DNA of 64,000 bases from Oscillibacter sp. (lineage in GTDB: Bacteria; Bacillota; Clostridia; Oscillospirales; Oscillospiraceae). A program made the position numbers and the translations under genes. Where the stretch lies: assembly GCA_022795445.1 (NCBI GenBank), contig JAAWGR010000004.1, positions 1 to 64,000 on the forward strand. The letters are read 5' to 3'. Of the stretch, positions 1 to 64,000 are shown piece by piece. The notes under the pieces were generated by a model, which was not told the DNA's origin, made no database searches, and saw only the letters and a program-made list of their open reading frames with translations. Position 1 is the first letter of the stretch. Every line of letters starts with the position of its first letter.

Positions 1-67
1 CCCACCTGTTTCCGTCCAAGCAGACGGAGATGGCGGACAAGCTGGACTTTGAAAGGACGGGAGCATA

Positions 68-271
68 ATGTCAGCTAAGAATTTGGACAATCACAACCGT
101 TGGAGGAACAAGACCGTGGCGTTCCGGGTGTCGCCGGAGGAGGACGAACAGCTTGAGATTGCCGTCCGCTTGTCCGAGCTAACCAAGCAGGAGTACATCA
201 CCCGGCGGCTGCTGAACCGGGACATTGTAGTGCAGGGCAATCCCAAGGTCTACAGGGCCCTGCGTGACTAG
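68..271 (+). CDS. Ribbon-helix-helix / MobC-like plasmid mobilization accessory protein
   Basis: 67 aa; 'VAFRVSPEEDEQLEIAVRLSELTKQEYITRRLLNRDI' resembles relaxosome accessory proteins of clostridial mobile elements; GGACGGGAG upstream. Confidence 0.6.
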   Translation: MSAKNLDNHNRWRNKTVAFRVSPEEDEQLEIAVRLSELTKQEYITRRLLNRDIVVQGNPKVYRALRD

Positions 272-537
272 CTCGCCGCCGTTCTGCGGCGAGTCAGGGA
301 TGGGGCTGGCATGGACGGCATGAAGGATGTTTGATAGATTGATGGATTCCAAAGAGACGAAAAGGACTGTTCCGCTTCCGTCTGTTGGCGCAGACGGAAG
401 CGGAACAGCCCAGTTCTCAAACACCTATTGCAAGTATACCAGAGGAAGGGGCTGAAAACAATCTGAGAAAAATTACCGAGAAATGCTGCGGCAAATGCAG
501 CGTATGAGAGGCCCTGACTATCTCCCTACCGTTTCCA

Positions 538-832
538 TGAATGAGCTTTACCAGAATGTTTATCAGAGCAGATCGCCCGTCATTGATGGTCTGCTCTACC
601 CTGGGACCTACCTCTTTGCAGGAGCGCCTTTACCGGATGTTCGGCACGGAGGGCACCAATGACCTTCTTTTTGTGATTCACGCCAAGCAGGTCGGCATCG
701 GGCTGGTGAAACAGCTAAAGCGATTCGTGCAGGAACACCCTGATACCAAGCTGATTATCATTGACATCCTTCAGAAAATTCGGGAGGCTGGCGGGGATAA
801 GTACAGCTATGCCAACGACTATTCGGTACATG
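538..832 (+). pseudogene. RepA-like AAA ATPase (helicase-type) remnant, internally deleted and 3' truncated
   Basis: Frame starting MNELYQNVYQSRSPVIDGLLYPGTYLFAGAP shifts into LQERLYRMFGTEGTNDLLFVIHAKQ...DTKLIIIDILQKIREAGGDKYSYANDY; Walker A region missing; the reading runs into antisense phage sequence at about 826-832. Confidence 0.6.
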
Positions 833-951
833 GGGACGCTCCCCTTTGGCGTCGACAGAATGACAGCCACGTTGCGCAGGATTTCCTTTACCTCGTCCTC
901 TTCTTTCAGTTGGATGTTGGCAAGGTCCGTGGCGGATACGGTATATTCCAT
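826..951 (-). pseudogene. Phage baseplate GPW/gp25 family protein, N-terminal fragment
   Basis: MEYTVSATDLANIQLKEEDEVKEILRNVAVILSTPKGSVPMYR is a gp25-type N-terminus; homology ends where the AAA fragment begins. Confidence 0.55.
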
Positions 952-971
952 CCTCTCGCCCCCTTATCCCG

Positions 972-1547
972 GAATGGTGAACGTCTGCCCTGGATAGATA
1001 AGGCTTGGATTTCCCCCTATCACGCCCCGGTTCGCTTCATAGATTTTGGTGTAGTCCGCGCCGCTCCCGTAGAACTTCTTGGCAAGGGTCCAGAGGTTGT
1101 CCCCCTTCTTGACGGTGTAGGTCGTCCCTCCGCCCCACCGCTTCCCCTGGTCGCCGCCGGTGCTGGTTGCGCTGGCGCAGAGGCGGGGGCCGCGCTGTCC
1201 TTGCTGGTGTTGTGGCTCTCGCCTTTCAGGTATTCCAGCAGCTCCGCCGTCACCTCCACGGCGTACAGATCCCCGTTCGCGTCCGTGTACTCCATCTTGG
1301 TCTTGTGGTCCTTGATGGTCCAGCGGTATTTCCCGTACCCCTTCCCGCCGATTACCAGGCCCACGGCCTCGCCGTCCCCGTTGAACACAGGGATGTACAG
1401 CACCAGGTCATTGACCTTTGGCATATACGGTTTGATAACCAGCTTGTGCCTGTGGTCCACATAGTCCGGGTCCATGGCCCTGTCGCCCTCCCACTCCGTT
1501 TCAAACTCCGTCCATTGCGGCACATCGTATGGGTAGTAGTGAATCAC
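972..1547 (-). pseudogene. Phage tail/baseplate protein with C-terminal LysM domain, apparently frameshifted
   Basis: Frame A: MIHYYPYDVPQWTEFETEWEG...[24 protein letters not shown]; shifted frame: [49 protein letters not shown]...[10 protein letters not shown], a clear LysM domain. Confidence 0.5.
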
Positions 1548-1559
1548 ATCCTGACTGCA

Positions 1560-2225
1560 TCAGTAGTTCAGCACCTTCCGTATTCTGATTTGCGTGGTGT
1601 ATCCACCGCCGTCCACCGTATGGACCGCCCTTGTGACGATGTATTTCCCGTCCCAGCCTCCAAAGCCTTTGAGCTGGACCGTGACCCCGGCCACCAGCCC
1701 CACGTCTCCTGGCAGGGTGAACGTGGCGGTTTTCGCCAGTTTGTTGTGCAGGCGCAGGTGCTTCTTCGCCAGCGCTTCCGCCTCTCCGGCGCTCCCCACC
1801 TTGGCCGTTATCTCCAGGCATTGGTCCCCGGAAACGTCGGCGTCCTCCGCCGTTCCCTCGATGCACTTCCCCGTGTTCGGGTCCATGTAGCGGACCCGGC
1901 ACTTGGAATACTTGGTGTCCACCGAACCGGAGTGCAGCTTGTACTTGATGTACCCGCCCTTGGCTCCGTTCTCGATGGTAAGGACCGGCGCTTTCGCTTC
2001 ATACTCCGCCTGGTCATACAGCACAAGTTTCCCGTCCGTGGCATTGATGGAGATACCGGCGTCCTGGCATAGCTTTATGAGAAAGTCGATGTCCGTCTGC
2101 TTGGTCTGCTCCATCCGGTCGTAGGACAGGTTTGCGCTGGCTTCATACATACACGTCATGCCGCCGCCCGCTGCGATTTCCGAGGCGATACTGGACAGCG
2201 TGTAATTTTTCCACGCCTTGGATTT
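1560..2225 (-). pseudogene. Phage late control gene D / XkdQ-like baseplate hub protein, C-terminal part (5' truncated)
   Basis: KSKAWKNYTLSSIASEIAAGGGMTCMYEASANLSYDRMEQTKQTDIDFLIKLCQDAGISI... typical gpD-like text; upstream part replaced by tape-measure sequence. Confidence 0.55.
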
Positions 2226-2239
2226 CTTGGTCTACCGCA

Positions 2240-3597
2240 GGCTCTTGGAAAAGGCGAGGCTTGATAGAGGCATACAGGCTTTGGAAGTCATCGTCCGTGG
2301 CGTTCAGGATAGCCAGCAGTCCGTTGTAGCCCCGCATACCCGCGATAGCCATAGCGTTGTTGACCCGCTCGGCCTCGGTCATTTCATCGGAATACCCCCG
2401 CAGGTCCTTCACTGTCTCCATCAGGCCCTTCATGGACCCGTCGAAGTTTACGGCGGAGTAATCCAGTTCTCCAAATGCTTCCGCCGTCAGCGTCACGCTG
2501 CCCAGCAGGCCGTTGAAGATATTGCGCAGGGCCGTTCTAGCGCGGGACCCCTTGACGGCGTTGTTCGCCATCAGGCCCACCATCACGGCCACGTCCTCTA
2601 CGCTGTATCCCAGTGCCCCCGCCACGGAGGAAGAGCTTTTGAACATCTCGCCCATGATGGAGATATTGGTGTTGGAGTTGGCCGTTGCCGCCGCTAGCAC
2701 GTCCGCAAAGTGCGCGGTGTCCGCTGCTCGCAGGCCGAACGCGGATAGGTTGTCCGTCACGATGTCGGACACTTGCGCTAGGTCCTCCCCGGCTGCTGCC
2801 GCCAGATTGATAACGCCGCTCATGCCTCCCAGCATTTCTTGGGCGTCCCAGTCTGCCATTGCCATGTACTCCATAGCGTTTGCGCTCTGCTGTGTGGTAA
2901 ACTTTGTTGTCGCGCCCAGCTCCTTTGCCTCCGCCGTCAGTGCCGACATTTTCGAAATGTTGGAATCCGCGATAGCTTCTACAGCTGACATTGCCTGCTC
3001 AAAGTTTCCTGCAACCTCGACGTACTCCGAATATGCGTCCGCGATTGACTTCATGGCTTCGGCAATCCCAGCGGCGGCAATGGCACCGCCCACCGCTTCG
3101 ATAGCCTGCACACCTGCGTTGCCAAATTCGCCCGCGCCCTTGGAGACTCTCTTCTGCTCTTCGGTCAGCTCTTTGATTTTGGCGGTCAGCTCCGCGTCCT
3201 TGTTGGCAAGGTCGGTTGTGCTTACCCCCGCCGCGTCCAGCCGGTCCTTCATCTCCTCCAGCTTTTGCTTCTGCTTTTCAAGCGCCGCCTCGGTGTTCGT
3301 GATGCGCTATTCCAGTTTGAGCTTTTCCCGCTCCAGCGCGGTTGTAGAGCCAGTGGTTTCCCCGATTTACTTGTTGACAAGTTCATACTGCCGTTTCAGG
3401 TTTTCCAGCTTTTGCGACGTATTCTGTACCGCCGCCTGCTTCTCATAGGCTTTCACGTCCCGCTGAATAGCCTGGAGGTTTTTGATTTCCGCGCCCAGCC
3501 GTATAAATTCCTGCTGTACCTTTGTGAACGTGCCGGAAAATCCGCCGTTCAGCACAGCGTTCAGAACAAAGTCAAACGAATACTGCTTTTGCGCCAC
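2240..3597 (-). pseudogene. Phage tail tape measure protein (TP901 type), two in-frame stops and 3' truncation
   Basis: N-term MAQKQYSFDFVLNAVLNGGFSGTFTKVQQEFIRLGAEI and core NFEQAMSAVEAIADSNISKMSALTAEAKELGATTKFTTQQSANAMEYMAMADWDAQEMLGGM lie in one frame separated by TAA and TAG. Confidence 0.7.
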
Positions 3598-3612
3598 TTC
3601 ATCGCCTCCCTG

Positions 3613-3918
3613 TTATCCGCTTCCTGGAAGATTGAAAAGCATTTTCGCCTTTTGCCCCGCAAGGTGAGTTGGAATTTTTTCGGGTGTTTTCGGCTTTTTC
3701 TTCTCGTTCAATTCATTGGTGGCCTGAATCCAGCCGCCAAACTGCCAAAGTGGTACGCCCAGCCAATCCAGCGGCGAACCGCCGTTATGCCGCGCCAGAA
3801 GGATACATTGCTTTCGGAGCCAAAGCCCTTCTACTTTCACTCCGCACGCAGCAAAAACCCCCGCGCTTTCCTCGTAATGGCCTGAAAAACGGTCAAAGGC
3901 ATTTCCTTGATTGCCCAC
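3613..3918 (-). CDS. Small phage protein upstream of tape measure (tail assembly chaperone-like position)
   Basis: 'GSPLDWLGVPLWQFGGWIQATNELNEKKK' immediately upstream of the tape measure remnant; overlaps the preceding ORF out of frame. Confidence 0.3.
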   Translation of the reverse strand: MGNQGNAFDRFSGHYEESAGVFAACGVKVEGLWLRKQCILLARHNGGSPLDWLGVPLWQFGGWIQATNELNEKKKPKTPEKIPTHLAGQKAKMLFNLPGSG

Positions 3919-4178
3919 CCGTCAATGACCCGCTTGCCCTTTTCGTCCCGTTCGGTGCAGGCCCTCGCCGCCATACTCGCTAGGAAGTCCCCGGTAAATG
4001 CCGGAGATTTCATCTTTTTTACATAATCGCTTATGGCTTTCCTTGCGTCTGCTTTTCGGTAGTAAGTTCCTTTTGCCGTTCTTTCGTTATAGGCGATTTT
4101 GTATCCCCATTGCGGCCTGTTTTGAAGCCTGCTTCCAATGTAGACGGAAACAATCTTGAAATCTTTGCAAAGAACCTT
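3837..4178 (-). CDS. Hypothetical mobile-element/phage protein, possibly a fusion
   Basis: ORF with start MKVLCKDFKIVSVYIGSRLQNRPQWGYKIAYNERTAKGTYYRKADARKAI; no secure family. Confidence 0.3.
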   Translation of the reverse strand, partial: KVLCKDFKIVSVYIGSRLQNRPQWGYKIAYNERTAKGTYYRKADARKAISDYVKKMKSPAFTGDFLASMAARACTERDEKGKRVIDGWAIKEMPLTVFQAITRKARGFLLRAE

Positions 4179-4183
4179 CATGC

Positions 4184-4384
4184 TTACGCCCCCCTCTGCA
4201 ATTCTTTGTTGATGCAATCGAAAATAAAGTTTTCCATTGCGAAACGGTGATCAGAATCCATGTTGCCGATATATCGGCTCACTTCCGCTTCCAGCCGGGC
4301 CGCGTCTATATCAGCGGCGTAATAGTTTTTATGAGAGGTACTTAGCAATGGTTGTCCGTGCAATTTGCTTTTCAAAGCTGGCAA
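4184..4384 (-). CDS. Hypothetical small protein
   Basis: 66 aa ORF with start/stop adjacent to the next gene; no recognised family. Confidence 0.3.
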   Translation of the reverse strand: MPALKSKLHGQPLLSTSHKNYYAADIDAARLEAEVSRYIGNMDSDHRFAMENFIFDCINKELQRGA

Positions 4385-4495
4385 GTTTAACCTTTTTCAC
4401 GGTAGAACCCTCCTTCAAGGTATAAAAAAATTAGCTTGCTGGTCGTAAGCTAACTGCTTCTTGCTCCCTGCAAACTAATAGTAACGGCTGCATAG

Positions 4496-4513
4496 TCTCA
4501 TGTTTTAGTGAGA
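4496..4513. promoter_or_regulatory. Inverted repeat TCTCA-N8-TGAGA just upstream of the RM operon promoter (candidate operator)
   Basis: tctca tgttttag tgaga read directly; ends 5 bp upstream of the -35. Confidence 0.4.
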
Positions 4514-4518
4514 TTTTC

Positions 4519-4547
4519 TTGCTTTTTCATGTAATCTATGCTATAAT
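4519..4547 (+). promoter_or_regulatory. Sigma-A type promoter TTGCTT-17 bp-TATAAT for RM operon
   Basis: -35 at 4519-4524, -10 at 4542-4547; RBS CGGAGGA before ATG at 4580. Confidence 0.7.
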
Positions 4548-4579
4548 ATATTGCAAAAATGTAAATCGGAGGAACTGCA

Positions 4580-4807
4580 ATGCCTGTTTCCTATGATAAA
4601 CTTTGGAAAATCCTGATCGATCGAAAAATGACCCGCACAAACCTGAAAGATGCTTCCGGAATCAGCTTTAACATCCTCGCTAAAATGGGGAAAAACGAAT
4701 TCGTTTCCATGGAAAGCCTTTACAAAGTTTGTGCGGCGCTTAATTGTAATGTTAATGATATCTTAGACTTCTTGCCAGAAAGCGAGGGTACAGCAAATGA
4801 CATCTGA
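4580..4807 (+). CDS. Cro/CI-family HTH regulator (possible RM controller)
   Basis: 75 aa 'LWKILIDRKMTRTNLKDASGISFNILAKMGKNEFVSMESLYKVCAALNCNVNDILDF'; overlaps the start of the RM gene. Confidence 0.75.
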   Translation: MPVSYDKLWKILIDRKMTRTNLKDASGISFNILAKMGKNEFVSMESLYKVCAALNCNVNDILDFLPESEGTANDI

Positions 4808-7800
4808 AACGTTAAACGCCCTCAAATCACAAGTTGCCAGCTTGGTGCAGGTTTATCGCAGCCAGTTCCACCAATTCCAACAGGCATCTTACAACGAAAC
4901 TCAGGTACGCGTCGACTTTGTAAACCGCTTTTTCTGCCTCCTTGGCTGGGATGTTGACAACGAGCAAGGTCTTCCGCAGCACTTGCGTGAGGTAACCCAC
5001 GAGGCTACCGTCATTGTAAAAGAAAATGGAGTGGATCGCAGCAAAAAACCAGATTATTCCTTTCGGGTCGGTACAGAACCCCTCTTTTACGTGGAAACAA
5101 AAAAGCCGGCGGTTAACATCACCGTTGACACTGCGCCCGCGTTTCAGCTGCGCCGGTATGGATGGAGTGGCAATCGGAAGATTTCCGTATTAACAAACTT
5201 TACTGACTTCTACATTTATGACTGCACAATCCGGCCAGTCGAAAACGATGACGTTGGCATTGCTATGATTGCTCATTACCACTTTACAGAATATGTGGAC
5301 AAATGGGAAGAAATTTATGCGATGCTGTCCAAGGAATCGGTTTTGAATGGCAATTTTGATCGCCAATTCAGAACAATCAAAGACGCTTTTCGCCGGGAAC
5401 CCTTCGACCAATACTTTTTAGAGCAAATTCGGGCTTGGCGCAATCTGCTGGGGGAAGATATCCTCCTCCACCATCCTGACGTTGACCCCGAGACATTAAA
5501 TATCTTCGTCCAGCGTATTCTGAACCGAACTATTTTTCTCCGTATTTGTGAGGACCGCTGTTTTGAAAAGTATGAAACCCTGCGGAAGATCACCACCTAT
5601 CAAGCGTTAAAAGCATTGTTCGCAGCCTCCGATCAAAAATACGGTTCCGGCCTGTTTGTACTGCTGGGCGAGGACAGTCTTACCGTATCCGATTCGGTTA
5701 TCGTATCAATCTTCCAAAGTTTATACTATCCAAACAACTCCTATGAATTCAGTGTGATCGACCCATACATTATTGGGCAAATTTATGAGCTGTTCCTGGA
5801 TGAAACCCTGGTCATTCAGGATGGATGCCGCATTGCCACAGAAGAAAAACCGGAAGTCGTCGACTCCCAGGGGGCGGTAAACACCCCAAAAAATATTACC
5901 GACATTATTGTAGAAGATACGTTACAGCCCTTATACAAGAATAAATCGCCAGAGGAAACGGCACAGTACCGAATTGGGGATATTTGCTGCGGCTCCGGTA
6001 ATTTTTTGCTGTCCGCATTTGAATATATCGTCAATTTCTATATCGAATACTTTCTACAACATGATAAGGAACATGCTGTCCGCCGGGGATATATTTATCT
6101 GCTGCCCGGCAGCACAAATTATGCGCTTGCATATAGCCTCAAACGGTCCATCCTGAAAAACAATATTTTTGGCGTTGATATTGATCCGCTTGCTGTGGAA
6201 GTTTCAAAATTCAGCCTGTTGCTAAAGGTGCTTGAGAATTCGCCGCCTGAGGAAGTTGAGGCCTACCGGCTTCATTCGCATTGCAGGATCCTTCCTGACC
6301 TTGATGAAAACATCAAAAACGGCAATAGCCTTGTGGATGCTTCCTATGCACTTCTGAACCATGATGTATACAGCAATCTGCCTTTGCTGAATAAACTGAA
6401 AATGCTGGACTGGAACTCCGAATTCGATGGCGGGAAGTTCGATGCAATCATCGGAAATCCTCCTTATATCCGTGTTCAAAACATGGTACACTATTCTCGG
6501 GAGGAATACGACTTTTACAAGAGCGACCTCTCTCCTTATGTGACCGCGGAAACAGAAACTTTGGACAAATATTACCTATTTATCGAAAAAGGACTGTCCC
6601 TCTTGAATGACCATGGCGTTTTGGGATATATTGTGCCACACAAATTCATGAACATAAAATCCGGTGCACCCTTGCGGGAACTCCTTGCGAAACAGGCAAA
6701 TGTGCGGAAAATTCTGCATTTCGGTACCCATCAGGTGTTTGGAGGCCGCAGCACTTACACTTGCATCTTAATCCTCTCTAAGCAGCCAAACACCAACTTT
6801 GAAATTGGATTTGTGCAAAATTGGAACCGCTTCCTCTTTGAGCATCATACGGAGTGCCGGCCCTATCCCTCCGCCTACCTTTCAGGACAGGCTTGGTCCT
6901 TTTTGCCCCAAAACCTCGTTGAGCATTTGGAACGGATTGCCTCCTCCTGCACCCCGTTGTCCAGTCTGGCGGATATTTTCGTGGGCGTACAGACAAGCGC
7001 CGATAACATTTATATCATCCGTGCGGATCGGGAAGATCGTAACTTTATCTATTCTCATGACCGTGAAAACAGGGAATTTAAAATTGAAAAGGGTATTTTG
7101 CGGAAAAGTGTTTACGATACACAGCTTACTTGCTACAAAAAAATCAAAGCAAACTGCTATATCCTCTTCCCGTATACCTACAAACCGGGAAAGAAAAATC
7201 CCGTTTTGTTCAGTTTAGAGGAAATGTCCGGAAAATTCCCGAACGCATTGGCCTATTTACAGGATTTCCGTGAAAAATTAGATTTACGCAATATGCGTAA
7301 CCGCAGAGAACATGAGTGGTATGCCTTCGGACGCAGCCAGAGCATCCGGCGGTTTGTACGCGGCGAACACCTTGTATGGCCAGTACTGTCAGTGGGATCG
7401 AATTATGTCTATGACAATGAACAGGTTGTCTTCACCGGCGGCGGCAATGGCCCTTTCTATGGGCTGGAAATGAAAGCAGGCGCTGAGGAATCCATCTTCT
7501 ACATCCAGGCAGTCCTAAACCACTGGCTTATGGAACTCCTCGTCAAAAACACCGCCAGCACATTCCGGGGTGATTATTATTCTCACGGAAAACAGTTCAT
7601 TGCCACCCTCCCAATTTACAAAATCAACTTTGCCGACCCTGGCGAAGCCAAAATCCACCAAGAAATCGTTGAAAAAGTGCAGACTATCATGCGGCTGAAT
7701 GAACAGGCGGAAATCGCCCCAAACCAATCGCAGAGAACCACCATAGAACGCTCTACCAACGCAGTGCGGAAAATGCTGAATGGGCTGGTCGACCAGCTGT

Positions 7801-7838
7801 ATCAAGTGGAGCGGCAGGAAGACGAGGAAACCGTATGA
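4797..7838 (+). CDS. Eco57I-like (type IIG) fused restriction endonuclease / N6-adenine DNA methyltransferase
   Basis: N-terminal PD-(D/E)XK-like 'KPDYSFRVGTEPLFYVETKKP'; MTase motif I 'DICCGSGNFLL'; motif IV 'FDAIIGNPPYIRVQN'; long C-terminal region likely for target recognition. Confidence 0.8.
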   Translation: MTSETLNALKSQVASLVQVYRSQFHQFQQASYNETQVRVDFVNRFFCLLGWDVDNEQGLPQHLREVTHEATVIVKENGVDRSKKPDYSFRVGTEPLFYVETKKPAVNITVDTAPAFQLRRYGWSGNRKISVLTNFTDFYIYDCTIRPVENDDVGIAMIAHYHFTEYVDKWEEIYAMLSKESVLNGNFDRQFRTIKDAFRREPFDQYFLEQIRAWRNLLGEDILLHHPDVDPETLNIFVQRILNRTIFLRICEDRCFEKYETLRKITTYQALKALFAASDQKYGSGLFVLLGEDSLTVSDSVIVSIFQSLYYPNNSYEFSVIDPYIIGQIYELFLDETLVIQDGCRIATEEKPEVVDSQGAVNTPKNITDIIVEDTLQPLYKNKSPEETAQYRIGDICCGSGNFLLSAFEYIVNFYIEYFLQHDKEHAVRRGYIYLLPGSTNYALAYSLKRSILKNNIFGVDIDPLAVEVSKFSLLLKVLENSPPEEVEAYRLHSHCRILPDLDENIKNGNSLVDASYALLNHDVYSNLPLLNKLKMLDWNSEFDGGKFDAIIGNPPYIRVQNMVHYSREEYDFYKSDLSPYVTAETETLDKYYLFIEKGLSLLNDHGVLGYIVPHKFMNIKSGAPLRELLAKQANVRKILHFGTHQVFGGRSTYTCILILSKQPNTNFEIGFVQNWNRFLFEHHTECRPYPSAYLSGQAWSFLPQNLVEHLERIASSCTPLSSLADIFVGVQTSADNIYIIRADREDRNFIYSHDRENREFKIEKGILRKSVYDTQLTCYKKIKANCYILFPYTYKPGKKNPVLFSLEEMSGKFPNALAYLQDFREKLDLRNMRNRREHEWYAFGRSQSIRRFVRGEHLVWPVLSVGSNYVYDNEQVVFTGGGNGPFYGLEMKAGAEESIFYIQAVLNHWLMELLVKNTASTFRGDYYSHGKQFIATLPIYKINFADPGEAKIHQEIVEKVQTIMRLNEQAEIAPNQSQRTTIERSTNAVRKMLNGLVDQLYQVERQEDEETV

Positions 7839-9469
7839 AGCCGGTTGAGAAATACAATAAATTAAGAGGCGGATATTACACTCCGGCGGAAATCTCTGCG
7901 TTTATCGCTGAGTGGGCAATCCACCGCCCATCCGACCAAGTGCTGGAACCTAGCTGCGGAGATGGCAGTTTTCTGCGTGCAATTGCTGACAGGATTCAAA
8001 TGCTGGGTGGAACAAGAGCTGCTCTCAAAAGGAACGTAATCGGCATCGAACTGGACCACGCCGAGGCACAAAAAGCAGAGCAGCATGGCACAACGGTAAT
8101 CTGTGAGGATTTTTTCACTTACTATGAAAAGCAGATCGATGGAAAAGTTCAATTTGATGCCATTGTAGGCAATCCTCCCTTTATCCGATACCAGAATTTT
8201 GCAGAAGATTACCGTCAAATTGCTTTCTCCTTGATGAATCAGCATGGCTTTCACCCGAACCGCTTAACGAACATTTGGCTTCCCTTTCTCCTTCTATCCT
8301 GCAAAGCGCTGAAACCAGGGGGGCGGGTCGGTATGGTGATCCCAGCAGAGCTGTTCCAGGTAGACTACGCTGCTGAAGCACGCCAGTTTTTGAGCGATTA
8401 CTTTGACAAGCTGACGCTGATTACATTTAAATATCTGGTCTTTGAGGATATTCAGCAGGAGGTCGTTTTGCTGTTCGGGGAACGGCGTTCCACAGAGCAA
8501 GGGATTCGGGTTGTGGAACTTAACGGGCTGCCGGATTTGATAAAACAGGGACAGGCCTGCTTTGAAAATACCGAGGTGAAACGACTTGACCATAGTCGCG
8601 ACAAGTGGGTAAAATATTACCTTTCCAACGAAGAATTGGAACTTCTTACGCGTTTGAATGCTGACCCAAGAATCTCCAATGCCGCCGATCTTTTTGTGGT
8701 AAACGTCGGCCTTGTCAGCGGTGAAAACGCCTTTTTCATCGCAAATCAAAATACCGTTCAAGAACATCATCTGCAAGCGTGTACACTGCCGGTTATCAGC
8801 CGTTCGGAACAACTGAAGGGCATCCAGCTGACAGACGGCGATTATTTGAATTTGATTGCAGCTGGTAAAAAAGTGTTTTTTTTCTTCGCTGAAAATGTTC
8901 CCTTTGATGAGTTGTCCAAAGAACAGAAACAATATATTCAATGGGGCGAAGCACATGGATTCCATGAAAACTACAAATGTCGGATTCGTCCAAATTGGTA
9001 CCATGTACCACAGACTTGGCATGGGGATGCGTTTTTGATCCGGCAGGCGCACAGGTATCCACGGATGATACTGAACCAGACAGATGCTCTTGTAACAGAT
9101 ACACTGCACAAAGTGCAGTTTTTAGACGGCGCACAAGGGACGCATATTGCAGCGGCATTTCTGAACACGTACACTTTTGCACTGAGCGAAACCATTGGCC
9201 GGAGTTACGGCGGCGGCGTTTTGACGTTTGAGCCAGGGGAAATCCGTAAAATGCGCATTCCGTTGAAACTGGCGGAAAAGCTGGATTTGCAGCAAATCGA
9301 CGCTTGGCAGCGCAAGGGGCAGATCGACCAAATTTTAGCCTGTACCGATCAGGTTCTGCTTCGGGATGGTCTGAACCTTACCGAATATGAAATCACACTT
9401 CTGCACAAAATCTGGGACAAACTGCGGAACCGACGCATGGCCCGGAAAAATCAAAAGAACAAACGGTAA
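7835..9469 (+). CDS. N6-adenine DNA methyltransferase (second MTase of RM operon)
   Basis: 'GGYYTPAEISAFIAEWAI', 'VLEPSCGDGSFLRAI', 'FDAIVGNPPFIRYQN'; ATGA overlap with the upstream gene. Confidence 0.85.
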   Translation: MKPVEKYNKLRGGYYTPAEISAFIAEWAIHRPSDQVLEPSCGDGSFLRAIADRIQMLGGTRAALKRNVIGIELDHAEAQKAEQHGTTVICEDFFTYYEKQIDGKVQFDAIVGNPPFIRYQNFAEDYRQIAFSLMNQHGFHPNRLTNIWLPFLLLSCKALKPGGRVGMVIPAELFQVDYAAEARQFLSDYFDKLTLITFKYLVFEDIQQEVVLLFGERRSTEQGIRVVELNGLPDLIKQGQACFENTEVKRLDHSRDKWVKYYLSNEELELLTRLNADPRISNAADLFVVNVGLVSGENAFFIANQNTVQEHHLQACTLPVISRSEQLKGIQLTDGDYLNLIAAGKKVFFFFAENVPFDELSKEQKQYIQWGEAHGFHENYKCRIRPNWYHVPQTWHGDAFLIRQAHRYPRMILNQTDALVTDTLHKVQFLDGAQGTHIAAAFLNTYTFALSETIGRSYGGGVLTFEPGEIRKMRIPLKLAEKLDLQQIDAWQRKGQIDQILACTDQVLLRDGLNLTEYEITLLHKIWDKLRNRRMARKNQKNKR

Positions 9470-9492
9470 CGACGCCTCCCGCTTCCACGCAA

Positions 9493-9521
9493 AAGAACCG
9501 CCTCTAAAAGAGGCGGTTCTT
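9493..9521. terminator. Intrinsic terminator hairpin between RM operon and PBP gene
   Basis: AAGAACCGCCTC-TAAAA-GAGGCGGTTCTT, perfect 12 bp stem. Confidence 0.8.
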
Positions 9522-9538
9522 CCTTGTTTGATGGGTGG

Positions 9539-12241
9539 CTATCCACCGTTGTTCCACATCCCCTCCCACCAGTCTCCGGAGGTGGGGTCCTGAGGCGTCT
9601 CCGGCTCCGCGGGGGCCGGAGGGTCTACCGTCGGCAATGATGGCGGATCTGGCTCCGGTGTCACGATTGGCGGGGTCGTCGTCCCTGGATCTGGTGTACT
9701 GGGAGTCGTCGGTGTTGTGGGAGTTGTAGGTGTGGTCGGCGTTGTGGGCTGGGTCGGGTCCGCTAGGGGATTGTCTGGGTTGTTGGGATCGAACTCCGGC
9801 AAATCCGGATCATTCTCCGGGTCCACTATGCCTGTGCCTGTATGGGCAGGACAGCCTTCCTCCGCTTTGGGAATATTTCGGAGCAGATAAGCATCGTCCG
9901 ACGCCGCAATACCGTAGTCCGGACGGTCATAGTCCAAATATGCCCGCTCAACCACCGATTCCTCCGGACAGTCTTCCGTTGCCAAGCAATGGCCGTCCAC
10001 GCAGTAACGCACAACCGTGTGGAGGCTGCACGATTCTGATGGGGCAGAGCCTGCCGCCGCCAAGTAGGACACCACACGGCTCCCGCGGGGATCGGCGCTG
10101 CACGCGGCAGTGGCTTTCAGACCGCTGTCCTTGCAGACGGTGATCGTCTCCAAGCCCGTGGCAGGCCTCTCAAACTCTTTGTTGGGAAGATCCGCATGAA
10201 TCTGCTCCATGACCTTCTTCCACATCGTAATGGCTGGGTTTGTGTAACCGGCGCTGATCTTGGCATTGAACTTATAGCCTGTCCACACTGCGGCCACATA
10301 ATAAGGCGTGAAGCCCGCAAAATAACGGTCGTAATTGTCGTTCGTGGTGCCAGTCTTGCCCGCGACGTTCATGCCGCTGATGCGGGCGGCGGTACCGGTG
10401 CCGTTTTCTACCGCGTTTTGCAGCATATTCGTCATCAGGTACGCAGTGCTTTCCTTCATGGCAATGTGGCTCTCGCTCTCGTTGTCCAGGACCACTTCCT
10501 CTGTGCCGGTGGCGGTCGTCCGGGTTACACGCACGTACGTCCGGGGAGAATTGTATATGCCGTGGTTCACGAAAGTCGCATACGCCGCTGCCATCTCCAT
10601 CGTATTCAGGCCCCGAGTCAGGCCGCCCATACCCAGGGATGCAAGGGACATATCCTCAGGTTCCAAGTGCAGGCCCAGATTTTCTGTCGCGAAGGCGTAG
10701 GCCGCTTCAATGCCAACCGATTGCAGCGACTGGACAGCGATGGTATTGATCGACCGCTGGAGGCCCTCCCGAACGGAAGTAAAGCCAGTGAAGGTATTCG
10801 GTGAGTTTTTCGGCCAGGGGCTGTTGTTCAACAGCTGCACTGGGTAGTTATCAAAAGCGGTGCCTGGGGTGATTGTCCCAGCGTCCAGGGCCGGGGCGTA
10901 GGCCGTCAGGGGTTTCATGGAGGAGCCCACCTGACGCCGGTCCATGGCGTAGCTCATGATGAGGTTGCCGCTTTTCTCGCCGATGTCTCCCACCGTTGCC
11001 ACAACATTGCCGGTGGATGGTTCAACAATCGTAATACCGGAACGGATTTGCTGTCCGTCACGGCTGACGAGGTCCAGGTTACTGCGGTCTTCGTAGACAG
11101 ATTCTGCAATTGCTTGTATGTGGGGGTCCAGCGTTGTATAAATGTGATAGCCGCTGTTATAGAGCCGCAGGCGCGCCTCCTCAATCTCAATACCATATTC
11201 GCTGGCCAGGTCGGCAGACACATCCCGGATCACCTGATCAACAAACCAGGAGTTGATCTCTATGCCGCCAGTGGCCTCCTCTACGATTTGGTCGGCAGAG
11301 GTAGAGCCATCGGAAAATTGCAGAACCTCTGCTTTTGCAGCCTCCGCCTGCGCCTGGGTGATATAGGGAAGGCCAGTCTCTGGGTTGATGATCTCCGCCA
11401 TCTTGTCCAGAACCCAGCCCTGGCGGGTCTTATTGGCCTCCCGTGGGGTCGTGGTGGTGCCGTCCTCCCGGGTAATGGTAATGTTGTACATGGGGCCATA
11501 CATGGAAGGGTTGTTCGTAATGGCAATGAGGCTGGCACACTCTGCCAGGTCCAGTTCGGAAACATCCTTGCCGAAATAAAATTGGGCTGCGGTCTGGACA
11601 CCGTAGCAGCCTTTCCCCAGGTAAATGAAATTGAGGTAAAGCTCCAAGATATCCTCTTTACTATAATTTTTCTCGAACTCCAGCGCCCGGAAAATCTCCC
11701 GGATTTTCCGGTTGATATAGGGCTTGTTGTCCCGGGTCATATTTTTCAGCACCTGCTGGGTGATGGTAGAGCCGCCGTAGCTGCCGTCACCCATCGCCAG
11801 CTCCTTCACAGCGCCCAGCGTCCGTATCCAGTCAACGCCCTCATGCTGGAAGAAACGTTGATCCTCAATCGCAACAGCCGCCTGCCACAAGTAATCGGGA
11901 ATTTGGTCGAAGTCCACCAGGATGCGGTTTTCGGTGCCATGGACGCTCTGGAACTCCACCCACTCACCGGTCTCTTTATCCTGGTAATAAATAAAGGAAC
12001 TGAGGTTCATGGTGTAGTCCTCGGCGCGGACTTGCAGGGACGGCGTGAGAGATGTATTCACATATTTCAAGAAGAAATATCCCATAATGGCAGCCGTGCA
12101 GACACCGATCAGGAGCAGGGTCCATATGGTGAGGAAAAGTCCGCTAAAGATGCGGCCCATCATACGCAGCGGGGAGCTTTTCCGGCGTTTTTTATGGCGT
12201 TCAGGCTTTCCCGACGGCGGAGTCTTTCTTTCACGATCCAA
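9539..12241 (-). CDS. Class A penicillin-binding protein (PBP1A family)
   Basis: TM anchor; 'AIEDQRFFQHEGVDW', 'GGSTITQQVLKN' transglycosylase motifs; 'RQVGSSMKPLTAYAPAL', 'AGKTGTTNDNYDRYFAGFTPYYVAAVWTGY'. Confidence 0.95.
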   Translation of the reverse strand: MDRERKTPPSGKPERHKKRRKSSPLRMMGRIFSGLFLTIWTLLLIGVCTAAIMGYFFLKYVNTSLTPSLQVRAEDYTMNLSSFIYYQDKETGEWVEFQSVHGTENRILVDFDQIPDYLWQAAVAIEDQRFFQHEGVDWIRTLGAVKELAMGDGSYGGSTITQQVLKNMTRDNKPYINRKIREIFRALEFEKNYSKEDILELYLNFIYLGKGCYGVQTAAQFYFGKDVSELDLAECASLIAITNNPSMYGPMYNITITREDGTTTTPREANKTRQGWVLDKMAEIINPETGLPYITQAQAEAAKAEVLQFSDGSTSADQIVEEATGGIEINSWFVDQVIRDVSADLASEYGIEIEEARLRLYNSGYHIYTTLDPHIQAIAESVYEDRSNLDLVSRDGQQIRSGITIVEPSTGNVVATVGDIGEKSGNLIMSYAMDRRQVGSSMKPLTAYAPALDAGTITPGTAFDNYPVQLLNNSPWPKNSPNTFTGFTSVREGLQRSINTIAVQSLQSVGIEAAYAFATENLGLHLEPEDMSLASLGMGGLTRGLNTMEMAAAYATFVNHGIYNSPRTYVRVTRTTATGTEEVVLDNESESHIAMKESTAYLMTNMLQNAVENGTGTAARISGMNVAGKTGTTNDNYDRYFAGFTPYYVAAVWTGYKFNAKISAGYTNPAITMWKKVMEQIHADLPNKEFERPATGLETITVCKDSGLKATAACSADPRGSRVVSYLAAAGSAPSESCSLHTVVRYCVDGHCLATEDCPEESVVERAYLDYDRPDYGIAASDDAYLLRNIPKAEEGCPAHTGTGIVDPENDPDLPEFDPNNPDNPLADPTQPTTPTTPTTPTTPTTPSTPDPGTTTPPIVTPEPDPPSLPTVDPPAPAEPETPQDPTSGDWWEGMWNNGG

Positions 12242-12570
12242 AATTTAGCGCCTCCTTACGGTTTGGATTTGACTTTATCTGATGGAATATCAAGCATAAA
12301 GTCATTAGGCGATAGAAATATATTCTATTATAGCACCGCCTGTCAACATTGAAAATGTTGGTTTTTGTCGAAAAAAAGTACAGGAAATGCATGGATTTTC
12401 GAATTTTGGACAAACTAGCCCTAACCAAGAAGAACAAGATTTTATCTTTTTCATAAATTATGCTCTTGCAATCGCCTTCCGTTTCGTGTACAATAACACC
12501 AAAGCAACAAAGAGAGCGGCAAAAAGCCGCAGCTGACGCCGCAAGAGTACGGCAGTAAGGAGAACCAGCC

Positions 12571-12849
12571 ATGAGCGAGGAATACGGCCCAACCTTCTTG
12601 ACGGTCACAGATGACGACGGGAACGAGGTTGTTTTGGAATTTGTGGATGCGTTGGAGCATAACAGTCAAATGTACCAAGCCTTTTTCCCGGCGGAAACCG
12701 AGGGGGAAGAAGAAAATCCAGACAGCGGTCTTGTTATATTAAAAGTAATCCATGAGGATGGAGAAGATTTGCTGTCAACGCTGGATTCGGATGAAGAACT
12801 GGAAACCGTGTACAATTTATTTATGGAATCCCTTTTTGACGAGGAATAA
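12571..12849 (+). CDS. DUF1292 family protein
   Basis: Acidic 92 aa protein 'TVTDDDGNEVVLEFVDALEHNSQMYQAFFPAE...'. Confidence 0.75.
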   Translation: MSEEYGPTFLTVTDDDGNEVVLEFVDALEHNSQMYQAFFPAETEGEEENPDSGLVILKVIHEDGEDLLSTLDSDEELETVYNLFMESLFDEE

Positions 12850-12895
12850 ATGCCCGCCGGAAACTGGATAAATTTCATTTGTTTTTTCAATGACA

Positions 12896-13091
12896 CGCCC
12901 TGCGGGGTTCGTGATAGATCTTTTTTTAACCCACATTTCGTTATAAGGGATGCCAGATCAATGCGTGGTTCGCAGGCCTCCCGGCTGCCGTTCGCGGCTG
13001 GAAGTTGGAAGCGATAAAGCGCGTTGGAGGCAACCCACCTGTCCTATGAAGGTGCAGGTTATAACGAGGTCTACACGGCTCAGGCGGGGCG
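12896..13091 (+). ncRNA. ssrS: Structured RNA, probable 6S RNA (SsrS)
   Basis: Terminal stem CGCCCTG/CGGGGCG plus GTG(A)TAGATC/GGTCTACAC; inner CGTTATA/TATAACG; apical arm CAATGCG/CGCGTTG with a GCCG-TTCG-CGGC hairpin; about 196 nt rod-like fold; T-rich tract after. Confidence 0.6.
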
Positions 13092-13296
13092 CGTTTTGTC
13101 TTTTTCAGAATATTTTCAGCTGCGGCATCTATACTTTGCCGCAGACATTTTTTCATTTCGTCACCAATTTTCCCGCAAAAAACAAAAACCATCTCATTTT
13201 CCACTTGCACATTTGCCCACTATCCGCTATAATAGGCAAGTGCGTAAAATCAAACGAGATTTGTATTTGAATATTTGAGAGGACTGAAACAACAAC

Positions 13297-14964
13297 ATGA
13301 GCGCATCAAGAGAAAAGCAAAACCGTCAGGCCCAGACCGGACAGGCCGGCCCCAAAACCGCCCGCGAGATACAACAGCGTCAGGAAGAAAAACGCAGTAA
13401 CTTCCTCTATGGCCTCATCGCCGCCGCTTTTTTGGTGGTCGTTATTCTCTCCGTCATCTGGCGCAGTAACGTGATCCCCAAGATGGCCCCCGCCGCTACT
13501 ATCGACGGAGAAAATTATAGCGTCGGTGAAGTCTCCTACTACTATCAGAGCGTTTACCGGAATTTCGTCAATAATTACTCCTACTTCCTCAGCTACGTCG
13601 GCCTTGATACCAGCCTCCCGCTGAAGAGCCAGGAGATTACCGAAAGCGCCGCCTCCATGCTGGGCATTGATACCAGCAGCGGAGACGAAGCCCCCGCCGA
13701 AGACGACGCTGATGATACTTCCGCTCCCGCTGAAGGTGAAACTTCTGCGGACGGCGAGGAAGAAAATGTGGACGCGGGAATTGGTATGACTTGGTTTGAC
13801 TATTTCATAGATCAAGCGCTGAACAACATGGCTACCATCCAGGCCGGCCTGAAGGCTGCCGAGGCCGAAGGCTACACTTTCTCCGACAGCATCCAGGTCC
13901 AGTACGAGGAAGCCATGGAGGCCCTTCGCACTACCGCGGCAGCAAGCGGCCTATCTGTATCCCAGTACCTTACTTCCAGCTATGGAGCCGGCATCACTGA
14001 GAAAATTTATGGCGAACAGCTGCTCCGCTCTCTCCAATACAGCGATTACGCCACCACTTATACCAATAGCCTCACCTATTCCGACACAGAGCTGAGCGCT
14101 CCCTATGAAAGTGATCCCAACAGTTACGACCACGTTTCCTATGAGGTCGTCTCCTTCTCTGGCACAGCGGAAAGCACCGTTGACGAGGAAGGCAATACCA
14201 TTGACCCAACCGAGGAAGAATCCGCTGCCGCTATGAGCGCCGCTCAGGAAAAGGCTGACGCCGTTTTAGCTGGTTTCCAGGAAGGCGAAAGCTTGGAGAC
14301 TCTTGCCGATGAGTATGACGGCACTTACTCTCAGAACGAGAACAGCAACTATTCTGCCGGAGATGTCCTGAGCGAGTGGGTCTTTGACAGCGCCCGCACA
14401 GAAGGCGATGCTGATATCCTGACAAGCGACACAACCTTGTATGTGGTCGTCTTCCATGACCGCTTCCGCGACGAGTATGACACTGTTGATGTTCGCCACA
14501 TTCTTGTCCCCTTGGGTACTGCGACTCTTACGGAGGAAGATGAGGGTTATGCCGCAGAGCAGGAGCAGCTTGCCGCGGATGCCCATGCCAAGGCTGAAGA
14601 GCTGCTGGCACAGTGGCAGTCCGGCGAGGCTACCGAAGATTCCTTCGCTTCCATGGCGCTGACGGAATCTACCGATACTGGTTCCCGCTTCAACGGCGGT
14701 TTGTATACTCGCGTGTACCAAGGCCAGATGGTGGAAACCTTTAACGATTGGTGCTTTGACGCTTCCCGCAAAGCAGGCGACACCGGCGTTGTAGATACCT
14801 CTTATGGCTCCCATGTGATGTACTATGTGGGAACAAACCTTCCCCGCTGGCAGGCGCAGGTTGCAGAAAACTTGGAATATGAGGACTACGATGAGTGGGA
14901 AACCGGCCTTACCGCCAACAGCAATATCGAGCGCCATGACTTCGGCATGAAATTCATCGACTGA
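13297..14964 (+). CDS. Membrane-anchored PPIC-type peptidylprolyl isomerase (PrsA/SurA-like)
   Basis: N-terminal TM; 'VDVRHILVPLGTATLTEEDEG...', 'ALTESTDTGSRFNGGLYTRVYQGQMVETFNDWCFDASRKAGDTGVVDTSYGSHVMYYVG'. Confidence 0.85.
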   Translation: MSASREKQNRQAQTGQAGPKTAREIQQRQEEKRSNFLYGLIAAAFLVVVILSVIWRSNVIPKMAPAATIDGENYSVGEVSYYYQSVYRNFVNNYSYFLSYVGLDTSLPLKSQEITESAASMLGIDTSSGDEAPAEDDADDTSAPAEGETSADGEEENVDAGIGMTWFDYFIDQALNNMATIQAGLKAAEAEGYTFSDSIQVQYEEAMEALRTTAAASGLSVSQYLTSSYGAGITEKIYGEQLLRSLQYSDYATTYTNSLTYSDTELSAPYESDPNSYDHVSYEVVSFSGTAESTVDEEGNTIDPTEEESAAAMSAAQEKADAVLAGFQEGESLETLADEYDGTYSQNENSNYSAGDVLSEWVFDSARTEGDADILTSDTTLYVVVFHDRFRDEYDTVDVRHILVPLGTATLTEEDEGYAAEQEQLAADAHAKAEELLAQWQSGEATEDSFASMALTESTDTGSRFNGGLYTRVYQGQMVETFNDWCFDASRKAGDTGVVDTSYGSHVMYYVGTNLPRWQAQVAENLEYEDYDEWETGLTANSNIERHDFGMKFID

Positions 14965-14980
14965 TTTCCCGCAATCTCCG

Positions 14981-15008
14981 GGGCTGGCTTCTATGCCAGC
15001 CCTTTTTT
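14981..15008 (+). terminator. Intrinsic terminator
   Basis: GGGCTGGC-TTCTAT-GCCAGCCC followed by TTTTTT. Confidence 0.85.
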
Positions 15009-15043
15009 ACTGCCAAATTCTTTAGGAAAGAGGGTTACATATC

Positions 15044-15733
15044 ATGCTTACCGGTACCCTTGTTAACACTGCAACTGTCATTGCCGGTTCCTTGATTGGT
15101 ATGTTTTTGGGCAATATCCTCCCAGAACGCCTCCGGGATACGGTCATGAAGGGTTTAGGGTTGTGTACGTTTTTTATCGGCATCACCGGAATGCTGGGAG
15201 GCGCAAACGCTTTAATCACCATCATTTCCATTGCAATTGGCGCAGTCATCGGCGAACTCTGTAACCTTGATAGACATTTGAACCGTTTTGCAGAACGCCT
15301 GGAAACAAAATTCCAAAAAAAAGGTGGCAATACCTCCCTGGCCGAGGGATTTGTAACGGCATCTTTGGTGTTCTGCGTCGGCGCAATGACCATTGTGGGT
15401 GCGCTGAATGACGGCCTTACTGGAAATCATGAAATATTGTTCACCAAGGCAACCCTGGATTTCGTTTCCTCCATGATCTTCGCTTCCTCCCTGGGAATCG
15501 GCGTCTTATTGGCAGGCATCTCCGTTTTTGTCCTGGAAGGCGGGATCGCGTGTCTTGCAAGCGTTGTGGCTCCGCTCCTTCAACAAAATGAGGCGATTAT
15601 CCCGGAAATGACCGTTGTTGGTTCCGTCCTGATTATGGGATTGGGTCTCAATCTTCTGGGCGTCACAAAACTGAAGATCATGAACTATATCCCTTCCATT
15701 TTCCTACCAATCCTCTTATGTCAGTTTATGTGA
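15044..15733 (+). CDS. DUF554 family membrane protein
   Basis: 'GTLVNTATVIAGSLIGMFLGNILPERLRDTVMKGLGLCTFFIGI'; multiple TM segments. Confidence 0.85.
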   Translation: MLTGTLVNTATVIAGSLIGMFLGNILPERLRDTVMKGLGLCTFFIGITGMLGGANALITIISIAIGAVIGELCNLDRHLNRFAERLETKFQKKGGNTSLAEGFVTASLVFCVGAMTIVGALNDGLTGNHEILFTKATLDFVSSMIFASSLGIGVLLAGISVFVLEGGIACLASVVAPLLQQNEAIIPEMTVVGSVLIMGLGLNLLGVTKLKIMNYIPSIFLPILLCQFM

Positions 15734-15760
15734 CAAAAATGTAGATAAGGAGTTGGTTCC

Positions 15761-17371
15761 GTGGATTCACTAGCCAGCCAGGTCCAGCGCGTCCAGCAGA
15801 AGCTGATTGCTATGCAGCGGTGTTTTCCCATGTTGATCAGTTTGGACCCGCCTGTTTCCCTGCAATGGGTCGTTTCTTTTGAGTCCGCCCATGGGATGAC
15901 TCTTTCAACGGATTACGTCCAGATCATTACCCAAACTGCCGACGGTGGCTTAATGCCCTCCTTTTTGAGCCAGCGCTATTGGCGCAGCCTGCATATCCTC
16001 AACAGCTCTCGCAAAACCATGCACCTCCCCTTTCCCCTTGACGGAAGTTTTACGCAGACGGATGGAGCCTTTGACGCACAAAGCCTGCCAGGACAATGGC
16101 TGCTGATGGGCGGGCCGGATTTGGGCTGGTCCCTGATTACCACAGGTCCCTTCCAGGGCGAGGTTTGGACTCTGGGAGCCTTCGGCGCTACCCGTGCCCC
16201 TGCCTGTACGTTTTCCCAGTGGCTGGAGCTGGTTCTGGATGGAACGCTGGGCGATTATATGCAGTTTTGCCTTACCGGTATGGAAGGGCCTGTTTCCCTC
16301 TGCCAACAGTTTTTCGATCTTCTGCGGCGCGGTCCTGTCTGGACGGAAAATCCGTCGCAGAAATGCGCCCTCTGGCTGGACCGCCACCGTAAACCTCTCC
16401 CAAAGACAGCTGTTGTCGAAAGTGAACCAGTGTTTCACTATGTCGGCCCCAGCCGCGACGGCGGACAATTTGCCTATCAGCAGTTGGCTTCCGCTCTTCG
16501 GCCTCTCCCTGAAGAAAGCAGCCCAGAGCTTGCCGCTCTGCGGGCAGCACAGTCTTCCCGCCTTTGGCGCTGGGGACGACGGAAGGAAGCATGGTTGTCT
16601 TCCCAGGAGCTGCGGAACCAGCTATCTGAAAACCGTGTCCATTGGGAGGACCCAGTGGAAATGCGGCGTTTGGGTGAATTGGCCCGTGCGGTTTTGGCAA
16701 ATGGTCCTGAAGCCGTGCAGGTTTCTCCGGAGGAAGCGCCCCTTCTGGCTCAAGCTGTCCGGCTGACGGAGAAAAAGTATTTCAACCAGCAAGACAGCAG
16801 CATTCGGAATTTATGTTTTTTAGAGGGCCTGACAAATCTGCGGCAGGTGGATTTTCGCCGAAACGATATTGAAGATTTGACGCCCCTGGCAGGTTTGCCG
16901 CAATTTAAGCGGTTAGGCCTTTCCTTCAATTTGATTTCTGACCTCTCCCCGTTAGCAAACTTGGAGCAGCTGTCGGCCCTCTCCCTCTCTGGCAATCGGA
17001 TTACAAGCCTGGAACCGCTCCGCGGCCTGCGGAACCTGCGCGATTTGTCCTTGCGTGGAAATCCCCTGGAAGCTGGAACGCTCGCTTGCCTTCGTAAATG
17101 TAAACACTTGGGTATGCTGGATTTCGTGAATACGGGTCTTCAGGACATAAGCGATTTGGAGTTTTGCCGTGCTTGGAATTTGGATTTATATGGAAATCCG
17201 GACCTTACTGGGTTAGAGATTTTGCCAACAATGAAAAACCTCTCCTGTCTCTATCTTGATACACAGGTTGCCCAGCGGTACGATATTCCGAATATGATGC
17301 CTCGTTTTACGGAGTACGCGGAACTCGGTGGAATTAGCCTCTACATCTGGCCAGAGAAATATTATAATTAG
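15761..17371 (+). CDS. Leucine-rich-repeat protein with SMI1/KNR4 (SUKH)-like N-terminus
   Basis: GTG start after AAGGAG; LRRs 'LTPLAGLPQFKRLGLSFNLISDLSPLANLEQLSALSLSGNRITSLEPLRGLRNLRDLSLRGNPL'; N-term 'LQWVVSFESAHGMTLSTDYVQIITQTADGGLMP'. Confidence 0.7.
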   Translation: MDSLASQVQRVQQKLIAMQRCFPMLISLDPPVSLQWVVSFESAHGMTLSTDYVQIITQTADGGLMPSFLSQRYWRSLHILNSSRKTMHLPFPLDGSFTQTDGAFDAQSLPGQWLLMGGPDLGWSLITTGPFQGEVWTLGAFGATRAPACTFSQWLELVLDGTLGDYMQFCLTGMEGPVSLCQQFFDLLRRGPVWTENPSQKCALWLDRHRKPLPKTAVVESEPVFHYVGPSRDGGQFAYQQLASALRPLPEESSPELAALRAAQSSRLWRWGRRKEAWLSSQELRNQLSENRVHWEDPVEMRRLGELARAVLANGPEAVQVSPEEAPLLAQAVRLTEKKYFNQQDSSIRNLCFLEGLTNLRQVDFRRNDIEDLTPLAGLPQFKRLGLSFNLISDLSPLANLEQLSALSLSGNRITSLEPLRGLRNLRDLSLRGNPLEAGTLACLRKCKHLGMLDFVNTGLQDISDLEFCRAWNLDLYGNPDLTGLEILPTMKNLSCLYLDTQVAQRYDIPNMMPRFTEYAELGGISLYIWPEKYYN

Positions 17372-17379
17372 CACACCCC

Positions 17380-17438
17380 CCCCTTTTTCTCGAAAAAGGG
17401 GCAAAAAGGACCTACTTTTTCTTATAAGAAAAAGTAGG
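17380..17438. repeat. Two adjacent intergenic palindromes
   Basis: CCCCTTTTT-CTCG-AAAAAGGGG (17380-17401) and perfect 28 bp CCTACTTTTTCTTATAAGAAAAAGTAGG (17411-17438), each followed by GCAAAAAG(G)A. Confidence 0.8.
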
Positions 17439-17463
17439 CAAAAAGAATTTTTATCTAGCTTCA

Positions 17464-18222
17464 CTAGGCAGTGTCTGTGTTATGAAAGACCATGGTTCCA
17501 TCTGGAAGGGTAAAATCCTCCATGGCTGGCTCAGCCTCTTCTAATGTGGGGGCACCCATGCGGTACACAGTTTCTTCTCCTATGAGACGTTCTGCCGCAA
17601 TCAGAAGACCTGTCTCCACACTTACCCAGTAACGCAGCGTACTCCCTTCCTGCTCTGCTGCCTCTACATAGATGCAGTGGATATTCAGAAGCGTGCGGTA
17701 ATCCGCTGTAAGAATCTTCTCCGTTGGAAGCCCTAAAATGTCTTCGTATGTGGGCATAAACTGTTCTGCATCTGCCGAAATGCTCCCTGTTGGCGCAAAG
17801 TATACCCGATCCTCCTCATTATACCAAATGTAAGTGCCCTGCCCATCTGTGATTGTATGCCGCGTCTGGCCATTTGGCAGCGTTCGGTCTGTTCGCGTCC
17901 AATTTCCGCTGACAGTGACACTTGTTTCATAAATACCACTTCCGCCGTCCCAGATCTGCTCTACAGTTACGGTCCGGCGGTAACGCTCCGGTCGGTGCAG
18001 GCTGCTTATTGCGGCCTGCACCGTTTCTGGTGTGATCTCTACTACCATCAACATATTATCTGCAGGGGGGTTGTTTGATGCGGACTCTTCCAACTCTGCC
18101 CCCGGCGGCGGCAAGGTGATGTGGGAACTTCGCCGCAGGCTTCCGCTCAGCATCACCCCCATCACCACAATGCCTAGGATGAAAAACCCCCAAGTCACCC
18201 AGTTCAATTTCTGTTTGTCCAT
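17464..18222 (-). CDS. Hypothetical membrane-anchored protein
   Basis: N-terminal TM 'WGFFILGIVVMGVMLSGSL' then extracytoplasmic beta-rich region; starts 8 bp after wecB-like stop. Confidence 0.5.
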   Translation of the reverse strand: MDKQKLNWVTWGFFILGIVVMGVMLSGSLRRSSHITLPPPGAELEESASNNPPADNMLMVVEITPETVQAAISSLHRPERYRRTVTVEQIWDGGSGIYETSVTVSGNWTRTDRTLPNGQTRHTITDGQGTYIWYNEEDRVYFAPTGSISADAEQFMPTYEDILGLPTEKILTADYRTLLNIHCIYVEAAEQEGSTLRYWVSVETGLLIAAERLIGEETVYRMGAPTLEEAEPAMEDFTLPDGTMVFHNTDTA

Positions 18223-18229
18223 ATACTCC

Positions 18230-19372
18230 TTATGCCTGATAGTCCTCCGGCTTCTCCGTCCGCAGACCATACCGCCATTCAATGGCGTCGGCTATCCTTC
18301 GGCACGCATTTCCGTCGCCATAAGGGTTGACCGCATGAGCCATGGCCTCATAGGCGCTTTGATCCCTCAGCAGACGTTCCGCCATAGTCACAATATCGTC
18401 CTGCACTACACCCGCCAGCTTTACTGTACCTGCGGCGACAGCCTCAGGGCGCTCCGTCTCCCGCCGCAGTACCAGCACCGGCTTCCCCAGTGCAGGAGCC
18501 TCTTCCTGCAAACCGCCTGAGTCTGTCAGAACCAGATAACACCGCGCCATCAAATTGTGCATCTCATCAGCGGGAAGCGGGTCAATTAAGTGTACCCGCG
18601 GCGCGCCCCGCAGGTATCGGTCTGCCGCCTCCCGTACCACCGGACTCAGATGGACAGGATAAACCAGTTCTATCTCCTCGTGGCTCTCCGCAACCTGCCG
18701 CAGGGCCAACATGATCTGCTTCATCGGTTCGCCGTAATTCTCCCGCCGGTGGCAGGTGACCAGCAACACTTTTTTCTCTGCATATGGTAGTTTATTCAGA
18801 GCCTCTGTAGAAAACCGATAATCCGGTTGTACAGTGGTTTTTAGTGCGTCGATCACAGTATTGCCTGTGATGAACAAATCCCGTACATGGCCCTCTTTAA
18901 TAAGGTTTTCCCGATTCCCCATGGTAGGGCAAAAATGCATATCAGCAATATTGGATGTCAGCACGCGGTTCATTTCCTCCGGGAATGGAGAAAATTTGTC
19001 GTATGTCCGGAGCCCCGCCTCTACATGGCCCACAGCTACTTGATGGTAAAATGCTGACAAGGCTCCTGCAAAAGTGGTAGAGGTGTCGCCATGGACAAGG
19101 ATCATATCCGGCTTCAAGCGCTCAATGGCCTCGTCCATCCCCAGAAGGCATTTGCTGGTGATACTGGACAGCGTTTGCCGGGGCGTCATGATATCCAGGT
19201 CATAGTCCGGCTGTACACCGAAAACTTCCAAGACGGAATCCAGCATCTGCCGGTGCTGGGCGGTGACACAGCATAGGCTCTCGATACCTGGGCGGGACGC
19301 CAGCTCCTTTACCAGCGGACACATTTTGATTGCCTCCGGCCGCGTGCCAAACACGCTCATAACTCGCAGCAT
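18230..19372 (-). CDS. wecB: UDP-N-acetylglucosamine 2-epimerase (non-hydrolysing)
   Basis: 'VFGTRPEAIKMCPLVKEL', 'VHGDTSTTFAGALSAFYHQVAVGHVEAGLRT', 'LTDSGGLQEEAPALGKPVLVLR'. Confidence 0.93.
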   Translation of the reverse strand: MLRVMSVFGTRPEAIKMCPLVKELASRPGIESLCCVTAQHRQMLDSVLEVFGVQPDYDLDIMTPRQTLSSITSKCLLGMDEAIERLKPDMILVHGDTSTTFAGALSAFYHQVAVGHVEAGLRTYDKFSPFPEEMNRVLTSNIADMHFCPTMGNRENLIKEGHVRDLFITGNTVIDALKTTVQPDYRFSTEALNKLPYAEKKVLLVTCHRRENYGEPMKQIMLALRQVAESHEEIELVYPVHLSPVVREAADRYLRGAPRVHLIDPLPADEMHNLMARCYLVLTDSGGLQEEAPALGKPVLVLRRETERPEAVAAGTVKLAGVVQDDIVTMAERLLRDQSAYEAMAHAVNPYGDGNACRRIADAIEWRYGLRTEKPEDYQA

Positions 19373-19374
19373 TT

Positions 19375-20523
19375 TTATTCCCCCTTTTCCTCGGAACCGC
19401 CCGGCGCGCTCTCGCTTTCCAGTGGCTCCGCCGAATGCTCCCGCAACTCCTCAAATTCCTCTTGCAGCTCGGAACGAAGTTCCTTCGGGAATACCACCCG
19501 CGCCGCTACAAACGCAACAATGCACAGTGCTGCAAAAAACAGCATCGCCTTCTGCTCTCCTCCTGTGGTCAGCACTACCGCGGAGAGGCCCAGAATCGCG
19601 GAAATCACATATAAGGTCGCCACGGCTTGTTTTTGGTTCAACCCCATGTCGATCAGACGGTGGTGAATATGGCCCCGGTCGGCGTGCATAGGGCTTTGCC
19701 CATGAGCAATGCGGCGGATGAAAGCAAAGGTTGTATCAAAAATCGGTAAACCCAAGATCAGGAATGGAACCGCAAAGGAAATCACTGCATAAAACTTGAA
19801 CAGGCCTTGGATAGACATCGTTGCCAGGATATAGCCCAAAAATGTTGCGCCGGTATCACCCATAAACATCTTGGCCGGATTCAAATTGTATGGCATAAAG
19901 CCTACACAGGCCCCTACCAGCGCCGCCATCACGATGGCCACTTGGGCCTCAGAAGCTAACAGGGCGATCACCAGCATGGTGGTTGCCGAAATCGCAGAAA
20001 CGCCGTTGGCGAGACCGTCCAAACCGTCGATCAAGTTTACAGAGTTGGTAATCGCCACAATCCATAGCACCGTAAATGGGATAGACAGCATCCCCAATAC
20101 CCAATAAGGATTATTGGAAAAGACATTGGGATTGGAAAACGCTTGGATGACCACACCATTCATGGCAGGGATTAGCGCCGCAATAATCTGTACCACAAAT
20201 TTCAGCATGGCAGGCAGGGCCATAATATCGTCTACCACACCCAGCACCACAATCACTACAGATCCTAACAGGATACTTTGTAACTGTGCGTTTCCGCGGA
20301 TGTTCACCAGCAGAAGGACGCTGACCATAAAGCCAATAAAAATCGCCAGGCCGCCCAGCCGTGGGATAGGAACCTTATGCATCCGGCGGCTGTCTTTGGG
20401 TACGTCCACCGCACCGATTTTATAGGCGAAGGTCTTCACCACCGGCGTCATCAGAAAGCTGACCATCAGCGCCGCCAACAGCGCAAGGACCACATAGCCG
20501 ATCAGCTGAGTTTCGATTAACAT
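19375..20523 (-). CDS. tagO: Undecaprenyl-phosphate GlcNAc-1-phosphate transferase (MraY/WecA/TagO family)
   Basis: 'DSRRMHKVPIPRLGGLAIFIGF', 'NSVNLIDGLDGLANG', 'MFMGDTGATFLGY', 'DRGHIHHRL'; start set at MLIETQ. Confidence 0.92.
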   Translation of the reverse strand: MLIETQLIGYVVLALLAALMVSFLMTPVVKTFAYKIGAVDVPKDSRRMHKVPIPRLGGLAIFIGFMVSVLLLVNIRGNAQLQSILLGSVVIVVLGVVDDIMALPAMLKFVVQIIAALIPAMNGVVIQAFSNPNVFSNNPYWVLGMLSIPFTVLWIVAITNSVNLIDGLDGLANGVSAISATTMLVIALLASEAQVAIVMAALVGACVGFMPYNLNPAKMFMGDTGATFLGYILATMSIQGLFKFYAVISFAVPFLILGLPIFDTTFAFIRRIAHGQSPMHADRGHIHHRLIDMGLNQKQAVATLYVISAILGLSAVVLTTGGEQKAMLFFAALCIVAFVAARVVFPKELRSELQEEFEELREHSAEPLESESAPGGSEEKGE

Positions 20524-20536
20524 TCTTTCGATCTCC

Positions 20537-21538
20537 TTAGCGGGGCAGCAACCCGACTTTTTTATACACCTTACCCAGCGTCCGGTTGGCAACATACGCA
20601 GCCCGCTCCGCACCGGAACGGTACACGCTTTCCAGGTACGCCTTATCTGCCAGAAGACGCTCCGTTTCTTCCCGGATGGGGCGCAGCAGTTCCACAACCG
20701 CTTCGCCTACAACCTTTTTAAAGTCGCCGTAGCCCTTGCCGGCAAACTCCGTCTCAATGGCTTCGAAGCTCCGGCCTGTAGCGGCGGCGTAAATCTGCAT
20801 CAGGTTCGACACACCAGGTTTCTCTGCCGGGGCGTACCGGACGCACCGCTCCGTGTCGCTGTCTGTGACAGCGCGTTTAAATTTACGCATGACGTCCTCT
20901 GGTTTCTCCATCAGGAATACGCACCCCTCCGGCTGAGACTTACTCATCTTGCAGGACGGTGCGCCCAAACTCATGATCCGGGCCCCTATTTTTGCGATAT
21001 AGGGTTCCGGAATCTTGAACACATTGCCGTAAATCCCGTTGAACCGCCCCGCAATATCACGGCAGATTTCTACATGCTGCCTTTGGTCATCTCCTACGGG
21101 CACAAGATCCGCCTGGTAAAGCAAAATATCCGCAGCCATCAAGGCTGGATAGGTGAAGAGCCCTGCGTTGATATTATCGGAGTTCTTCGCGGATTTATCC
21201 TTGAACTGGGTCATTCGGCTAAGCTCTCCAAACATGGTGTAGCAGTCCAGCACCCACCCCAACTGGCTGTGGGCTGGAACATGGGACTGGATAAACAATA
21301 CGCACTTCTCCGGGTCCAACCCACAGGCAATATACTGAGCCAGCAGGGTCAGGGTACGCTTACGCAGCTCCGCTGGTTCCTGGCGCACCGTGATAGTATG
21401 CAAATCCGCCAAGAAAAAATAGCAGTCAAACATATCAATCATCTCCGGCCAGTGGCACAGGGGCCCTAGGTAGTTCCCCAGGTGAAGCTGCCCACTGGGC
21501 TGGATGCCGCTTAACATTCTTTTCTTCGTATTTTCCAT
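20537..21538 (-). CDS. trpS: Tryptophanyl-tRNA synthetase
   Basis: 'MLSGIQPSGQLHLGNYLGPL', 'SCKMSKSQPEGCVFL' (KMSKS). Confidence 0.95.
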   Translation of the reverse strand: MENTKKRMLSGIQPSGQLHLGNYLGPLCHWPEMIDMFDCYFFLADLHTITVRQEPAELRKRTLTLLAQYIACGLDPEKCVLFIQSHVPAHSQLGWVLDCYTMFGELSRMTQFKDKSAKNSDNINAGLFTYPALMAADILLYQADLVPVGDDQRQHVEICRDIAGRFNGIYGNVFKIPEPYIAKIGARIMSLGAPSCKMSKSQPEGCVFLMEKPEDVMRKFKRAVTDSDTERCVRYAPAEKPGVSNLMQIYAAATGRSFEAIETEFAGKGYGDFKKVVGEAVVELLRPIREETERLLADKAYLESVYRSGAERAAYVANRTLGKVYKKVGLLPR

Positions 21539-21680
21539 TTTGTATACCCCAATCTTCTGCCCCGGCAAACCGGGACGCAATTAACCCTTTTATCGTAGCA
21601 CAAACAATGGAAAAGTGCAATCCACAATCTTTGCTCCGTCTTGAGATTTTCTTGCAGCTGCTTCCCCTGATAATCAAAAG

Positions 21681-21708
21681 GGCAGTTACCCATTCCTGGA
21701 TAACTGCC
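21681..21708 (-). terminator. Intrinsic terminator of the gtrA/GT2 operon
   Basis: On minus strand GGCAGTTATCC-AGGAAT-GGGTAACTGCC-CTTTTGATT. Confidence 0.65.
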
Positions 21709-21858
21709 TGCTTATATCAATTTTAGCCGCTCCTCTAGCATACTTCTTGGATGTTTGAGAAAATAGAATGGGGCGGCTTTTTCTTACAATACATAATTTT
21801 ATCAATGAAAACCAGTCCATCCAAAATCCCGGTTTTGCGCTGATTATAGTCCAACGCG

Positions 21859-22263
21859 TCAGTGTTTGCTTTTGCGGAATGCGAAAAAACGCTGGCCCAT
21901 GTAGTTCAGCGTTGTATACAGCACCATGCCGCACAGTTTGCTTGCCCGTTCAAACCAAATCAGCGGCACCGCCGTATGCTCTGGCGGACGAATCAGCAGG
22001 CGGGCAATGCCGTAACCCAGAACGTAACAAACTACTACATTAACGGCAAATTTCCCCGCCGATTTCCAAAAATCCTCCTCACTGCGGAAAGTAAAGTAGC
22101 GGTTCAGGAAGAAACTCATAACGGCACCTGCTACATAAGCGATTGCTGTGGAAGGCCAATAACCCAGCCCCTCCAGCAAAAACATCAGCGCCATAGATAG
22201 CAAGGTGTTTCCTACGCCGACTACCAAAAACCGTACCAGGCTGCTGTTAAGAATCTGTTTCAT
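21859..22263 (-). CDS. GtrA family membrane protein
   Basis: 'LVRFLVVGVGNTLLSMALMFLLEGLGYWPSTAIAYVAGAVMSFFLNRYFTF'. Confidence 0.85.
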   Translation of the reverse strand: MKQILNSSLVRFLVVGVGNTLLSMALMFLLEGLGYWPSTAIAYVAGAVMSFFLNRYFTFRSEEDFWKSAGKFAVNVVVCYVLGYGIARLLIRPPEHTAVPLIWFERASKLCGMVLYTTLNYMGQRFFAFRKSKH

Positions 22264-23212
22264 CCGTATCCTCCAAAAGCTCCTGGATCAAAAACCGGGG
22301 CCGTGCTTTCGTCTCCAGATAGATTTTTCCCACGTATTCGCCAATCACGCCCAGAGACAACAGAATCAGCCCTCCAATAGCCCATACAGAGCATATCACG
22401 CTGGCCCAACCGATAATCGTTGCCCCCGTGGCCCAGCGATAGATGCTGTAAATCAGCATCAGGATAGAGATCAGGAAAATCAGGAACCCCAAACCTGTCA
22501 CCATCCGGATGGGCCGGGTGGAAAGACTCGTAATGCCTTCCAGGGCAAATGCCAACATTTTCTTTAAGGGATACTTGCTCTCCCCTGCGAATCGTTCGCC
22601 GCGCTCATACTCCACTACGCCAGTGTTGTAGCCGATCATTGGCACAATGCCCCGCAAAAACAGGTTGACTTCCCGGAATTCCGCCAGCCCCTCCAAGGCA
22701 CGGCGAGACATCAAACGGTAATCCGCGTGGTTGAACACCGTCTCTGCACCCATACAATCCATCATCCGGTAAAATGCTTCCGCAGTGAAGCGTTTAAAAA
22801 AGGTATCCTTTTTCCGCGATGACCGCACACCATATACGATGTCGCACCCCTCTGCATAACGTTCCAGCATCCCGTCCACTGCGTCGATGTCGTCCTGGAG
22901 ATCCGCGTCCATGGAAACCGCTGCGTCACAACGGTCCTTGGCTGTCATTAAACCTGCCAGCAGAGCGTTTTGGTGCCCCCGGTTCCGGGAGAGATTCGCA
23001 CCTAAGAACCGGGAATCTTTTTCATGCAGCTCCTGGATCAGCGCCCAAGTTTTATCCTTTGAACCATCGTTGACAAACAACACCCGGCTCTCCGGGGTAA
23101 TCTTTCCCGCTGCCGTCAGAGCCGACAGCTTGTCCCCCAGACGGCGGGATGTCTCCGGCAATACAGCCTCTTCATTATAGCAGGGAACAACAATATATAA
23201 TGTATCCGCCAT
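22247..23212 (-). CDS. Glycosyltransferase family 2 (polyprenol-phosphate glycosyltransferase, GtrB-like)
   Basis: 'LYIVVPCYNEEAVLPETSRRL', 'AAVSMDADLQDDIDAVDGML', two C-terminal TMs. Confidence 0.9.
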   Translation of the reverse strand: MADTLYIVVPCYNEEAVLPETSRRLGDKLSALTAAGKITPESRVLFVNDGSKDKTWALIQELHEKDSRFLGANLSRNRGHQNALLAGLMTAKDRCDAAVSMDADLQDDIDAVDGMLERYAEGCDIVYGVRSSRKKDTFFKRFTAEAFYRMMDCMGAETVFNHADYRLMSRRALEGLAEFREVNLFLRGIVPMIGYNTGVVEYERGERFAGESKYPLKKMLAFALEGITSLSTRPIRMVTGLGFLIFLISILMLIYSIYRWATGATIIGWASVICSVWAIGGLILLSLGVIGEYVGKIYLETKARPRFLIQELLEDTDETDS

Positions 23213-23215
23213 TCT

Positions 23216-24649
23216 TTAACATCCTCTTTTCTCTGCCACGTTTCGGTACAAGGCAAACTGTCCAATCAAAATGAACATTGGTATCAGGGAATAATGGTAT
23301 CGCGGGGCTACTTCTACCAGCATTTGGGCCAGCGTCAACCCCAGCACATACAGCGGAAGCAACAGGGCAATATTCCCCTCGCTTCGCATACACAGACACA
23401 ATCCCCCTAACACTGCCAGAAGCAGAAGCAGGTAATAATAAGCATTGCAAAGGAAGGTAAACAATGCCTGATGGTTCAATACAGTCGCAGAATATCGCAC
23501 ACAAGCCGCGTCGCTGCCCAGGAACGTCCGCAGCTTTTGCACCATCAAACTGGGAATACGCACCTCCCCAGAGGTGATACGCGTTTTAGCTTCCGACAGC
23601 ATCTGCTCTTGCGCCCACTGCGCCGTAGCACCCGGCTGGTCACTGTAGTAGTACAGCAAATCGCTGTCCGCCTGGTTCCACGTCCCGGCTGATTCCGGAT
23701 TGAAACCTACCAAGATATTATATCCCGGCGTACTGGACGGTTCCTGCCCAATGCGATGGGCAAGATTCGCGTTCCAAAGCGGAGCTGTGCCAAAGTAAAC
23801 CGCGAGAAGAAGCACCAGACAAGGAAACCAGCAAACGATACCCTTGCGGCCCTTCAGTCCGCCCAGGGCGAACAGCCAGATCAACAGGGCAATGATTGGA
23901 ATTGCTGCAATCGGACGGCTTCCGTTGATGAACCGCAGAAGCAGGCCGCCTATAACCCCCACCGCAGCTCCCCATACCGCCGGCCAGCTCATCGCCTGGC
24001 AGGTACAGGAAAATTCCGTCATCAACAACAGGAATCCCAACAGCATCGTCGTATAATAGGGTTCGGAGAGAACCATGCTGTTATAGATGGTTTGAGAAGG
24101 GCAGAATGTCCAGAGCAGAAATGCTGAAATCCCCGCCTCCAAGTTCAGCCACCGCCAACCGAGGCGGAACAATAACACCCCTGAACAGACCGACAACAGA
24201 ACATTGATCCATGGCGCCAACAACTCCCCCGAGCCGAACAGCCGCACAAACCAGCTCAGAAAGCTGGCATAGCCGAAGATATGGGGAAATAAGGCAATAT
24301 ATCGCCCGTTGTATATGGTTTCCCGCGCTGCAAGGGAGTTTGCACACTGCCAGAAGGTAGCATAGTCTCCAGCGGGCTCCAAACGCACCAGAACTATCCA
24401 TGCGGCTTTCACAAGGGCGCAGAGCAGCACCAACAGCAATCCAGCGCGGAGCACCCCCTGCTTGGAAAGAAGTTTTGTAATGCGTGGCAGCACCAAAAAC
24501 GCTAACACCCCAACTGCAACCGCGACACCTAAAGCAGCAAGATTTTTCAGTCCGGCAGTTGCCCCAAGCAGCAGACCACAGGATGTTATGCCGATGTATA
24601 GGGCCAGCATACACCGCCCCAGCAAAGCGAAAACGCCGTCAAACCTCAA
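23216..24649 (-). CDS. Polytopic membrane glycosyltransferase-like protein (GT39/ArnT-like)
   Basis: 477 aa with many TMs, adjacent to GT2/GtrA. Confidence 0.65.
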   Translation of the reverse strand: MRFDGVFALLGRCMLALYIGITSCGLLLGATAGLKNLAALGVAVAVGVLAFLVLPRITKLLSKQGVLRAGLLLVLLCALVKAAWIVLVRLEPAGDYATFWQCANSLAARETIYNGRYIALFPHIFGYASFLSWFVRLFGSGELLAPWINVLLSVCSGVLLFRLGWRWLNLEAGISAFLLWTFCPSQTIYNSMVLSEPYYTTMLLGFLLLMTEFSCTCQAMSWPAVWGAAVGVIGGLLLRFINGSRPIAAIPIIALLIWLFALGGLKGRKGIVCWFPCLVLLLAVYFGTAPLWNANLAHRIGQEPSSTPGYNILVGFNPESAGTWNQADSDLLYYYSDQPGATAQWAQEQMLSEAKTRITSGEVRIPSLMVQKLRTFLGSDAACVRYSATVLNHQALFTFLCNAYYYLLLLLAVLGGLCLCMRSEGNIALLLPLYVLGLTLAQMLVEVAPRYHYSLIPMFILIGQFALYRNVAEKRGC

Positions 24650-24849
24650 CGCTTATTCCCCTCCTTTATTGGTTGAATATGGCTATTATAGCCCCTTTCT
24701 CGCAGAATTGCAATGCCTACAAGCAGGTGTTCCTTTTAACTTTTATGTTGTTGAAACTGGATACTGGCGATTTAGCCGACGGCTCCTTGTCTTTCCAAAC
24801 GGTCCATGCTATAATCTGAACCATACATTGGGTTTATGGGGGAATCATT

Positions 24850-25500
24850 ATGCTTGAGAAAATGGCTGCGTTTTTTGAAAACAGGCTTACAGGTTATGAT
24901 GAACACATGTTGACCGTAATTGAAGGGGCGGTAGAATTCTACAAATTCACAGCAGCACAATTACCTTCCACAGAACGCTGCGCCATCCTGGATTTAGGCT
25001 GCGGGACGGGGCTTGAGTTAGAAGAGTATTTTGCTTTGAATCCTTCCGCGAACATTACGGGAATCGATCTATCGGACGGAATGCTGTCTGCGCTTGAAAA
25101 TAAATTTCCGTATCAGAAGCTGGATTTGATCTGTGGCTCTTACTTTGATGTACCATTCGGGAAGAACCGGTTTGATGCCGCGGTTTCTGTTGAATCACTT
25201 CACCACTTTCCAGCTGAGCAAAAACGGTCTCTTTATAAAAAGCTTTGTGATTCCCTGAAAGCAGGCAGCTATTTTATCCTCACAGATTATTTTGCAGAAA
25301 GTGAATCGCTTGAACGGGAATATTTCGAAAATCTTCGGCAGTTAAAATCTGAGCAAGGCATCTTCGATCACGAATTTTATCATTTTGATACGCCGCTTAC
25401 TGTTGAACATGAAAGAATGGTTTTGAAATCGGCTGGTTTTTCACAGTGTGAAATATTGAAAAAATGGGGGACAACACATACGATAAAAGCAATTAAATAA
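24850..25500 (+). CDS. Class I SAM-dependent methyltransferase
   Basis: 'CAILDLGCGTGLELEEYFALNPSANITGIDLSDGMLSALENKF'. Confidence 0.85.
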   Translation: MLEKMAAFFENRLTGYDEHMLTVIEGAVEFYKFTAAQLPSTERCAILDLGCGTGLELEEYFALNPSANITGIDLSDGMLSALENKFPYQKLDLICGSYFDVPFGKNRFDAAVSVESLHHFPAEQKRSLYKKLCDSLKAGSYFILTDYFAESESLEREYFENLRQLKSEQGIFDHEFYHFDTPLTVEHERMVLKSAGFSQCEILKKWGTTHTIKAIK

Positions 25501-25544
25501 AATTATAATGGATAACTACCTATTTCGCCAAGAACTATAGAATG

Positions 25545-25567
25545 GCCCGGCAGCAAAACTGCCGGGC
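25545..25567. terminator. Hairpin between convergent methyltransferase and ftsK genes
   Basis: GCCCGGCAG-CAAAA-CTGCCGGGC. Confidence 0.65.
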
Positions 25568-25577
25568 TATAAGTGTT

Positions 25578-28292
25578 TTATAGGGATTCTTCTTCATTGG
25601 GAGGGTCTATCTCCTCCCGGCTGCCCATTTGCATCTCCTGCCATTGGGCACGGGTAATCAGCACATCCCGCGCCTTGGAACCGACATAAGGTCCAATGTA
25701 GCCCTTTTGCTCCAATTGATCGATCAGGCGGCCTGCGCGGTTATAGTGGATGCGCAGCCTCCGCATCAGCATAGATACTGATGCGCTCCCTGCCTCCAAA
25801 ATCACCTCTACCGCCGCATCCAACAGTTCATCGTGGGGCTCTTTATCCGATTCTGCCGCGGGACTCTTGCTGCCGCCCCCCTTCTCTTGTACAGATTCCT
25901 CAATCTTCGCAATCACTTCATCGGAATAATGGGTCTCGCCGGACTGTTTCACAAAAGCAACCACCCGGTCAATCTCCTCCGGTGAGATAAAGCAGCCCTG
26001 TACACGGGTATGGCGGCCAGCTCCCAGGGGCGCATACAACATATCGCCGCGGCCTACCAGCTTTTCCGCGCCGGTTTCATCCAGGATAATTCGGGAATCA
26101 ATAGACGATGCCACCGCAAATGCAATCCGGCTGGGGATGTTACCCTTGATGACGCCGGTGATAACGTCCGTAGACGGCCGCTGGGTCGCGATGACCAGGT
26201 GAATTCCAGCGGCACGCCCCATCTGTGCTACACGGTAGATGGAATCTTCCACTTCTTTCCCAGCCACAATCATCAAGTCCGCCAGCTCGTCGATGACTAC
26301 CACAATGGCAGGCATGTGCTCCATATCTTCCCGGCTGTCCGCAATACGGTTGTACTCCTCCAGTTTTTTGACGCTCAGTTCCTTGAAGGTAGAATACCGC
26401 TTGTTCATCTCATAAACCGCCCATTGCAGTGCACCGGCAGCTTTCTTTGCGTCCGTCACCACAGGGATAAGCAGATGCGGAATGCCATTGTACGGCGCCA
26501 GCTCCACCTGCTTCGGGTCTACCATGATGAAGCGCACTTCCTCTGGTGTAGACTTGTACAAAAGGCTGATGATCAGCGAGTTTGTGCAGACGGATTTGCC
26601 GGAACCCGTCGTACCTGCGATCAGCACATGGGGCAATGCATTGATGTCCCCTACAATGTTCCGCCCGCCGATGTCCCGCCCCAACGCAAATGCCGTTTGG
26701 GAGGGGTGCTCGATGAACTCCCGAGACTCGATCACATCCCGGATCAAAACCGGCGTCACCTGCTTGTTCGGCACCTCAATGCCCACCACGGAACTCTTGT
26801 CCGGAACTGGCGCAATCCGCACGCCTGCTGCGCCCAGCGCCAGGGCAATATCGTCGGACAAGTTGGTGATTTTTGACAGCTTCACACCACGGCTTAACAC
26901 AAATTCATAACGTGTGATGGACGGGCCATGGATCACATCCCCAGGCGTTGCATCTACATTGAAACTTGCCAACGTTTCTGCCAGCCGCCGGGAATTGTTG
27001 CGCAGCTCTGCGCCTGCCTCAATGTGGTTCTCCCCACGGTTTTCCTTCAGCAGGGTTATGGTTGGGAATTGATAGTCACCGTCGCTGCTGGCTAGTTTCT
27101 GCCGGATTTCCGCCTCCACCTCGGCAGTCTGCTTCGCCACCTCCCGCGCAGTTTCAGCCTTGCTGCCCCGCAAACTGGCTGGCTCTGGAATGATAATCCT
27201 CGGTTCCGGTGCAGGAGCGGGTTCTGGCTCTGGAATGGGAGTAGGTTCTGGTTCCGGCTCTTGTTCTGTCACTGCTACAGGTATGGACGGTTCCGGAGTG
27301 GGCAATTCCGGAATATCGTATTCCGTTCCGTCTGTCTTCGGTGCTGGAGGCCACACAACCTCCGGCTTTGGCGCAGGAGGAAACCATGGGTCATGTTGGG
27401 GCACCGGTATCTTTGCCGCAGGCTCCGCCGGAGCTGGAATGGAAGCAGAACGCTCCGGCTTCTTCGGCGGCGGTTCCGGGATGGATGGCTCCGGCATCGG
27501 GGCAAGAAGGACTTCATCTGGTGTACGCTGCTGGTCCGATTTGTGTTTAAAGAAGCTGGTGAAGCGGCCAGGTTCCTTCTTTTGCGGCTTGGGCGGCTCC
27601 TCGCCGTCCAGGGGAATGTCGATCTGCGGCTTTGCTGCAGTGCGGCGTTTTGGAGGGTCGGTCTGCGTGACATGGATACTGGCGCGGGACGGCTCCTCCT
27701 CATCATATTCATACGGCACACGCTGACGGTGTTTCTCTGCCAGGAGGGCCAATGCAAGCCGTAGGGCAATCAGCAGCAGCACCACAAAAAGGACGGTAAA
27801 CAAAATTACCGATGCCAGCTTGGAGAACACAGCTACGCAGGCGTTTGCCAGCACACCCGAGATTGCTCCGCCAGACTTCAGCGCAATACCATCGCCCCAG
27901 ATGCTGCCCAGCATGGTAAAAAAGGATGGTTCATAGATTTCCTTGCAGAACGCCATATGCACCAGAGAGCCAAACAGCACTGGCAGCAGCAGTGAACAGG
28001 TGACACGAAGCTGGACGGGCCGTCCACGGTGGAACAACAGGATCATCCCAGCAATCAGCAGGGATGGGCCCGCAATCCAGTAGCCATAGCCGAAGAGGCC
28101 TTTGATCAGCTTGGCTAACCAGTCGATAAACAAAGCGTTGATGCCAAAGTAACTAACCAGGACGCACAACGTCAGCACAAATAAAACACCTGCTCCGACT
28201 TCCCGGCGGATGGGCTGCTTTTGTGGCGCTTTTCTTGCACCGCCGGATTTCGATTTTCCAGCGGCAGATTTCTTACGTGATGAGGAAGCCAC
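25578..28292 (-). CDS. ftsK: DNA translocase FtsK/SpoIIIE
   Basis: 4 TM N-term, P/E-rich linker, 'HVLIAGTTGSGKSVCTNSLIISLL', gamma winged helix 'SVSMLMRRLRIHYNRAGRLIDQLEQKGYIGP'. Confidence 0.95.
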   Translation of the reverse strand: MASSSRKKSAAGKSKSGGARKAPQKQPIRREVGAGVLFVLTLCVLVSYFGINALFIDWLAKLIKGLFGYGYWIAGPSLLIAGMILLFHRGRPVQLRVTCSLLLPVLFGSLVHMAFCKEIYEPSFFTMLGSIWGDGIALKSGGAISGVLANACVAVFSKLASVILFTVLFVVLLLIALRLALALLAEKHRQRVPYEYDEEEPSRASIHVTQTDPPKRRTAAKPQIDIPLDGEEPPKPQKKEPGRFTSFFKHKSDQQRTPDEVLLAPMPEPSIPEPPPKKPERSASIPAPAEPAAKIPVPQHDPWFPPAPKPEVVWPPAPKTDGTEYDIPELPTPEPSIPVAVTEQEPEPEPTPIPEPEPAPAPEPRIIIPEPASLRGSKAETAREVAKQTAEVEAEIRQKLASSDGDYQFPTITLLKENRGENHIEAGAELRNNSRRLAETLASFNVDATPGDVIHGPSITRYEFVLSRGVKLSKITNLSDDIALALGAAGVRIAPVPDKSSVVGIEVPNKQVTPVLIRDVIESREFIEHPSQTAFALGRDIGGRNIVGDINALPHVLIAGTTGSGKSVCTNSLIISLLYKSTPEEVRFIMVDPKQVELAPYNGIPHLLIPVVTDAKKAAGALQWAVYEMNKRYSTFKELSVKKLEEYNRIADSREDMEHMPAIVVVIDELADLMIVAGKEVEDSIYRVAQMGRAAGIHLVIATQRPSTDVITGVIKGNIPSRIAFAVASSIDSRIILDETGAEKLVGRGDMLYAPLGAGRHTRVQGCFISPEEIDRVVAFVKQSGETHYSDEVIAKIEESVQEKGGGSKSPAAESDKEPHDELLDAAVEVILEAGSASVSMLMRRLRIHYNRAGRLIDQLEQKGYIGPYVGSKARDVLITRAQWQEMQMGSREEIDPPNEEESL

Positions 28293-28341
28293 GGTACGTA
28301 CCTCCTGAATGTAAATGGTATAAAGTGAAACAGGGGCCGGA

Positions 28342-29187
28342 TTATTTCTGGGTGAAAATCAAGGCCATTGTAATGATTCCAGCAAGCCAGCAGTAGTAGG
28401 CGAAGAAACCAAACTTTCCCTTGCTGGCCACAAACTTCAAAAGCCAAATGCAGGCATAACCCACAACCGCGGATACCAGCACGCCCACCAGATAAACAGG
28501 GACCTCTTCCCAAAGGATGCCAGCCTCCAGTGCATCCTTGAGGCTCAGAAGATTCGCACCCAGGATGGCCGGGATGGACATCAGGAAGGAATAGCGGACG
28601 GCAAACTTCCGGTCAAAGCCCATGAAGCAGCCCGCTGTAATGGTGGTGCCAGAGCGGGAGATGCCAGGACAGGTGGCAATCGCCTGGCCGACGCCTACAA
28701 CCAGCACATCCAGCAGGGATGCAGACTTTTCCGTCTTGCGGCCCCGGCCCACATGGTCGCTGGCAAACAGCAAACAGCCTGTTACCAGCAGAGCGCCTGC
28801 TACAAAATACATATTGTCACCCAAACCAGATACGGCGTCTTTGATAGGCAGTACCGCAAAAAGCGGCAGAGTGCCGACGATAATCAGGATAATCATGCGG
28901 CGGGCCGCCGGAACCGGCGTCGGCGTTGTCCGGTGGATCAAATCGCTCACACCCATGAAAAATTCCAGGATCATATCCCGGATATCCGCCCAATAGGCGG
29001 CAAACACCGCCGCCAAGGTTCCCAAGTGCAGCAGGACATCGAAAAACTCCGGGACCTTCGATGCGTCGGAAATGTTCAGCAAATGTTCGGCAATCGCCAA
29101 ATGTCCAGAACTGGAGACTGGCAGGAATTCTGTCACGCCCTGGATAATCCCCAGCAGAATGGATGAAAGCAGCGTCAACCTTCTCAC
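28342..29187 (-). CDS. uppP: Undecaprenyl-diphosphate phosphatase
   Basis: 'GIIQGVTEFLPVSSSGHLAIAEHLL', 'CPGISRSGTTITAGCFMG'. Confidence 0.95.
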   Translation of the reverse strand: MRRLTLLSSILLGIIQGVTEFLPVSSSGHLAIAEHLLNISDASKVPEFFDVLLHLGTLAAVFAAYWADIRDMILEFFMGVSDLIHRTTPTPVPAARRMIILIIVGTLPLFAVLPIKDAVSGLGDNMYFVAGALLVTGCLLFASDHVGRGRKTEKSASLLDVLVVGVGQAIATCPGISRSGTTITAGCFMGFDRKFAVRYSFLMSIPAILGANLLSLKDALEAGILWEEVPVYLVGVLVSAVVGYACIWLLKFVASKGKFGFFAYYCWLAGIITMALIFTQK

Positions 29188-29338
29188 GCTCCTAAAATGA
29201 ATTGGTTTTGTCCAAAGACAAACCTATCTAAAAAGTATACCATAGACAAGCTGTAAATTCCAGTCATTTTCTCACTTTCCATGAAACCCCTGTGGGGAAG
29301 GCGCACAGCAGGGCAGGCTCATCCGCCCGCCCTGCTGT

Positions 29339-29713
29339 TCATATCTGTCCGTCCCGGCTAATAAAATCACAAATACGGCCAAATGTTTCGTCGCTCAAAT
29401 CGTGTTCCACTTTACATGCATCCACTGCCGCCTGTTCCGGCGACACACCGAGAAGCTCAAATAATTTTGTAATCATCTTATGGCGCCCATAAATCCGGCT
29501 GGCAATTTCCATACCGCTCTCGTTCAGCGTAATCGTGCCGTCTCCGGCCATGGCGATATACCCACTCTCCCGCAGCTTTTTCATCGCAATGCTCACGCTG
29601 GGTTTGGAGAAGCCCAGGCGGTTTACAATGTCAATGGAACGAACCTGACCGATTTGCTCCTGTAAAATCAGGATGGATTCCAGGTAATCCTCCGCGGATT
29701 CATGAATGACCAA
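29339..29713 (-). CDS. DtxR/MntR-family metal-dependent transcriptional regulator
   Basis: 'ESAEDYLESILILQEQIGQVRSIDIVNRLGFSKPSVSIAMKKLRESGYI'. Confidence 0.9.
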   Translation of the reverse strand: MVIHESAEDYLESILILQEQIGQVRSIDIVNRLGFSKPSVSIAMKKLRESGYIAMAGDGTITLNESGMEIASRIYGRHKMITKLFELLGVSPEQAAVDACKVEHDLSDETFGRICDFISRDGQI

Positions 29714-29869
29714 GGCTGCCGCCTCCTTCCGTTAAACGAGACCATCATACTAAATCTTGGGAGAAAAAGCAAGAATTTTTCATAAACATTTACAACTCTC
29801 TCACAATTCAGCGGGCATATTAAACTGGGAGACGACAAACTCCCGATTGATTTTGCAGGAGGAGCCATC

Positions 29870-30307
29870 ATGGACAAACTGAAATTAGGCTGTGCCGTCC
29901 TGACAGCTGGGAACAGCCGCCATAACCGGGATGACCGTCCCGAGGACCAGTGCAGGATCCTCCATGCACTGGCGGCAGTTCCGGCACGTATATTCGAGTC
30001 TGTAGTTGTTGTTACACCGTATCCGGAAATTATGCGGCGGGCCAGGGATTTCCGATTTGCCGCCCTGTGCAGCGCCGGACCGGAACAGGGCGTACGGCGG
30101 GCGGTCGTTTTAGGGCTGACTGGCCTGCGGGACTGTGACGGTGTGATGTTCCTCTCTGGCGGAGGGCTTGCACCTCAACCGGAGAATGTCGCCGCACTCG
30201 CGGAAATATGGCGGAACAGTCCGCAGGAGTTTCATGAACCAGAGGAAAACGGCCCTTGGCTCTTTCCCGCCTGGTTCTACCAGGAGCTTTTACAAGCAGT
30301 GCTTTAA
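29870..30307 (+). CDS. Degenerate MobA-like NTP-transferase fold protein
   Basis: 'CAVLTAGNSRHNRDDRPEDQCRILHALAAVPARIFESVVVVTPYPEIM...GVRRAVVLGLTGLRDCDGVMFLSGGGLAPQPENVAAL'. Confidence 0.5.
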   Translation: MDKLKLGCAVLTAGNSRHNRDDRPEDQCRILHALAAVPARIFESVVVVTPYPEIMRRARDFRFAALCSAGPEQGVRRAVVLGLTGLRDCDGVMFLSGGGLAPQPENVAALAEIWRNSPQEFHEPEENGPWLFPAWFYQELLQAVL

Positions 30308-30936
30308 CCAAGCGGAGGCAGCTCCCAGCCAATCGCCAAAGCCCCTTTGCGGACGGTAATGCAGACCTCCGGCTCTATAATGTGGTTGCTGACCCCAAGC
30401 GGAAAATCTGGGGTCAGCACTGCATCTTTCAAAGGGTACTGGAACCCAATTTCGTCGATCCCCTCCGCCTGGTCTCCCAAACAAAAAGCTGAAAACAGGC
30501 CCCACTCTACTTCACGGCGAATTGTAAAGGATTCGTTTTCAATGGCTGTCCAAACAAAATCGTCATCATACAAAAAGCCTCTAGCGTTGCGACGGCGGAT
30601 AAACAACAGCATTTGAAGGTTTGCAAGGGTATGATCCAGTCGTTTGCCGCCAGTGCCGCCATAAATATAAATGGTATCACATCTTTGTTCCAGAGCCATC
30701 CGAACAGCCGCTAATGCGTCCGTATCATCTTTTTCCACGGGAAGTCGAACAAGCGGAACTGTGCAATCTGTTGGAAAATGCATAGAATCGAAGTCACCAA
30801 CTAAAAGGTTCGGTGTAATGCCTGCTAGGAAACAAGCATGTTCTCCCGCGTCAGCGGCAATGATAATGTCGTCAGGGGCTGGATGTTCGCGGATACCATA
30901 GAAACTGCCAGCAGCAAAGATAAACGCACGTTTCAT
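30304..30936 (-). CDS. thiN: Thiamine pyrophosphokinase
   Basis: 'IIAADAGEHACFLAGITPNLLVGDFDSM', 'LPVEKDDTDALAAVRMAL', 'GGTGGKRLDHTLANLQML'. Confidence 0.9.
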   Translation of the reverse strand: MKRAFIFAAGSFYGIREHPAPDDIIIAADAGEHACFLAGITPNLLVGDFDSMHFPTDCTVPLVRLPVEKDDTDALAAVRMALEQRCDTIYIYGGTGGKRLDHTLANLQMLLFIRRRNARGFLYDDDFVWTAIENESFTIRREVEWGLFSAFCLGDQAEGIDEIGFQYPLKDAVLTPDFPLGVSNHIIEPEVCITVRKGALAIGWELPPLG

Positions 30937-31280
30937 GTAAACCTCCTATGTGATGTGATTTTCTTTCGAATTTCTTTTATTATACACGGTTCTGTCAAGT
31001 CAGAACTCCCAAAAGAACCATACATCGCCGACAGCCCACCGCAGCCACAACAGCAGCGATAGACGCGCAAATTCCCTCCAACCACCGCACCAGCGGCAGC
31101 AGAAGCAGCCGCAGAGTCAAGTCAGTGTGAACTCCTCATGTACAGAAGTACCATCTGACAGCAAGCGCGGTACCTAACAGCGCTCTTTTCTCTTTGGGCC
31201 GTTCAAATCTCCCAGCTATGGAATCGCTCAAAAGAAAGCTCCGCAGGACTTTGGTGGGAAGCGGCTGAGAAAAGTTTTCC

Positions 31281-31321
31281 TTGACAGGAAATCTTGTTCG
31301 ATGTATAATGAATATCGAACA
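31281..31321 (+). promoter_or_regulatory. Consensus promoter TTGACA-17-TATAAT overlapped by inverted repeat TGTTCGAT-N11-ATCGAACA
   Basis: -35 at 31281-31286, -10 at 31304-31309; repeat at 31295-31302 and 31314-31321. Confidence 0.75.
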
Positions 31322-31371
31322 CAAGAGCTATATAGCGTCGTGATTCTTCCGGCGGCTAGGAGGTTATTTCT

Positions 31372-31545
31372 ATGACAAATTGGACCCTCTTCTTCACTTT
31401 TACCGGCGTGGCCGTTGCTACTGCACAGCTCTTTCGTTTTATCGATTTTATCGAACGTCCGTCCAAATCCCATGTCGTTTTCCAACACAAGGCGCAGCTT
31501 TGGCCTGCGTTGAAAGAAAAATTATGGATGTTCTGGAAAAGCTGA
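31372..31545 (+). CDS. Small 57 aa protein overlapping the start of the radical SAM gene
   Basis: RBS AGGAGG before ATG; MTNWTLFFTFTGVAVATAQLFRFIDFIERPSKSHVVFQHKAQLWPALKEKLWMFWKS*. Confidence 0.5.
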   Translation: MTNWTLFFTFTGVAVATAQLFRFIDFIERPSKSHVVFQHKAQLWPALKEKLWMFWKS

Positions 31546-32798
31546 CAATCCTCACCGACGCCGCTAAATACGACGCTGCCTGCACCTCCAGCGGCGCACG
31601 GCGAAACGCTAAAAAAGGCGCCATCGGCAACACCTCCTCCGCTCCAGCAGGCTGCTGCCACTCCTTTTCCGCCGATGGGCGGTGCGTTACACTGCTGAAA
31701 GTTCTGCTAACAAATTGCTGTGTCTACGACTGCAAATACTGTGTTAACCGACGCAGCAACGACATGAAACGCACAGCTTTCACCCCGGAAGAGCTGGCTG
31801 ATCTCACCATAGGATTCTACCGTCGAAATTATATCGATGGCTTGTTCCTCTCCTCCGGCGTCTTCCGCAGCCCCGATTACACTACCGAACTTATGATCCG
31901 TACTCTTTCCCTTCTGCGGGAACAGTATCGCTTTAATGGGTATATTCACGCAAAAGCTATCCCCGGCACGTCGTCAGAACTGGTCGAGCAGCTGGGGTTT
32001 CTTGCAGACAGACTGAGCGTCAATATCGAACTTCCATCCGAATCCGGACTAAAAGCCCTTGCACCAAACAAAACCAAAGAGTCGATCTTGACTCCCATGC
32101 GACAGATTCAAAACCGGAATCGGCAGAGCCGGGAAGAATTGGTCAAGTACCGTCACGCGCCGCGCTTTGCGCCCGCCGGACAAAGCACCCAGCTCATTGT
32201 TGGGGCTACCGCTGATACCGACTTCCACATCCTCCGGCTGACCCAAGGGCTGTATGACCGTTATCAGCTCAAGCGCGTGTTCTACTCCGCCTATGTACCA
32301 GTCGTGGAACACGCCCTCCTCCCTGCCAAGAATGTCAAACCGCCTTTACTGCGGGAACACCGGCTTTACCAGGCCGACTGGCTTTTGCGGTTCTATGGCT
32401 TTCGGGCGGAAGAGTTGCTGGATGAAAACAACCAGGACTTCGACACCCGTGTCGACCCTAAATGCAGCTGGGCACTGGCACATTTGGACTTCTTTCCAGT
32501 AGAACTCAATACGGCCGATTATGAGACCCTTTTGAGAATTCCTGGCGTGGGTGTCACGTCCGCTAAACGGATCTTGTCTGCCCGGCGGTACGGTTCCCTC
32601 CGGACAGAACAGCTGCGAAAGTTGGGCGTCGTCATGAAACGGGCACAATACTTCCTCACTGCCTCCGGACGCATGGCAGACGGCTTACGCTTTACACCCG
32701 ACAGCCTCTTGCGGGGGCTGATCGCTGCCGAACAACCACTTTTGCCAGAACCGGAAATAGTACAGCTCTCCTTGTTTGATCAAGCAGGCGTAGGCTGA
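31524..32798 (+). CDS. Putative DNA modification/repair radical SAM protein (UDG-linked, TIGR03916-like)
   Basis: 'CxxxCxxC' in TNCCVYDCKYCVNR; C-terminal helix-hairpin-helix 'LLRIPGVGVTSAKRILSARRYG'. Confidence 0.85.
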   Translation: MDVLEKLTILTDAAKYDAACTSSGARRNAKKGAIGNTSSAPAGCCHSFSADGRCVTLLKVLLTNCCVYDCKYCVNRRSNDMKRTAFTPEELADLTIGFYRRNYIDGLFLSSGVFRSPDYTTELMIRTLSLLREQYRFNGYIHAKAIPGTSSELVEQLGFLADRLSVNIELPSESGLKALAPNKTKESILTPMRQIQNRNRQSREELVKYRHAPRFAPAGQSTQLIVGATADTDFHILRLTQGLYDRYQLKRVFYSAYVPVVEHALLPAKNVKPPLLREHRLYQADWLLRFYGFRAEELLDENNQDFDTRVDPKCSWALAHLDFFPVELNTADYETLLRIPGVGVTSAKRILSARRYGSLRTEQLRKLGVVMKRAQYFLTASGRMADGLRFTPDSLLRGLIAAEQPLLPEPEIVQLSLFDQAGVG

Positions 32799-32820
32799 CC
32801 CTTTCGCTTGGAGGTTTTTT

Positions 32821-33675
32821 ATGGAAGTCATCTATTATTATGACAGCAGTTTCGAGGGATTCCTCTGCTGTATTTTCGACAGCTACCTATGTAAAGAAAT
32901 CCCCGCCGCAATCCAATGCGGTGGGGACGCTGTGTTGTCCTTATTCAGTTCCCGTACCGTCCAGACCGACCGCAGCCACGCCGCCCGCGTCCTGCGAAAG
33001 GTTTCGCTTATCGCGCCAGAAGCCGGTACCCTCCTTTGGCACGGCTTCCTCTCCTGCCTGCCAGAGAAAGAAATGCACCTCTATCGCTTTGTGGCAAAGC
33101 TTCTGCGGGAAGGGCCTGGGTTTCTGCGCGACCGCTCCAACGAAACACTATTCCCTATCGCCAGAGCTGTGCAGCACCTGCGCGAAGAAGCACATCTGCT
33201 CAAAGGCTTTGTTCGCTTCTCCGATCTGGGCGGCGTGCTGGGCGGCGAGATCGAACCTAAAAACCGTGTCCTGCCTCTTCTTCGCAGCCACTTCTGCGCA
33301 CGGTGCCATAACGAACGGTTTTTTCTCTATGACCGAACCAACAAAGAAGCGCTCTTTTATGCCAATGGAAAGGCCGTCATCCAGCCTTTGGACTATTTCC
33401 AAATGGCCCCGCCTGACGAAACCGAAGCCCGCTTTCGCATCCTCTGGAAACGCTTTTATGATACAATTGCCATCAAGGAGCGATACAACCCCCGCTGCCG
33501 TATGACCCATATGCCAAAACGTTACTGGAACACTATGACCGAGTTCCAGTGCGAGGACTATTTTAAGGCACAAACGCCTCCCGCAAACGCTGCAATCCCC
33601 GGCGCTCCAGCCGTGAGACCTGCACCTGCGACACCCCTAGAATCCGGGCTGTCTGCTCCTGCGTCAACCCCTTGA
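32821..33675 (+). CDS. DNA metabolism protein linked to radical SAM/UDG (TIGR03915/DUF4130-like)
   Basis: 'VIYYYDSSFEGFLCCIFDSYLCKEIP', 'HFCARCHNERFFLYDRTNKEALFY', 'MPKRYWNTMTEF'; immediately follows its known partner. Confidence 0.85.
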   Translation: MEVIYYYDSSFEGFLCCIFDSYLCKEIPAAIQCGGDAVLSLFSSRTVQTDRSHAARVLRKVSLIAPEAGTLLWHGFLSCLPEKEMHLYRFVAKLLREGPGFLRDRSNETLFPIARAVQHLREEAHLLKGFVRFSDLGGVLGGEIEPKNRVLPLLRSHFCARCHNERFFLYDRTNKEALFYANGKAVIQPLDYFQMAPPDETEARFRILWKRFYDTIAIKERYNPRCRMTHMPKRYWNTMTEFQCEDYFKAQTPPANAAIPGAPAVRPAPATPLESGLSAPASTP

Positions 33676-34267
33676 AATACCGCAGGAGCACCGTCATGCG
33701 CTCTTTTTCCGGCAGCTTGTCAATGGCTTCCCGCAGGGCGATACGCTCTACAAGACTTTCCTCCGGCGCGTCCGTGCCAAGAACGCCCTCTAGCGTCAAA
33801 CCGTCCGCCGTTTCCTGCTGTAAGGATTCCGGTGCATCCGTTGCCAGGTCCGTCTGGGCAATTTCCTCCGGCGTCAGGCCTGTGGCCTCCGACAACTCCG
33901 ACAAGGCTGGCTCTCGGCCTAATGTGTGGCGCAGACGCTCTCGGGCACTATACAGCATTTGTGCCTGCTCGCGGATACTGCGGCCTACCTTCAACGCCCC
34001 GTCATCTCGGAGGAAACGCCGAATCTCTCCCGCAATCTTCGGCACAGCGTAGGTCGAAAAACATGTGCCGTAATCAAAGTCAAAGCCCTGCACCGCCTTC
34101 AGAAAACCTAAACAGCCCAGTTGGTACAAATCGTCCGGCTCTACCCCCCGGCCATAGTAACGGCGTACAACACTCCAAATCAGGCCGTTGTTCTCAATCA
34201 CGGCCTGTTCGCACGCATCCCGGTCCCCTTGCTGCGCCGCCCGGAGCAGCTCCAATGTGGCGCTCAT
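33563..34267 (-). CDS. spoIIAC: RNA polymerase sporulation sigma factor SigF
   Basis: Sigma regions 'DDLYQLGCLGFLKAVQGFDFDYGTCFSTYAVPKIAGEIRRFLRDDG', C-term 'TQEQTARILGVSQVQVSRLERRGLQRL'; follows spoIIAB. Confidence 0.9.
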   Translation of the reverse strand: MSATLELLRAAQQGDRDACEQAVIENNGLIWSVVRRYYGRGVEPDDLYQLGCLGFLKAVQGFDFDYGTCFSTYAVPKIAGEIRRFLRDDGALKVGRSIREQAQMLYSARERLRHTLGREPALSELSEATGLTPEEIAQTDLATDAPESLQQETADGLTLEGVLGTDAPEESLVERIALREAIDKLPEKERMTVLLRYFKGLTQEQTARILGVSQVQVSRLERRGLQRLREAFVP

Positions 34268-34713
34268 TTCGGCGCTTTTATACGGGACGCCAGCTTCTTT
34301 TTCATCACAACCGTCGTCCCTCTGCCAACCGCTGAGCGAACCACCACTTTGTCCATAAAACTTTCCATGATCGTAAAGCCCATACCGCTCCGCTCCTCGC
34401 CGCCGGTGGTATACATCGGCTGCCGGGCCTTGTCAATATCCGGAATGCCCCGACCATAGTCCCTGATGGTCAGTTCTAAAACATTGTCTGGACATATCCG
34501 GATTTTTAGCTGCACCTTTCCAATATTGTCCGGATAAGCATGGACAATTGCATTCGTAACCGCCTCGCTGACTGCGGTTTTAACATCCTCCAGCTCATTG
34601 AGCGTCGGGTCCATCTGAGCGGCGAAACAGGCCGCAGCAGACCGCACAAAGCCTTCGTTCCGGCTGTGGCTGGGGAACTCCATCGCCACCTCGTTTATTG
34701 CCCTGGTTTTCAT
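34264..34713 (-). CDS. spoIIAB: Anti-sigma F factor SpoIIAB
   Basis: 'DVKTAVSEAVTNAIVHAYPDN', 'IRDYGRGIPDIDKARQPMYTTGGEERSGMGFTIMESFMD'. Confidence 0.95.
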   Translation of the reverse strand: MKTRAINEVAMEFPSHSRNEGFVRSAAACFAAQMDPTLNELEDVKTAVSEAVTNAIVHAYPDNIGKVQLKIRICPDNVLELTIRDYGRGIPDIDKARQPMYTTGGEERSGMGFTIMESFMDKVVVRSAVGRGTTVVMKKKLASRIKAPK

Positions 34714-34726
34714 TATGTAAACCTCC

Positions 34727-35032
34727 TTATTTGATCGTCACTAGCCGGCTGACACCGGCTGCGTCCAGGACACGCTTGGCCTGGGGCGGGATGTTCCGCA
34801 CTAGAAGGCTGCCGTCCAAAAGCTGCATTCGCTGCTGCGCCCGCAAAATCAAGGCAATACCCGAGCTGTCCATGAAGGTCACGCCTTCCATATCTAACAC
34901 CAGCTTCCGCGGCAGAGCCGCGTCCAAAGCCATTTCCAGCTCCCGGAGAGCACTGCGGGCACCATGATGGTCCAATTCTCCACGGAGTTCCAGGAGCAGG
35001 TTCCGGTCTGCACTTTTTGCCAGAATTTCCAT
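34727..35032 (-). CDS. spoIIAA: Anti-sigma F factor antagonist SpoIIAA
   Basis: STAS 'LVLDMEGVTFMDSSGIALILRAQQRM'; start at MEILAKSADR. Confidence 0.92.
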   Translation of the reverse strand: MEILAKSADRNLLLELRGELDHHGARSALRELEMALDAALPRKLVLDMEGVTFMDSSGIALILRAQQRMQLLDGSLLVRNIPPQAKRVLDAAGVSRLVTIK

Positions 35033-35322
35033 ATGTCTCCCCCTCTTTTCCAGATGACGGCCTCTCTGCCAGGCTTGTCCGAGAGCGTACGCCCCGGTTT
35101 CCACTTTCTTGTATCATACCATTTTCCGCTAAGGTTTTCTGTCGAATTTTTAGCCGCTTCCTATATTTTTCACAAAAAAACCGACGCAGATTTTACTATT
35201 CTTTTTCCCTATTTGCAGTAGTTTTTATTTTTCCATTTGCAAACGATCAAAAATATGATACAATACCTTTCGCAGAATGTCGGTTTGAGGCAATTTCTTT
35301 GGGGAAAAACGGAGGTTATAAT

Positions 35323-36345
35323 ATGGAAAAAGTCAGATTGGGCCGCTCGGAACTGTTGGTTACCAAAACCGCATTTGGTGCGCTGCCTATCCAGCGTATC
35401 TCGAAAGAAGACGCGGCGCGTTTGGTTCGCCGTGCATATGAAGCAGGCATCAACTATTTTGATACCGCAAACTCATATACAGACAGTGAAGAGAAGCTGG
35501 GTTATGCATTTGAAGGTATCCGGCAAAATGTGGTGATTTCTACAAAAAGCGCCGGCACAGACCGGAAAACTGTACAGGCACATATTGAGAATAGCCTGCG
35601 GATGCTGAAGACCGATTATATCGATTTATTGCAGTTCCATAACCCAGAAAAAATGCCGGATATCAACGATCCAGAAGGGCCGTTTGCCGCTGCTCTTGCG
35701 ATGAAACAGAAAGGTTATGTGCGCCACATCGGCATTACAAACCATCGTTTAAATGTAGCAAAAGAGGCCATTGCATCCGGAAATTTTGAGACATTACAGT
35801 TTCCATTTTGCTATCTTGCGACGGAAAAAGACATCGAATTAGTAGAAGCATGCAAGGCGGCAGATATGGGTTTTATCGCAATGAAGGGACTTTCCGGCGG
35901 TATTTTAAATAATGCAGCGGCATGTTATGCGTTTATGCAGAAGTACGAAAATGTGGTGCCAATTTGGGGAATCCAGCGCGAGGAAGAGTTAGAGCAATGG
36001 CTGGAACTGACAGAAAAAAAGGTAACGATGACGCCAGAGCTTCAGGCGGTGATTGACGCGGACCGGAAAGAATTGTCGGGTACATTTTGCAGAGGCTGCG
36101 GATATTGTTTACCATGTGCGGCGAACATTGATATTCCGATGTCGGCACGTATGACACCGCTGATGAATCGCTCGCCGTATGAACCATATTTGAGCGATGA
36201 GTGGTATGAGAAGATGCATCGTATTGAGAATTGTGTGCATTGCAATGCGTGCAGGAGCCGCTGTCCATATGGCTTGGATACGCCTGCACTTTTGGCAGAA
36301 ATGCTGAAAGATTATGATGCATTTTACGCAGAACATCATAAGTAA
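35323..36345 (+). CDS. Aldo/keto reductase with C-terminal 4Fe-4S motifs
   Basis: 'YEAGINYFDTANSYTDSEEKLGYAF'; 'CRGCGYCLPC' and 'CVHCNACRSRCPYG'. Confidence 0.9.
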   Translation: MEKVRLGRSELLVTKTAFGALPIQRISKEDAARLVRRAYEAGINYFDTANSYTDSEEKLGYAFEGIRQNVVISTKSAGTDRKTVQAHIENSLRMLKTDYIDLLQFHNPEKMPDINDPEGPFAAALAMKQKGYVRHIGITNHRLNVAKEAIASGNFETLQFPFCYLATEKDIELVEACKAADMGFIAMKGLSGGILNNAAACYAFMQKYENVVPIWGIQREEELEQWLELTEKKVTMTPELQAVIDADRKELSGTFCRGCGYCLPCAANIDIPMSARMTPLMNRSPYEPYLSDEWYEKMHRIENCVHCNACRSRCPYGLDTPALLAEMLKDYDAFYAEHHK

Positions 36346-36405
36346 TTTGACCAGATAACTACACAAAGTAACTATTTAGCAAGGCTTTTTCGCTGATAAA
36401 ATACA

Positions 36406-36445
36406 AGAGCGTATTCAGGATACTGCACCTGAATACGCTCTTTTT
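36406..36445. terminator. Intrinsic terminator
   Basis: AGAGCGTATTCAGG-ATACTGCA-CCTGAATACGCTCT-TTTT. Confidence 0.85.
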
Positions 36446-36527
36446 CCTCGGGGAGAAAATTGGACAAATCCGCCAGCTATAAAATAGCCAAATGGAACGC
36501 TCTGTACGGTCGGACTCGTCCATTGTA

Positions 36528-37127
36528 TTATGGGATCACCTCAATTCCGAGGATTGTGGCCACCACAGCAGCTTGGGAGCTGTGAATTTTCGCGCCCCGC
36601 AGCTCTTTGCAGGTTTCCGAAAGGGTAATTTTATCGAGGATACAGTCCGATAAATCAATGCCTTTCAGCTCCGATTTGAAGAAATCAACATGCGTAAAAT
36701 TCACTTTTTTAAGCTCCATTTTCAAAAAGCGGTTTTCTTGAAAAGTCGTTTCTGTAAAATCAGTTTCCTCAATTTTATTGCGCTCCCAAACGCAATTTGT
36801 AAAATTTGCATAGCGCAGAAGCGCGTTATTTATAATACTGTCTTTAAAACGGCTTCTGCGAAAATCGCTGCCGTCTCCTTTGCTGCCAGTCCATTCGGAA
36901 TCCTTCCAAAAGCTCCGTTGAAACCGGCAGTTTATAAACGCGCAATCTTTAAAAATACATTCGTAAAACGCTGTTTCACTGAAATCACAGTCTGAAAAAA
37001 TACACTTATCAAAATCCGCTTTCTTAAAAGTTATCTCGCTCAGATCTAAGCCCTCCACGCTCTCGCGCTCGAACCTTTTAAGCGTTAAAAAGGCTTCTTC
37101 TTTGGCTTCAGCCAGAGCGTCTCTCAT
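36528..37127 (-). CDS. Pentapeptide-repeat protein, Qnr-like
   Basis: Start MRDALAEAKEE; 'ADFDKCIFSDCDFSETAFYECIFKDCAFINCRF...'; C-term 'LRGAKIHSSQAAVVATILGIEVI'. Confidence 0.85.
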   Translation of the reverse strand: MRDALAEAKEEAFLTLKRFERESVEGLDLSEITFKKADFDKCIFSDCDFSETAFYECIFKDCAFINCRFQRSFWKDSEWTGSKGDGSDFRRSRFKDSIINNALLRYANFTNCVWERNKIEETDFTETTFQENRFLKMELKKVNFTHVDFFKSELKGIDLSDCILDKITLSETCKELRGAKIHSSQAAVVATILGIEVIP

Positions 37128-37894
37128 GCCCGAAATGTATCTACCATCTGTCGATACGCGTCGATCAGCGCAACCGTATCCACGCCCATCGTCATGCTGT
37201 CGAATCCCTGGCTTGCCCGTCTCTTCGCTTCTTCTGCACTGTTGCAATATATAAACGCCATTTTGTGATTTTTCTTGCAGGCACTTTGCACACGTTCTAA
37301 CGCACTGCACATCCGTTCACTGTCAAACTCCAGCGGGCAGCCCAGTGCAATCGACAGGTCAAACGGTCCCACAAAAATACCATCTACACCTTCCATGGCA
37401 GCGATTTCTTCAATGTGCTCCAAACAACCTACCGTCTCGCACTGCGGTATCAACAGCGTCTCCCGGTTGCACTGCGCAAAATATGCCTCCGTCCCTTGCA
37501 GCGATACTTCGTCATAACCCCAGCCGCCGTCTCTGGTGGGGCAAAAGCCGCGGTTCCCTACCGGCTGGAATTTCGCAAATTTTACCAACTTCTGCACTTG
37601 CTCCACCGTCTCAACCGCGGGGATAATCAGGCCCTTTGCACCGTAATCCAGCGCCTGCAAAACAACGCTTCTCGTAATCTCATTGATCCGGACAAGCGGT
37701 GTCAAACCCGCCGCGTCAGCTGCCGTGATGGAGGCCGAAACCACACCCGGATACGCCATGCAATGCTCTGTGTCAATCAGCACATAATCCAGCCCTGTGC
37801 GTCCTAAACATTCCACCACTTGCGCACTGTTTAACTGCGCAAATGTGCCGATTGACGGCTCGCCTTTTTCAAATTTCTCCAATAACTTATTCAT
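37124..37894 (-). CDS. HpcH/HpaI aldolase/citrate lyase family protein
   Basis: 'GLDYVLIDTEHCMAYPGVV', 'DGIFVGPFDLSIALG'. Confidence 0.9.
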   Translation of the reverse strand: MNKLLEKFEKGEPSIGTFAQLNSAQVVECLGRTGLDYVLIDTEHCMAYPGVVSASITAADAAGLTPLVRINEITRSVVLQALDYGAKGLIIPAVETVEQVQKLVKFAKFQPVGNRGFCPTRDGGWGYDEVSLQGTEAYFAQCNRETLLIPQCETVGCLEHIEEIAAMEGVDGIFVGPFDLSIALGCPLEFDSERMCSALERVQSACKKNHKMAFIYCNSAEEAKRRASQGFDSMTMGVDTVALIDAYRQMVDTFRA

Positions 37895-37917
37895 CTTTCT
37901 GCACTCCTTACTTTTTC

Positions 37918-38550
37918 TTATTTCCTATATAAAAGCTCTTCAAAACTTCGAATATACACATCACAGAAACTCCGCATTTCCGGTTCATCTTGAGCAAAAT
38001 ACCGGTCATAAACACCAATCACCCGCATCCTCGCCGCCCGCGCCCCGCGGCAAGCTGACAGGCTGTCGTCAAAGATTGTGCAGTCCTCCGGGACCACACC
38101 TGCTGCCGCTGCCGCCGCCTGCCAAATTTCCGGCTGCTTCTTCTCCATTCCCAAGTCTTGGGCAAACGTCACACGGTCAAAATATTTTTCCAAATCCAAA
38201 TGCTCCAGCGCTGTGTGGCAGTGCTCTGGCACACTGGAGGTTACCACTGCCAGCGTCCGGCCTTCTGCCTTGCACTGCTTCAGGTAAGCCCGTACGCCCG
38301 GCTTGACCGGCACATTGGCATAGGCATCCTTTGCCAACTCCATCCACTCCGCCATAATCTCCTCGCAGGATTCTTCCAAACGGCAAAATTCCTTTGTAAA
38401 TTTTGCCGCTAATGGGAAAATCGTGTGGGAAACGCCCTCATAATAGGCATGTGTATAGGACATCCCACGGCGGGACAGGAATTCCCGGTCTACATTTTTC
38501 CATACGCCGTTTGAATCAATCAACGTCCCATCCAAATCAAAGAAATACAA
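37918..38550 (-). CDS. HAD-family hydrolase
   Basis: 'MYFFDLDGTLIDSNGVW', 'VVTSSVPEH', 'IFDDSLSACRGARAARM'. Confidence 0.9.
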   Translation of the reverse strand: MYFFDLDGTLIDSNGVWKNVDREFLSRRGMSYTHAYYEGVSHTIFPLAAKFTKEFCRLEESCEEIMAEWMELAKDAYANVPVKPGVRAYLKQCKAEGRTLAVVTSSVPEHCHTALEHLDLEKYFDRVTFAQDLGMEKKQPEIWQAAAAAAGVVPEDCTIFDDSLSACRGARAARMRVIGVYDRYFAQDEPEMRSFCDVYIRSFEELLYRK

Positions 38551-38553
38551 CGC

Positions 38554-39171
38554 TCAATCCTCCTCTTCCAGCCAGAAGCGCCAAGGGAAATCCTTGGCCT
38601 CCTCCGCATAATCTACGCCGATCCGCGGTCCCGTTTTGACCTGCTCTTCCGGAACCGGCGGCGTAGTCATCCCAATGTCTTCCAAACAGTCACAAACAAA
38701 TAATACATCGGCCGTCAGGTCTAAGCCGTTCTCCGCCTTTGTCAACGACAAGGCGCGGCAGACCTTTCCCGGGCCATTTAGAAAATTCTTCTTCCGGTAA
38801 GGCGTCAAGGGCTTATCCCCATAACGCAGACGCTTCATGGTTCCCTCTCCCACTAACGGCGACAAGCCGCGAATCAAAACGGCAGCTGGCTCGCCTTCCG
38901 GCTCGGTGACAAAATTCAGACAGTTGTACATCCCATATATTAGATAAATGTAAGCGTAACCCGGCGGAAAGAACAGCGTGGCTGTCCGAGCTGTTTTGCG
39001 GTAATTGTATGCATGGCACGCCTTGTCGCAGCGGCCAATATAGGCCTCTGTTTCCACGATGCGGCCCGCCAGAAACTGCCCGTTCAGACGGCGAACCAGC
39101 ACTTTGCCCAATAATTGGCGCGCCGCCTCCAATGTATCCTGGTTATAGAATTCCCGGGAAAGCCTTGCCAT
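38554..39171 (-). CDS. 3-methyladenine DNA glycosylase (AAG family)
   Basis: 'GRIVETEAYIGRCDKACHAYNYRKTARTATLFFPPGYAYIYLIYGMYNCLNFVTEPEGEPAAVLIRG'. Confidence 0.93.
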   Translation of the reverse strand: MARLSREFYNQDTLEAARQLLGKVLVRRLNGQFLAGRIVETEAYIGRCDKACHAYNYRKTARTATLFFPPGYAYIYLIYGMYNCLNFVTEPEGEPAAVLIRGLSPLVGEGTMKRLRYGDKPLTPYRKKNFLNGPGKVCRALSLTKAENGLDLTADVLFVCDCLEDIGMTTPPVPEEQVKTGPRIGVDYAEEAKDFPWRFWLEEED

Positions 39172-39349
39172 TTTCTCACCTCAGTGTTACAATATCGATT
39201 TATGCAGCGGCTTGCTTTCCGCCATAGTATAACCATCATTTTAATTCAAAAAAGAAGAGCGCAGAATCTAACCGCCGCTGTGCGGCTATTATATCATGAA
39301 CGACGGTGGGACACAAGAGAAAACCCACCCAGTAAAGAGAGGAATCGAT

Positions 39350-40255
39350 ATGAAAGTAAACCGTATCCGTCAAAACGTACTGCCGCTGATTACAGCGTTG
39401 ATTTGGGGTACCGCGTTCGTTGCCCAAAGCGTGGGCGCAGACTACATGGGCCCCTTCACCTTCAATGGCCTCCGAGCTGTGATCGCCTTTTTCTTCCTGC
39501 TGGCCCTATGCGCCTTGCGGCGTTCTATGCGCCGGAACGTACAAACCGAAACCGCGCCTGCCTCCCGGCGGGATTTGGCTTTGGGCGGCCTGTGCTGCGG
39601 CTCCGCGCTGGCAATTGCCAGTTTCTTTCAGCAAAAGGGAATCGAAACCACCACCTCCGGCAAAGCCGGCTTTATTACTGCGCTGTACATCGTTCTGGTA
39701 CCGATTATGGGCCTTTTCCTGCACAAGCGGGTCCCCAAAACTGTGTGGGGCAGCGTTGTTTTGGCTGTGGCAGGGCTTTATTGCCTCTGCATTACAGAAA
39801 ATTTCTCCATCACCAGCGGCGACTTTTACATTTTGCTCTGTGCGTTCTGCTTTGCAGTACAGATTATGGTTGTTGACCATTTCACCCAGAAAGTCGACGG
39901 CGTTGAACTTTCCTGCGCACAATTCCTGGTGATGACCGTCATCTCTATCCTTGGGATGCTGACGGAACCGTTCCCGCCGGCAGAGACTTTGAGCGCCTGG
40001 ATTTGGCCGGTGCTGTACGTGGGCGTTTTTTCCAGCGGCGTGGCATATACGCTGCAAATCCTGGCGCAAAAGGATTCCGACCCGGCGGTGGTGTCCTTGC
40101 TGATGAGCATGGAATCTGTGTTTGCCACCATTGCAGGGGCCATTATTTTGGGGGACCGCATGAGTGGTAAGGAGTATTTTGGCTGTGTGCTGATGCTTGC
40201 GGCAGTGATTTTGGCACAGCTTCCAGAACCAAAGCAGAAAACTGCGCAGGATTAG
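39350..40255 (+). CDS. DMT/EamA family transporter
   Basis: 10-TM pattern; 'VNRIRQNVLPLITALIWGTAFVAQ'. Confidence 0.88.
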   Translation: MKVNRIRQNVLPLITALIWGTAFVAQSVGADYMGPFTFNGLRAVIAFFFLLALCALRRSMRRNVQTETAPASRRDLALGGLCCGSALAIASFFQQKGIETTTSGKAGFITALYIVLVPIMGLFLHKRVPKTVWGSVVLAVAGLYCLCITENFSITSGDFYILLCAFCFAVQIMVVDHFTQKVDGVELSCAQFLVMTVISILGMLTEPFPPAETLSAWIWPVLYVGVFSSGVAYTLQILAQKDSDPAVVSLLMSMESVFATIAGAIILGDRMSGKEYFGCVLMLAAVILAQLPEPKQKTAQD

Positions 40256-40388
40256 AGCGTATAGGCTCTGTACATCCCCGTTGAGTGTCGAAGCAGCGAC
40301 GCAGGCAGCTATGCAAGGGTGTCGCTGGACAAAAATGGATTTGTGTGTTATGATAAGGAGGTATCCTGTTTATGATTGAGGTGATTCC

Positions 40389-41114
40389 GTGCGAGTTGAC
40401 GTTCTAGGCGTTGGCTTTGATAATTTGACCATGATGGAAGCCGTTGAACAGGGCATGGCCCTGCTGAACAGCCCTGGAGCACACTACGTCGCTACCCCAA
40501 ACCCGGAAATCGTGGAACTTTGCCGGGAAAATCCGGCGGCCCGGCAGGCCGTCAACGGTGCGGACCTGGTCCTTGCCGACGGCATTGGCGTAATCAAAGG
40601 GGCCGCTATGTTGGGTACCCCCCTGCGAGACCGTGTTCCTGGTATTGAATTCGCCACTGGACTGATGGCCCGTATGGCAAAGGATCACCGCTCCCTCTAC
40701 CTGTTGGGTGCAAAGCCCGGCGTTGCAGAAGCTGCCGCGAAAAACCTCAAGGAACGTTACTTCGGCTTGAAAATCGCCGGAACCCACGATGGCTACTTTC
40801 AGGATGACATCCCCGTTGTCAACGCCATCCGAGCCAGCGGCGCGGATGTAGTGTTTGTATGCCTGGGAGCGCCAAAGCAGGAACTTTGGATGGCCAAGTA
40901 CGGCGCAGAAACCGGCGCGCACCTGCTCTGCGGCCTTGGCGGAAGCCTGAACGTATTCGCAGGCGTCGCAGAACGCGCCCCAAAATTCTGGCGTGACCAT
41001 GGACTGGAATGGTTCTACCGCTTATGCAAAGAACCCTCCCGTTTGGGCCGTATGATGAAATTGCCGCTGTTTCTCATCCATGTGCAGCAGGAGAAAAAGA
41101 AAAATGAAGGGTAA
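40389..41114 (+). CDS. WecG/TagA/CpsF family glycosyltransferase
   Basis: 'HYVATPNPEIVELCRENP', 'LVLADGIGVI', 'GADVVFVCLGAPKQELWM'; GTG start. Confidence 0.92.
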   Translation: MRVDVLGVGFDNLTMMEAVEQGMALLNSPGAHYVATPNPEIVELCRENPAARQAVNGADLVLADGIGVIKGAAMLGTPLRDRVPGIEFATGLMARMAKDHRSLYLLGAKPGVAEAAAKNLKERYFGLKIAGTHDGYFQDDIPVVNAIRASGADVVFVCLGAPKQELWMAKYGAETGAHLLCGLGGSLNVFAGVAERAPKFWRDHGLEWFYRLCKEPSRLGRMMKLPLFLIHVQQEKKKNEG

Positions 41115-41781
41115 ACTCATCGTATTCGAGGGCACTGATGGCTCCGGTAAGGCCACACAGGCCAAACTGCTTTTCCAGCGCATGTTTGCACGAGGGTTGT
41201 CCTGCCGGGAAATTGATTTCCCGCGCTATGGCAACCCCTTTGCCGCCCCCGTGGAACGTTATCTGCGCGGCGCACTTGGAAACCATCCTGGTGATATAAG
41301 CGCCTATGCTTCCTCCACCTTCTTCGCTGTGGACCGCTTTGCGTCCTATAAGGAAGATTGGGGCTCGTTTTATGAGGCGGGCGGCATTGTCGTTGCAAAC
41401 CGCTATACCACCTCCAATGCCGTTCATCAGGCCCCGAAACTGCCTGCGTCAGAACGGCTGGAATATTTGGATTGGCTTTTTGACCTGGAATACCACCGCT
41501 TGGGCCTGCCTGCACCGGACCTGGTGCTCTATCTGGACATGCCTTACGAGGTATCCGAAAAAATGCTCCGGCACCGGGAACAAGAGACCGGCGCTAACGC
41601 CGACATCCATGAACAGGACGGCGGATACCTCCGCCGCTGCCGGGAGGCTGCACGGGATATCGCCCTGCGGTATGGCTGGAACGTTGTGGACTGCGCCGCC
41701 GGGGATGCTCCCCGTCTACCAGACGATATCCACCGTCAGGTGGCCGCATTGGTAAAAAACACCTTGGGGTTGTCCATTTGA
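41104..41781 (+). CDS. tmk: Thymidylate kinase
   Basis: 'KLIVFEGTDGSGKATQAKLLFQRM', 'DLVLYLDMPYEVSEKML'. Confidence 0.92.
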   Translation: MKGKLIVFEGTDGSGKATQAKLLFQRMFARGLSCREIDFPRYGNPFAAPVERYLRGALGNHPGDISAYASSTFFAVDRFASYKEDWGSFYEAGGIVVANRYTTSNAVHQAPKLPASERLEYLDWLFDLEYHRLGLPAPDLVLYLDMPYEVSEKMLRHREQETGANADIHEQDGGYLRRCREAARDIALRYGWNVVDCAAGDAPRLPDDIHRQVAALVKNTLGLSI

Positions 41782-41827
41782 CGACCGGAAAAACGGGACG
41801 CTTTCGCGCCCCGCTTCGTCCTGCATC

Positions 41828-42058
41828 TTAGCAGCAGCTGTCGTTGTTGCAGCAGCAGTTGTTATTGTTGCAGCCACAGCCGCAGCCACAACCGCAGTTA
41901 CAGCCGCAGCCGCAATTGTTTCCACAACCGCAGCCGCAGTTGTTACCGCCGCCACAGCCACAGCTGCCGCCGGTTCCGCCGCAGCAGCAGCACAGCAGAA
42001 TGACGATGAGAATGAGCCACATGCAGGAGCCGTCGTTGTTACCATTGTTGAACCACAT
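41828..42058 (-). CDS. Cys/Gly/Asn-rich small membrane-anchored protein
   Basis: 76 aa MWFNNGNNDGSCMWLILIVILLCCCCGG...GCGCGNNCGCGCNCGCGCGCGCNNNNCCCNNDSCC; 23 Cys. Confidence 0.65.
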   Translation of the reverse strand: MWFNNGNNDGSCMWLILIVILLCCCCGGTGGSCGCGGGNNCGCGCGNNCGCGCNCGCGCGCGCNNNNCCCNNDSCC

Positions 42059-42182
42059 AAATATGTCACCTCTTGTTTTGTTGTAACACATTCTATGCAC
42101 CAGGTTCCTCGCAGGAGCCTGGCCGTTTAAAATCTACCCCGTCCTTTTTTGGGACCCCGCGAGACACAAGGAGGTTTTTGTC

Positions 42183-43355
42183 ATGGCAGACCACAAAAAC
42201 GGCGATACCGCCAGCTGGGACAAAGAACAGGTCCGCCGCGCCCAGCCGCCTCAGAAGCGGCCCCGGCGCAAGCGCCGCCACCGGTTTGCATTCGCCTTGC
42301 TGAAACTTGTACTGCACATCGTGTTCGTGCTGCTGGCATCGGCACTGCTGGCGGAGATTGGATGGCTGCTGTTCTCTGATTTCTGCTCCCTCAACAACGG
42401 CGGACAAAAGGCAACGGAAAATATTTCCGTTCAGATCACCGCAGACGACACCGTCAGCTCTATCGCAGAGAAACTGGGTGAGGCAGGGTTGGTCGATTAC
42501 CCCTGGTTCTTCCGCCTTTACGCTCAGTTCTCCCACGCGGAGGAAAAAATCGGAATCGGCACCTACAACCTCAATAATGATATGGATTACCATGCCCTGA
42601 TTGCCGGTATGCACAGCTCCTCTGGCAGCATGAATGAGGATACTGTACGCGTAACGATCCCCGAGGGCTACACCGTTGCCCAAACCATTTCTCTGCTGGC
42701 AAAAAACGGCGTTAATACGGAAACTGCCTTGCTGGAAGCCGCTAAGACCGCCAATTTTAATTACGACTTTATAGACAACGATTCTGAGGAGATCAGCCGG
42801 CTGGAAGGCTATCTGTTTCCCGACACCTATGACTTCTATGTCAACGAAAAACCTGCCAGCGCTCTTAACCGCTTGATCTCCAACTTCAACAGCAAAATCG
42901 ACGATGAGCTCCTTACCGCTGCAGAGGCCCGAGGATATAACCTCCACAAGATTATTACCATCGCCTCTCTCATTGAAAAGGAAACCGACGGCTCTGACCA
43001 AGACCGCATTGCCTCTGTCATCTACAACCGCCTGGACGGTCCGGGCGACAAAGCCGGAACTTATGGGATGCTCCAGGTCGACGCCTCCCTCCTCTACGGC
43101 CTGCCTGACAACCATGAGGGTCCTATTACCCAGACCGACATGCAGCTGGATTCGCCCTACAATCTTTATAAAAACGCTGGGCTTCCGCCGACACCCATCG
43201 CAAACCCTGGCCTCGCGGCTATCAGCGCCGCCTTGGACCCGGAACACACCGACTACTATTATTACGCCCTCGGCAAGGATTCGCGGCACCACTTCTTCAC
43301 AAACTACAACGACCATATCAACTTCGTCAACAGCAGTGAATATTATGGGAACTAA
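42183..43355 (+). CDS. mltG: Endolytic transglycosylase MltG
   Basis: 'DTVSSIAEKLGEAGLV', 'RLEGYLFPDTYDF', 'ASLIEKET', 'YNLYKNAGLPPTPIANPGLAAISAAL'. Confidence 0.94.
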   Translation: MADHKNGDTASWDKEQVRRAQPPQKRPRRKRRHRFAFALLKLVLHIVFVLLASALLAEIGWLLFSDFCSLNNGGQKATENISVQITADDTVSSIAEKLGEAGLVDYPWFFRLYAQFSHAEEKIGIGTYNLNNDMDYHALIAGMHSSSGSMNEDTVRVTIPEGYTVAQTISLLAKNGVNTETALLEAAKTANFNYDFIDNDSEEISRLEGYLFPDTYDFYVNEKPASALNRLISNFNSKIDDELLTAAEARGYNLHKIITIASLIEKETDGSDQDRIASVIYNRLDGPGDKAGTYGMLQVDASLLYGLPDNHEGPITQTDMQLDSPYNLYKNAGLPPTPIANPGLAAISAALDPEHTDYYYYALGKDSRHHFFTNYNDHINFVNSSEYYGN

Positions 43356-44562
43356 ACCGGAACTGCTAGCCCCGGCGGGGGATATGGAACGCCTGCGGAT
43401 GGCTGTGCTTTACGGTGCGGACGCCGTATATCTGGCGGGAGCCAGCTTTGGGATGCGGGCTTTTGCCGGAAACTTCACCACCCCAGAGGAATTGCGGGAG
43501 GCCGTTGCGTTCGCTCACGGGCACGGCGTGCGTGTTCACTGCACCGTCAACACCATGCCCCGAAACGATGAGGCCGACTACCTCCCCGCTTACCTGGAAC
43601 TGCTGGAAGATATCGGCGTCGACGCCGTGATCGTGGCCGACCTGGGCGCGTTCGCTCTGGCGGGAAAACATGCGCCCCGTTTGGAACGCCATGTTTCCAC
43701 CCAGGCTGGGATCACCAACTATCAGGCGGCACGGGCTTGGTACGATGCAGGCGCAAAGCGCGTTATCCTCGCCCGGGAACTGAGCTTGGAAGAAATCCGC
43801 ACAATTCGGGACAAAACGCCCCCTGCCTTGCAAATCGAAGTCTTTATCCATGGGGCTATGTGCGTCAGCTATTCCGGACGATGCCTCCTCAGCAACTATA
43901 TGACCGGACGGGATTCCAGCCGCGGCGCCTGCGCCCAGCCCTGCCGTTACCGTTATGCTCTGATGGAGGAAAAACGCCCAGGCGAATATTTTCCCATTGA
44001 AGAAGACGCCGACGGAAGCTATATCATGAATTCCCGCGATATGTGCATGATCGACCACCTGTCGGACCTTTTGGGGCTGGACAGCTTGAAAATTGAGGGC
44101 CGGGCTAAGTCTGCCTACTACGCCGCCATTATAACCGGCGCCTACCGCCACTGTCTGGACGCGGTAGCGGCGGGCCTGCCGCCTGACCCCGTGTGGCGGG
44201 ATGAAGTCAACCATGTCAGCCACCGGCCTTATGCTACTGGATTCTTCTACGGTCAGCCAGGGCAGTATTATGCCAATTCCCGCTACATTCGGGAATGGCA
44301 GGTCGCCGCTGTTGTTACGGACTGCGACGAGGCAGGGAATGCCCTGCTATCCCTGCGGAACAAGTTCCATCAGGGAGATACCGTAGAACTGGTGGGTCCG
44401 GACCTGCGGCCCTTCGCTATTACTGTTCCGGAGATGACCGATTTGGATGGACAGCCGCTGGAAGAACCCCGAACGCCGCAGATGCTTTTTAAGATGCAGC
44501 TCCCCAAACCTGTGCCGCCGTGGACGCTGGTGCGTCGGGCAGTGGAGTTGTCCGCAAAGTAA
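43345..44562 (+). CDS. U32 family peptidase
   Basis: 'KPELLAPAGDMERLRMAVLYGADAVYL', 'EVFIHGAMCVSYSGRCLLSNYMTGRDSSRGACAQPCRY'; overlaps mltG by 11 bp. Confidence 0.94.
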   Translation: MGTKPELLAPAGDMERLRMAVLYGADAVYLAGASFGMRAFAGNFTTPEELREAVAFAHGHGVRVHCTVNTMPRNDEADYLPAYLELLEDIGVDAVIVADLGAFALAGKHAPRLERHVSTQAGITNYQAARAWYDAGAKRVILARELSLEEIRTIRDKTPPALQIEVFIHGAMCVSYSGRCLLSNYMTGRDSSRGACAQPCRYRYALMEEKRPGEYFPIEEDADGSYIMNSRDMCMIDHLSDLLGLDSLKIEGRAKSAYYAAIITGAYRHCLDAVAAGLPPDPVWRDEVNHVSHRPYATGFFYGQPGQYYANSRYIREWQVAAVVTDCDEAGNALLSLRNKFHQGDTVELVGPDLRPFAITVPEMTDLDGQPLEEPRTPQMLFKMQLPKPVPPWTLVRRAVELSAK

Positions 44563-44577
44563 ATAGGAGTGTATGCT

Positions 44578-45975
44578 ATGAACAGCGATGTCGTCATCGT
44601 AGGGGCTGGCCCCGCTGGTATCTTCACGGCTTTGGAGATGCTGAAAAAAGGCTGCCGGAAAAAAATTATACTGGTGGAAAAAGGACAGCGCGTAGAAAAC
44701 CGTCGCTGTCCCAAGAGCCAAACCCACAAGTGCATGAACTGCAAACCCTACTGCCATATCACAACCGGCTTTTCCGGCGCAGGGGCATTCTCCGACGGCA
44801 AACTGTCCCTCAGCTATGAGGTGGGCGGCGACCTGCCGACCCTCGTCGGTCCGGAACTGGCCCAGGAGACCATCCACTACGCCGACCAGATCTACCTGGA
44901 TTTCGGCGCGGATACACACATTGAGGGTCTGGAACATGAGGAAGAACGGCGGGAAATCCGCAAGCGGGCCATCCAGGCTGGGCTGAAGCTGGTGGACTGT
45001 CCTATCCGCCACATGGGCACCGAAAAAGCGCAGGGCATCTACCTTGCCATTCAGCAGCACCTGCTGGAATCCGGTGTGGAGATCCTGTTCGGCTGCGAGT
45101 GCCGGGACTTGATTTTGGAAGATCATATCTGTAAAGGCGTGCGGGTCTTCGACGGCCATCAGGAACTGGACATCTTCGCGAAGCACACCATCGTGGCTAC
45201 CGGACGCCGGGGAGCGGATTGGCTGGAGAAACTTTGCAGCGAATATGGCATTGCCCATGGGCCTGGAACCGTTGACATCGGCGTACGGGTAGAGGTCCGC
45301 AATGAGGTCATGGAGACCGTTAACCGCGTGCTGTATGAGTCCAAACTGGTGGGTTATCCCAAGCCCTTTAAAAACAAAGTGCGGACGTTCTGCCAGAATC
45401 CCGGCGGCTTCGTCAGCCAGGAGAACTACGACAACGACCTCGCTGTCGTCAACGGCCACTCCTACAAAGAGGTTAAAAGCGACAACACAAACCTCTCCAT
45501 CCTCTGCTCCCACAACTTCAGCACCCCCTTCAACCAGCCGATCGCTTATGCGCAGAAGGTGGGTGAACTGACGAATATGCTGGGCGCAGGGCACATCCTT
45601 GTTCAGCGTTTCGGCGACATCCTGGACGGTAAACGGACCTGGCAGAAAGAATTGGCACAGTCTAACATCCGTCCTACGCTGCCAGATGTTGTGGCGGGGG
45701 ACATCACCGCCGCTATGCCCTACCGGGCTATGATCAACATCATTGGCTTCATCCAAGCCATGGATTACGTCGTTCCTGGCTTCGCCTCTTATGAGACACT
45801 GCTCTATTCCCCAGAACTCAAATTTTACTCGAACCGGGTGAAGATGGATGACGCATTCAACACCAGCCTCCAGGGACTCCACTGTCTGGGGGATTCCTCC
45901 GGATGGACACGGGGATTGATGATGTCCTCTGTGATGGGCGTCCTCATGGGGCGCAGGCTGGCGGAAGAAGTGTGA
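44578..45975 (+). CDS. FAD-dependent oxidoreductase (COG2509-like)
   Basis: 'DVVIVGAGPAGIFTALEML', 'GFSGAGAFSDGKLSLS'. Confidence 0.9.
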   Translation: MNSDVVIVGAGPAGIFTALEMLKKGCRKKIILVEKGQRVENRRCPKSQTHKCMNCKPYCHITTGFSGAGAFSDGKLSLSYEVGGDLPTLVGPELAQETIHYADQIYLDFGADTHIEGLEHEEERREIRKRAIQAGLKLVDCPIRHMGTEKAQGIYLAIQQHLLESGVEILFGCECRDLILEDHICKGVRVFDGHQELDIFAKHTIVATGRRGADWLEKLCSEYGIAHGPGTVDIGVRVEVRNEVMETVNRVLYESKLVGYPKPFKNKVRTFCQNPGGFVSQENYDNDLAVVNGHSYKEVKSDNTNLSILCSHNFSTPFNQPIAYAQKVGELTNMLGAGHILVQRFGDILDGKRTWQKELAQSNIRPTLPDVVAGDITAAMPYRAMINIIGFIQAMDYVVPGFASYETLLYSPELKFYSNRVKMDDAFNTSLQGLHCLGDSSGWTRGLMMSSVMGVLMGRRLAEEV

Positions 45976-46031
45976 CCAACAGCGGTACCAGGCAAAAATA
46001 AACTCTTTGTATAAAAGCTTGCAGTTATTGC

Positions 46032-46070
46032 AAAAAGAACGGTCTTGCCCGAGCAGGACCGTTCTTTTTT
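46032..46070 (+). terminator. Intrinsic terminator
   Basis: AAAAAGAACGGTC...GACCGTTCTTTTTT. Confidence 0.85.
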
Positions 46071-46078
46071 ACAAGCAC

Positions 46079-46747
46079 TCAGGAAATGGATGTGACATTC
46101 AACATCTCTATAACCGTCTGTCCGCTGCACTCCAGCATAATTTCCAAGTGTCCCATCAAACCCTGGGGAATGTCGAACGCGAACAAGGCAAATTTTCGGT
46201 CGTATACCGACTGTACCGCTAGTTGTTCCCGCTGATCGAACGTCTCTGTCCCAGTGGGTGTCAAGTAAACGGAGACAGCATGAACTTCTTTCTCCAAAAA
46301 ATCCTGAAAAGATACAACCAGCAAGACCTGCGTATCTGGCTCGAACAAACACCAGCCGTCTCCCAAATCCGGATGCAGGGGTGTACCCTCCCCTGTGAAC
46401 CAATAAACGCCAGTCACTTCAACACTTTCATCTTCCCCTTTATCCCACTTGATTGTAAGATACAAAACAATGGAACACAGCGCCGCAAGCATTAAAACCC
46501 CCAACGTGATAGCAGCGGTTTTCCAAAACAACGGCTTAACGCTTCCTCTGGTGGTTCCTTCCTCCCCTGTTGGAAACACAATATCCAGCACCTCTGCCAA
46601 GGTCTCCAACTTCTCCGGGCTGGGAACCGACGCCCCCAGCTCCCACTTCGACACCGCCTGACGGCTGACTTCCAGTTTCTCTGCCAAATCCTCCTGTGTC
46701 ATGCCTAACGCCTCCCGGGCAGTTTTGATGGACTCTGCAACCTTCAT
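46079..46747 (-). CDS. XRE-family regulator with TM segment and extracytoplasmic C-terminus
   Basis: 'IKTAREALGMTQEDLAEKLEVSRQAVSKWELGASVPSPEKL', TM 'AAITLGVLMLAALCSIVLYLTI'. Confidence 0.85.
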   Translation of the reverse strand: MKVAESIKTAREALGMTQEDLAEKLEVSRQAVSKWELGASVPSPEKLETLAEVLDIVFPTGEEGTTRGSVKPLFWKTAAITLGVLMLAALCSIVLYLTIKWDKGEDESVEVTGVYWFTGEGTPLHPDLGDGWCLFEPDTQVLLVVSFQDFLEKEVHAVSVYLTPTGTETFDQREQLAVQSVYDRKFALFAFDIPQGLMGHLEIMLECSGQTVIEMLNVTSIS

Positions 46748-46888
46748 GCGCCATACCTCCTTTTGATTTGATTGGTGTCAGTATAGCAGACTGCGCCGGT
46801 TGCTTCCACCAACTCCAGGCGCAACCGGACGGTTGCGCGGTATTTTTTCGACAACTGACAGATTCCCATCCTCTGTTTCGTTTTATCA

Positions 46889-47431
46889 GTGAACGGCCGC
46901 TCAAAAGGAGATGATTATACGGAACAAATTCTATTTTCTCGCCAGGAGGCGGAAGAACTGACCAACCGCTGGGCCGATACCATCCTGCGGGTGGGGTACA
47001 CCTGGACGGGCAGTCCTCAGGATGCCCAGGACGTGTGCCAGACAGTCCTGCTCAAGCTGCTCACCCATCCGGAACACTTCCCCAACGCAGAACGGGAACG
47101 TGCCTGGGTTCTGCGGGTCACGATCAATTGCTGTAAGGATTTGAAAAAATCCGCCTGGTACCGGCGACGTGTCCCCCTAGAGGCTGCCTCCAGCCGGATG
47201 GTCTGCCTGCCAGACTTGGAAGAAAGCCCTGTGCTGACGGCAGTGCAGGCGCTGCCGGAAAAATATCGGCAGGCTGTGTACCTGCGCTACTATGAAGAAT
47301 ACGACGTGAACGAAATTGCCGCAGTTATGGGCTGCAAACCTTCACAGGTCAGCACCTATCTCTACCGCGGCAAAGCAAAACTGAAAAACATGCTGGGAGG
47401 TATTTATGGACAAGAATGCATATCAGAATGA
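46889..47431 (+). CDS. Sigma-70 family (ECF) RNA polymerase sigma factor
   Basis: 'DAQDVCQTVLLKLLTHPEHF', 'LPEKYRQAVYLRYYEEYDVNEIAAVMGCKPSQVSTYLYRGKAKLK'; GTG start uncertain. Confidence 0.85.
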   Translation: MNGRSKGDDYTEQILFSRQEAEELTNRWADTILRVGYTWTGSPQDAQDVCQTVLLKLLTHPEHFPNAERERAWVLRVTINCCKDLKKSAWYRRRVPLEAASSRMVCLPDLEESPVLTAVQALPEKYRQAVYLRYYEEYDVNEIAAVMGCKPSQVSTYLYRGKAKLKNMLGGIYGQECISE

Positions 47432-48401
47432 ATTGGATATGGTACGCTTCACCGCCGCAGGCCGTGCAGCCCTTACGGAGCAACTGATGCAGCCCCAGGC
47501 ACAGCCCCGGCAGAGGATACGTCCGCGAATCGCTGTTGCGGCGGCGCTGGCAGCGGTGCTCCTGATCGGTTCAGTAGCCGCAGCCGCTGGACCCTTATGG
47601 GAACGGTACTTCGGACAGCTGGATGAATCCCAGCAAGCCATTATTGACACCCTCAGTAAGCAGCTTCCCCCTGATGAGTGCAACGGCACAGTCATGACGC
47701 CGCTGGCCGCCTTCGGCGACGAAGATTTCTACTACCTCATGCTGGAAATCCGAGCTCCTGAAGGTACGATTCTTCCAAACTATAGTAAAGATGAGGGTTA
47801 TTATCAGCTTTTTAACGACGAAGGAGAAGATATGACTCTCACAGACGCCAATGGTCAGAATATCCGCGGCAACTTGGAATTCGAGTGGATGCCACGCACA
47901 GGGGAGGACAATGTGCTCACTGCTGTCATCCGCCTCTGGCCCTCGGAAAAAGCGGATTACTCGGACGGTACTGATAAAATCCTCCGCCTCCCTGGACTCT
48001 GGGTACAGTTGCCGGACAAGGAATATGTCCCTGTTCTCACCGGAAACTGGGAATTCAACATTGGTGCACATACCGGTGGCATCCAAAGACATACGCTGGA
48101 CGTTTCCAATGTAACTATAGAAGATGAACTATGTGGCACAATGACGCTGGAAACCTTACAGATTTCCCCCTTGGGGATGCGCTGGCGCTATCATTGGGAA
48201 ACCGCCCAAGAGGGCATTTGGCCAGGAGCGGAGATTGCAGTCGTAATGGCCGACGGTAGCGAGCTTTATCTATCCAGTATCATGGGAAGCTGTGATGAAG
48301 CAGAACAATGGAACGAGTCCTATGGCCCCTTCGAAGCTCCGATTGATCTGGACCAAGCAGCAGCTATCCGCTGGGGCGATGCGGAAATCCCCTTGAACTA
48401 A
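47406..48401 (+). CDS. DUF4179-like membrane anti-sigma factor
   Basis: Overlaps the ECF gene; single TM 'RIAVAAALAAVLLIGSVAAAA' then extracytoplasmic region. Confidence 0.75.
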   Translation: MDKNAYQNELDMVRFTAAGRAALTEQLMQPQAQPRQRIRPRIAVAAALAAVLLIGSVAAAAGPLWERYFGQLDESQQAIIDTLSKQLPPDECNGTVMTPLAAFGDEDFYYLMLEIRAPEGTILPNYSKDEGYYQLFNDEGEDMTLTDANGQNIRGNLEFEWMPRTGEDNVLTAVIRLWPSEKADYSDGTDKILRLPGLWVQLPDKEYVPVLTGNWEFNIGAHTGGIQRHTLDVSNVTIEDELCGTMTLETLQISPLGMRWRYHWETAQEGIWPGAEIAVVMADGSELYLSSIMGSCDEAEQWNESYGPFEAPIDLDQAAAIRWGDAEIPLN

Positions 48402-48408
48402 GATAAGA

Positions 48409-48444
48409 AAAAAACAGACGCTGTTAAAACAGCGTCTGTTTTTT
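48409..48444. terminator. Bidirectional intrinsic terminator
   Basis: AAAAAACAGACGCTGT-TAAA-ACAGCGTCTGTTTTTT. Confidence 0.85.
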
Positions 48445-48464
48445 ATAAAATTCATTCCTGTTTT

Positions 48465-49400
48465 TTAGCCAATGTGAATACCACCGACAAAGTATGTAGC
48501 ATAATAACCACTGGTCAGGTCACTGTAAATCACGCCGCCGCTGCGGGAAGAAGAACAGTGGATAATTTGTCCATTACCCGCATAGATACCAGCATGGGAG
48601 CACGCCTTACCGGCATTACGGGCGGGATCATTGAAGAACACCAAGTCGCCGACCTGAAGTGCGCTAGTGCTATACACACGGGTACCGATGCCGCTCTGCC
48701 ACTGGCTGGTAGCGCTATGGGGCAGGGAGATGCCCAACTGCTTGTACACATACATGGTAAATCCGGAGCAGTCGAAGCCGCTGGGGGACGCGCCGCCATA
48801 GACATAACGGGTGCCCAAATACTTACGGGCGATATCCAGAACACTGCTGTTGCCGCTGCTGGCGGCGGCGGAGGTCTTGCTATTGGTCAGATCCACGAAA
48901 TCACTGCGAATATAGCCGGTGCCATATGTATCCGTGCTCACGCTGTACCAGCCGTCGATCAGCCCAGTCACATCCACGAAAGTGCCTTCGCTCAGGGAAC
49001 CGATAGCTGCACTTTCTGTAGAAGCGCTGTCCCGGAGGTTCACGCTCTGGCCGTTGATACGACCGTAGCTCTTGAACTCAATCGCCTGGTTCACTTCCAA
49101 GTAATCAGCGGAAACATAGCCAGCGTTGCCGTTATAAGAAATCTCATACCAACCTTCAATGGCATCGTCCAGGATGGCAACAACTACGTCCTTTTCCAGG
49201 CTTACAACGATGGAAGCATCGGTCGAAGGCTCGGAACGCATCCGCAAGCCAGCGCCAGTGGTAACACCGGTAGAGATAGCCACCTCTCCCTCCGCCGCAA
49301 AGGCGGAGACGGTGAAAAGCAGTATAGTGATGATGAAAAACACCACAAATTTCGCGGTCTTTCCCGTAGCGTGTATCATTGGAATATACATCCTTTCCAT
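48465..49400 (-). CDS. NlpC/P60 cell-wall hydrolase with SH3b domains
   Basis: Signal peptide; SH3b 'GLRMRSEPSTDASIVVSL'; 'GASPSGFDCSGFTMYVYKQLGISLPHSATSQWQSG'. Confidence 0.93.
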   Translation of the reverse strand: MERMYIPMIHATGKTAKFVVFFIITILLFTVSAFAAEGEVAISTGVTTGAGLRMRSEPSTDASIVVSLEKDVVVAILDDAIEGWYEISYNGNAGYVSADYLEVNQAIEFKSYGRINGQSVNLRDSASTESAAIGSLSEGTFVDVTGLIDGWYSVSTDTYGTGYIRSDFVDLTNSKTSAAASSGNSSVLDIARKYLGTRYVYGGASPSGFDCSGFTMYVYKQLGISLPHSATSQWQSGIGTRVYSTSALQVGDLVFFNDPARNAGKACSHAGIYAGNGQIIHCSSSRSGGVIYSDLTSGYYATYFVGGIHIG

Positions 49401-49427
49401 ATCTTTTGTATTAGGCGCGGGGCGGGC

Positions 49428-49736
49428 TCATTTCTCTTTACCAGCCAGCGCCCGGTTCAGCCAGACTTCCGCAAAATCCATCGCGGCATAGAGGCTGTCT
49501 TTTTCGCCCTTCTTAACGATCCGGTCCCGAGAACGGAGCTCCGGGTCCGTCAGCTGCAATTGAATGGAAACTTTCGTTGCAAGCTCCAAGTCCTGCACTT
49601 TCTTTGTCTCCAGGACCTGCATCATGATGATATATTTCTCTGCCATCGTGCCGTAGTAAATCAGGTTGCCTGCCCGGCGAAGCGGATGGCCGCGATACAC
49701 AAGGCCTTCAGTTTTACTGTTTTTAGTTCCTGCCAT
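49428..49736 (-). CDS. Conserved hypothetical protein
   Basis: Start MAGTKNSKTEGLVYRGHPL; GGGGG RBS-like upstream. Confidence 0.6.
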   Translation of the reverse strand: MAGTKNSKTEGLVYRGHPLRRAGNLIYYGTMAEKYIIMMQVLETKKVQDLELATKVSIQLQLTDPELRSRDRIVKKGEKDSLYAAMDFAEVWLNRALAGKEK

Positions 49737-49955
49737 GAAATCCCCCCTTCCGAAGTTTGTAACCAAATTGTAACATCTTTTTTTCGTTTTGTCAACAAAA
49801 TCCATTGGGCATTTTCATGGAAAAATCCCTCTTTTTTCTCCGCTCTTCACAAAACTGCACAAAAACCGACGGAAAACCACCTCTGCGCCCAATCGCGCAG
49901 AACGGTTCCCCGCCGGTTTGCTTTGGAAAAAAGATTACAAACTGTAACTTTTTTG

Positions 49956-50201
49956 TTACTGACCCAGATATTTCCGTACCAACACCTGTAACAATTCGTC
50001 CCGGTCGATCTTCCGGATCAGCGTCCGGGCACTGTTATGGTTGGTGATATAGGTGGGGTCTTCGGACAAGATATAGCCCACAATCTGGTTGATCGGGTTA
50101 TACCCTTTTTCTTCCAAGGCCCGATAGACGGTGGAGAGAATCTGGTGGATCTCCGCATCCTTTTCCATCGCAATACTGAACTTCCTGGTGAAATCGTCCA
50201 T
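49956..50201 (-). CDS. ireB: IreB family regulatory phosphoprotein (DUF965)
   Basis: '[68 protein letters not shown]'. Confidence 0.9.
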
Positions 50202-50308
50202 CCGGACACCACCTGCCTTTTTCAACATTCTTGGATCTAGTATACTCGTTTTTTGCGGAACTGTAAAGGGTTAAACGTGGAATTTAACGAAAGATTTTTA
50301 CTTTCACC

Positions 50309-53038
50309 TCATCGCAACGCTGCGCCAAGCTCGGTTTTCAGCAATTCCAGGATCCCCTTCACATCTTCGTCAGCCTCCTGGGCGGTCAGGCTCCGGTCAT
50401 CGGCCCGCAGCTCCAGACTGAATGCAACGCTCTTTTTGTCCTCTGGAATGCCCTTGCCGGTGTATACGTCGAACAACTCCACATGACGCAGCAACCCCTT
50501 TGCGCCGCGGCGGATGCAGTCTTCCAGCGTCCCGGCAGGGATGCTCTTGCTGCACACCAGGGCAATATCCCGGGTCACTGCCGGGAACCGGGGCAGCGGC
50601 TGGTACTGGGGCTGAGGGCCCATGCTCTGGTACAGCGCATCGAAGCTCAGCTCTGCTGCGTACAGTGGACAATCTACATCGTAGTGCTCTGCCACCTTAG
50701 GATGGATCTGTCCCAGAACACCCAGCAGCTGCTTGCCGGAATAAACCTTTGCACAGCGGCCAGGATGGTACGAGGGATTTCCCCCCTCTGCCTCATAGCG
50801 AACTTCAGGAGTCCGCAAACCTTCCAACACAGTTTCCACAATGCCTTTGAAAGAGAAGAAATCCTCATCCTGGCCATATGCCCCCAAGGAAAGCACCTTC
50901 GGCTCATCCGCCATGCCAGAGCCGTCGTCCTTTGCAAAGTATGTCCGGCCCAACTCGTATAGCCGGACAGACTTGTTGCGATAGTGGCAGTTACGGGCCA
51001 AAATTTCCAACATCGAGGGCAGGGTCGTCGTCCGCATGATGGAGGTATCTTCTCCCAGAGGGTTCAGGATTTTCATGGAATTCCGCAGGGGAGAATCGGC
51101 GGGCAGGTTGATCTTATCATAATAAGTGGGACTGATGAAGGAGTAGGTGATGATCTCGTGGCAGCCTGCGCTGCGGCAGAGGGCGCCTAGGGTGTTTTCT
51201 GCCTTCTGCACCGGCGTCCAGCCGCCCCGGACCGTGTCGCCCCGCATGAGCGTGTCGGGAATCCGGTTGTAGCCATAGAACCGAGCTACTTCTTCCGCCA
51301 AGTCTGCCATGCCCTCCACATCGGCCCGCCAGGAGGGAACTTTCATCATGCCCCGCTCCATGGTGGTCTCAAAGCCCACCTTTTGCAGGATAGTGTACAT
51401 CACGTTCTCCGACACATCCGTACCCAGCAGGGCGTTGATTTTATCAGGCTCCAGCTTGAGAATTTTGTCATTCGGAACATAATTCAGTATATCGATCATG
51501 CCCTCTACCACTTCTCCAGCGTCCATCAACTCCACAAGCTCGCAGGCACGGTTAACAGCGGGCAGTGTATTCAGGATGTCTAAGCCCTTTTCAAACTTTG
51601 CAGAGGCCTCCGTCCGCATCCCCAGCGCCAGGGCAGTCTTACGGATGCATGCACCGTCGAAGTTTGCGGACTCAAACACCACATCCACCGTATCATCCAC
51701 GATCTCACTGTTCTCACCGCCCATAATACCCGCCAATCCAACGGCCCGGGTATCGTCAGCGATAACCAGCATGTTTTCTGTCAGCTTTCGGACATTACCA
51801 TCCAAGGTGGTCAGCTTCTCGCCAGCATGGGCACGGCGGACAATGATTTTGCCGCCTTTCACATAACGGTAGTCGAAAGCATGCATTGGCTGGCCATATT
51901 CCAGCATCACATAGTTGGTGATATCTACAATATTATTGATCGGACGCACACCCATGTTCCGCAGACGCTCCCGCATCCATTTGGGAGAGGGCCCAATCTT
52001 CACGTTCCGCACCATCCGGGCCGTGTAGCGGGGACACAGCTCTGGGTCGGGTGTCTCCACATCCAAAAGCTCCGCGATAGACCGGGCCAAAGGATTGTCC
52101 GCATCCTCAGGACAACCCTTCACCACAGGCTGATGGAAGTAGCAGGGTTTATCAAAAGTAGCGGACACCTCACGGGCCAAGCCGATGACGCTGAGGCAGT
52201 CAGGCCGGTTGGGGGTGATCTCAAACTCAACCACATGGTCATCCGCGCCGATGATGGGGCGGATGTCGTCGCCAGGTTTGCAGTTCTCATACATGACAAA
52301 GATGCCATCGGGGATGCAATGGGGGAACTCCTGCTGCTCCGCGTGGAGATCCGCTAGGGTGCAGATGGATTGGGATTTGGTGTTGTAAGCCACCAAATCC
52401 CCCTGGTGGATATTCTGAAGGCGAACATTGTGGACGTTGCCGCTGCCTTCACCCCAGTCCAGGGCAAAGGTCCAGTGTCCGCCGCCGTTGTGTACCACCA
52501 GTTCCACCTGGGCGCAGACCACCGGCCCGAAAATTTGATGTCCCGGCTGGATATCCGCCGGAATGGAGGGGTTTTTCGGGTCAATGGGTTTATAATCGTT
52601 CAGCAGCGCAGCGGCCTCGATGGCGGCATAGGGAAAATCCCGCTCATCCAGGCCCAACTCCTTCAAAGAACAGAGCATACCGTTGGACAAAACACCCCGA
52701 AGCTTGCCTTTGGTAATCTTCTTATCACCTGGAAGGGTGGAGTTGTGCAGAGCCACGGGGACGAGATCTCCTTTGTGGATGTTCCAGGCCCCGGTGACGA
52801 TCTGGACGAGTTCGTCCTGTCCCACATCGATCTGGCAGACCCACATATGGTCGCTGTCGGGGTGGCGCTCCATCTCTTTGATGCGGCCCGCAACGACGTT
52901 TTTGATCTCCGCTCCCAGGTCCTCGGTGACCTCCACTTTGGAACCGGAGATGGTCATGGCCTCAGCGAACTCCCGGTCACTCACCGGACCCACATCTACA
53001 AATTCTTGTAACCATTTTCTGCTTAGTTTCATATACAA
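50309..53038 (-). CDS. pheT: Phenylalanyl-tRNA synthetase beta subunit
   Basis: 'MKLSRKWLQEFVDVG', B3/B4 and B5 domains, C-terminal anticodon-binding fold 'LPRFPAVTRDIALVC'. Confidence 0.95.
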   Translation of the reverse strand: MYMKLSRKWLQEFVDVGPVSDREFAEAMTISGSKVEVTEDLGAEIKNVVAGRIKEMERHPDSDHMWVCQIDVGQDELVQIVTGAWNIHKGDLVPVALHNSTLPGDKKITKGKLRGVLSNGMLCSLKELGLDERDFPYAAIEAAALLNDYKPIDPKNPSIPADIQPGHQIFGPVVCAQVELVVHNGGGHWTFALDWGEGSGNVHNVRLQNIHQGDLVAYNTKSQSICTLADLHAEQQEFPHCIPDGIFVMYENCKPGDDIRPIIGADDHVVEFEITPNRPDCLSVIGLAREVSATFDKPCYFHQPVVKGCPEDADNPLARSIAELLDVETPDPELCPRYTARMVRNVKIGPSPKWMRERLRNMGVRPINNIVDITNYVMLEYGQPMHAFDYRYVKGGKIIVRRAHAGEKLTTLDGNVRKLTENMLVIADDTRAVGLAGIMGGENSEIVDDTVDVVFESANFDGACIRKTALALGMRTEASAKFEKGLDILNTLPAVNRACELVELMDAGEVVEGMIDILNYVPNDKILKLEPDKINALLGTDVSENVMYTILQKVGFETTMERGMMKVPSWRADVEGMADLAEEVARFYGYNRIPDTLMRGDTVRGGWTPVQKAENTLGALCRSAGCHEIITYSFISPTYYDKINLPADSPLRNSMKILNPLGEDTSIMRTTTLPSMLEILARNCHYRNKSVRLYELGRTYFAKDDGSGMADEPKVLSLGAYGQDEDFFSFKGIVETVLEGLRTPEVRYEAEGGNPSYHPGRCAKVYSGKQLLGVLGQIHPKVAEHYDVDCPLYAAELSFDALYQSMGPQPQYQPLPRFPAVTRDIALVCSKSIPAGTLEDCIRRGAKGLLRHVELFDVYTGKGIPEDKKSVAFSLELRADDRSLTAQEADEDVKGILELLKTELGAALR

Positions 53039-53067
53039 AACTCCTCATTCTATCGAAAAGTAACCAA

Positions 53068-53427
53068 TCAATCCCACTCAATTGCGCTGCCTTCCTCTCG
53101 GACGATGCGGCAGAGTTCTTCCTCTTGCTCCACCAAGGAGCGGATGATTGCTTCAAACCGTTTTGCCCGCGCCTCACTTTCCGGGGACAGGGACCAGTGG
53201 GCCTCATACATATCCGCTTCTGGGTCCGTGTCCATTCCAATCAGTATATCCGGGTTGTTTTTCTCCAAATAGTACCGAAGAAGCGCCTCCCAGTTGTAGC
53301 CGTTCATATAGGCTTCCGGGCAGACAGCTTCCAGCTTTTGTCCAAGGGAGAAAACCGGTCCTGCCGCTGCTTGGAGGATAAGGCCCACTTTGTTCTCATA
53401 TTGGAATACCGTTACATAATCTGCCAT
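53068..53427 (-). CDS. Imm51-like immunity protein
   Basis: 'MNGYNWEALLRYYLEKNNPDILIGMDTDPEADMYEAHWSLSPESEARAKRFEAIIRSLVEQEEELCRIVREEGSAIEWD'. Confidence 0.6.
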   Translation of the reverse strand: MADYVTVFQYENKVGLILQAAAGPVFSLGQKLEAVCPEAYMNGYNWEALLRYYLEKNNPDILIGMDTDPEADMYEAHWSLSPESEARAKRFEAIIRSLVEQEEELCRIVREEGSAIEWD

Positions 53428-53441
53428 ATTTCGCTCCTTCT

Positions 53442-54467
53442 TTAGAACTGCTCCAAGAACCGCACATCGTTCTCAAAAATCAAGCGCATATCGCTGATCT
53501 TATACTGTCCCAGCGCCAGCCGTTCCAAGCCAAAGCCGAACGCAAAGCCGGAATACTCCTCCGGGTCCACACCGCAGTTCCGCAGCACCTTCGGGTGTAC
53601 CATACCCGCGCCCAGCAGTTCAATCCAGCCCTCGCCTTTGCACGTCGGGCAGCCCGCTCCGCCGCACTTGTGGCACTGGATATCCATCTCACAGCTCGGC
53701 TCCGTGAACGGGAAGTGGTGGGGGCGAAAACGGGTCTGCGTGTTGGAACCATAGATTTCCCGGATGATCGTATTCAGCGTACCCTTCAAATCTGCCATGG
53801 TGATGCCCTTGTCCACCACCAAGCCCTCAATCTGGTGGAACATGGGGGAGTGGGTGGCATCCACCTCGTCCTTGCGGTACACCCGTCCGGGGGAGATCAT
53901 ACGGATGGGCACGCCATGGGTTTCCATGGCTCGAATCTGTACTGGCGAGGTCTGAGAACGCAGCAAGACAGTAGAATCCTTCGTCAAATAAAAGGTATCT
54001 GTCCAGTCCCGGGAGGGATGGTCCTCCGGCGCGTTGAGCTTTGTAAAATTGTACTCCGCCTGCTCCACTTCCGGGCCATCGAAGATTTCAAAGCCCATGC
54101 CGATAAAAATTTCTTTGATCTCATCCAGCACAGCGTACATCGGGTGCTTATGCCCCAACGGGATTTTTTTGCCCGGGACGGTCACATCCACTGTTTCCGC
54201 CTCCAACCGCGCCGCCAAAGCACGTTCCGACACAATGGCAGACTGCGCTTCAATGGCTTTCTCCACGCTGGCCCGCACCTCATTCGCCAGCTGCCCAATC
54301 ACCGGCCGCAGTTCAGCGGAGAGACCGCCCATCTGCTTCAAAACGGCGGTCAGCTCGCCTTTTTTGCCCAGGTATTTGACACGCAGACTCTCCAGGTCCG
54401 CCGCACCCTGTGCGCCGCTGATCGCCTCTAAGGCGCCTTTCCGAATGATTTCCAATTGTTCTTTCAT
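53442..54467 (-). CDS. pheS: Phenylalanyl-tRNA synthetase alpha subunit
   Basis: 'LRSQTSPVQIRAME', 'GRVYRKDEVDATHSPMFHQIEGLVVDKGI', 'FAFGFGLERLAL'. Confidence 0.97.
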   Translation of the reverse strand: MKEQLEIIRKGALEAISGAQGAADLESLRVKYLGKKGELTAVLKQMGGLSAELRPVIGQLANEVRASVEKAIEAQSAIVSERALAARLEAETVDVTVPGKKIPLGHKHPMYAVLDEIKEIFIGMGFEIFDGPEVEQAEYNFTKLNAPEDHPSRDWTDTFYLTKDSTVLLRSQTSPVQIRAMETHGVPIRMISPGRVYRKDEVDATHSPMFHQIEGLVVDKGITMADLKGTLNTIIREIYGSNTQTRFRPHHFPFTEPSCEMDIQCHKCGGAGCPTCKGEGWIELLGAGMVHPKVLRNCGVDPEEYSGFAFGFGLERLALGQYKISDMRLIFENDVRFLEQF

Positions 54468-54515
54468 TTTATAAAAACTCCTTTTTGGATAATAAATGAC
54501 ACCGTTTCCATTTGG

Positions 54516-55145
54516 TCAATCAAACCAGGTTTCCCAATGCTCCACCTGCTCTGCCGCAAAACACATGGCAACCTGCTCCTTGGTATTTTTCTCCTCTGCA
54601 AGCTCCGGAAGTTCCTCCAAGGCAAAATATCCGCTGCCTTTTGTCTCTGTATTCGGCTGAAAGCTTCCTCCCAGCACCGTACACCGTATAAACGTCTTGC
54701 ATACCTTCCAAGCGTATGGCGGCAGGTTATGCTTGTCTCGGTCTTGGATGGCGATGACAAAATCCGCCGACACATCCAGCCCCGCTTCCTCTTTCACTTC
54801 CTTGACAGCGTTCTCTTTTACCGACTTATGGACCTCCACCCAGCCGCCGGGAAGGGACCATCGGCCGTCGTTCTCCTGTACCAGAAGAATTTTACCATCT
54901 TGGAAAACAGCAGCTCGGGTGTCTACCTTAGGGGTCTGGTAGCCAGTTTCACTGCAAAACAGCTCTTTGACCTTCTCTACCGGAAATTCCGACTGGTTTG
55001 CAAGCATTTCCGCCGAAATCTCACGAATTCGCTGATAACGCTCTAAATCAAAGGGGTTTTCTGCGTAATGCAGCCCCGCTTGTGCCAGGCTTTGCAGTTC
55101 CACCGCCCATTGCAGCCACATTTCATTCCGCTCTAACCGTTCCAT
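54516..55145 (-). CDS. NUDIX hydrolase
   Basis: Nudix box 'GGWVEVHKSVKENAVKEVKEEAGLDV'; start MERLERNEMW. Confidence 0.9.
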   Translation of the reverse strand: MERLERNEMWLQWAVELQSLAQAGLHYAENPFDLERYQRIREISAEMLANQSEFPVEKVKELFCSETGYQTPKVDTRAAVFQDGKILLVQENDGRWSLPGGWVEVHKSVKENAVKEVKEEAGLDVSADFVIAIQDRDKHNLPPYAWKVCKTFIRCTVLGGSFQPNTETKGSGYFALEELPELAEEKNTKEQVAMCFAAEQVEHWETWFD

Positions 55146-55162
55146 ATCCCGCCTGCCTTTCC

Positions 55163-55415
55163 AAAATAAAAACCTTCCGCCCCAACAAACGCTGGGACGA
55201 AAGGCAATCCTTCCGCGGTACCACCCAAATTCGCGCCCATGTACAATCAGCGCGCACTCGCAAACCCCTCTAACGGTGGGCCACCGGCCATGTCTCCATG
55301 GCGGCTCCGGGGCGAACCAAACGGCGCACCGCAGACAAGCTTTCAGCCGGTGGCCTGTCCTCTCTTGGCGGTGTAAACCCGTTATTTTCCCGTTCATCGC
55401 TACTTTCAATCTTTA
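55163..55415 (-). promoter_or_regulatory. T-box riboswitch leader with antiterminator and terminator
   Basis: T-box GGGTGGTACCGCGG (55213-55226); Stem I AAGAGAG...GGCTGAAAGC; AGTAGCGATGAA; terminator CCTTTCGTCCCA-gcgtttgt-TGGGGCGGAAGG-TTTTTATTTT (55163-55204). Confidence 0.92.
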
Positions 55416-55508
55416 TTTATAACACACCAGCCACCGGATTGCAAGAGGGAATTTGCCTTCCCAAATCCATACGTCTGTGTGTTGCGCATAGAGGCGGGCC
55501 GCAGGTTT

Positions 55509-56639
55509 TCATTTCGTGCAAGAAATGCCGCTGTTTTTATCGATTGATGCATAAAGCACCGTATCCGCAGTTCCAACACTGTAATGACGAAGCCAGAAGC
55601 GATATTCCGGCACCAAACCACGCAAATAATCCATAATTGCAAGCATATCGCCTATGCGGTGATATGCGGAAATCGCCAGCAGGGGCTTGTCCCGAACAAT
55701 CACGCCCTTAGCGCCATGCAGCGCATCAAACTCAGCGCCTTCAATATCCATTTTGATAAAACCAACCGTCTCTTCTCCCACCGTATGATCAATCGTCGTA
55801 ACTGGGATTGCCACTATATTTTCCTCTTTGCTATCCTCTTGCACAATATGGCTGCAATTATAAAGGCCAGTCCGAAACATCACTTCCCCTTCATGGTCTG
55901 ACAATCCAGCTTGAATTAAGTGAAAGTTTTTAATTTTTTTGATCGATAGATTTTCCTCGCATATAGAAGCTGAAATTGGATCTGGTTCAAAGGCAAATAT
56001 TTTTGAATATTCGCCTTCACACCAATCAACAAAGAGGTAAGATGTACGGCAATTCAAACAGCCGCCATCTACAAGCGCAGTGCCGCGGCGAAACAGGGAC
56101 GGAAAATCAAAATATTGATAATCCTCCATATTTTCGGGTTTGAAATTAAACAAAATTTGTTCTTCAGGGAAATGATTTTCTTTCAAGATATTTGTGATTT
56201 CATCAGCGGATTCACATGCCGAAACGATGACATAGAACGCATCGGAACTTTGAAACAGGTACTCCGGCAATATTACCGGTTTTCCCATAAGTCCATTAGG
56301 AAACTCTTTCGCACGCCGTCCGCAAAAACCGTAAAATTCAACCCCCTTTTCTAAAAGACACTCAGCAATCGTTCGCCCGGTCACATTCGTTCCGTACAGC
56401 ACCAACTTTTTAGGGTCTTCTTTCATTTTACGGGTAATTGAAAAAATGCTCTCTTCCATAGCATCCATCCATGTTTGCTGTTCAGATAGTGCAACGAGTT
56501 TTTTCACATTTTCCCTGGAAGCATTATAATCAAGGACAAGTCTGATTTCAAAAATTTTCCTAGAGAGATCATCTTGTAAGAGTTGATAACATTGCCTGCC
56601 TCGCTCAATATAATCATACATTTCCGCCCTTTTTTCCAT
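55509..56639 (-). CDS. FkbM-family methyltransferase
   Basis: 'TALVDGGCLNCRTSYLFVDWCEGEYSKIFAFEPDPISASICEENL', 'VGFIKMDIEGAEFDALHGAKGVI'. Confidence 0.85.
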   Translation of the reverse strand: MEKRAEMYDYIERGRQCYQLLQDDLSRKIFEIRLVLDYNASRENVKKLVALSEQQTWMDAMEESIFSITRKMKEDPKKLVLYGTNVTGRTIAECLLEKGVEFYGFCGRRAKEFPNGLMGKPVILPEYLFQSSDAFYVIVSACESADEITNILKENHFPEEQILFNFKPENMEDYQYFDFPSLFRRGTALVDGGCLNCRTSYLFVDWCEGEYSKIFAFEPDPISASICEENLSIKKIKNFHLIQAGLSDHEGEVMFRTGLYNCSHIVQEDSKEENIVAIPVTTIDHTVGEETVGFIKMDIEGAEFDALHGAKGVIVRDKPLLAISAYHRIGDMLAIMDYLRGLVPEYRFWLRHYSVGTADTVLYASIDKNSGISCTK

Positions 56640-56816
56640 CTGTTTGTCCCTCCCAAATGATTAACAAAGTTCTTTTTGTTTTGCATTGCAAAACAAAAGA
56701 AGTGTACACTTCTGAAAATTTTCGCTTTTTTAACAGAGGCTGCCTAAGATTTCTCCCAGGCAGTCTCTGTACGCTTTCTTATGCCCATTTGAAGGACACT
56801 CCTAAAACTGTGGCCT

Positions 56817-57530
56817 TTAAACCTCTGCCGGAGCCTCGTCCCCAGAGCTGAACGCCTTCACTGCCTTAGCAGTCTCGGCCCGCTTCTCTTCCAAGGATTC
56901 CTTCAAAATCATGTCCTTCACCTTCATGAGCCGGATCGTTGTCGCACGGTCATTCTCATCCAGCTTCATGTTGATATACCGGATTGCCTCCTGCGTGTTC
57001 GGGATCATGACATATTCCAACGCGTTGACCCGGCGGCGAGTCTTCTCGATCTCCTCCGCCATCAGCTGCGCCGACTTCTCAATCTCCGCCAGCTTCAGCA
57101 TCTTCCGAAACACCTTGCCCAGCGCGTCCACAGCAGTATCCAGTTCCCCGGAGGTAGCCGCGAAACCATAGGGATAAATGTCTGAATCCGACCGCGTCTG
57201 GGTCTGGAAGTCATACACCGGCACGTTGACCGACATGATATTCTGAAAAGTCATCGTCAGTTCCACACTCTGCTTCGGATATAGCAGGGCTTGCTCCAGC
57301 GCCTCAGAACTCATCAGTGCAGAAGCAACTGTGAAAGCCCCATGGACCGTCATCAGCTCTTCCTCCACCTCGGCCCGCAGCGCACGAACCTCCCGCACCG
57401 TGTCCAGGAACTGCTTCATCAGCTCATCCCGCTTATCCTTCAGCAGCTTGTGGCCCCGCTGGGCGGTCCGCAGCTTTCCTTTTAGACGGGTGAGCTCCAT
57501 TCGGGTAGGGCTTACCGTGATGTTTGCCAT
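56817..57530 (-). CDS. atpD: V-type ATP synthase subunit D
   Basis: 'VSPTRMELTRLKGKLRTAQRGHKLLKDKRDELMKQF'. Confidence 0.93.
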   Translation of the reverse strand: MANITVSPTRMELTRLKGKLRTAQRGHKLLKDKRDELMKQFLDTVREVRALRAEVEEELMTVHGAFTVASALMSSEALEQALLYPKQSVELTMTFQNIMSVNVPVYDFQTQTRSDSDIYPYGFAATSGELDTAVDALGKVFRKMLKLAEIEKSAQLMAEEIEKTRRRVNALEYVMIPNTQEAIRYINMKLDENDRATTIRLMKVKDMILKESLEEKRAETAKAVKAFSSGDEAPAEV

Positions 57531-57543
57531 GGCTCACCCCTCC

Positions 57544-58929
57544 TTACTGTTCATCTTTTTTCGGCCAATACCGCTCAATCAGCTCCGGTTTGATACGTTT
57601 CAGCTCCGCCTTCGGCAGAATGCTCAACAGTTCCCAGCCCAGGTTGAGGGTCTCCTCAATCGACCGGTTCTCCTCATAGCCCTGATTGACATAACGGCGC
57701 TCGAACTCATCCGCGAACTTCGCATACAGTAAATCTGTCGGTGTCAAGGCCGCCTCGCCCAGGATGCTCATCAGCTCCTTGTTGTCCTTACCAGTGGAGT
57801 ACGCGGCAAAGAGCTGGTTCATGGTGTCGGCATGGTCCTCGCGGGTCTTGCCCTTGCCAACGCCCTTGTCCTTCAGACGGCTCAGGCTTGGCAGAACATC
57901 TACCGGCGGATGAATGCCCTGGCGGTACAGCGCACGGCTCAGGATGATCTGGCCCTCCGTGATATAACCCGTCAGGTCAGGGATGGGGTGAGTCTTATCG
58001 TCTTCCGGCATGGTCAGAATGGGGATCATAGTGATCGAACCTTTCTTGCCCAGCTGTCGTCCGGCACGCTCGTACATCTGCGCAAGGTCCGTATACAGGT
58101 AGCCAGGGAAGCCGCGGCGGCCCGGAACTTCCTTCTTTGCAGCGGAAACTTCACGAAGGGCCTCCGCATAGTTGGTGATATCGGTCATGATAACCAGGAC
58201 GTGCATATCCTTCTCAAACGCCAGGTACTCTGCGGCAGTCAGCGCCATGCGGGGCGTAGAGATACGTTCAACCGCCGGGTCATTGGCAAGGTTGGAGAAC
58301 AGGACGGTACGGTCAATAGCGCCCGTGCGGCGGAACTCCTGCACGAAGAACTCGGATTCCTCGAAGGTAATACCAATCGCCGCAAAGACGACGGCGAAGT
58401 TGCCCGCGTCATCGCCCAGCACCTTTGCCTGACGGGCGATCTGCGCCGCCAGGTTGGCGTGGGGCAGGCCGGAGCCGGAGAAGATCGGCAGCTTCTGGCC
58501 ACGGACCAGGGTGTTCAGGCCATCAATGGTCGAAACGCCGGTCTGGATGAATTCGTTGGGGTAGTCCCGGGCAGCAGGGTTCATCGGCAAGCCGTTGATA
58601 TCCCGATACTCTTCCGCCAGAATGTCGGGGCCGCCATCGATGGGCTGACCCATACCGTTGAACACGCGGCCCAGCATGTCGCCGGACACGCCCAATTGCA
58701 GCGGGTGGCCCAGGAACCGGACTTTCGCATCCGCCAGATTAATGCCGGCTGCGGCTTCAAATAGCTGGACGACAGCTGTATCGCCATTGACTTCCAGCAC
58801 CTTGCCCCGGCGGACGGAGCCGTTGCCCAGCTCTACTTCTACCAGTTCATCGTAGGTGACGTTTTCCACCATGCGGACCATCATCAGCGGGCTGACGATT
58901 TCCTCTACGGTTCTATATTCACGAATCAT
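57544..58929 (-). CDS. atpB: V-type ATP synthase subunit B
   Basis: '[35 protein letters not shown]', '[23 protein letters not shown]'. Confidence 0.96.
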
Positions 58930-60698
58930 CAGTTCTCACCTCCCTGGGCTGCAACGTCCGCAATCTCCTGCTCCATCTCACCCTCGATCTGCTCGTAGAC
59001 CTTGACGTACTCCTCTGCGGGTACGCTCTTGGCACGGCCGATCTTTTCACGGGCAGGAATGTCAAACAGCTTCATCACGTCCGCGCCCTTGGTAATGGCG
59101 CCGCGGCACAAATCCTCGTAGTGCAGAATCATCGCCAGCAGCTTGCCCTGCCGGTCATAGCTGGAATAGCCGTCGATGTCGGTAAAGGCGTTCTGCTGCA
59201 GGAAGTCCTCACGGACCATACGGGCCACTTCCAACGTCAGCTGGTCAGCGGGGGACAGAGCGTCCTTACCAACCAACTGCACAATTTCGTTCAGGCTTGC
59301 CTCGCTTTGCAGGATACTCATTGCGCGGCTCCGGTCCTGCATGAACTTCTCGCCGAAGTTCTCGTCGAACCAGGGCTTGAGGGTGTCCAAGTACAGGGAG
59401 TAGGAGTTCAGCCAGTTGATAGCTGGGAAATGGCGCTTATAGGCAAGGGAGGCGTCCAACGCCCAGAACACCTTGACAATACGCATGGTTGCCTGGGAGA
59501 CCGGCTCGGACAGGTCGCCGCCCGGAGGCGACACTGCGCCCACAGCGGTCAGGCTGCCCCGGCGCTCGTCGCTGCCCAGGCATTCTACAGAACCGGCGCG
59601 CTCATAGAACTGCGCCAAGCGGGATGCCAGATAAGCAGGATAACCTTCTTCGCCGGGCATCTCTTCCAAACGGCCGGACATCTCACGCAGAGCTTCTGCC
59701 CAGCGGGAAGTGGAGTCAGCGATAACAGCCACATCATAGCCCATATCGCGGAAATACTCTGCAATCGTAATGCCGGTGTAGACAGACGCCTCACGAGCCG
59801 CAACGGGCATATCAGAGGTGTTTGCGATCAGTACGGTCCGCTTCATCAGGGACTCGCCGGTACGGGGATCCTTCAGTTCAGGGAATTCACGCAGAACGTC
59901 GGTCATCTCATTGCCGCGCTCACCGCAGCCGATATAGACCACGATATCCACATCCGACCACTTTGCCAGCTGGTGCTGCACCACCGTTTTACCGGAACCG
60001 AACGGGCCAGGGACGGCGGCTGTGCCGCCTTTGGCGATGGGGAACATCGTGTCAATGATCCGCTGGCCGGAGCAAAGCGGCTTGACAGGAGGATACTTCT
60101 TTTGATAGGGACGGCCTACACGGACAGGCCATTTCTGAGTCATCGTCAGAGGAACGTCCTTGCCATCCTCCGTTGTCAGGGTGGCGATGGTTTCTGTCAC
60201 GTTATAGGAACCGCTTTTGATGTTTTTGATGGTGCCCTTCATGTTGGGAGGCACCATGATTTTATGCAGCACGACGGGGGTTTCGGGTACGGTACCGATC
60301 ACGTCGCCGCCCACGACCTTGTCGCCTGCTTTTGCAGTGGCTGTGAACTCCCACTTTTTCTCATGGTCCACGGCGGAGACTTCTACGCCGCGGGTGATGT
60401 TCGCGCCGACTTTTTCCACGATCTTTTCCAGCGGGCGCTGGATGCCGTCGTAGATGCCTTCGATCATGCCCGGCCCGAGCTCCACGCTCATCGGTGCGCC
60501 GGTGGTTTCGACCACTGCACCGGGACCTAGGCCTGAGGTTTCTTCGTAAACCTGGATGGAGGCCGCATCGCCCTTCATGGTCAGGATTTCACCGATCAAA
60601 CGCTGAGGGCCGACGCGCACCACGTCGGACATATTGGCGTCCGACAGGCCCGTAGCGACCACCAGCGGCCCGGAAACTTTAACTACTTTGCCGCTCAA
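58929..60698 (-). CDS. atpA: V-type ATP synthase catalytic subunit A
   Basis: '[39 protein letters not shown]'; probable TTG start at [15 protein letters not shown]. Confidence 0.95.
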
Positions 60699-60730
60699 TA
60701 CATAACCCTTCTTTCCGGTATATTCGCTAT

Positions 60731-60858
60731 GCCCTGGTTTGGGGCTTTGCCCCAAACCCCAGCAGGGGCCCTGCCCCTGCACCCCGCCAGGGGCGCGACG
60801 CCCCTGGACCCCTCATTTGCGGCTTGCGCCGCTGCGGGGGATTCTGGGTTTGGCTTCT
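60731..60858. repeat. GC-rich multi-hairpin intergenic repeat inside the V-ATPase operon
   Basis: Four consecutive hairpins: TTTGGGGC-TTT-GCCCCAAA; GCAGGGGC-CCT-GCCCCTGC; CCAGGGGCG-CGA-CGCCCCTGG; GCGGC-TTGC-GCCGC. Confidence 0.85.
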
Positions 60859-60859
60859 T

Positions 60860-61177
60860 TTACAGAATGTCTGCGCCTACTGCGCGTTCTATGGCCCGTT
60901 GGATATTGTTTTTTCCAATGCCTAGGGAACCTTGACGGCCCGGGATCAGGATGATGGCCGGCCGCAGCTCGTCCTTGTAGCGGGACAGTACGTCGTCCAT
61001 ACCTTGGGCTAACTGCTCGGTTAGGTAGATTACTGCACAGTCGCCCTTTGCCAGTTCCCGAATCGTCTCCTTTGCCTCCGTTATGTCGGAAACCGGATAC
61101 GTATCCAGCCCCAGCGCACGAAAGCCCATGACTGATTCCCAGTCGCCTACTGCGGCGATTTGATAGGTTGTTGCCAT
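60860..61177 (-). CDS. atpF: V-type ATP synthase subunit F
   Basis: 'IAAVGDWESVMGFRALGLDTYPV...CAVIYLTEQLA'. Confidence 0.9.
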   Translation of the reverse strand: MATTYQIAAVGDWESVMGFRALGLDTYPVSDITEAKETIRELAKGDCAVIYLTEQLAQGMDDVLSRYKDELRPAIILIPGRQGSLGIGKNNIQRAIERAVGADIL

Positions 61178-61189
61178 ATGCTCACCGCC

Positions 61190-62203
61190 TTACACATATC
61201 CGGCCCGCAGCCGGGAACGAATCACCTCGGCGGGCAGCCCCGCGCTCCGGCCCATGAGAAGAATCCGGATATTGGTATATTCCGTTTCCCGTGCGGCCAG
61301 ATAGCCCAGCAGCGGCGCTTCCCCGAAAGGCACGAACTGTGCCCCTCCCAGGTAGTCGCTTACTGCATCGTCGCAGAGCTTCTCAAATTCGGTCATTGAC
61401 CCACCCCGCAGCGCTTCCGCGCCAGCTTCCGCCGCCGCCTGTAAGCCTGTGGGGCCATACAGCTCCGCAAGGCCGCTGCCGCCAGACATTCCGGCCGCCA
61501 GCACCGCATCCGCGTCAATTTCACCGCCAGACAGCAACACGGTCCGCAAGAAATCTGTGCTCTTGCCCATCCGCAGCGTCCGCACTAAGGCACGGAGGTT
61601 CGTTGCGTCGATCTGGATGCGCACATAGCCTGCCAGGAAAGCACTGCCTGTGGTTTCCGCCACACCTGCCATCTCCTGATAGCACCAGCGGTCCAGCACG
61701 ATATCGCTCAGCTGTGGGTCGCGGGTGGTATCCAGAGTTTCCTTGGCTTCTGCCGCTGCCGCTGCCAGACCAGCAGGCAAGTTTTCGGTCCGTCCCGTCT
61801 GCACAGCCTCTTTCAGTTCCGTTGCTGGAACCCGGCCCATGTCCATCAGCATCCGGTCAGCGCTGGTGTTCATGGCTTCGGCCTTCAGGATGGCCTTTAC
61901 ATTATGATAATCATACTTCAGTTTGAAAATGTCGATATACCTGGGGTCCGGCGCGCCTCCGGCAAGATCCGAAAGGGTTGCCTCCCGCGCCGCAGACAAC
62001 GCCTCGTCCATAGCCTCCGGGTCTTTTGGGTTCAGCTCTGGATAGCCGCATTCTTGAAGAATCTTTACAGCCTCTTCATCGCTGCGGGCTTCCAGGATCT
62101 GTTCCATTCGTTCCCGGCTCAGCAATCCGGTCTCCATTGCCTTGATGCGGGCGGAGATGGCCAGGTAATCAGTGTCCTTGATCTTCTTAGACAAACGTGA
62201 CAC
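61190..62203 (-). CDS. atpC: V-type ATP synthase subunit C
   Basis: V-ATPase C/AC39-like; operon position; 'YLAARETEYTNIRILLMGRSAGLPAEVIRSRLRAGYV'. Confidence 0.9.
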   Translation of the reverse strand: MSRLSKKIKDTDYLAISARIKAMETGLLSRERMEQILEARSDEEAVKILQECGYPELNPKDPEAMDEALSAAREATLSDLAGGAPDPRYIDIFKLKYDYHNVKAILKAEAMNTSADRMLMDMGRVPATELKEAVQTGRTENLPAGLAAAAAEAKETLDTTRDPQLSDIVLDRWCYQEMAGVAETTGSAFLAGYVRIQIDATNLRALVRTLRMGKSTDFLRTVLLSGGEIDADAVLAAGMSGGSGLAELYGPTGLQAAAEAGAEALRGGSMTEFEKLCDDAVSDYLGGAQFVPFGEAPLLGYLAARETEYTNIRILLMGRSAGLPAEVIRSRLRAGYV

Positions 62204-62215
62204 GCTCCCTCCTCG

Positions 62216-63366
<1,151 letters not shown>

Positions 63367-63377
63367 CTAAAAGTTAT

Positions 63378-64000
63378 TTACCGTTGGATGTCAACAAATT
63401 TTGTATCGATTGCCAGGGGACGGAAGGGCTTGCCGCCGTCCTCATAGAACTTGCCAAAGTATTCCAGGCATTGCAGACGCAGGTCGTGGACATAGCAGCC
63501 CAGGAGGTTCAGCGCAAAGTTCAGCGCATTGCCTGCCAGGGAGATGATCAGGAAGATCGGGAAAATGCCCGGAATCGCGCCCAAGGTGTTGAACACCTGA
63601 GCAATGACGCTGCCCGCCAGCATCAAAGCCATCAGACGGGCGTAAGACAGGATGTCGCCGAAGTAGCCAGTCACGTGGTTATACAGCGAGCCGAAAATGC
63701 CCATGATCTTGCCAAGGCCCTGCCCGGTGATCAGCGGCCCTGCCACGATCAGAACGATGCCCGCATACAGCACAAGATTCGTAATGCCTGCGGCCATCAG
63801 GCCGATGCCCACGAACACGACCCACCATGTCACTTCCTCAAAGACGGCATCCAGCACCTTCCCAGCTTTGACCTTCCGAACAAAGCTGATGGCCATGCCA
63901 GTAATGATCTGTACCAGGCCCAAGGCCATAGAGCCAACGAGGATCATGAGGGTATCATTCAGCGGCGTGAACAAAGACGGGAGCTCGAATGTGCTCTGTC
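63378..64000 (-). CDS. atpI: V-type ATP synthase subunit I, C-terminal part (continues past window end)
   Basis: Polytopic C-terminal domain; frame open to the window edge (QSTFELPSLFTPLNDTLMILVG). Confidence 0.88.
   Translation of the reverse strand, partial: QSTFELPSLFTPLNDTLMILVGSMALGLVQIITGMAISFVRKVKAGKVLDAVFEEVTWWVVFVGIGLMAAGITNLVLYAGIVLIVAGPLITGQGLGKIMGIFGSLYNHVTGYFGDILSYARLMALMLAGSVIAQVFNTLGAIPGIFPIFLIISLAGNALNFALNLLGCYVHDLRLQCLEYFGKFYEDGGKPFRPLAIDTKFVDIQR

Follow-up and report, generated by a model that had tools for sequence, protein, structure and literature searches.

The window (the whole stretch of 64,000 nucleotides analysed here) contains what is probably a horizontally acquired, Eco57I-like Type IIG restriction-modification (RM) operon governed by a VanU-type autoregulator that restrains the operon as a whole. 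The reading of its genes as an Eco57I-type nuclease-methylase, an adenine methylase, and a linked regulator is supported by profiles, conserved active sites, and purifying selection. The enzymes are, as judged from their sequences, a fresh member of an already known Eco57I-like type, and the part worth following is the VanU-type control module, portable across restriction types, rather than the enzymes.

Restriction control on entry into an unprotected cell is known mainly from classical C proteins, with Type II nucleases. We lean towards the broader view that regulators of the VanU type are general restriction/defence controllers, a class not named before, of the host's order and of related Clostridia, in which a portable regulator-operator-promoter module with a recognition-helix/operator code has been exchanged between Type I, Type II, and Type IIG systems, placing whole operons under negative autoregulation. 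If this is true, the VanU-type module before Type I, C5, N6, and Type IIG systems would amount to a general layer of defence control in gut Clostridia, and its operator code, which is simple and testable, would offer a sequence handle for finding further defence operons.

Operon Layout

The operon has the following features (coordinates in the window).

4496..4513, + strand: predicted operator of the regulator, TCTCATGTTTTAGTGAGA (from spacing, helix co-variation, and pattern searches)
4519..4547, + strand: promoter, with −35 TTGCTT (4519-4524), a 17-bp spacer, and an extended −10 TGCTATAAT (TATAAT at 4542-4547)
4568-4572, + strand: ribosome-binding site GGAGG of the regulator gene
4580..4807, + strand: 75-aa HTH_26 (Xre-type) regulator, VanU-like (from Pfam, phmmer, and Foldseek)
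4797..7838, + strand: 1013-aa Type IIG nuclease-methyltransferase (RM) (from domains, PADLOC, catalytic residues, and selection)
7835..9469, + strand: 544-aa m6A DNA methyltransferase of the M.Eco57I family (from PF22837, PADLOC, and NPPF)
9493..9521, no strand assigned: intrinsic terminator, 13-bp stem and 3-base loop (longest stem in a scan of 4400-9600)

The preliminary description, made from the letters of the DNA, had proposed a compact, overlapping three-gene RM operon; its three open reading frames (ORFs) and both overlaps (11 bp and 4 bp) were confirmed. The one common promoter that it proposed is seen as a single promoter 5′ of the first gene; this falls under the threshold of a generic promoter scan, yet is conserved in relatives, with TTG and TATA invariant and the TG of the extended −10 (TG-n-TATAAT) conserved in a position-by-position alignment with ten loci. 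The terminator said to close the operon was likewise found, with a modest T-tract, and may be shared with a convergent PBP gene ending at 9539.

The Enzymes

The second gene carries the Pfam domains HSDR_N, Eco57I (141 bits), and N6_Mtase, with a weak TaqI_C match (specificity region), and the third carries M_Eco57I_C (PF22837; 126 bits, cut-off 27) and N6_Mtase; PADLOC assigns them, both at full length, to a Type IIG restriction-methyltransferase (927 bits) and a Type II methyltransferase (MTase_II; 578 bits), respectively. The nuclease centre of the RM protein comprises P85-D86...E100-T-K102 and Q117-x3-Y121, and its methylase part has motif I from D395 (DICCGSGNF) and NPPY at residues 554-557; the separate methylase has EPSCGDG from residue 38 and NPPF at 113-116. 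The ETK nuclease centre and NPPY claimed earlier for the fused enzyme, and the NPPF of the next gene, were therefore all located. Missing catalytic residues, which the preliminary description had named as the sign that would count against it, are not seen on alignment: E34, D86, E100, K102, Q117, Y121, and the NPPY of the RM protein are invariant across nine sequences. Two marks of the Eco57I-type IIG class are thereby present: the fusion of a PD-(D/E)xK nuclease with an NPPY adenine methylase in one polypeptide, and a separate methylase of the M.Eco57I family (PF22837). An AlphaFold2 model of the RM protein (P0002) was set aside (pLDDT 66.5, with most of the nuclease region below 50).

Comparison of the window with its same-genus relative gave a dN of about 0.2 for all three genes with synonymous sites saturated, indicating that all three are under purifying selection; with the conserved active sites, this agrees with the earlier suggestion of an intact operon kept by selection. 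A copy of the cassette at locus L022 has decayed (broken frame, operator lost) and another, in genome G697, has an in-frame stop, so nuclease function does get lost in this cassette family, and the window operon might by analogy no longer restrict and act as a methylation system (epigenetic marker) only. We regard this as improbable, because the nuclease residues listed above (E34 to Y121) are present and invariant across aligned relatives and the whole RM gene is under purifying selection.

Eco57I, AcuI, and Cac824II are Type IIG enzymes with one separate methylase and the recognition sequence CTGAAG; in the Eco57I type, cleavage is 16/14 at CTGAAG, cutting is stimulated by AdoMet, and the RM protein methylates one strand. 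The window enzymes resemble these in combining a fusion of about 1000 aa, of a PD-(D/E)xK nuclease with a gamma-class adenine methylase, with an M.Eco57I-family partner; unlike them, the window genes form an HTH-RM-M operon under a VanU-type regulator. Cac824II, with CA_C3534 just downstream, is a biochemically proven clostridial case of the Eco57I type (PMC4736252). Because identity between the window RM protein and a 997-aa relative encoded by an Acinetobacter plasmid is only 33%, and their C-terminal motifs are unlike (TGGGNGP...YYSHGKQF versus SSGGTAG...FIARGTK), CTGAAG specificity is not assumed for it.

The Eco57I-type layout recognized in the preliminary description fits as regards gene content, but gene order differs among relatives. 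The methylase gene of the Acinetobacter plasmid is convergent with the RM gene, and an alphaproteobacterial relative (Ancylobacter plasmid) has the order CopG regulator-M-RM; the enzymes are thus Eco57I-like, with a control arrangement unlike that of these relatives. The order HTH-RM-M, in one direction, is found in nearly all relatives at about 60% identity or more, in several families and with otherwise unrelated upstream DNA; relatives at 32-43% identity have the RM gene, and mostly the methylase gene, without this HTH.

The Regulator

The first gene encodes an HTH_26 protein (Pfam, 57 bits). The best Foldseek match of its structural model (pLDDT 89; recognition helix at residues 30-37) is VanUg (3TYR; E 5e-7, TM 0.82, 52% identity on the fold alignment), and phmmer matches it to 3TYR at 1.6e-17. 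The regulator is homologous to VanU_G and has the VanU_G fold, although at 79.6 bits it lies below the 150-bit cut-off of the strict VanU equivalog (NF000090, NCBIfam); no model in the PADLOC library matches it. The small linked Cro/CI regulator of the preliminary description holds as a small HTH protein linked to RM genes, and is here refined to a VanU-like protein rather than a classical C protein.

VanU_G is a negative autoregulator; in its own promoter, between −70 and −20, it binds two imperfect palindromes (PMC4405338). Like VanU_G, from the vanG vancomycin-resistance operon, the window regulator is a small Xre-type protein encoded by the first gene of its operon, and its predicted operator lies in the same −70 to −20 promoter zone. 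Unlike VanU_G, it heads RM genes instead of a two-component system, and its recognition helix has SFN where 3TYR has SKS; a second palindrome is not evident in the window.

Assignment to the classical C proteins was rejected by sequence family (HTH_26, with VanUg as the closest solved relative, as opposed to C.AhdI/C.BclI), by operon plan, and by C-box. C.BclI is remote from the regulator (Foldseek E 0.007, 22% identity; profile search E 0.0047), and C.AhdI is likewise a remote fold relative. The separate methylase gene is co-directional with the RM gene, with an overlap of 4 bp; in the systems of those C proteins that have been studied, the regulator's operon includes the nuclease gene but not the methylase gene (PMC5282649). 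The predicted operator also lacks the GACT/AGTC core by which the C-box is defined (PMC5282649). The regulator nonetheless resembles C.BclI, C.AhdI, and C.Esp1396I: it is a very small HTH protein whose gene accompanies a restriction system, and its own promoter is probably its target.

The HsdC proteins of Mollicutes are a family of operon-heading regulators associated with Type I as well as Type II systems; in vitro evidence indicates that HsdC binds its own promoter, and repression by it is indirectly supported (PMC5282649). The window regulator also heads its operon, and its family is linked to several restriction types; by comparison with the published description of HsdC, the TCTCA-N8-TGAGA palindrome of the window differs from the direct repeats GTGTTA-N5 of HsdC. 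A literature search, with subscription journals mostly outside its reach, returned no paper joining HTH_26 or VanU with restriction-modification.

Operator and Recognition Helix

The preliminary description was silent on the operator at 4496-4513 and on a regulator-operator unit common to unrelated restriction systems. The operator is the sole match in the window at three or fewer mismatches (0.03 expected). This palindrome, five bases 5′ of the −35, is, besides the promoter, the block kept in relatives with unrelated upstream DNA, and its spacing to the −35 is exactly kept in 10 loci that otherwise have mostly unrelated DNA upstream. Regulators of the same class share the residues SFN (29-31, at the start of model helix 30-37) and the operator-promoter pattern YTCAY-N7-TGAGA-N4-C-TTG-N20-TATAMT. 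The operator, at one mismatch or fewer, accompanies 11 of 13 SFN regulators versus 4 of 61 others (Fisher 2e-8, an optimistic value since some SFN loci, three among those tested, are near-identical); several test loci are related by descent (L065 and L066 have upstream DNA in common), and the number of independent events is therefore smaller than that of loci.

At L018 and L030, where the enzymes are 73% alike, the regulator has diverged (50%) and a different palindrome, TCAAAATAATTTTGA, stands at the operator position. The same SFN helix, for its part, goes with the same operator before quite different genes (C5 methylases, an N6 methylase, and the genes of L147 and L145). The predicted operator sequence tracks the recognition helix rather than the genes that follow. 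Across all HTH homologues, upstream palindromes were no stronger than those of shuffled sequences (p≤0.05 for 7 of 68; median p 0.48); what supports the operator is therefore co-variation, spacing, and pattern searches.

Two of these loci have unusual gene contents. L147 (G1017:C52:1-8100) encodes in one run an SFN regulator, a distant Eco57I-like RM protein, an M.Eco57I-type methylase, SIR2, and a HerA helicase, and is by its predicted products a composite defence operon. L145 (2033-6460, − strand) encodes an SFN regulator, an 841-aa protein without a Pfam match, whose first 490 aa had no PADLOC match, and a 623-aa DUF2357/PDDEXK_7 protein; the pair is possibly an undescribed nuclease system.

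A second operator class accompanies regulators with the helix FSANIIT (L015:10854-11109, L084, L087, and L093). Its TCAC-N6-GTGA palindrome lies over the spacer and adjoins its own −10, which is, as predicted from the promoter layout, a repressing position.

The strict operator-promoter pattern, searched in 295 genomes of the order, found two sites, that of the window and a new one before an SFN-class regulator. A second pattern, with one mismatch allowed, found ten sites in 401 genomes of the family: the window, five known, and four new, all four preceding SFN-class regulators; the genes after these regulators encode an N6 methylase in three cases, the three being closely related, and a C5 methylase in the fourth. 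Reversed-pattern controls gave no sites in the 295 or the 401 genomes. Both searches together gave ten sites besides that of the window, five of them known before; all ten precede SFN-class regulators, all lie within one bacterial order, and four of the five previously unseen sites lead into a DNA methyltransferase gene. The host genome has one operator-promoter match only and no second promoter of this kind.

At L142 / L144 (G306:C9), the operator-regulator unit stands before the gene of an ECF-type sigma factor, in the vicinity of ABC-transporter-like genes; the module is thus also used outside defence and is not exclusive to restriction.

Mode of Control

The operator lies just 5′ of a poor −35 (TTGCTT) with invariant spacing, a usual geometry for contact with RNA polymerase. 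Together with the remote fold relationship to C.BclI and C.AhdI, this is what one would expect of a classical C protein that activates the promoter from an upstream site, such that the nuclease appears late in a new cell. This alternative seems unlikely, if worth keeping in mind: the closest characterised relative, VanU_G, represses (PMC4405338), the methylase is in the same transcript, so that delaying the operon would not separate methylase from nuclease, and the palindrome of the sister FSANIIT class is in a repressing position.

Under negative autoregulation, the reading preferred here, a dimer of the regulator would bind the predicted operator and repress the single promoter. Newly arrived in a naive cell, the operon would start out derepressed, with a burst of both enzymes, and the accumulating regulator would then keep expression low and steady. 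By analogy with Eco57I, the fused enzyme would recognize an asymmetric site, cut some distance away from it if the DNA is unmodified, and methylate one strand, and the separate methylase would complete protection. Regulator, operator, and promoter may travel together as a single portable unit of control that has become joined to Type I, C5, N6, and Type IIG systems.

Linkage to Restriction Genes

At least one match to the regulator profile occurs in half of 301 same-family genomes. Among the 29 best homologues with DNA on both sides, a restriction gene lies within 1.5 kb downstream in 18, and within the upstream side of the same loci, used as the control, in none (0/29; leave-self-out blastp); the sample includes near-identical systems (L066/L068; L070/L077/L081), and collapsing these lowers the count while the contrast stays. 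The next genes encode C5 methylases, HsdM, HsdR, D12 and N6/N4 methylases, and Mrr, and other defence-like products (DUF4011 helicase, Z1, SIR2, TIR, and Fic); exceptions are DUF1538, a subtilase, a conjugation coupling protein, and a sigma factor.

This one-sided linkage argues against a reading in which an ordinary Eco57I-like system merely has beside it, as a bystander from neighbouring mobile DNA, an HTH gene with no role in the operon. In favour of that reading, the host family has many HTH_26 proteins, a decayed phage module adjoins the operon, and two loci at about 59-60% identity (L019 and L021) have the enzymes with no HTH detected. Such a bystander is nevertheless very improbable, given that the place and overlap of the HTH gene are kept in relatives from different families, and that it is under purifying selection and has its promoter in common with the enzymes.

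Elsewhere in the same genome (L138; G000:C133:9000-19739), an HTH of the regulator family heads a set of genes that includes a PAPS-reductase-domain (DndC-like) protein, DUF4007, a weakly DUF6079-like 1221-aa protein, and a class-V aminotransferase; from its predicted products, the set looks like a DNA phosphorothioation system.

Distribution and Origin

The cassette was found in one of 60 sampled same-genus genomes (G021, 71% identity), where its neighbours are a hybrid histidine kinase, a Na/alanine symporter, and an amidohydrolase, and where it and the PBP gene are on different contigs; copies 58-75% identical occur in other families and orders of Clostridia. This patchy occurrence at different genomic sites points to horizontal transfer, by which the cassette was apparently acquired. 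Phage records contained partial relatives of the cassette and no full one.

The operon in the window is flanked on one side by a decayed phage tail module and on the other by the PBP gene, which is present in 31 of 31 good-quality same-genus genomes. From a reading of translations, the downstream neighbour of the PBP gene varies among the loci examined: the closest species has a RecD-like helicase there, and others have a gene resembling spoIIGA. The RM/phage block therefore looks like an insertion. The badly decayed mobile DNA described earlier beside the operon was found as a truncated tape-measure gene and a tail-protein fragment (1560-3597, − strand): the former is a 369-aa fragment, and the latter matches only the middle of phrog_52.

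The decayed cassette at L022 is in Clostridium sporosphaeroides DSM 1294; its RM frame is disrupted close to residue 590, and it lacks the operator-promoter. The genome of the window has another Eco57I-domain gene (L003 / L139; G000:C47:3891-4193), with an open frame of about 750 aa.
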